Shown: one piece after another, positions 1 to 26,107 of the stretch
Numbering within the stretch: position 1 is the stretch's first letter
How the letters are laid out: the number at the start of each line of letters is the position of its first letter
Source: a virus
Reading direction: 5' to 3' (one strand)
IMG/VR virus record: IMGVR_UViG_3300024343_000105
Location: 1-26,107 of that record
Length of the DNA: 26,107 bases
Position numbers and translations under genes: made by a program
The notes under the pieces: generated by a model
Seen by the model: the letters and a program-made list of their open reading frames with translations, nothing else
What the model was told of the DNA's origin: nothing
Database searches by the model: none

Positions 1-1
1 C

Positions 2-118
2 GAGTGCTGGAACTCCGCAGCGTTGCACGGTCGATGGAGCGTGCGCGGCTACGTGCATGGTCCTGCGCCAGACGGATGGAAGGACAAGATGCTGGCGTTG
101 CGTTTGCAGCAAAGCTAG
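2..118 (+). CDS. C-terminal end of an unidentified protein (truncated by window start)
   Basis: An open frame runs from the window edge to a TAG at 116-118 and gives about 38 residues, with Trp- and Gly-rich stretches such as WSVRGYVHGPAPDGW. Its codon choice (CTG, TTG, AAG, GAC, GCG) matches the certain genes downstream, unlike the other two frames here. The start lies outside the window, so length and family cannot be judged, and I do not recognise it. It lies on the same strand as everything else, so it may be the last gene of the preceding operon, ending before the non-coding gap at 119-396. Confidence 0.5.
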   Translation, partial: ECWNSAALHGRWSVRGYVHGPAPDGWKDKMLALRLQQS

Positions 119-136
119 AAAGGCCCGCGACACACT

Positions 137-205
137 GGTCGGCGTTCGGTCCGCTTCGTTCTGACCAACAGCGTTCTCCACCTTCCTACCCGCCGAACGC
201 CGACC
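137..205. repeat. 13-base perfect inverted repeat with 43-base spacer
   Basis: GGTCGGCGTTCGG at 137-149 is the exact reverse complement of CCGAACGCCGACC at 193-205. The spacer of 43 bases (150-192) has no obvious nested perfect stem. Possible roles are a long hairpin in a leader transcript or paired binding sites for a dimeric protein. Confidence 0.6.
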
Positions 206-234
206 GCTTTTCTGCGTATCAGTTGCTTCGTGCC

Positions 235-253
235 CGACCGCAGTCTACGGTCG
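235..253. repeat. Stem-loop, 6-base perfect stem
   Basis: CGACCG (235-240) pairs with CGGTCG (248-253) around a 7-base loop. It is one of several hairpins within the same non-coding gap and has no T-tract after it. Confidence 0.45.
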
Positions 254-311
254 CGGCGCGGCCTGCTGTGCGGGTTCGGAGCATCCCGAGCCTGCGCGTC
301 TCCAACTTGGA

Positions 312-332
312 CTTGCGTCTCGTCAGCGCAAG
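312..332. repeat. Stem-loop, 6-base perfect stem
   Basis: CTTGCG (312-317) pairs with CGCAAG (327-332) around a 9-base loop, inside the gap before the replication genes. No T-run follows, so it does not look like an intrinsic terminator. Confidence 0.4.
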
Positions 333-353
333 AACGGCAGGAAGAGAGCGTGT

Positions 354-377
354 CCCGCGTCCGATGCTGGATGCGGG
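354..377 (+). promoter_or_regulatory. Strong hairpin just upstream of the replication gene start
   Basis: CCCGCGTCC (354-362) pairs with GGATGCGGG (369-377): nine pairs including one G-U, with a 6-base loop. It ends about 20 bases before the first GTG of the next gene, close to its AGGTAGG ribosome site at 391-397. It could modulate translation or mark the 3' end of a leader RNA. No T-tract follows. Confidence 0.45.
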
Positions 378-396
378 CACATTTACTGGTAGGTAG

Positions 397-1197
397 GTGG
401 CTGTGGAGTTCTACGTCAAGGTTCACAAGTCTATGCTTCTGTCCTCGATCTGGGATGAGGACCACATCACGCGCATCACCTGGGTGACGCTGCTGATGAT
501 GAGCGACCAGAACGGCTACGTGGGCGCAAGCGTGACTGGGATCGCGCACATGGCTCGGTTGAGCGTTGAGGAAGCGACGCAAGCCTTGGAGCGTTTGATG
601 AGCCCTGATGCCAACAGCCGCTCCAAGACCAACGAGGGTCGCAGGGTTGTCGAGCACGACCGTGGCTACCTGCTGGTGAACTACACCGCGATCATGGAGG
701 GCACCGACGAGGTCGCTCGCAAAGCAACGCAGCGGGCAGCGTCGAAACGGCATCGAGCGCAGCAGGAGGAACCGCTGCAAAGCGAAGCAGAGCCGCTCTC
801 GCGTAATGGTATCAGATCAGATCAAGATCAGATCACACCTACACCAGTACAACGCACCAGGGCGCAGCCAGTGCAAAGGCCAGAGGACGTGCGAGAGGAT
901 GTGTGGGTGGAGTGGAGTGGACTGCGCAAGTCGCACCGCGCTCCGATCACGCCAACGGTTCTGACGATGCTCAGAAGAGAAGGCACGAAGGCAGGCATGG
1001 GCTTGCAAGCTGTCTTGGAGTTGTGCTTGTTACGCGGCTGGCGTGGGTTCCACGCTGATTGGGTTCGCAAGGCTGCAAACCTGGAACCGCAGAAGCACGG
1101 AGCCAACACGGCATCAGCCAAACGATTCATTGAGCCTGACGGGTCACCAACGGTTGGCGACCTGCAAGGCTATCTGCAAAGCAAGGAGACGCGATGA
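397..1197 (+). CDS. Phage replication initiator-like winged-helix protein
   Basis: Predicted 266 residues. The N-terminal ~100 residues (WDEDHITRITWVTLLMM, then a helix-turn-helix-like SVTGIAHMARLSVEEATQAL, then a segment ending NEGRRV...LVNY) match the winged-helix domain of phage replisome organisers that precede a DnaC-like loader. A basic, Gln-rich linker follows (about 100-165). A C-terminal helical segment contains RGWRGFHADW, typical of the tail of such proteins, which probably contacts the helicase loader or DNA. The start is GTG at 397 or 403; the AGGTAGG at 391-397 is better spaced for 403. The 3' end overlaps the loader gene as ATGA, implying coupled translation. The expected role is origin recognition and helicase delivery. 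The family is fairly sure, the exact mechanism inferred. Confidence 0.75.
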   Translation: MAVEFYVKVHKSMLLSSIWDEDHITRITWVTLLMMSDQNGYVGASVTGIAHMARLSVEEATQALERLMSPDANSRSKTNEGRRVVEHDRGYLLVNYTAIMEGTDEVARKATQRAASKRHRAQQEEPLQSEAEPLSRNGIRSDQDQITPTPVQRTRAQPVQRPEDVREDVWVEWSGLRKSHRAPITPTVLTMLRREGTKAGMGLQAVLELCLLRGWRGFHADWVRKAANLEPQKHGANTASAKRFIEPDGSPTVGDLQGYLQSKETR

Positions 1198-2150
1198 CGA
1201 CGCTTGACGAGTGGTGGACGATTGAGATGGACAAGCACCCGTTCGTGCAGTGGGACACAACCCACGCGCACAAGCTGGGTGCACCGACGTGGAACGGCAA
1301 GTTGCGCACGCTGGAGGACATGCGGCGCACGCGCATCTGCACCATGGTGGATCGCGTAGGTTTCCCTGCCGTCGAGGTGCGGTGCTCGTCCTACGGTCGG
1401 TCGTTTGAGTCGTGGGATCTGATCGTGTGGCGAGATCACCCGGCGCACGCTTCGGTGCCTGAAAAGGATGGGTGGTCGCGGTGCCCGACGTGCAACGAGC
1501 GCATCGAGCGCGAACAGAAGGTGCGCGACGAGGCGATTGCCAAGCAGCGCGACTACGCAGGACAACACCGCGACGAGTTGCGTGAGCAGGCCAGCATCCC
1601 TGAGCACTACCAGGACAAGACCTTTGGAACGTGGCGATCCGACACGCCGCAGCAGAAGCAGGCTTGCGAGGCAGCGTGGTTCTACGCGGATCGCTTTAAG
1701 CAGCAGGCACGCAAGCTCGGCAGGTGCATGTTGCTGACGGGCAACATGGGCACGGGCAAAACCCATCTGGCTTGCGCCATCGCTCACGAACTGGTGGCGC
1801 GTGGCAACAGCGTGCGATTCACGACGGCAACCGAGATGCTGGATCGCATCCGAGCAACCTACGACAGCAAGAACCGCACGGAGACGAAGCACGCAGCGTT
1901 GAGCGCGTTTGCCGATGTGGACCTTCTGATCGTTGACGAGTTGGGCATGTCTTGGGGAACGGACAGCGAGAAGCTGGAGTTGTTTGCGATCTTCAACTCT
2001 CGCTACAACACGCGCAGGCCGACGCTGATCTGCACCAACGCGGCTCCTGAAGAGGTGCGCACCATGCTTGGCGAGCGCATCTATGATCGGTTGACCGAGC
2101 AGGGCTGCGACCTGATCCGGTTCGACTGGGATTCGCGGAGGTCATCGTGA
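1194..2150 (+). CDS. DnaC-like AAA+ helicase loader
   Basis: Predicted 318 residues. An AAA+ ATPase core occupies about residues 140-318, with Walker A GNMGTGKT at 183-190 and Walker B LLIVDELG with D248/E249. Sensor-type residues follow in LICTNAAPEE, and an arginine-rich end in ERIYDRLTEQG. This is the DnaC/IstB-like pattern, used to load the replicative helicase on single-stranded DNA. The first ~90 residues are an extra N-terminal domain, followed by a CxxC pair (C97, C100) just before the long helix that leads into IPEHYQDKTF, the usual entry to the DnaC core. Only one Cys pair is obvious, so zinc binding is uncertain. GGAGACG at 1185-1191 is the ribosome site. The gene overlaps its neighbours by 4 bases on both sides. 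Confidence 0.9.
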   Translation: MTTLDEWWTIEMDKHPFVQWDTTHAHKLGAPTWNGKLRTLEDMRRTRICTMVDRVGFPAVEVRCSSYGRSFESWDLIVWRDHPAHASVPEKDGWSRCPTCNERIEREQKVRDEAIAKQRDYAGQHRDELREQASIPEHYQDKTFGTWRSDTPQQKQACEAAWFYADRFKQQARKLGRCMLLTGNMGTGKTHLACAIAHELVARGNSVRFTTATEMLDRIRATYDSKNRTETKHAALSAFADVDLLIVDELGMSWGTDSEKLELFAIFNSRYNTRRPTLICTNAAPEEVRTMLGERIYDRLTEQGCDLIRFDWDSRRSS

Positions 2151-2473
2151 GCTTCGCACGACGCACCGATCCCGAGACCAGCCACGAAGCAGCAAGCTCC
2201 GTCGATGGATTGCTGGTGAAGCAGGCGGCGGTCTTGCGGGTCTTGAGTCGGATCTGCCCAGCCAGCGACGACGAGTTGTGGAACGCCTACGAGTCGGCGA
2301 GGGCGCAAGGAGAAGCCCTGCCCCAGCAAAGCTCGTCAGGCATGCGGACCCGTCGCAAGGAGTTGGTGGAGCGCGGTCTGGTCTGGGATTCGGGGTTTCG
2401 GTTGCTGATGGCCAGCGGCAGAAAAGCCATCGCTTGGGATGCAAAGGCGCAGAAATCTGCGCAAAGCACGTAA
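2147..2473 (+). CDS. Small winged-helix DNA-binding protein
   Basis: Predicted 108 residues from a GTG that overlaps the loader stop as GTGA. The opening RTDPETSHEAASSV is a hallmark of a phage and actinobacterial family of small winged-helix proteins. It is followed by a helical segment (KQAAVLRVLSRI), the expected Asp/Glu-rich turn (ASDDELWNAYESA), a recognition-helix-like GMRTRRKELVERGLV and a beta wing. A regulatory or accessory replication role is plausible. An inverted repeat of operator type lies over its own last codons (2447-2462), with a partial copy 52 bases on, which makes self-regulation or regulation of the next genes an attractive but untested idea. Confidence 0.7.
   Translation: MSFARRTDPETSHEAASSVDGLLVKQAAVLRVLSRICPASDDELWNAYESARAQGEALPQQSSSGMRTRRKELVERGLVWDSGFRLLMASGRKAIAWDAKAQKSAQST
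2447..2462. promoter_or_regulatory. Operator-like palindrome, 7-base arms
   Basis: GCGCAGA (2447-2453), AA, TCTGCGC (2456-2462) is a perfect two-fold site of the size bound by dimeric repressors. It overlaps the end of the winged-helix gene. A partial copy centred 52 bases downstream (about five helical turns) shares the 12-mer CAGAAATCTGCG. Confidence 0.45.
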
Positions 2474-2501
2474 GTGCCGACAACACCGTAGGTTAGCGCG
2501 T

Positions 2502-2513
2502 CAGAAATCTGCG
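2502..2513. promoter_or_regulatory. Partial second copy of the operator-like site
   Basis: CAGAAATCTGCG repeats the right-hand 12 bases of the palindrome at 2447-2462. The left arm is degenerate, keeping 4 of 7 symmetric positions. Its location in the 162-base gap before the next gene supports a regulatory reading. Confidence 0.4.
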
Positions 2514-2573
2514 AAGCGCACTGGACTCCACCAAACCAGTCGGCAAGATCGTAGATGTGGGTGGTGGACGCGG

Positions 2574-2588
2574 TGGTCACGGTGACCA
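2574..2588. promoter_or_regulatory. Palindrome TGGTCAC-G-GTGACCA
   Basis: Perfect 7-base arms around a single base, in the gap between the winged-helix gene and the gene at 2636. It could be a protein-binding site. It is too tight (1-base centre) to form an RNA hairpin without opening inner pairs. Confidence 0.35.
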
Positions 2589-2610
2589 GCGCAGCCGCCG
2601 CCCTAGCCAA

Positions 2611-2632
2611 GCGGGGCAACCCGCAGGAGACG
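2611..2632 (+). promoter_or_regulatory. GNRA-type hairpin followed by GGAGACG ribosome site
   Basis: GCGGG (2611-2615), loop GCAA, CCCGC (2620-2624) forms a hairpin one base upstream of GGAGACG (2626-2632), which sits three bases before the ATG at 2636. The same order (hairpin, GGAGACG, three bases, ATG) recurs ahead of the genes at 3053, 3694 and 4826. Confidence 0.5.
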
Positions 2633-2635
2633 CAG

Positions 2636-3007
2636 ATGACGACGAAGACGCGCAAGAAGCAGGCTAGCGACCTGATTGGATACATCTCGCTGACCACGGG
2701 CAAGTTCGTGTCGGCGGCGGAGATTCAGCAGCGGAAGCTGGTTGCACGGCAGCAGCGCAAGCCGCGCAGCCCGAGCAAGGCCCAGATTGCGGAGGTGATC
2801 GCAGAGTTGCAGCAGCATCCTGCGGTGGCCAGCGTGGAGTGGAGAACGGACTGGGACGAAGCTCAGTTTGATGTGCGCCTGCGGATGCCATGGATTTCGC
2901 ACGCAACTGGCGATGCATGGGACAACGCCTACACGATGGCCGAAGCCCGCGCCCTGCCTCAGAACTGGGTGCAAGATCCCACGGCAGATGCGGAGTGGGA
3001 TGACTGA
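2636..3007 (+). CDS. Hypothetical phage protein
   Basis: Predicted 123 residues. I chose the ATG at 2636 rather than an upstream GTG-type extension because it follows GGAGACG by three bases and the upstream part has poor codon use. The N-terminus is very basic (TTKTRKKQ). It is followed by a short segment with the pattern DLIGYISLTTGKFVSAAE, a basic stretch (RQQRKPRSPSK) that could touch nucleic acid, and a helix plus beta-like C-terminus ending acidic (ADAEWDD). No known family is recognised. It lies in the early region among small genes, so an accessory DNA-metabolism or host-interaction role is possible but not shown. Confidence 0.7.
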   Translation: MTTKTRKKQASDLIGYISLTTGKFVSAAEIQQRKLVARQQRKPRSPSKAQIAEVIAELQQHPAVASVEWRTDWDEAQFDVRLRMPWISHATGDAWDNAYTMAEARALPQNWVQDPTADAEWDD

Positions 3008-3014
3008 CCAACCA

Positions 3015-3049
3015 GCCCCGCCTTCGGGCGGGGCACTTCTCAGGAGACG
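3015..3049 (+). promoter_or_regulatory. UUCG-capped GC hairpin and GGAGACG ribosome site
   Basis: An 8-base perfect stem (3015-3022 with 3027-3034) is closed by TTCG, a very stable tetraloop. It lies between the stop of the previous gene and GGAGACG (3043-3049) before the ATG at 3053. No T-tract follows, so rho-independent termination is unlikely. RNA stabilisation, processing or partial attenuation fits better. Confidence 0.55.
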
Positions 3050-3052
3050 AAC

Positions 3053-3367
3053 ATGAGCCGCATTTACGAATCAGCCAGCGAAGGACGTTGGTGCGCCGCC
3101 AAGTGCCCGCGCTGCGCTGGAGACAACCAGCGCATGGTGCAGCCGACGAAGGACGGGCCGTGCATGTTTTGGTGGGCCAACCCAACCGACACCATCTGCG
3201 GCTTGTGCCGCTGCGAAGTCGAAGCCGAAGAGCAGCGGGCATGGCAGGCCGAGCAAGCGTGGCAGGCCGAGCAGGATGCACGCCAGCAAGAGTGGATGGA
3301 GCGGATCGAAGAAGAAGGGAGTGGCCCTGGTCGGTCCAAGGTGAACTACAACAACGTGCCCTTCTGA
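3053..3367 (+). CDS. Small Cys-rich protein, possible zinc ribbon
   Basis: Predicted 104 residues. The N-terminal half has CPRC near residue 19 and CGLCRC near residue 49, spaced as in a four-cysteine zinc-binding knuckle; another Cys lies at about 14. The middle (residues 57-85) is a Glu/Gln/Ala/Trp-rich helix with an internal repeat (AWQAEQ twice), likely a single long helix or coiled coil. The function is unknown. A small nucleic-acid- or protein-binding adaptor is one possibility. The ATG follows GGAGACG by three bases. Confidence 0.65.
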   Translation: MSRIYESASEGRWCAAKCPRCAGDNQRMVQPTKDGPCMFWWANPTDTICGLCRCEVEAEEQRAWQAEQAWQAEQDARQQEWMERIEEEGSGPGRSKVNYNNVPF

Positions 3368-3376
3368 GGAGGCAGC

Positions 3377-3607
3377 ATGAACCTTTCCAAAGAAGTCGCT
3401 GAGTTCGTGCTGCGCTCGGTGAGCAGCCAACTGATCTGGGACTTTCCCTGCTACGTGCATGCCTGCACCTTTATCGGAGATGAAGACCTGAGAAGGCGAG
3501 CCTCCGAACTGCACTGCAAGCAATACGACTTGGCCAGGGAGTGCGAACAGTTGGTGGAAGACATCGCCAAGCGACTGGATCAAGCACAGCAAATCGAGGA
3601 AGTGTGA
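3377..3607 (+). CDS. Hypothetical small helical protein
   Basis: Predicted 76 residues from an ATG preceded by GAGGAGG (3366-3372), which overlaps the stop of the previous gene. The sequence looks mostly helical. The second half (ASELHCKQYDLARECEQLVEDIAKRLDQAQ) has heptad-like spacing that could give a short coiled coil. It has two Cys in the first half and two in the second, with no clear metal motif. No family is recognised. It is followed by two adjacent hairpins and the DUF932 gene. Confidence 0.6.
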   Translation: MNLSKEVAEFVLRSVSSQLIWDFPCYVHACTFIGDEDLRRRASELHCKQYDLARECEQLVEDIAKRLDQAQQIEEV

Positions 3608-3618
3608 CGGACAGCAGA

Positions 3619-3651
3619 AACCCCAAGTGGGGTTGCACGGTGGAGCCGTGC
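3619..3651 (+). promoter_or_regulatory. Two adjoining hairpins in the leader of the DUF932 gene
   Basis: AACCCC (3619-3624) pairs with GGGGTT (3629-3634). Directly next, GCACGG (3635-3640) pairs with CCGTGC (3646-3651). The stems abut and could stack. They sit 43-75 bases upstream of the ATG at 3694, which has its own GGAGACG site at 3684-3690. No T-tract follows. Confidence 0.5.
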
Positions 3652-3693
3652 CTGATGACGCATTCCGCGCACAGAACAGAAACGGAGACGCAA

Positions 3694-4782
3694 ATGACGA
3701 ACAGCATGATGTTGGCTGGCCAATGGTCCAGCCGTCCTGATGACCAACGCTTCTTGACCCTGGAGGCGTTGCACGAAGCCACGCTCGCTCGCAAGCAAGT
3801 CAGCTACACCGCGCAGGTGGAGTTGAAGGACGTGCAGGTGATGCCCGAGCCGAACAATCGCTTGTCGCTGGCCTTCGACCGCATGGCCACCAACCGCACG
3901 CAGACGGCAGAGCCGACGCACTGGTCCTTCGGGCAACTTGCAGCGATGACCGGAGCACCAGCAAGTTGGCTGCGCCGAGTGCCTTCGGCCTTGGCAGCGA
4001 TCAACCTGCAATACGGCATCGAGAACACCGCGACCCGCGACAACAGCCTGCTGCTGGTGGACGAAAGCAACGGCCAGCTTCGCGCCGTGACCAGCACCAC
4101 CTACGGTCGCATCTGGGATCACGAAGTTGTCGAGGCGGTGCAGCGGATGAACGAAGCCCACGGAGGACGCTGGAAGATCCCGTCCTCCAGCTACGCGACG
4201 CAGAACCCGAAGCGAGCCTCAACGCTCTACGCCAGCGACCGCGACGTGTGGATGTTCATGGTGGACGAAGCGCACCCGATTGTGATCGGCAACGATGTGC
4301 TCTACCGAGGCTTCGCGGTCAGCAACTCCGAAGTCGGTGGCGGCACCTTGTGGATGACGCAGTTCTTGTATCGGACGATTTGCGACAACCGAATCATCTG
4401 GGGCATGCGCGACCAGAAGCAGATCTCGATCAAGCACACGCGCTCGGCACCCGAACGCTTCGTGCAGGAGGTTGCACCTTCGCTGCTGGCCTACTCGGAC
4501 GCATCCGACCGCAGCGTGGTCTCGATGGTGCAGCAGGCGAAGGAGACGCGCATCACGGAGAGCAGCGCACCGGACGCGGTCAACAACTGGCTGCGAGCAC
4601 GCGGCTTCACCGCATCGCTGGCCAAGCAGGTGGAATCGGCAGCGCGATCCGAAGAGGGCGAAGTGCGGTCGCTCTGGGACATCGTGCAGGGGATCACCGC
4701 TCACGCTCGCAGCGTCGAACACCAAGACGAACGCGTGGATATGGAGTTGCGTGCCAGCAAGCTGCTCGGCTCAATGAACTGA
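3694..4782 (+). CDS. DUF932-family phage/plasmid-like protein
   Basis: Predicted 362 residues. The pattern is that of the DUF932 (phage/plasmid-like) family: WSFGQLAAMTGAPASWLRRVP near residues 75-95, LLLVDESNGQLRAVTSTTYGRIWDHEVVEAV near 120-150, a central WMFMVDEAHPI...LYRGFAVSNSEVGGGTLWMTQFLYRTICDNRIIWG near 185-240, and a helical C-terminus. These proteins are common in phages and plasmids near recombination genes, and their biochemical function is not established. Here the gene precedes the nuclease/ERF pair, as expected for an early accessory DNA-metabolism factor. The start at 3694 is chosen for the GGAGACG box; the longer upstream frame runs through the hairpins and lacks gene-like codons. 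Confidence 0.8.
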   Translation: MTNSMMLAGQWSSRPDDQRFLTLEALHEATLARKQVSYTAQVELKDVQVMPEPNNRLSLAFDRMATNRTQTAEPTHWSFGQLAAMTGAPASWLRRVPSALAAINLQYGIENTATRDNSLLLVDESNGQLRAVTSTTYGRIWDHEVVEAVQRMNEAHGGRWKIPSSSYATQNPKRASTLYASDRDVWMFMVDEAHPIVIGNDVLYRGFAVSNSEVGGGTLWMTQFLYRTICDNRIIWGMRDQKQISIKHTRSAPERFVQEVAPSLLAYSDASDRSVVSMVQQAKETRITESSAPDAVNNWLRARGFTASLAKQVESAARSEEGEVRSLWDIVQGITAHARSVEHQDERVDMELRASKLLGSMN

Positions 4783-4789
4783 CCAACCC

Positions 4790-4822
4790 GCGCCCCGCAC
4801 GGGGCGCACAATGATGGAGACG
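4790..4822 (+). promoter_or_regulatory. GC hairpin and GGAGACG ribosome site
   Basis: GCGCCCC (4790-4796) pairs with GGGGCGC (4801-4807) around a 4-base loop. GGAGACG follows at 4816-4822, three bases before the ATG at 4826. The stretch before the stem (CTGACCAACC) is also found before the hairpin at 3015, suggesting that the two intergenic units are related copies. Confidence 0.5.
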
Positions 4823-4825
4823 ATG

Positions 4826-4960
4826 ATGACGAAAGGACTCAAGGGCGGCCAAGGCCGCAGTGCGGAAGACCTGGAGCAGGACGCTTTGGGATGGATGGGA
4901 CTCTTGCTTGTGCTGCTGTCGGCAGCGTTGGTCGGAGCGTTCTTCTGGGAGGTGATGTGA
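4826..4960 (+). CDS. Small single-span membrane protein
   Basis: Predicted 44 residues, from the ATG at 4826 to the TGA at 4958-4960. An alternative ATG at 4823 would add one Met; 4826 keeps the three-base spacing to GGAGACG seen at the genes 2636, 3053 and 3694. The first ~20 residues are hydrophilic and charged (KGLKGGQGRSAEDLEQD). They are followed by a clear hydrophobic segment, LGWMGLLLVLLSAALVGAFF, long enough for one membrane span, with a very short tail. The stop overlaps the next ATG as TGATG, and an excellent GGGAGGTGAT site for the next gene lies inside it. The function is unknown. Membrane anchoring, exclusion or a holin-like role cannot be told apart from sequence, though holins usually sit beside lysis genes, which are not here. 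Confidence 0.6.
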   Translation: MTKGLKGGQGRSAEDLEQDALGWMGLLLVLLSAALVGAFFWEVM

Positions 4961-5748
4961 TGGGCCACTGGTATTCCAAGGACGGTGTTCTCATGCACCG
5001 TGTCGAAGGTGCGAAGGGCCAGCAGGTGGAGCCCGACTTGCGGCACGCTCGCAAGCTCAACCTTGCTCCAGGCGTGACCAGCATCATCAAGATGGCTGCA
5101 AGCGAAGCGTTGGTGCAGTACCGAGAGAGGCAGGTGCTGATGGCCGCGCTGACCCTTCCCCGCGACGTGGGCGAGTCGGACGAAGCCTACTGCGCACGCG
5201 TGATGCGAGACAGCAAGGTTCACGCGGAGAAGGCAGCGCAGCACGGCACCGACATCCACAGCACCATCGAGCACAACATCAACGACCTGCGTTGCCAGGA
5301 TGCGTGGGTGGTGGCCGCTCGGCAAGCGTTGGAGCAAGCGTGCGGCCAGCAGGTGTGGTCCTGCGAACGCGGCGTGGTCAGCGAGTGGGGCTTTGCTACC
5401 AAGTCAGACTTGTCCACGATGGGCAAGGGCGATGCCTGGGTGGTGGACGTGAAGACCAAGGACGGACCTTTGGACGAGGTGAAGACCTACGACGATCACG
5501 CGATGCAACTGGCCGCAACGCGACAAGCATTGGGCTGGGACGTTGGGTCGATGCCAGCGCAGGCAGGCATCTTGTTTGTGCGTCGAGACCAACCCGAAGC
5601 ACGCTTCGTGGTGCTTGAGCAAGACCAGCTTGGACGCGGATGGAGGCTGTTTTCGGCCTTGCTGGAATTCTGGCAGGTGAAGAACCGATACGCGCCTGAG
5701 TGGGCGTGGCCGTCGAGTTCCACGTGGAACACGGGAGGTAAGCTGTGA
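4960..5748 (+). CDS. PD-(D/E)XK-type phage recombination nuclease
   Basis: Predicted 262 residues, started at the ATG at 4960 behind GGGAGGTGAT (4947-4956). Motifs in order fit the RecB/Cas4/lambda-exonuclease-like fold: PGVTSII near 38-43, HGTDIHSTIEH at 95-105 (a helix with the conserved His), GFATKSDL ending in D150, then VVDVKTK with D163 and K165 as the D-x-K core, and a QLAATR element at 183-188 matching the usual Q-x3-Y/R helix. The likely role is resection of double-stranded ends to give single strands for the annealing protein encoded directly downstream (GTGA overlap). The superfamily call is fairly firm. Whether it is an exonuclease or an endonuclease is inference from context. Confidence 0.75.
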   Translation: MGHWYSKDGVLMHRVEGAKGQQVEPDLRHARKLNLAPGVTSIIKMAASEALVQYRERQVLMAALTLPRDVGESDEAYCARVMRDSKVHAEKAAQHGTDIHSTIEHNINDLRCQDAWVVAARQALEQACGQQVWSCERGVVSEWGFATKSDLSTMGKGDAWVVDVKTKDGPLDEVKTYDDHAMQLAATRQALGWDVGSMPAQAGILFVRRDQPEARFVVLEQDQLGRGWRLFSALLEFWQVKNRYAPEWAWPSSSTWNTGGKL

Positions 5749-6365
5749 AGAACCTGATGAAGGCCCTGTGCGCTGCGATGGGCGAGATGCGCGATCCGGT
5801 CAAGCGTTCCCAGAACCCGCACTTCCGTTCGCGCTTCGCGGACCTGAGCGAGGTGATCGACTGCATCGAGGGTCCGCTGCACAAGCACGGTTTGGTGTTC
5901 GTGCAACTCTTGATGCCCAACGACAAGGGAGACCTTGTCCTGCGATCGCAGGTCTACCACGCGGACTCTGGCGAGATGCTGGAGTCGGTGGCTCCGGTGG
6001 TGCCCGAGAAGTCTGGCCCGCAAGCGTTGGGTTCGGCCATCAGCTACATGCGTCGCTACGCGGCCAAGGCCATGTTCTCGCTGGCAGACGCGGACGAGGA
6101 TGACGATGCCGAACGCGCCACGCGCCGCGACCCAGCACCTGCTCCAAAGCCTGCGCCCAAACCTCCAGCCGTCGAACCTGCGCCCAAGCCAAAGGCGAAG
6201 AAGCCGTCGATGGAGGAAGGCATGCAGGCCCTGGCCAACGCAACCAGCGTTGCCGTGCTCAAGGAGTTGGCGACGAAGTTCCAGTCGGCTGGCTACACCG
6301 CAGAGCAACTCGACGAGTTGCGCGGTGCCTACATGGCTCGGCGTGAGTCCTTGGAGGGCGCATGA
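5745..6365 (+). CDS. erf: ERF-family single-strand annealing protein
   Basis: Predicted 206 residues from GTG 5745, with a strong GGAGGTAA at 5734-5741. Residues 1-125 match the ERF superfamily: an N-terminal helix, RSQNPHFRSRFADLSEVID (the conserved aromatic-containing strand-helix), GLVFVQ, and the signature ALGSAISYMRRYAAKAMFSLADADEDDDA. Residues 129-155 form a Pro/Ala/Lys linker, and 156-206 a small helical C-terminal domain that may bind a partner. ERF proteins pair complementary strands in phage recombination and genome circularisation or concatemer formation. The adjacent nuclease supplies the 3' single strands and RusA downstream could resolve junctions, so the three form one pathway. 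Confidence in the family is high. Confidence 0.9.
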   Translation: MKNLMKALCAAMGEMRDPVKRSQNPHFRSRFADLSEVIDCIEGPLHKHGLVFVQLLMPNDKGDLVLRSQVYHADSGEMLESVAPVVPEKSGPQALGSAISYMRRYAAKAMFSLADADEDDDAERATRRDPAPAPKPAPKPPAVEPAPKPKAKKPSMEEGMQALANATSVAVLKELATKFQSAGYTAEQLDELRGAYMARRESLEGA

Positions 6366-6565
6366 GCTACGCCAGTCTGGACGAACTGCCGCCCATCATC
6401 ACCGTGCGGGAGGCAGCGGACATTGCGCGTTGCCATGCCAGCACGATCCACAGGGCAATCAAGCTCGGGCAGATCAAGGCAACCAGAGCGGTCAACAGCG
6501 GAGCGTCTCCGCACCGCATCCGCCGCGAAGATCTGCTGGCTTGGCTTAACATGGGCCAAGCATGA
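6362..6565 (+). CDS. Small helix-turn-helix (excisionase/MerR-like) protein
   Basis: Predicted 67 residues, overlapping both neighbours by four bases (ATGA). The core ITVREAADIARCHASTIHRA is the classic HTH_17/excisionase-type motif. It is followed by KLGQIKATRA, a short wing, and RREDLLAWL, the usual closing helix. Such proteins act as excision factors or small transcription regulators. With no integrase in the window, a regulator or a DNA-architecture partner of the recombination module is as likely as an excisionase. Confidence 0.75.
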   Translation: MSYASLDELPPIITVREAADIARCHASTIHRAIKLGQIKATRAVNSGASPHRIRREDLLAWLNMGQA

Positions 6566-7014
6566 GCACCGAACTCGTCGATGCGTGGGTTCCCGGCGAT
6601 CCGAAAGCGCAACCACGGCCACGGGCTTTTGCCCGTGGCAACCGGATCCGCATGTATGACCCAGGAACCGCAGCCGCGTGGAAAGCCCGCGTGATCGAAT
6701 CGTTGCGGCCTTGGAAGCCCGAGCGACAGATCGACGCGCCTGTGCTGATGGTGATCGAGTTCTACCTGCCAAGGCCACAGCGGCTTCTGCGTGCCAAGGA
6801 CTCGGAAGACCCGATCTCCTGCGGCTCCAAGCCCGATCTGGACAACCTGATCAAGGCGGTCATGGACGCGATGACCGACGATGACTGGTGGTGCGACGAC
6901 AGCATCGTGGTTGCCTTGTGCGCGTCGAAGATGTTCCACAGCAAGGGCGGATCGCCTGGAGCACGCATCTTGCTGCGTCAGTTGTCCGAGGACTCCAGCG
7001 TGACATTCTCATGA
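6562..7014 (+). CDS. rusA: RusA-like Holliday junction resolvase
   Basis: Predicted 150 residues. The pattern is that of RusA: VPGDPKAQPRPR at the N-terminus, a Tyr-containing strand (MYDPGTAAAWKARV), and the catalytic segment KPDLDNLIKAVMDAM, with its conserved aspartates, followed by DDDWWCDDSIV and a Lys in CASKMFHS, the usual active-site order. RusA is a dimeric endonuclease that cuts four-way junctions symmetrically. Here it would process junctions made by the nuclease/ERF pair before packaging. The C-terminal tail (ARILLRQLSEDSSVTFS) is short. It overlaps the next gene as ATGA. Confidence 0.9.
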   Translation: MSTELVDAWVPGDPKAQPRPRAFARGNRIRMYDPGTAAAWKARVIESLRPWKPERQIDAPVLMVIEFYLPRPQRLLRAKDSEDPISCGSKPDLDNLIKAVMDAMTDDDWWCDDSIVVALCASKMFHSKGGSPGARILLRQLSEDSSVTFS

Positions 7015-8198
7015 TCGTAGACGACCTCAAATCGTTGGCTGTCCCGCTGGACAGCCTTGTCCAAGACCCGAGCAACGCACGCAAACACAGCGAGCGCAAC
7101 ATCGAGTCCATCGCCAACTCGCTGCGCTTGTTCGGGCAGCGACGCGCCATCGTCGTGCAGCGCAACGGCAGGATCGTTCGCGCTGGCAACGGAACGCTCC
7201 AAGCCGCTCGCAAGCTGGGTTGGACCGAGATCGCTGCCGTCATGGTGGACGATGACAACGCAACGGCCATGCAGTTCGCAATCGCGGACAACCGCACCGC
7301 AGAACTGGCCGAGTGGGATGACGAGACGCTGGGCCTGCTGCTCGATGGCTTCGACCAGGAGATCCGCGACTCGATTGGCTTCAACGAGGAGGAGTTCAAC
7401 CAGTTGATGGCCGACCTGACTCCCAAGGAGGTCACCGAAGACGAAGTGCCCGAAGCACCAGCCGAGCCGATCACCAAGCCAGGAACCATGTGGCTGCTTG
7501 GCCAGCACCGACTGCTTTGTGGCGACAGCACACGTGCAGAGGACGTTGCCCGACTCATGGACAGCAAGCGAGCCGATCTGCTGCTGACCGACCCTCCCTA
7601 CAACGTGGACTACGAGGGCAGCAACGGCATGAAGATCGCCAACGACTCGATGGAAGCTACGCAGTTCCAGTCGTTCCTCAGCAAAGCGTTCAAGTGCGCG
7701 TTCGACGTGATGAAGCCTGGGGCATCGTTCTACATCTGGCACGCAGACTCCGAAGGCTTCAACTTCCGCGCTGCCGTCGTGAACTGCGCCCAGAAGGTGC
7801 GCCAGTGCCTGATCTGGACCAAGAACGCGCTCGTCATGGGTCGCCAAGACTACCAGTGGCAGCACGAACCCTGCCTCTACGGCTGGAAGGACGGTGCCGC
7901 GCACGGTTGGTATTCCGACCGCAAGCAGACCACCGTGCTGCACTACGACAAGCCACGCTCCAACGACCAGCACCCGACCATGAAGCCCGTGGCCCTGTTC
8001 GCCTACCTGATGGGCAACTCCACGGCTCCCCAAGGGCTGGTCTTCGATCCGTTCCTCGGCTCAGGCACCAGCCTTGTCGCTGCCGAGCAACTCGGACGCA
8101 CCTGCTACGGGATGGAACTCGCTCCAGCGTATTGCGACGTGATCGTGCAACGCTGGGAAGCTCTCACCAACCAGAAGGCAGTGCGCGTCGATGGCTAG
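7011..8198 (+). CDS. ParB-like domain fused to a DNA N4/N6 methyltransferase
   Basis: Predicted 395 residues from the ATG at 7011, which overlaps the RusA stop. Residues ~8-100 are a ParB/Srx-like domain: VPLDSLVQDPSNARKHSERN, then an IVRAGNGTLQAARKLG box in the place of the family's G-x-H/G-R motif, and AIADNRTAELAEWD. Residues ~155-390 are a beta-class amino-methyltransferase: the catalytic DPPY at 194-197, HPTMKP at 321-326, and the AdoMet loop DPFLGSGTS at 346-354 followed by GMELAPAYCD. DPPY before the AdoMet motif marks the beta order and suits adenine-N6 or cytosine-N4 methylation. No cognate restriction gene is visible, so it is probably an orphan enzyme protecting the phage DNA or marking it for replication or packaging. 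Such fusions are known in phages. Confidence 0.9.
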   Translation: MIVDDLKSLAVPLDSLVQDPSNARKHSERNIESIANSLRLFGQRRAIVVQRNGRIVRAGNGTLQAARKLGWTEIAAVMVDDDNATAMQFAIADNRTAELAEWDDETLGLLLDGFDQEIRDSIGFNEEEFNQLMADLTPKEVTEDEVPEAPAEPITKPGTMWLLGQHRLLCGDSTRAEDVARLMDSKRADLLLTDPPYNVDYEGSNGMKIANDSMEATQFQSFLSKAFKCAFDVMKPGASFYIWHADSEGFNFRAAVVNCAQKVRQCLIWTKNALVMGRQDYQWQHEPCLYGWKDGAAHGWYSDRKQTTVLHYDKPRSNDQHPTMKPVALFAYLMGNSTAPQGLVFDPFLGSGTSLVAAEQLGRTCYGMELAPAYCDVIVQRWEALTNQKAVRVDG

Positions 8199-8637
8199 GC
8201 CACGCACAACGATGACGGACGCGACCTGCGAAGCGATCCTCCGCACCATCAAGCTGGGCCTGCACCCAGAACGTGCAGCGCAGGCGCACGGCGTTTCCCC
8301 TGGGTCCATGCGTGCTCACCGCAAGCGCAACCCCGAGTTTGCAACGGCCATAAAAGAGGCAGAGGCAGAAGCCGAGCGCAACTTCCTGGGACGCATCATG
8401 CAGCACACCCAGCGGCAGTGGACCGCAGCCGCATGGCTCTTGGAGCGCAGGTTCCCTGAGCGTTGGAAGCGTCAGGACGGCACCCATGAGGTAAAGGTCA
8501 CAGGCAACGTGCGTAGCGAAGGACCACCTGCACCAGCAGAGCCGAAGGCCCTGTCGGACTATGCCAGCTTGTTCGCAGCCGCCGCCGCGTCTCTCCGACT
8601 GCCCGATCAAGATGACGAACCCCACGACCCAGCTTGA
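8191..8637 (+). CDS. terS: Terminase small subunit
   Basis: Predicted 148 residues, overlapping the methyltransferase stop by 8 bases. An N-terminal helix-turn-helix (DATCEAILRTIKLGLHPERAAQAHGVSPGSMRAHRK) would bind the packaging site. It is followed by a helix (FATAIKEAEAEAERNFLGRI) for oligomerisation and by TAAAWLLERRFPERWKR, a sequence highly typical of phage small terminases. The C-terminus is Pro/Ala-rich and probably contacts the large subunit. Position directly before the large terminase supports the call. The last 26 bases overlap the large-subunit gene. Confidence 0.85.
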   Translation: MARPRTTMTDATCEAILRTIKLGLHPERAAQAHGVSPGSMRAHRKRNPEFATAIKEAEAEAERNFLGRIMQHTQRQWTAAAWLLERRFPERWKRQDGTHEVKVTGNVRSEGPPAPAEPKALSDYASLFAAAAASLRLPDQDDEPHDPA

Positions 8638-10228
8638 GGCTCACCAGCTTGGGCGCAAAACGATCCTGGACGGCATCGACCAGATGGCCCCAGGCATCCT
8701 TGGCAACCCTTGGATCCCTGAGTGGCCCACAGCACGCCAACTGCTGTTCCTGAGCCTGCACCGCATGACCAAACCCACGGGGCAGGTCTTCGAAGCTCTC
8801 TACGGCGGTGCGGCAGGTGGCGGCAAGTCGTCCGCCCTGCTGATGAGCTTGGCGCAGATGGCGTGGCTCTACCCAGAGTTCAGCGGCATCGCCTTCCGCC
8901 GCTCCTACACCGACTTGACGCAACCAGGAGCCTTGCTCGACCGTGCGTTCAAGTGGTGGTTGCCCTGCGGGGCTGCTTGGAACGGCAGCACGCGCAAGTT
9001 CATCTTCCCCAACGGTGCTCAGGTGGCCATGTCCTACCTGTGGGGACCAACCGACCACCTGCGCTACCAAGGTGCCGAATACCATGCGACGGCATGGGAC
9101 GAGCTGACGCAGTGGGCCACGCCGCACCAATACACCTACGTGGGCATCTCCCGCGTGCGCCGCAAGCATTCCTCCAACGTCCCGCTGCGCACGCTGGCAA
9201 CCAGCAACCCTGGTGGGCCTGGGCACGACTGGGTGCGACGCAGGTTCGTCGGAGGCTACGACGCGACGCAGGGCACCGAGCTTCGGCCAGAGCACTTCTA
9301 CGTTCCTGCCCGACTGGAGGACAACCCGCACCTGGACGTGCAGACCTACGCCAGCGGCTTGGCTTCGCTGCACCCGACCGTGCGCGATCAGTTGCTCCGT
9401 GGCGACTGGGATGCCCGCGACCCTGGGGACTACTTCCGAGCCGAGTGGTTTGGCGAGTTGCTGGATCCAGACGAGGTCGCCAAGCACCGCCAGCACTGCA
9501 TGCGCATTCGGTGGTGGGATCTGGCCGCCTCCGAGCGACCGGACGCAGCAAGGACGGCTGGCGTGTTGATGGCAAGGCACCGCAGCGGAGTGCGGGTCGT
9601 GGAGCACGCCAAGGCGTTCAGGGCCACGCCAGGAGCGCGTGACGATGCGATCATCCAGACCGCGCAGGCCGATGGGCACGGCGTGACTGTGGGCATCGAG
9701 ATCGAAGGCGGCAGCGGAGGCATCGCTCAGTTCCTGAACCTGGAGAAGAGGCTCAAGGCAAAGGGCTTCCGCGTTGCAGGTGCTCGACCGCGTGCAGATC
9801 TGACAGACCGCGAAGCAGGTGTGCTGGTGCGGCAGCACGCGCAGAAAGCGTCGAAGGCCATGCGTGCAGACCCAGTCGCGTCGTGCCTAGAGCGTGGCTA
9901 CATCCGTCGTGGAGCTTCGGACAAGACCGAAAGCCCGCACTGGGGTTTGGATGAAAACCTGCCGTGGGACCAGCAACGCGATGGCTTGCGCGTGGTCGCA
10001 GGCAGTTGGGCGCAAAGCTACATCGACGAGCTGATTGGCTTTCCAGAAGGGCACTTGTGCGATCTGGTGGACGCAACCAGCGGAGCGTGGTCTTGGCTGG
10101 AAGCGCACGCGCAAGGCTTTAGCACGCCGCCAGCAATTGCGCCACGCCCAACCGTAGCAGGTGCGGAAGCGCATCCTGACGACCGAACCCGACTGGATGA
10201 CCGCAGGGCATTTGGTAACCTACGCTGA
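8612..10228 (+). CDS. terL: Terminase large subunit (packaging ATPase/nuclease)
   Basis: Predicted 538 residues from the ATG at 8612. The N-terminal ATPase has Walker A GGAAGGGKSS at 65-74 (K72), a motif around IAFRRSYTDLTQPGALLD, Walker B ATAWDELT with D163/E164, and the coupling-type TSNPGGPGHDWVRRRF near 198-212. The C-terminal RNase-H-like nuclease begins with RIRWWDLAASE (acidic D303), then VGIEIEGGSGG, then a late acidic region around HLCDLVDATSGAW. This is the Terminase_6 arrangement. It pumps DNA into the prohead through the portal encoded at 14249 and cuts concatemers. A longer upstream frame was rejected because it runs through the small-terminase C-terminus. Confidence 0.95.
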   Translation: MTNPTTQLEAHQLGRKTILDGIDQMAPGILGNPWIPEWPTARQLLFLSLHRMTKPTGQVFEALYGGAAGGGKSSALLMSLAQMAWLYPEFSGIAFRRSYTDLTQPGALLDRAFKWWLPCGAAWNGSTRKFIFPNGAQVAMSYLWGPTDHLRYQGAEYHATAWDELTQWATPHQYTYVGISRVRRKHSSNVPLRTLATSNPGGPGHDWVRRRFVGGYDATQGTELRPEHFYVPARLEDNPHLDVQTYASGLASLHPTVRDQLLRGDWDARDPGDYFRAEWFGELLDPDEVAKHRQHCMRIRWWDLAASERPDAARTAGVLMARHRSGVRVVEHAKAFRATPGARDDAIIQTAQADGHGVTVGIEIEGGSGGIAQFLNLEKRLKAKGFRVAGARPRADLTDREAGVLVRQHAQKASKAMRADPVASCLERGYIRRGASDKTESPHWGLDENLPWDQQRDGLRVVAGSWAQSYIDELIGFPEGHLCDLVDATSGAWSWLEAHAQGFSTPPAIAPRPTVAGAEAHPDDRTRLDDRRAFGNLR

Positions 10229-10230
10229 CC

Positions 10231-11151
10231 ATGGACCGCATTCCGAAGGGCACGAAAGTGCGAGACCAGTTCGGCAACGTTGGCGAGTTGACCGATGACT
10301 ACGTGGGGAAGAGCACCGCGTGGATCCGCGTCGCAGGCAAGCGCACGGAGGCTCACTCCTCCAAGGTGTTCTTGATGGACGGTCGAAGCCTCACCGAAGC
10401 GATTGGCGCAAACCGAGACCTGATGAGCAAACAACCCGATACCGAAGGCTTGGCCGAGTTGCTGTCGGCTAGCAGTTCCCCAGCCGAGCGTGCCATCCTT
10501 ATGCAGCGGGCTGCTCCGAAGATGGCGATGGCTTCAGATCCGTCCAGCAAGGCTGAGGCTCGATACAACCAAGCCGTCAAGGACTGGAACGCCGCATCCA
10601 AGCGGATGGAAGTTGCCGAGAACAACAAGAACCAAGCAGCCGCCAAGGCGCAGCAAGAGCAAAAGCGGCACATTCAAGAACAGGCTCAGTGGGCCAACTC
10701 TCCGCAAGCCAAGGGCGCGTCGTGGAAAGACATCGAGAAGGCAACGAAGGCGTCTCAGAAGGCTTTGAAGAAGGCCCAGGATGAACTGGATGCCGCCTAC
10801 AGCGAATACGACGCAGCTCGCAAGGCATACCAAGAAAAGCAAGCAGCCAAGGAGAAGGCCCAAGCTGAGTTCTGGACTGCCAAGATTCAGAGCAAGCAGT
10901 CGATGCACGCAGGCCAGCCGCAGGTGGCGATGGCGATCAACCCCGAGGACCGGGAGCAAGCCCGAAACGCGCAACAGCAAAAGCTAGCGCGTGAGGCTGT
11001 TGTCCGATCAGTGGAGACGTTGCAGCGGGTTCTCCCACACATCGTCGATGCGGTCCAAAAGGACAACATGCCTGACGCGGCAGACTTGGTGAACCGTCTT
11101 GGCGGGCTTGTGGACGCGATTGACCGCCGAATGGCTCAAGTGGACTACTGA
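10231..11151 (+). CDS. Coiled-coil protein with two P-x-[VM]-A-M-A sites, possible polyprotein
   Basis: Predicted 306 residues. The first 50 residues (GTKVRDQFGNVGELTDDYVGKSTAWIRVAG, written here in parts: a beta-rich Gly-containing block) look like a small SH3-type barrel. Residues 100-225 are Ala/Lys/Gln/Glu-rich and strongly coiled-coil. Residues 236-306 form a helical C-terminal domain. The blocks are separated by PKMAMA at 96-101 and PQVAMA at 230-235. The same short signal occurs near residue 30 of three neighbouring small proteins and, as P-x-V-x-M, in the protease/scaffold. The gene starts two bases after the terminase stop (TGACCATG). I do not recognise a family. Position suggests a head or internal protein; cleavage into pieces by the capsid protease is my inference. 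Confidence 0.65.
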   Translation: MDRIPKGTKVRDQFGNVGELTDDYVGKSTAWIRVAGKRTEAHSSKVFLMDGRSLTEAIGANRDLMSKQPDTEGLAELLSASSSPAERAILMQRAAPKMAMASDPSSKAEARYNQAVKDWNAASKRMEVAENNKNQAAAKAQQEQKRHIQEQAQWANSPQAKGASWKDIEKATKASQKALKKAQDELDAAYSEYDAARKAYQEKQAAKEKAQAEFWTAKIQSKQSMHAGQPQVAMAINPEDREQARNAQQQKLAREAVVRSVETLQRVLPHIVDAVQKDNMPDAADLVNRLGGLVDAIDRRMAQVDY

Positions 11152-11153
11152 CC

Positions 11154-11242
11154 ATGAACCTACGAACCGACAACGAACGTTCCATCTACCGCAAGGCGCA
11201 CGACGCGGTCCTCAAGGCCACGAAGCCGCAGGTATCGATGGC
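11154..11242 (+). repeat. Leader-coding direct repeat, copy 1
   Basis: The first 44 bases from the ATG are identical to those at 11480-11523. The following ~45 bases match except mainly for third-position changes and a few around PQVS/PDVA. The unit ends at the codons for the M-A of the shared signal. The distance between copies is 326 bases. Confidence 0.75.
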
Positions 11243-11477
11243 CAAAGTGCAACTTGCCACCAACCGTGCGAAGAATGCTGGAGTGCAGATCATTCAGATC
11301 ATTCGCGCTCTGGACCGCATCTACCAGCAAGAGCGGCAATACGTAGAATCGGACATGCTTGACGACTTCTGGACGGATGTTCGCAAAGAACTCGACAGCA
11401 TTGGCCCACTAGTTCGCACCATTGCCGACGAAGCCTCAAGGGCAGTTGGCCGTGCCCGTGACCCGATGGCTCCATGA
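11154..11477 (+). CDS. Small helical protein with shared N-terminal leader (copy 1)
   Basis: Predicted 107 residues. The first 30 (starting MNLRTDNERSIYRKAHDAVL and ending KPQVSMA at 24-30) are nearly identical to those of the next protein. The rest (residues 31-107) differs entirely and looks like a helical hairpin. A conserved leader with a divergent body is the pattern expected for a targeting or pro-sequence rather than for ordinary duplicated proteins. The gene starts two bases after the preceding stop, with the same TGACCATG junction as the genes at 10231 and 11800. No database family is recognised. Confidence 0.65.
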   Translation: MNLRTDNERSIYRKAHDAVLKATKPQVSMAKVQLATNRAKNAGVQIIQIIRALDRIYQQERQYVESDMLDDFWTDVRKELDSIGPLVRTIADEASRAVGRARDPMAP

Positions 11478-11479
11478 TC

Positions 11480-11568
11480 ATGAACCTACGAACCGACAAC
11501 GAACGTTCCATCTACCGCAAGGCCCATGACGCGGTTCTGAAGTCCACGAAGCCCGATGTGGCGATGGC
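11480..11568 (+). repeat. Leader-coding direct repeat, copy 2
   Basis: This is the second copy of the unit at 11154-11242: 44 identical bases, then mostly synonymous differences up to the P-D-V-A-M-A codons. The 11-mer GTGGCGATGGC near its end (11558-11568) is also found at 10924-10934 and 12190-12200, in the signal codons of two other genes. Confidence 0.75.
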
Positions 11569-11797
11569 CTTCAGACCACTGTCTGCCAAGGACGTGCAAG
11601 AGTGGGATGTTGAGGTGCGCGCAAACGCCAAGCGGGATCTGAACGACTCGATCCAATACTGCGAAGAACGCATCCGCAAGTTCCAAGCGGTGGTTCAGGA
11701 AGCGCAACGCTTGCTGTCCCAAGTTGACTCGATGCGCCGCGAAAAGATCAGCAGCGCGGTCAGCGCGATTTCCTACAAGGCTGCTGGAGTGAACTGA
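11480..11797 (+). CDS. Small helical protein with shared N-terminal leader (copy 2)
   Basis: Predicted 105 residues from the ATG at 11480. An ATG at 11474 overlapping the previous stop is possible, but 11480 gives the same two-base stop-to-start gap and the same leader length as the paralogue. Residues 1-30 repeat the neighbour's leader (MNLRTDNERSIYRKAHDAVL, then KPDVAMA at 24-30). Residues 31-105 are unrelated to it and helical, with EERIRKFQAVVQEAQRLLSQ as a likely coiled coil. No family is recognised. A head-delivered internal protein is the hypothesis I favour. Confidence 0.65.
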   Translation: MNLRTDNERSIYRKAHDAVLKSTKPDVAMAFRPLSAKDVQEWDVEVRANAKRDLNDSIQYCEERIRKFQAVVQEAQRLLSQVDSMRREKISSAVSAISYKAAGVN

Positions 11798-11799
11798 CC

Positions 11800-12099
11800 A
11801 TGACCAACCTTTGCAAACTGCCGCATGGCAACATCGTTCGGAACATGGCTGGTGCGCAAAACTTCGCGTATTCGGACGAAACGCCACGCGACCGCGCCCG
11901 CCGAGAAGAGTTGGCGGATCAAGTGTATCGGCGGCAAATCAGCGAAGCGTTGTCGATGGCAAAGCAACTGCAACAACTGCTGAACAGCGTCGTGCGTGAA
12001 CTGCAACTGCCTGATCCTGAGTCAGCGGAAGACGAAGCCAAGAAGGCTCGACCCGTGCTGGAAAAGTTGAACAGCCTGTTGCCCAAGATCTATCGGTAA
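11800..12099 (+). CDS. Small helical protein of the same cluster, diverged leader
   Basis: Predicted 99 residues, beginning two bases after the previous stop (TGACCATG). The N-terminus has no P-x-V-A-M-A; the nearest match is NIVRNMAGAQ at 11-20, which may be a degenerate form. Residues 28-99 are strongly helical and charged, with a likely coiled coil (QISEALSMAKQLQQLLNSVV) and a second helix ending LEKLNSLLPKIYR. No family is recognised. It belongs to the cluster by position, size and helical body rather than by the signal. Confidence 0.6.
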   Translation: MTNLCKLPHGNIVRNMAGAQNFAYSDETPRDRARREELADQVYRRQISEALSMAKQLQQLLNSVVRELQLPDPESAEDEAKKARPVLEKLNSLLPKIYR

Positions 12100-12105
12100 C
12101 CATCC

Positions 12106-12459
12106 ATGAACAACCTCGCATCCCAACTTCGTGACTGCCGCACCGCTGCGCAGCGTGCAGTCGTTCTTCAACACGGACAAGCACCGGAAGTGGCGATGGC
12201 TGGTGGCGACGTGCAAAGCATGCTGCGCAACCTGACGCAGATGCATCAAAAGGCCACCGCCTACGTAAAGAAGGCACAGCAAGCCATCGGACAGATGAAT
12301 AAGCTGCTGCCCGATATCGGAGAGTCCGTGGACATGCTCAAGTACGCAGCCACGTCGCGAGAACCAGACGAGCAAGAGTTGGCGGCTGGGCACTACTCCG
12401 AGGGCATGGACAACGTGGCAGAGATCCAGAAGCTGGTCAGGCTTCTCGGCCAGTTATGA
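12106..12459 (+). CDS. Small helical protein with P-E-V-A-M-A leader signal
   Basis: Predicted 117 residues. The leader AAQRAVVLQHGQAPEVAMA (residues 14-32) closely resembles AERAILMQRAAPKMAMA (residues 85-101) of the protein encoded at 10231, sharing A-[QE]-R-A and a Q before the A-P-x-[VM]-A-M-A end. The remaining ~85 residues are helical (MLRNLTQMHQKATAYVKKA, then IGQMNKLLPDIGESVDMLK). The function is unknown. The stop overlaps the next, much larger gene as ATGA, so the cluster is translationally tied to it. Confidence 0.65.
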   Translation: MNNLASQLRDCRTAAQRAVVLQHGQAPEVAMAGGDVQSMLRNLTQMHQKATAYVKKAQQAIGQMNKLLPDIGESVDMLKYAATSREPDEQELAAGHYSEGMDNVAEIQKLVRLLGQL

Positions 12460-14252
12460 ACCTGCACAACCAGTCGGCTTCATGCTTTCACGGCTGGAAG
12501 CGTGTCGTTGTCGATCAGCAGCCGCCGCACCTTGCAGGCAAGTGCGAGGACGGCACCAAGTGGGTTGTCGCTGGGCAACTCACGCCAGACACCTGGGCAG
12601 TCGATGTCTGGGTTGTTCTGGAGATGCAGGAACTGCGGTCGATCAAGTTGGAAGGCGAGAAGTGGGAGTTCACGCCAACTCCGCTGCCTCCCAACATGCT
12701 GGACTGGTTCGGTGGTCCTCCGACCATCGAGGGCGTGCCGATGGCCTGGATTGAGCACAAGCAGGACGGCGCGTCGTTGTGGGCGCACTTCCGCCAGCGC
12801 ACAGGAAGCCTGCTCGTCATCGACATGTGGGTGCGGTGGTATGCGGACCAGCCAAGCGTTGCGACGGGTGAGATCGTGGTTGCGGCCAGCAACCCAGCGG
12901 TCCCAGACGTTGAGATGACGCTGCCGTTCGATCTAACCTTTGCGTGGGGTTCTGCAACGGTCACGCTGCCAGCGCAGCGCACCGATGGAACACTGCTGCG
13001 GCAAGGCGAGATGATCGGTGATGGGCAAGCACGCTCGTTGCCGTTCGCGTTGACCTGGACCAACCGACTGCAAACGCCAGAGCAGTGGCAGCACGCCGCA
13101 GCGGTTGCCTCGATGATGGTGTTCGGGCACGGCTGCACGAACGTGTGGACCAGCGGACAACTGATCGACCGCGACCCAGCATCCATCCCGGAAACGTCGC
13201 AGCGTCACCTGCTGGACGCGATCAGCCGCGTCTACACCTACGACGCAGGCCCGCTTGGCGTGACCGCAGCGAGCACCGTGTCGGGAGCGCAGGAAGACCA
13301 GATCTACGTCGGCAAGCAGGCAGGCTACGCACAAGGCATGGCCCACGTGCAAGCCCGATACCTCACCGCACTGCGGCAGAGCCTGCGCCCTTGCCACCAC
13401 CTGGAGAAGGACGGCCAGCACCTGGACCTGTCTCAGCACCCGTCGCTGGTGTTCTGGGATGGCCGACCGCACTGGCACCACGGCGTTTCACCGGACCGAC
13501 TTGGCAAGCCACGCGCACCTTACGCGTGGGAGTTGCACAACTGGTGGGGACCAGACGTAGAGCACGCGCTTTGCCAAACGCTGTCGCTGGCTGCGCGTCT
13601 GACCGGATCGGATGCGTTGCAGTGGCAGCTTGAGCACTGGGCACGCATCTACCAGTTGCAGTGGACCTGGAAGGCGGGCCTGAGCACTTCGCAACCCTAC
13701 GCAGCCCGAGCCATCGGTTACGAAGGGCTGCTGGTCACCAACCTGCACGCGACGCTTACCAACCGCGACACGGCAGCGCAGGTGGTCAAGCACTGGACTG
13801 AGCGTCTTGGGCGCATCCTTGTCCCTGCGCTGGCTGGCAAGTGGAAGGACATCTGGGACGTGCGACAGGACGATCCGCGTCTTGGCCCAGGTCCGTGGTG
13901 GATCCCGTGGCAGCAGGGCTTGGGTTGCTACGGGCTTTGGATCGCCAGCAAGCTGGTCAATGATGCGGATGGTTTGCGCATCGCCAAGCAAGCAGCCAAC
14001 CGCGTTGTAGCAGATGCATGGTCGCTGGCAAACAACGGACGATGGGTGACCAAGGCGTCGATGAGCTGCGTCGATCTGTCGGCGGGCACTGCGGACGAGT
14101 CGTTCAACCTGTTCGGCATGAGCTTCGCCGTTTGGGTGGTGCTTCAGGACTCACCAACGCATGTCAGGGCGGCTAGCATCTGGGAGCAGTTGCAGCGCGA
14201 CACGAAAGGCGACCATCCGTGGTTGCCACCCACACCGAAGCCACCGCAATGA
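12456..14252 (+). CDS. Large protein resembling glycan-active barrel enzymes
   Basis: Predicted 598 residues. The first ~330 residues are beta-rich with many Trp (VVLEMQELRSIKLEG, DMWVRWYADQ, TGEIVVAASN), like the barrel domain of RIFT-barrel/YetA-type proteins. Residues ~350-590 look like an alpha/alpha toroid: repeated helix pairs around LHNWWGPDVEHALCQTLSLA, LQWQLEHWARIYQLQW, ARAIGYEGLLVTNLHATL, GPWWIPWQQGLGCYGLWIAS. That two-part layout is seen in polysaccharide lyases and hydrolases. I cannot point to a catalytic residue with confidence. It sits between the small helical cluster and the portal, overlapping both by four bases, an unusual place for a glycan enzyme. A virion-associated structural or depolymerase role is inferred. 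There is no signal peptide. Confidence 0.6.
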   Translation: MNLHNQSASCFHGWKRVVVDQQPPHLAGKCEDGTKWVVAGQLTPDTWAVDVWVVLEMQELRSIKLEGEKWEFTPTPLPPNMLDWFGGPPTIEGVPMAWIEHKQDGASLWAHFRQRTGSLLVIDMWVRWYADQPSVATGEIVVAASNPAVPDVEMTLPFDLTFAWGSATVTLPAQRTDGTLLRQGEMIGDGQARSLPFALTWTNRLQTPEQWQHAAAVASMMVFGHGCTNVWTSGQLIDRDPASIPETSQRHLLDAISRVYTYDAGPLGVTAASTVSGAQEDQIYVGKQAGYAQGMAHVQARYLTALRQSLRPCHHLEKDGQHLDLSQHPSLVFWDGRPHWHHGVSPDRLGKPRAPYAWELHNWWGPDVEHALCQTLSLAARLTGSDALQWQLEHWARIYQLQWTWKAGLSTSQPYAARAIGYEGLLVTNLHATLTNRDTAAQVVKHWTERLGRILVPALAGKWKDIWDVRQDDPRLGPGPWWIPWQQGLGCYGLWIASKLVNDADGLRIAKQAANRVVADAWSLANNGRWVTKASMSCVDLSAGTADESFNLFGMSFAVWVVLQDSPTHVRAASIWEQLQRDTKGDHPWLPPTPKPPQ

Positions 14253-15565
14253 CTCAAGAACTGCGCTCACGCAATCAGGCATCGCAACTCTACGTTCGCG
14301 CACTCAGCGCAGCGTGGCGCAACAACATCGAGTTGCACGACCCTTCGCTTTGGCTTCTCAAGGAGCCAGAGATGGAGGAGAAGATGCTGCGCGACGCGGA
14401 CATCGCTCACGCAGTTGGCTTCCGCCGCCACCTGATCGCTGGTCGCCAGTGGAACGTGGTGCCGCAGGTGGAAGGCAGCAAGCGAGCGGCCATGGCCGTT
14501 GGCGTGGCAACGCACCTGCTGGAACAGGTCGAGCACTTCACCCAGGCCCGCCTCAACTTGGCCCGAGCATTCTTCAGTGGAGCACGCTTTGCCCGCATCC
14601 ATGGCAAGGTCAAGACGCTCACGCTTGGCGACGGCAAGGCCCGCAAGTGGTGGGTGCCCACGCGCCTGGAGGATCTGGACAAGCGCATGTTCCGCATCAC
14701 GCCAAGCAACCAGGACGGCCAGAAGATGGTCCAGTGGAAGCAGTGGGACATGATGCGCGACGACTGGCGACCTCTGACCATCGAGGAGACGGCTCTCACG
14801 ATTCGGCACGTCTACCAGGATGACCAAGCCAGTCTTGGGCACGGTCGTGGCCTGCGCGAAGCGTTGGCTTGGTGGTGGTGGGCCAAGGAGCACGTGTTCC
14901 GAGAGTCGCTGCAAGCAGTCGAGCGGTTTGCGCAAGGCATCCTGACGGCCAAGGTGGACGGCATCCGCGACGCGGAGACGGGCATGCCCAACTCCGAGCT
15001 GATCAACTCCTGGCGAGATGTGCTGGAAGACCTGCGCAGCCGCCACGTTCTTGTTCACGACTCAGCCGACAGCATCGAGACTGTCAGCGGCAGCAGCGAA
15101 GGCTGGCAGATGCTGTCCACGATGCGCGGTGAGTTGCGCAGCACCATCTTCACGCTGGTCTTGGGAGCAAACCTGACCACCGCAGCCAGCGACGGCGGCT
15201 CCTACGCACTGGCCGAGATTCAAGAGAACTCGACCGAAGCGTTGATCCAATACGACCGCGAAACGCTGGAAGAGACGCTGACCAAGAGCTTGCTTGGTGC
15301 GATCTGGTGGAAGAACCACGCGAACATCGTGGAGCTTGGTCTGCTGAACGAGAAGCCACGCTTCAGCATCACTCAGGAGAAGAGGCAAGACCCGCAGGAG
15401 CGCATGCAGGTTGCCCAGGCCCTGAACTCGATGGGGGTCGAGTTGTCGTTGGAAGATGTGCTGGAGCAGTCGGGCTTCAAGAAGCCGCAGCCTGGGGAGA
15501 CGGTCATCCCTGCTGGTGGCTTGCAGCAGTCGATCATGCCGCAGGGAGGCTTGTCGCTGCCGTGA
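14249..15565 (+). CDS. Portal protein (DUF935, Mu gp29-like)
   Basis: Predicted 438 residues from the ATG at 14249, which overlaps the previous stop. Family features are an early MEEKMLRDADIAHAVGFRRHLIAGRQWNVVP segment (given here as a pattern rather than an exact motif), a central RHVYQDDQASLGHGRGLREALAWWWWAKEH, then AVERFAQGILTAKV, and SYALAEIQENSTEALIQYDRETLEETLTKSLL near the C-terminus. All match DUF935 portals, the ring through which DNA enters the capsid and to which terminase and tail attach. The last ~40 residues are Pro/Gly/Gln-rich and flexible. The gpF-like protein follows at once, as in Mu. Confidence 0.9.
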   Translation: MTQELRSRNQASQLYVRALSAAWRNNIELHDPSLWLLKEPEMEEKMLRDADIAHAVGFRRHLIAGRQWNVVPQVEGSKRAAMAVGVATHLLEQVEHFTQARLNLARAFFSGARFARIHGKVKTLTLGDGKARKWWVPTRLEDLDKRMFRITPSNQDGQKMVQWKQWDMMRDDWRPLTIEETALTIRHVYQDDQASLGHGRGLREALAWWWWAKEHVFRESLQAVERFAQGILTAKVDGIRDAETGMPNSELINSWRDVLEDLRSRHVLVHDSADSIETVSGSSEGWQMLSTMRGELRSTIFTLVLGANLTTAASDGGSYALAEIQENSTEALIQYDRETLEETLTKSLLGAIWWKNHANIVELGLLNEKPRFSITQEKRQDPQERMQVAQALNSMGVELSLEDVLEQSGFKKPQPGETVIPAGGLQQSIMPQGGLSLP

Positions 15566-16524
15566 GCCAGTTCACCGAGGAGCGCGTTGACCAGTTGCTG
15601 GAAAGCACCTCGGCCAAGCGTGCCGAGGACTACGCTGGCCCGTTGCTGGACCTGTTGGTGGCGACCGTGCAGAACGACCGCACAGCCATGGCAGAGTCGC
15701 GTATGCGCCTGGGCGAAGCCATGCGCCAGACCATGGCGATGGGCGAGATCCTGGGAGCGCGGCTCATGCTGCAAGACGCAGCCGATGCCTACGACCTGGA
15801 GTTCGGGTTGCGCTCCGAGCCGACCGAACGCCAGCGCATGATGCGCTTTGCCAAGTCGCAGACGGTCATCCCACGGCTGACGCTGACGGAGGCGTTGGAG
15901 GAGTTGATCAACAAGACTCCCGTGACGCTGCGCAGGGCTGCCGACCGAACTGCGCAGAAGATCGCACAGCTATACAGCGAGCGGAACATCCTGGCGTTTG
16001 CACGCGCCGCAGAAGCCAGCGTGACCAAGGAGGTCCAGCGGCTGATCGCGGAAGGCATGCGCAAGGGCATGTCCGAAGGCCAGATCGGTCGCAAGATCAG
16101 CCAGCGGGTGGACGAACTGCGCAAGCGAGGCAAGGCGTGGAGCCAAGCCTACTCTCGCATGGTCTACCGGACGAACGTCAACGCTGCGGTGACCGCTGGT
16201 CGGTTCCGCCAAGCGCAGGATCCCGACATCAAGAAGGTGGTCCCAGCGTTCCGGTTCGACGCGGTTGGCGACAGCAACACGCGCCACAACCACAGCGCAG
16301 GCGACGGAGTGATTCTGGCCGTGGACAACCCAGCGTGGGACAAGTTGGCTCCGCCGCTCGGCTACAACTGCCGCTGCCAGCTTGTGCACGTAAGCGTGCC
16401 CGAGCTTCGTGCGAAGGGTCGCATGGACCGTCGTGGCGACCTGAAGCAGTCCCGCATTCCTCCTGGGTTCCGCCCTGATCCTGGGTTCCGTCATCAAGGC
16501 AGACCTGATCTGGTGCGTCGATGA
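15562..16524 (+). CDS. Mu gpF-like head morphogenesis protein
   Basis: Predicted 320 residues from the GTG at 15562 (GTGA overlap with the portal stop). A longer frame into the portal gene was rejected. The N-terminal half is helical (ESTSAKRAEDYAGPLLDLLV, then TLTEALEELINKTPVTLRRA). The C-terminal half holds the gpF signature: SRMVYRTNVNAAVTAGRFRQ, then FDAVGDSNTRHNHSAGDGV and LAPPLGYNCRCQLVHV with a conserved N-C-R-C. These minor head proteins bind the portal and are needed for prohead assembly in Mu and SPP1 (gp7-like). The final ~30 residues are Pro/Arg/Gly-rich. Confidence 0.9.
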   Translation: MSQFTEERVDQLLESTSAKRAEDYAGPLLDLLVATVQNDRTAMAESRMRLGEAMRQTMAMGEILGARLMLQDAADAYDLEFGLRSEPTERQRMMRFAKSQTVIPRLTLTEALEELINKTPVTLRRAADRTAQKIAQLYSERNILAFARAAEASVTKEVQRLIAEGMRKGMSEGQIGRKISQRVDELRKRGKAWSQAYSRMVYRTNVNAAVTAGRFRQAQDPDIKKVVPAFRFDAVGDSNTRHNHSAGDGVILAVDNPAWDKLAPPLGYNCRCQLVHVSVPELRAKGRMDRRGDLKQSRIPPGFRPDPGFRHQGRPDLVRR

Positions 16525-16721
16525 GTGACTGGCCCGAGACCCGCCGCGACTTCTGTCGCATCGCTGCTCGCATGGGAGTGGCGCAAGTAGCCGAGCAGAT
16601 CCCTGCTGGGCGTGATACCGTCTACCGCCTACTGCGCGGTGAAACCGAGCAGCCGACCCGAGCCGTCAAGGCAGGCATCGAGCGCATCGTCAAGGAGCAC
16701 AAGCATGGCACAGGTAACTAA
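16521..16721 (+). CDS. Small helix-turn-helix protein inside the head operon
   Basis: Predicted 66 residues, overlapping gpF as ATGA and extending 17 bases into the next gene. ETRRDFCRIAARMGVAQVAE, followed by QIPAGRDTVYRLLRGETEQP, reads as a Cro/lambda-like or replication-repressor-like HTH (helix, turn with Gly/Ala, recognition helix DTVYRLLRG), then a basic helix (GIERIVKEHKH). A DNA-binding gene between gpF and a virion protein is odd. It may regulate late transcription, or bind DNA during assembly. Confidence 0.6.
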   Translation: MSDWPETRRDFCRIAARMGVAQVAEQIPAGRDTVYRLLRGETEQPTRAVKAGIERIVKEHKHGTGN

Positions 16722-17265
16722 CCTCTACGCTTCCACACCAGTGGGCCTGCGGTCCAAGTACGCTCGCCCCATCGCGGCGTTCACGCGCCCAGCGGACACG
16801 ACTGCTTACGCACAAAACGATGTCGTGTCGGACAGCAGCGCAACTGCCAAGTGCTTGATCTTCTTGGACGCAGGCGGACAAGGCGTGGTGCAGAACGCAA
16901 CCGTCGCTTTCCACGACGGTCAAAACGTGGATTTGGAGCTGTTTCTGTTCCAGAGCGAGCCGACCAACTTTGTAGACAACGCGCTGTGCAACCTTGCAAC
17001 TGGGGACCTGCGGCACTGCATCGGATCGTTCGTGTTTAACTACTTGAACCGCCGACCCGCGACTGCAACTGGAACCATCAACGTGTATCGATCCGACCTT
17101 GGGGCGACCGTGGCTGGGTCAGGATTGCAGACCGTCGATCAAGGTCTGCCGTTCAACTCCGTCAGCGGCGCGTTGTTTGGTCTGCTGGTCACGCGCACGG
17201 GCTTCACGCCAGTCGCCTCGACGCGGTTTGATCTGAGCCTTGGCATTGTGCGAGGAGACGCGTGA
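16705..17265 (+). CDS. Beta-rich virion protein, possible decoration/fibre type
   Basis: Predicted 186 residues from the ATG at 16705. A longer frame starting inside the HTH gene has poor codon use. The stretch AAFTRPADTTAYAQNDVVSD followed by alternating hydrophobic strands (ATVAFHDGQNVDLELFLFQ, then FTPVASTRFDLSLGIVRGDA at the end) is typical of small beta-sandwich proteins found in phage virions near capsid genes. Two isolated Cys are present. No enzyme motif is seen. Its place before the protease/scaffold suggests a head-associated protein; the precise role is unknown. Confidence 0.65.
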   Translation: MAQVTNLYASTPVGLRSKYARPIAAFTRPADTTAYAQNDVVSDSSATAKCLIFLDAGGQGVVQNATVAFHDGQNVDLELFLFQSEPTNFVDNALCNLATGDLRHCIGSFVFNYLNRRPATATGTINVYRSDLGATVAGSGLQTVDQGLPFNSVSGALFGLLVTRTGFTPVASTRFDLSLGIVRGDA

Positions 17266-18653
17266 TGAGCGGATTCGCAGGCTACAAGGCCACCGAAAAG
17301 GATGGCGTGCTGGTCATTCACAACGTCCCGATCTTTGTCGAGTGCCAGCGTGGCGAGCACAACTTCGACAAGAACTGGATCTCGCAGGCGGTCGCCAAGG
17401 CGATGCAGGCCGAGAAGGAGGGCTACCTTCCTCCGCTGCATGTGCGGCACCACACCGGATCGCAGGACGATGGAGTGCGCCCTGCGGGCTTCTTCCGCAT
17501 CGTCGGAACGGGCCTGATGACGTTTAAGGGTCAGCCGTCGCTGGCAGTCTACGCAGATCTGCACATCACGGACCCGAGCGTGCGGGAGGAAGTCCTGAGC
17601 AAGCGACTGCCCTACCGCTCGGTCGAGATCTTCGACGTGGACGCGCCTGCCTTGGACTCGCTGGCCCTGCTGGACCACGAAGCTCCCTACCTGGAGTTGC
17701 CGATGCTGATGGTCGCGGACATCAGCGAGAGCGAACAGCCAGTGACTGCGGCCAACGGGGTAGCGAGTGCGACTTTCTACAACCCGTGGCTGCAACGTCG
17801 CGGTGACGTGAAGCAACCCGTGGTAGCCTGCTTCCGTCGTGGCAGCAGTGCGATCCTACTGATCGAGGACGACATCAACATGAACAAGCAGAACAAGAAG
17901 CGAGCAGCGTTCGCAGCCGAAGCCGAGTCCTACCCGCAGGACCAGATGGAGGCTGTGAAGGACAAGCCCGAGGTTGGCATGGAGGACGCTGCGCCAGTGC
18001 AAGACAAGCCCGAGGAGAAGATGCAGGACGAAGGCGGCATGAACGTCGCTGCAATCTGCGATGCAATCCGCAACGGTGCTATGTCTTCCGAAGACATCGC
18101 GGCCATCCAGGCTGCGCTTGCTGAGTCGCAATCGGGCGGCTCGCCTGAAGCCGAAGACACCGAAGAGGCAGAACCCGTTCCCATGGCTGAAAGCATGAAG
18201 GCTCTCCCCGCTGGCATTGGTCAACAGATGGCTCGCATCGCTGGCGAGAACGCAGTTCTGCGTGCTCGACTGGATGAGCGTGAAGCTGCCGACCGCCGCC
18301 GCGATGATGTCACGGTTGCGCTCGCCAAGCTGGAAGGCCGTCCGTGCGGCAGCGACATCAAGGAGCGTCTGTTCGCGTTCCACAAGAAGCACGGTGCCGA
18401 AGCGTTCGGTGAATACGTTGACTCGATGGTCAACACGTTCGGTGAACTGGACGGCTTGGTGGACCACGGCGTTGCGAACTTCGCACGCACCGAGGACTTC
18501 ATTCCTCCGGTTGCGATGAAGTGGACCAAGGACGGCCCTGAAGCCGTCGAACGAGCCGCTCGCTTCGCACGCGAGTGGAAGGATCTTCGCGGTCGCGGTC
18601 TCACGCGTCAGAGCGAAGAGCGTTACATCGAACTCAACATGTCGAGGAACTGA
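17265..18653 (+). CDS. Capsid maturation protease with C-terminal scaffold
   Basis: Predicted 462 residues from the ATG at 17265 behind GGAGACG (17254-17260). A GTG at 17262 is also possible. Residues ~1-175 resemble gpI/DUF2213-type head proteases: PPLHVRHH (H59, H62/H63 as candidate catalytic histidines), GTGLMTFKGQPSLAVYADLH, then LPYRSVEIFD with S119 as candidate nucleophile, and LALLDHEAPYLELPML. Residues ~206-460 are acidic and helical, as in scaffolds that are digested after assembly. P-x-V-x-M occurs at 235-239 (KPEVGME) and 414-418 (IPPVAMK), the same short pattern as in the small proteins upstream. The context directly before the decoration and capsid genes supports this call. Confidence 0.85.
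   Translation: MSGFAGYKATEKDGVLVIHNVPIFVECQRGEHNFDKNWISQAVAKAMQAEKEGYLPPLHVRHHTGSQDDGVRPAGFFRIVGTGLMTFKGQPSLAVYADLHITDPSVREEVLSKRLPYRSVEIFDVDAPALDSLALLDHEAPYLELPMLMVADISESEQPVTAANGVASATFYNPWLQRRGDVKQPVVACFRRGSSAILLIEDDINMNKQNKKRAAFAAEAESYPQDQMEAVKDKPEVGMEDAAPVQDKPEEKMQDEGGMNVAAICDAIRNGAMSSEDIAAIQAALAESQSGGSPEAEDTEEAEPVPMAESMKALPAGIGQQMARIAGENAVLRARLDEREAADRRRDDVTVALAKLEGRPCGSDIKERLFAFHKKHGAEAFGEYVDSMVNTFGELDGLVDHGVANFARTEDFIPPVAMKWTKDGPEAVERAARFAREWKDLRGRGLTRQSEERYIELNMSRN
17880..18653 (+). CDS. Possible nested in-frame scaffold start
   Basis: An ATG at 17880 (residue 206 of the protease/scaffold) begins MNKQNKKRAAFAAEAESY, exactly where the protease part ends and the acidic scaffold begins. 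A GAGG at 17865-17868 gives a loose ribosome site. Separate scaffold production from a nested start is known in several phages (lambda C/Nu3), so this 257-residue product is plausible. The spacing is long and the evidence is positional only. Confidence 0.35.
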   Translation: MNKQNKKRAAFAAEAESYPQDQMEAVKDKPEVGMEDAAPVQDKPEEKMQDEGGMNVAAICDAIRNGAMSSEDIAAIQAALAESQSGGSPEAEDTEEAEPVPMAESMKALPAGIGQQMARIAGENAVLRARLDEREAADRRRDDVTVALAKLEGRPCGSDIKERLFAFHKKHGAEAFGEYVDSMVNTFGELDGLVDHGVANFARTEDFIPPVAMKWTKDGPEAVERAARFAREWKDLRGRGLTRQSEERYIELNMSRN

Positions 18654-18656
18654 TCC

Positions 18657-19085
18657 ATGGCAGCACTTTCCGCAGCACGTAACACGGTGAGCCGCCCGCG
18701 TGCGGGGCGCAACTCGTTCATCGTCCGCACCAGCACGACCGTCTACGCAGGCGGTCTGGTTGGCACGGATCTGGACGGCTACCTGATCCCCTACAACAAC
18801 GTCGCCACGACCCGTCCTTGCGGCATCGCGTTGGAGACGGTGGTTGGCAACGCTTCGCGTGAATGCCGCGTCAACACTGAGGGCGTGACGATCACGACCA
18901 CGGTTACGGGCGGCAGCACCATCGCAACGCTGAACTCGCTGGTGTACTGCCAGACGGACAACCCAGCGGATTGCACGACCACGGCTGCGACCTCGCAGGC
19001 CATCGGCGTGATCACTCGATACATCACGGGCACGACCAACGAGGTCACGCTCTTCTCCATGATCGAGGCGGAAGCCAAGATCTGA
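18657..19085 (+). CDS. Capsid decoration/cement-type protein
   Basis: Predicted 142 residues. The body is a run of beta strands with Gly turns: YAGGLVGTDLDGYLIPYNNVA, then GIALETVVGNASRECRVNTEGVTI, then QAIGVITRYITGTTNEVTLFS. This is the pattern of small proteins that sit on capsids next to the major capsid gene (DUF2190/gpD-like). The N-terminal ~20 residues are basic. Three Cys are spread out. It lies directly between the scaffold and capsid genes, as decoration proteins do. Family assignment is by pattern and context. Confidence 0.7.
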   Translation: MAALSAARNTVSRPRAGRNSFIVRTSTTVYAGGLVGTDLDGYLIPYNNVATTRPCGIALETVVGNASRECRVNTEGVTITTTVTGGSTIATLNSLVYCQTDNPADCTTTAATSQAIGVITRYITGTTNEVTLFSMIEAEAKI

Positions 19086-19102
19086 TCTGAGGTAACACAC
19101 AC

Positions 19103-20110
19103 ATGACCAACGTCATTGCCAGCAACGTCCTTGCGAACGGTCTGCGGACCGAGTTCGCGGACACTTACCTCGCGATCCAGAATCGACAGGCCGACTCGCG
19201 TCTGTCCATGGTGATGGATCTCGGCATCGGCGCGACCAACCGCCAGCATGAGTTCGCCTACTTTGAGGCGGCTCCGCACATGGCCTACTGGCAGCGCGGC
19301 ACTGCGATCCCGCAGGACAACTTCGGGTCGGTGCAGTTCAGCGTTCCGGTCTACACCTGGGGCCGTCGCGTCGCGTGGCACAAGGAGGACAGGAAGGACG
19401 ATCAGACGCAGTCGCTGTTCGACATGGCCCGCATGGCTGGCCAGAGCGCGGCGTTGCTGCCTGAGCGGTTCTTCTTCGACCTCCTGGCTGGCAGCACGAA
19501 CACGCTGCCTGCGATCCCGCTGGCACCAGACGGTGCTGCATTGTTCGCGGCCACGGCTGGCGGTGCGGATCGTTTCGGCGTGTCCAACGGCAACCTGCTT
19601 GGCGGCTCCGGTGTTGCGTCGGTCAGCCAGATCCTGACGGACTACTACAACGGCCTGGAGCAGTTTAAGTTGTTCCAAGACGGCAAGGGTCAGCCTTTGC
19701 TCTCCGACGAGACGGTTGACGCAGGCGTCGTCTGCATCTACCCAGCGGCGCAGCTTGAGGCGTTTGAAGAAGCGTTCCTCCAGAAGCGTCAAGGCACTGC
19801 GGTAAGCACTGGTGGCACGACGGACTACGTTGGTGCCGCGGTGACCAACATCGTGCAGGACGCAAGCCGCAACGTGACGCTCTGGGCTTCGTCCCGACTC
19901 ACGGGCAGCGACTGGTTCATGTTCCTCAAGAACCCGCCGAAGAAGGCGACGTTCATGCTCGACCGCGAAGGCGTCCAAGAGTTCTCGTCGCTGGAAGGCG
20001 ACAACAACTCGGACCGCACGCGTGACACGGGTGAGGAATACGTGCAGTGGGAGCGTCGGGCTGGTGCTGGCATCGCGCTGCCTTACGGTGCGATCCAGAT
20101 CAACAACTGA
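19103..20110 (+). CDS. Major capsid protein (Mu gpT-like)
   Basis: Predicted 335 residues, started at ATG 19103 behind GAGGTAA. The N-terminal helix is amphipathic (MTNVIASNVLANGLRTEF). The family pattern follows: HEFAYFEAAPHMAYWQRG, then VYTWGRRVAWHKEDRKDD, ALLPERFFFDLLAG, APDGAALFA, and the C-terminal TGSDWFMFLKNPPKKATFMLDREG with VQWERRAGAGIALPYGAIQI. This matches the gpT-like HK97-fold capsid proteins that accompany gpF and DUF935 portals. It is followed by the only strong intrinsic terminator of the window, as expected for the end of a highly expressed late unit. Confidence 0.9.
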   Translation: MTNVIASNVLANGLRTEFADTYLAIQNRQADSRLSMVMDLGIGATNRQHEFAYFEAAPHMAYWQRGTAIPQDNFGSVQFSVPVYTWGRRVAWHKEDRKDDQTQSLFDMARMAGQSAALLPERFFFDLLAGSTNTLPAIPLAPDGAALFAATAGGADRFGVSNGNLLGGSGVASVSQILTDYYNGLEQFKLFQDGKGQPLLSDETVDAGVVCIYPAAQLEAFEEAFLQKRQGTAVSTGGTTDYVGAAVTNIVQDASRNVTLWASSRLTGSDWFMFLKNPPKKATFMLDREGVQEFSSLEGDNNSDRTRDTGEEYVQWERRAGAGIALPYGAIQINN

Positions 20111-20139
20111 TCCCATCGCGTTCGATCTGCGATAGACTC

Positions 20140-20176
20140 AAGGCCGCGTTGCTCACGTCGAGCTGCGCGGCCTTTT
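20140..20176 (+). terminator. Intrinsic terminator after the capsid gene
   Basis: AAGGCCGCG (20140-20148) pairs perfectly with CGCGGCCTT (20166-20174), with an inner GCTC/GAGC stem in the loop. A short T-run (20173-20176) follows. It lies 30 bases after the capsid stop and before the next gene. The T-run is short, so termination may be partial, giving less transcript to the downstream tail genes. Confidence 0.75.
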
Positions 20177-20202
20177 GCATTCATGAATCGGAGATGACCC
20201 GA

Positions 20203-20868
20203 ATGAAGACTGAAACGAACCCGTCCATCCACGCCAGCAACCCCGACAGCGGCAAGCCCATCAAGACCAAGGCTACCGTCGTTGCCAGCAAGACCAGGAT
20301 CGACGGCAGCAAGCTGGTGCCTACGGTGGTCCCAGGAGCGGAAGCTCGGGGCCTGACCAACAGCTACAAGTACTGGGTTGGAGTGACTCCAAGCTGCCCA
20401 GTCGAGTGGGTGAACCTTTGCGGCATCAACTTCCCCAAGGTCAACGAACTGATCGTGGCCGACCCGATGCGCACTTCGACCAAGAAGCGCGTTCCGGTCA
20501 TCGGCAGCATCTTGCAGTTGACCGAGGACCAGATCCGTGCGATGCGCGAACGACTGCCGCGCACCGTGATCCGCATCTACAACGACGGCGGTCAGATTCA
20601 GGAGCCTGGGACTGGGCAGAACATCGGTGACAACCATGTGCGCCCACAGCGTGGCAACCTGATCACGATCCCGACCAACGCGGAGATCGACGACCGCAAG
20701 AAGCGCAACAAGCCGCTCAACACCTACACGCCGAGCAAGAACGACGTGCCTGCGGCTCGCTACATGTTTGCCGTCCTTTGCGAAGACCAAGAGCGCGGCA
20801 GCCGTAGCGACTTCTACCCTGACGTTTTGGAAGTCACGGGCCTGGAGTGGCCCGATGAGATCAAGTGA
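20203..20868 (+). CDS. Unassigned virion-region protein
   Basis: Predicted 221 residues. ATG 20203 is preferred over 20194 because the CGGAG at 20189-20193 is then about nine bases away; a longer frame into the terminator is not credible. The first ~45 residues are Lys/Ser/Thr-rich. The middle has GLTNSYKYWVGVTPSCPVEWVNLCGINFPKVNEL and LTEDQIRAMRERLPRTVIRI, and the end is beta-like (ARYMFAVLCEDQERGSRSDF). I do not recognise a family. Its place right after the capsid suggests a head-completion or neck role, but nothing in the sequence proves it. Confidence 0.6.
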   Translation: MKTETNPSIHASNPDSGKPIKTKATVVASKTRIDGSKLVPTVVPGAEARGLTNSYKYWVGVTPSCPVEWVNLCGINFPKVNELIVADPMRTSTKKRVPVIGSILQLTEDQIRAMRERLPRTVIRIYNDGGQIQEPGTGQNIGDNHVRPQRGNLITIPTNAEIDDRKKRNKPLNTYTPSKNDVPAARYMFAVLCEDQERGSRSDFYPDVLEVTGLEWPDEIK

Positions 20869-20876
20869 GTTGAACC

Positions 20877-22229
20877 ATGAGCGGAACCCCTACCGAAGCT
20901 GAGATCCAAACCCAGTGGCGCAACGCCATCGGCATCATCGAGTCCTTCCGCAACTACGTGGACGGGACGCTCGCTGGAGCGGGCAACAAGTGGGATGTGC
21001 TGCTGCAATCGTTGGAAGGCGACTACGCGCCCAACGACCTGTCTCAGTTCGTCTCGGGGTTCCGCAGCACCTGCAACAACCTGCTCACTCCAGGTGCGGC
21101 TGCTGCCGTTGTCACGCCAGTGCTTTACGAATACGCACGCATCCTGAGTGCGGCATCGACAGGGTCGTTCGGTGGCGGCTACCGCAACGCGGCTGAGATA
21201 TTCGTCGCGCTCTACGAGTACTTCCACGCCAACACGCTCACGGTGAAGAGCCGAGCGATTACCTACGACACGACGGCAACGGCTGGTGGCGCGAACATCG
21301 GCAACGGTGCCATGGCCCGTCTGACCGTGGACCAGAACAACTACAACATGGAGGCGTGCCATGTTGAGAAGAAGATCTACCGCTGCCGCAGCGATGCCAA
21401 CAGTGGCACCGACAAGTGGGCGGAGGTCTTTGAGGTGCTGGGCCAAGCCGCAGCGTTCGACTCGATCCTGCGTGCCAGCTACGGCTCAGGCGAAGCAGCA
21501 CGCACGACGGTGGTGTCGCGTCACGCAGGCTCGGGTGCTGGCGGCAGCTTGCTGTCCAACTCGTCGTGGAGTGAATACAGCGCAACGGCCAGCCCCAAGT
21601 TCCAAGGGTGGACCGAGAGCGCAGGCGGCGCAAGCGTCTCGCAAGACCTGACCACCTACTACCGCACGCACCCAGGTGCGAGCGTGCATGGGTCGCTCAA
21701 GATCGCAAGCGGTGGCGGAACGGTGACGCTGAAGCAGCCGTTGACCTCGATGCGCGTGCGTCGCTTGGATCCGACCACGCCCTACTTCTTGCGCATCATG
21801 GTGAACGCGACGGCTGGCTCGGCTTCGGGCGGCAACATCGTGTTGCGCCTGGGCAGCAAGTCGATCACGACTTCCATCGCATCGCTGTCGGCGGGCTGGA
21901 ACGAGATCGTGTTGTCCACGGGTCAGAACTGCTGGTTCCGCCAGTTCAACGAAGAACCGATGGACGTTGAGATCGAGTGGGCCAGCAGCAGCAGCGGCTA
22001 CCTGCTTGTCGATGACGCGATCTTCGCGCCGTGGGATCTGATCGACGGCACCTACTGGTGCTTGCGGCAAAACGCGGCCAGCCCGACTGCGTGGCGCGTG
22101 GATGACACGTTGGAGTTCACGGACACTGGTGGTGCTCCCGCAACTGGCAAGATCCAATGGTGGCTGTGGGTCAGTGGCTACGGCTACCTGCCCAGCAGTG
22201 GTTCCCCGACGTTCACCGACCCGACGTAA
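20877..22229 (+). CDS. Virion protein with carbohydrate-binding-like C-terminal domain
   Basis: Predicted 450 residues. Residues ~1-150 are helical and hydrophobic-aromatic (FRNYVDGTLAGAGNKWDVLLQ, then PVLYEYARILSAASTG, AEIFVALYEYFHANTL). Residues ~220-400 look like a jelly-roll of the carbohydrate-binding-module type: SWSEYSATASPKFQGWTESAG, then YRTHPGASVHGSLKIASGG, TTPYFLRIMVNATAG, then SGYLLVDDAIFAPWDLIDG, which is the usual final strand pair. A glycan-binding role on the virion fits, and the SGNH esterase-like gene follows. The exact family was not identified. Confidence 0.6.
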   Translation: MSGTPTEAEIQTQWRNAIGIIESFRNYVDGTLAGAGNKWDVLLQSLEGDYAPNDLSQFVSGFRSTCNNLLTPGAAAAVVTPVLYEYARILSAASTGSFGGGYRNAAEIFVALYEYFHANTLTVKSRAITYDTTATAGGANIGNGAMARLTVDQNNYNMEACHVEKKIYRCRSDANSGTDKWAEVFEVLGQAAAFDSILRASYGSGEAARTTVVSRHAGSGAGGSLLSNSSWSEYSATASPKFQGWTESAGGASVSQDLTTYYRTHPGASVHGSLKIASGGGTVTLKQPLTSMRVRRLDPTTPYFLRIMVNATAGSASGGNIVLRLGSKSITTSIASLSAGWNEIVLSTGQNCWFRQFNEEPMDVEIEWASSSSGYLLVDDAIFAPWDLIDGTYWCLRQNAASPTAWRVDDTLEFTDTGGAPATGKIQWWLWVSGYGYLPSSGSPTFTDPT

Positions 22230-22232
22230 ACC

Positions 22233-24623
22233 ATGGCGATCCGCAAGTTCTTCCTGACCTTCGGCCAGAGCAACGCAGGGACTCATGCGGACTACGCGGC
22301 GTGGGGCATTCTGCATGCTGGCCTCTACGTCGATTACGCGGCGTTGCCTCTCAGTGCGGATGCCTCACGCGGCGGCTACAACGACACGTTCACATTGCCC
22401 GGGACGTGGCCTGAGTTCCCAACGTGCTCGCTGAAGGGAAGCGCGGTCGATGCGATCCGCTACCTCACGTTCTACAACCCATGCGCCACGGGCATCGCCT
22501 ACCTGACCTACCCAGGCACGGCGCGGGTCACGGGGTTCAACAATCAAGTCAGCACGACAACAGCTACCGCGCTGACGACTTCGCTGAAGTGGCAATACAG
22601 CCCTGTCGGTCGAACGATCACGCGTGAGCGCACGGGCACCACGCACACGGTCACCACATGGTTTGGCGTGGCTGCGGACCAGTTCATCGTCACGCCTGCT
22701 TTTGATCCGCCTCCGATCACCGGAGAGGAGATCACCTACACGCACCAGACGGGTGTTGCGAGCGGCTCAGGCAACTACATCTGCCTTGAGGCTCGCTACG
22801 GAGACGACTTCGGAACGGATGGATCGTGGAACGGATCGCTTGCTGGAATGCGCGTGCGTTGCACTGCCAGCGGTCATCCGAACAACGTCGGACTGATTCG
22901 CTACGTCAGCAGCATCACGCTTGACGCAGGGATTGCAAACGACGTAGGCGTCGGAGTTCCAACGGTCAAGATCACCTTCAGCGAGGCATTGCCTAACCAT
23001 CCCAACGATGGCGACACGTTCGTCATCGAGCCGCCTCCGGTGAACGACACTGCGGTGCCGTTCGAGAAGTGGGCCTACTGGTTGCCTTGGTGCCCTATCG
23101 AGGGTCGAGCGACAACGACAACGGTCACGGCATCCGCTATCGCATCGGGCATCGGAGGCTTTGCAGCATTCACCGTTCCTGCTGGTCACGGCATCGTCGC
23201 TGGGCAGGCAGTCAACGTGATCGCACCAGCGGTGCCACCAAGCACGCCAGCGCAAACCACCTACCAAGGCACGCACTTCGTGGTAGAGGTCACCGCGACC
23301 ACGATCACGATCAACCTTGCCTACAGCGCGGCCATGTCGGTGCCGCACTACCTTCGGTTGCTCGGCAAGATCAATACGTTCCCGCCGGGGTTCAACTACC
23401 CGAACCACATCGCGCATCAGGTCTTCTACCAGCCGTTTGTGGGCGAGTCCTACCTCTACGGTCTTGGGTCGCCGTTCGCCGTGACGGCACGCGCCGCCTA
23501 CCACGTAGGCATGGCCAACTTGCTGCAAGAGAAGCTGGGCGAAGCGATCTACGTGGTCAACCTTGCCGTCGATGGCGTGACGTTGGCGCACAACGACCTG
23601 TATTCCAACGCGGTCATTCCGGTGCCGTCCATCGGGTGGTTTGACCCGCAACAGCAAACAAGCTGGGCACCTGGAGATCGCAACAACTGCTATGCGCGGT
23701 TGGTCGACACGCTAGATGCGGCTCGCCTTGCTGCGTTGCGCGATGGCGACACGTTGGAGTGCATCGGCATCTTCTTCGTGCAAGGCGAAGGCGATGCGGC
23801 AGCAAACAACGAAGCGTTCGCGCTTCGCTACGAGAGCAACCTGAAGTCGTTCAAGTCTGCCGTGCGCAACTTGGTCTACGCCTCGGGCTTCTTTCACGGG
23901 CCTGCGGACACGATCCCGTGGGTGCAACCGCAGATCAGTGGGACGAGCATGGCTGCGCCATGGCCCTACTTGGCGACCGTCAACGCGGCCATTCAGGCTG
24001 TCGCGGATGCCGACCCATACATGCGCACGTTCTCGATGACCGATGCGCCGAAGAACGGAGGCGGTGACGAAGCGCACTACAGCGCAGCGGGCATCACGCT
24101 TCTGGAGCAACGAGCGTTCGCGGCATGGGACGCGATCTACAACGGAGCCGAGCCGACCTACGCGGAGTTGTGGAACGCAGTGGTTTGCGACTACGACCTG
24201 GATGGCTTGGTGACGCTGACCAACACGCGTGACCGCTCGGCCACCGAGATCGACCACGTTGCAGGCCGACGCGCCGCGCAGGCAGTCATCGACCTGTTCC
24301 CGTTGTATGCGCAAGCCGCCTACGACAGTTCCAACGCGCAGCACCTGGAGGCGGCAGAGCTTGGCGTGATCGCCATGCTGTGGCGACGCGGAGGCACGGC
24401 CAGTGCCATCGAGAACGTCAAGTGGGAGACGGTCTTTGGCGATGACGGGCTGATCGCCAAGATCCGCAAGACGAAGCCGCGTGCTCGCATCGTGCCAACG
24501 TCCAACAGCGGCACGCAGCAAAGCAGCGAGCTGAACAGCGACGGCAGCAAGATCTACGGCTGGAGCGATCCAGCGGGACTGCCTGCTGGGTTCCTGAGCC
24601 AGCCAAAGGCTGCGGAGGACTGA
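22233..24623 (+). CDS. Large SGNH-hydrolase-like esterase, probable virion glycan deacetylase
   Basis: Predicted 796 residues. Block I lies at the very N-terminus: FLTFGQSNAG with S13 as nucleophile (GQSN is typical of sialate-acetylesterase-type SGNH enzymes). VVNLAVDGVTLAHNDL near 444-459 could be a second block. FFVQGEGDA (Q517-D521) matches the Q-G-E-x-D element of the family. GGGDEAHYSAAGI supplies D612 and H615, completing a Ser-Asp-His triad. About 430 residues of beta-rich sequence separate the first block from the rest, probably an inserted binding domain. The C-terminus has DYDLDGLVTLTNTRD, a possible Ca-binding loop. Removal of acetyl groups from host surface glycans is the likely role. 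Confidence 0.75.
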   Translation: MAIRKFFLTFGQSNAGTHADYAAWGILHAGLYVDYAALPLSADASRGGYNDTFTLPGTWPEFPTCSLKGSAVDAIRYLTFYNPCATGIAYLTYPGTARVTGFNNQVSTTTATALTTSLKWQYSPVGRTITRERTGTTHTVTTWFGVAADQFIVTPAFDPPPITGEEITYTHQTGVASGSGNYICLEARYGDDFGTDGSWNGSLAGMRVRCTASGHPNNVGLIRYVSSITLDAGIANDVGVGVPTVKITFSEALPNHPNDGDTFVIEPPPVNDTAVPFEKWAYWLPWCPIEGRATTTTVTASAIASGIGGFAAFTVPAGHGIVAGQAVNVIAPAVPPSTPAQTTYQGTHFVVEVTATTITINLAYSAAMSVPHYLRLLGKINTFPPGFNYPNHIAHQVFYQPFVGESYLYGLGSPFAVTARAAYHVGMANLLQEKLGEAIYVVNLAVDGVTLAHNDLYSNAVIPVPSIGWFDPQQQTSWAPGDRNNCYARLVDTLDAARLAALRDGDTLECIGIFFVQGEGDAAANNEAFALRYESNLKSFKSAVRNLVYASGFFHGPADTIPWVQPQISGTSMAAPWPYLATVNAAIQAVADADPYMRTFSMTDAPKNGGGDEAHYSAAGITLLEQRAFAAWDAIYNGAEPTYAELWNAVVCDYDLDGLVTLTNTRDRSATEIDHVAGRRAAQAVIDLFPLYAQAAYDSSNAQHLEAAELGVIAMLWRRGGTASAIENVKWETVFGDDGLIAKIRKTKPRARIVPTSNSGTQQSSELNSDGSKIYGWSDPAGLPAGFLSQPKAAED

Positions 24624-25210
24624 TGCCACGCAAGGGCAAGGTCATCCCTGGTGCCAAGATCGCAGCGATCCGCAAGACGCTGACGGATCAGAAGACGCTC
24701 TTGAAGCAGATCGGCATCCTCATGGTTGCCGAGTCGCAGGACGCGTTTAAGGCACAACGGTGGGATGGCACGCCTTGGCGACCGCGTGGCAAGGTCAACA
24801 CGTTCGGCATCCTGGCCGACTTTGGGCAAGGCCGCTCCAGCCCGCCTTCGCGTCGCATGGACCAACGTCCTGCGTTGGTGGACACGGGAGCGTTGCGTCG
24901 CAGCATCGCGTATCGCGTGGTTGGTCGCGTGGTCAAGGTGGGCACCGTGCTGCCGTATGCCAACGTGCATCAGAAAGGTGGCAAGACCAAGAGCGTTCGC
25001 GTCACCAAGACCATTCAGGAACGCCTCGCCAAGTGGCTGAAGCGTCAAAGCAAAACGATCAAGGGCAGGCTGGGCTGGCTCCTCAATCGGAGATACATGG
25101 GCGTGCAGATTGAGGGGAAAGTCCCAGCCCGTCCGTTTGTCGGCATCACGGCTGCAACACGCCGCAACGTCAAGAAGGCGATTGGAGTCAAGATCGCCAA
25201 GGCTCGCTGA
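24623..25210 (+). CDS. Mu gpG-like tail completion/virion morphogenesis protein
   Basis: Predicted 195 residues. It overlaps the esterase stop by one base, with GGAGG at 24614-24618. The pattern LLKQIGILMVAESQDAFKAQ, RWDGTPWRPRGK, ALVDTGALRRSIAYRVVGRVVKVGTVLPYANVHQKGGKT, and VPARPFVGIT is that of phage virion morphogenesis (gpG / HK97-gp10-like tail completion) proteins, which act at the head-tail joint. The protein is very basic, with a Lys/Arg-rich loop around 130-155. The assignment is secure at family level. Confidence 0.9.
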   Translation: MPRKGKVIPGAKIAAIRKTLTDQKTLLKQIGILMVAESQDAFKAQRWDGTPWRPRGKVNTFGILADFGQGRSSPPSRRMDQRPALVDTGALRRSIAYRVVGRVVKVGTVLPYANVHQKGGKTKSVRVTKTIQERLAKWLKRQSKTIKGRLGWLLNRRYMGVQIEGKVPARPFVGITAATRRNVKKAIGVKIAKAR

Positions 25211-25764
25211 TGGCAAAGAACGTCAACAAGATCATCCGAGCCAGCGGAAAGCTGGTCATCAACCCGACCAACTTGTCGCTGCCGTTCCCATATGGAGGCA
25301 CGCAGATCGGCTACACCAAGTCGCTGGCCGTGCGCTCGCTTGGTCAAACGGCACTGGTGCAAAGCGAAGGGCTGGGGCAAGTCAGCGACTACCTGCAAGC
25401 CAACCACCGCTGGGTCATGGCCTGCATGATTCGCGGCTGGGATGACGATGCGCTGGCGTTGCTGCAACCGGACCACTACTCCGTGGGCGCAGTCACGCGG
25501 CACGCGCTGATGACTGTCCCTGGGCAGGCGATCCCTGGCGTGTCGCAGTTCGATCAGGCCAAGACCGTCCTGTTTGCTCCAGACGATGTGATCAATGTCC
25601 CTGCGGTGATCGCCTACCGAGCCATCGCAGACATTCAGGACGGTGAAGCGTTGTCGTGGCAGCGCACGCAAGAACTGGGCATGCCGATGGCGTTTGAACT
25701 GTTGCAAGGTGCAACGGGCAAGATCCTCCAGATCGGCAGGCTCGCAGACCTTTCGGTGACATGA
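25210..25764 (+). CDS. Probable tail structural protein
   Basis: Predicted 184 residues, overlapping gpG by one base. The N-terminus is basic (AKNVNKIIRASGKLVINPTNL). A beta-rich body follows: SLPFPYGGTQIGYTKSLAVR, VQSEGLGQVSDYLQAN, then WVMACMIRGWDDDALALLQP and an end reading GKILQIGRLADLSVT. Size, position after the tail-completion gene and the mixed beta pattern suggest a tail tube or tail-terminator-like protein, but I cannot name a family. The next gene starts as an ATGA overlap. Confidence 0.6.
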   Translation: MAKNVNKIIRASGKLVINPTNLSLPFPYGGTQIGYTKSLAVRSLGQTALVQSEGLGQVSDYLQANHRWVMACMIRGWDDDALALLQPDHYSVGAVTRHALMTVPGQAIPGVSQFDQAKTVLFAPDDVINVPAVIAYRAIADIQDGEALSWQRTQELGMPMAFELLQGATGKILQIGRLADLSVT

Positions 25765-26107
25765 TGTGGCCATTCAAGAGCAAGCGAGTCGTCAAGCTGA
25801 CCAACGAAGTCTTCACTCGGTGGCTGCGTGCGCACCGTCCTCCCATGGACCTGTTCTGCGGACTCAGCGTGATGGAGCAGGAGCAGCTAGCCATGCTGGG
25901 CGATGAATACGCGCAGGACATGTGCGTGGCTGTCGGCTACAGCGTCGCCAACCCGCAAGCAGCCGACGCGAACTCGGCGCATTCGCGTGGGGACATCGAG
26001 GGCGAAGCCAAGATGGCCGAGGCTCTTGCCAAGAACATTGCAGCGCGAATCCTGATGCACGGGCAGCAACAAGCTGCGTCGCGCACTCCGCAAGGCAGGA
26101 CGTTCTT
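25761..26107 (+). CDS. N-terminal part of an unidentified tail-region protein (truncated by window end)
   Basis: The frame is open from the ATG at 25761 to the window edge (about 115 residues visible). It starts MMWPFKSKRVVKLTNEVFTR and continues into a helical, Met/Gln/Ala-rich stretch (MEQEQLAMLGDEYAQDMCVA, then EGEAKMAEALAKNIAARILM). It overlaps the previous stop as ATGA. The position suits a tail assembly chaperone or minor tail protein, but the end is missing and no signature is visible. Confidence 0.6.
   Translation, partial: MMWPFKSKRVVKLTNEVFTRWLRAHRPPMDLFCGLSVMEQEQLAMLGDEYAQDMCVAVGYSVANPQAADANSAHSRGDIEGEAKMAEALAKNIAARILMHGQQQAASRTPQGRTF

Follow-up and report, generated by a model that had tools for sequence, protein, structure and literature searches.

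Five consecutive small open reading frames (g1 to g5) in the window, a 26,107-base stretch of uncultured phage DNA (IMG/VR record IMGVR_UViG_3300024343_000105), are best explained as an accessory cassette inserted in a variable slot between the terminase large subunit gene (terL) and the portal gene of a Mu-type head module. The leader found in these accessory proteins is a discrete module, closed by the fixed element P-x-[VM]-[AS]-M-A and placed in front of bodies that differ between the proteins. The most likely reading, to which we give a probability of roughly 0.4, is that the leader targets accessory head proteins and is processed, in the manner of the capsid-targeting sequences of T4, and that it is swappable and probably cut. 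Under this reading, the leader would direct each protein to the scaffold core inside the prohead, where the head protease would cut at or beside P-x-[VM]-[AS]-M-A, perhaps after M or A. Cutting would free the helical bodies of g2, g3 and g5 and would divide g1 into three pieces; the bodies would then stay in the head, from which they could enter the host with the DNA. This reading is favoured because of the analogy with T4 internal proteins, P1 DarB and the head proteins of SPN3US, by which we infer that the proteins would be packaged, cut and ejected and that they may act in the host. Within the window, it draws on a motif that is enriched in and confined to the cassette, an exact leader boundary, selection on the leader, the unrelated bodies, the location of both g1 copies in modelled linkers, the head-gene neighbourhood and a downstream protein that resembles a protease-scaffold by fold.

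Gene order around the cassette

The packaging and head genes of the window are arranged as a small terminase-like gene, terL (8561-10228, plus strand; PHROG 979 terminase, E 1.5e-73; Pfam Terminase_6C), a Mu-type portal (14249-15565, plus strand; Pfam Portal_Mu, 2.1e-37; start set by alignment with relatives), a MuF-like protein (Pfam Phage_Mu_F, E 2.5e-20), a protease-scaffold (17265-18653, plus strand) and a gpT-like capsid (Phage_capsid_4, 1.4e-10; gpT, 8e-4, just below the cut-off). With Portal_Mu, MuF, a protease-scaffold (gpI/Z in Mu) and a gpT-like capsid in order, this is a head module of the Mu type. To our knowledge, no comparable cassette separates terL from the portal gene in Mu.

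The terL-portal interval, the left border of which is terL, holds the five small ORFs and a 598-aa ORF, g6. All six lie on the plus strand, and their stop and start codons mostly overlap or abut. The first, g1 (10231-11151), encodes 306 residues. It is followed by g2 (11154-11477; 107 residues), which consists of a 30-residue leader and a 77-residue body, and by g3 (11474-11797; 107 residues, or 105 from the ATG at 11480), in which a leader precedes a 75-residue body unrelated to that of g2. A further small protein of the same run, g4 (11800-12099; 99 residues), separates these from g5 (12106-12459; 117 residues), composed of a 32-residue leader and an 85-residue body. The large g6 (12456-14252) has neither motif nor family match, and its C-terminus has a weak counterpart in the closest relative, contig L004.

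The motif and the leader module

Five in-frame copies of P-x-[VM]-[AS]-M-A are present in four of the five small ORFs, as the initial annotation had reported. Two are in g1 (PKMAMA, residues 96-101, 10516-10533; PQVAMA, residues 230-235, 10918-10935), and g2 (PQVSMA, residues 25-30, 11226-11243), g3 (PDVAMA, residues 27-32, 11552-11569) and g5 (PEVAMA, residues 27-32, 12184-12201) have one each, all on the plus strand. The related statement that the signal ends at residue 30-32 in three proteins is likewise correct, the ends being 30 in g2 and 32 in both g3 and g5. The strict motif is absent from every other predicted protein of the window, capsid and portal included; g4 is the only small cassette ORF that lacks it, which counts against targeting and processing. 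Composition shuffles of the five small proteins yielded 0.003 motif matches per trial, compared with the five observed. Because the motif had been read off the same data, a de novo test for a shared 6-mer was added. Its first version, which used unweighted identity counts, was not significant because the Ala, Gln and Lys runs of the g1 coiled coil dominate such counts; in a BLOSUM-weighted version, run afterwards and without g3 because the g3 leader is a copy of the g2 leader, two of 1,000 shuffles reached the observed score (p ~0.002). A degenerate scan of viral contigs for DNA encoding TKPxV[AS]MA found, among the matches listed, clustered same-strand copies in none of 80 contigs.

The strongest sign of a leader module is the exact end of a DNA repeat at the M-A codons, a feature absent from the initial annotation. 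The g2 and g3 leaders are encoded by two copies of a 95-nt repeat (11149-11243 and 11475-11569, plus strand) that are 88% identical without gaps; each begins at the stop/start junction with the preceding gene and stops exactly on the M-A codons, and identity is at background on both sides. The two leaders are 90% identical in protein, and their changed codons comprise six silent and three non-silent ones (dN/dS 0.17, Fisher p 0.009): the g2/g3 leader is under purifying selection. The bodies of g2 and g3, in contrast, show no similarity (p 0.49). The g5 leader resembles the stretch of g1 that precedes the first motif, even with the motif itself excluded (p 0.002), whereas the second g1 motif has six residues in common with the other copies and no leader similarity. 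With g2 and g3 alike, g5 and g1 alike and the second g1 copy bare, the leaders thus fall into two types, with a single six-residue element in common. The agreement of upstream residues described earlier is real for the first g1 copy and g5, and the second g1 copy falls outside it. As in the internal proteins of T4, a leader stands before divergent bodies.

The first half of the leader repeat (11149-11198 versus 11475-11524) differs between the copies at two bases only, one ahead of the start codon and the other close to the end of that half, and the second half holds nearly all the changes, a pattern such as is left after gene conversion of the 5' part.

The existence of the module and the selection on it apply as well to an uncut docking peptide, in which leader and motif would bind the same partner in every case, be it the scaffold, the portal or some other phage protein, and the virion or assembly factors that carry them would keep their N-termini. 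P1 DarB, for instance, owes its targeting to the first 30 residues (PMC9024508). Docking would not, however, need two copies at the module junctions of g1, the second of them without the rest of the leader, and we regard it as rather unlikely. For targeting followed by processing, the bare six-residue copy is as expected of a short recognition site.

It is highly improbable that the motif acts at the level of DNA or RNA, whether by providing internal start codons (ATG-GC) or as a repeated DNA site. GTGGCGATGGC-like DNA is over-represented, with 10 matches compared with 3.4 expected, and all four Ala positions before M use GCG. Exact DNA matches are, however, confined to the motif itself, and the changes in the leader are mostly silent, which indicates that the protein is what is kept. 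The anti-SD energy at the motif ATGs has a mean of ~-4, close to the -3.7 of background internal ATGs, as against -7 to -11 at clear starts; with no Shine-Dalgarno excess, internal translation start at these ATGs is unlikely.

A single-sequence AlphaFold2 model of g1 (mean pLDDT 78, pTM 0.39) predicts a small SH3-like beta barrel and short helices, followed by a long helical hairpin and a short helical hairpin. Confidence is low at residues 61-69, 95-101 and 226-237, and the latter two stretches coincide with the two motifs, one before and one after the long hairpin. Both copies are therefore placed in linkers with pLDDT <50 between confident modules, in agreement with the earlier description of a motif that occurs twice in the first protein, between domains. 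This predicted position fits a cut site or a flexible linker equally, as the model cannot separate the two. A PDB fold search with g1 returned nothing below E 0.001, with coiled-coil and Sm/SH3-like chance matches only, and g1 has no family match in Pfam or PHROGs.

The predicted helix-linker-helix arrangement also suits a cassette of tandem paralogues and fusions, in which the motif would be a structural cap or linker that joins a leader helix to a helical hairpin and has no targeting or protease role. Marginal body similarities between g3 and g5 (p 0.002) and between g4 and g5 (p 0.017), both uncorrected, point in the same direction, but most body pairs are without similarity. Moreover, a structural linker is not expected to keep six residues in three contexts amid divergence, nor to produce a repeat that stops exactly at M-A, and we consider this explanation unlikely.

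The predicted protease-scaffold and its motif-like sites

Support for the ORF at 17265-18653 as a head protease joined to a scaffold comes from predicted folds. Its model has a confident N-terminal domain, the putative protease, a disordered linker at ~157-260 and a helical C-terminal half, the putative scaffold. In a Foldseek search of BFVD, a collection of predicted viral structures, the best named match is a capsid maturation protease (E 1.2e-9), and prohead serine proteases follow at E 7e-7 to 5e-5. No PDB structure matches at E <0.001, which counts against targeting and processing, and there is no Pfam match, the model of the Mu protease included, a point of difference from Mu. One of 12 relatives reaches a head-maturation-protease PHROG, at E 0.04. 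H60/H63/H64 and PYRSVE with S120 are invariant in these 12 relatives and are candidate catalytic His and Ser residues. In the closest relative, the protease-scaffold gene (L004:4528-5930) is split into two overlapping frames, by either a real frameshift or an assembly error.

Two sites in this protein had initially been matched to the cassette signal: P-E-V-G-M in the disordered linker (17967-17981, plus strand; residues 236-240 counted from the GTG at 17262, 235-239 from the ATG at 17265) and P-P-V-A-M at the start of the C-terminal helices (18504-18518, plus strand; residues 415-419). At least two loose motif matches arise in shuffled versions of the protease at a frequency of 0.0005. P-E-V-G-M is present where it was described, at 235-239 from the ATG, but it has no counterpart in the relatives, and the similarity of its flank to the g2 leader is marginal (p 0.056). 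P-P-V-A-M aligns in the relatives with P-G-[IV]-A-L, P-S-A-A-L or S-V-V-A-M, and the string P-x-[VI]-[AG]-[LM] occurs, among real genes of the relatives' contigs, in the protease only. Because relatives with a readable terL-portal interval lack the cassette, P-P-V-A-M is an element of the protease-scaffold family, and we reject it as a cassette-specific signal; the P-V-A-M at 415 is withdrawn as a matching site.

For a site shared between cassette and head proteins, there remain the motif in the cassette, the family element at 415 and the unconserved match at 236 in the protease, and no match in capsid or portal. That the match at 415 is a family element counts against targeting and processing, as does the presence of the protease family in relatives that have neither the cassette nor another matching protein. 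As a guess, P-P-V-A-M could be where the C-terminus is processed in the protease family itself, a site that the cassette would then have copied. The initial proposal of a cassette of head-targeted, processed proteins is plausible and supported in part: it draws on the discrete leader module, the head region and a protease-scaffold recognised by fold, and it loses one of the two arguments taken from the protease, the match at 415.

The slot in relatives and comparison with known systems

Relatives of the window comprise ~20 contigs, in which portal identity is ~62-81% and terminase identity close to 58%. Where a contig covers the whole terL-portal interval, this measures between 39 bases (L028) and ~3.6 kb and contains a 111-aa PHROG 2859 gene, large enzymatic- or structural-looking proteins or other small ORFs, and never the motif cassette. 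The cassette is found only in the window and in a near-identical contig, L003. The contig of the closest relative, L004, ends before the place where the cassette would lie. No diverged homologue of any small-protein body, by which conservation of the motif could be judged, was found in annotated phages, viral contigs or genome contigs, a point that counts against targeting and processing: g1, g2 and g5 have no tblastn match in annotated phages, and the genome contigs contained neither the small proteins nor portal relatives. Searches of the small proteins against Pfam and PHROGs gave no convincing match to T4 internal proteins or other known internal proteins. One slot protein of L004 (L004:149-562) possesses a 32-residue N-terminal extension, missing from its 111-aa relatives, that is weakly like the g5 leader. 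Its pairwise p is 8e-4, uncorrected, but a profile of the two leaders of the window ranks it at E 3.6, and it is not counted as a leader carrier.

The slot genes of the relatives are varied and not clearly internal head proteins, which counts against targeting and processing. Because relatives fill this variable slot with unrelated accessory genes, location alone is no proof of packaging, and the same variability would suit moron-like accessory proteins that work inside the infected cell, for instance in countering host defences, are never packaged and use the leader for some other interaction. The position of the cassette among late head genes and its stop/start coupling to the neighbouring genes argue against such proteins, which we consider quite improbable. 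As an observation on the locus itself, the terL-portal interval (8561-14252 here; loci L005-L030) is a hypervariable accessory slot that ranges from 39 bases (L028) to ~4 kb in the window, with unrelated contents.

Leaders that target and are processed have their nearest parallel in T4, and the parallel is closer than the initial annotation had it: the propeptides of IPII and IPIII are identical although the bodies that follow diverge, and the leader of IPI is similar (PMC9026906). A leader of this kind has been proposed as an evolutionary means for packaging varied proteins in T4 (review, PMC9026906). The 30 N-terminal residues of P1 DarB are enough to package a protein (PMC9024508). Two head proteins of SPN3US lose N-terminal propeptides, one of 20 and one of 24 residues, and the protease of this phage also shortens itself at the C-terminus (PMC10052503). 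Like IPI, IPII and IPIII, the cassette comprises several small proteins in which divergent bodies follow a short N-terminal leader that they have in common, and a head protease is encoded by the phage. It differs in the length of its leaders, 30-32 residues as against the 10 residues of IPIII that suffice in T4, in its motif, its Mu-type portal and its fusion of protease and scaffold, and in being known from genes alone. DarB is similar in the ~30 N-terminal residues involved, but it is a single protein of 250 kDa, and no family match was seen. The propeptides of 20-24 residues in SPN3US, a phage of the phiKZ type, are likewise comparable, although this is a giant phage with another cleavage motif, and no sequence relation to it was found here. 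Cleavage sites of T4 gp21 end in Glu, as does the cleavage motif of SPN3US/phiKZ-type phages. We know of no T4 internal protein with internal motif repeats such as those of g1.

A more specific proposal, which we put forward tentatively and hold to be somewhat doubtful, is that P-x-[VM]-[AS]-M-A is an undescribed head-protease site on which a small Mu-type phage bases an exchangeable cargo system: different bodies would change places behind a constant leader, and g1 would be a cargo polyprotein cut twice in the prohead. Cargo loading by cleavable leaders is well worked out in only a few large phages. If the proposal is true, such a leader, compact and shuffled among proteins of a Mu-type head module, would represent a second, independent signal for the delivery of proteins by phage heads, and it could serve as a query for finding unrecognised injected proteins, the bodies of which escape homology searches.

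Two other genes of the window were noted. The ORF at 7014-8198 joins a ParB-like N-terminal domain to an N6/N4 DNA methyltransferase, and the one at 22233-24623 encodes a 796-aa protein with a weak match to SASA carbohydrate esterases, perhaps a tail or decoration enzyme.
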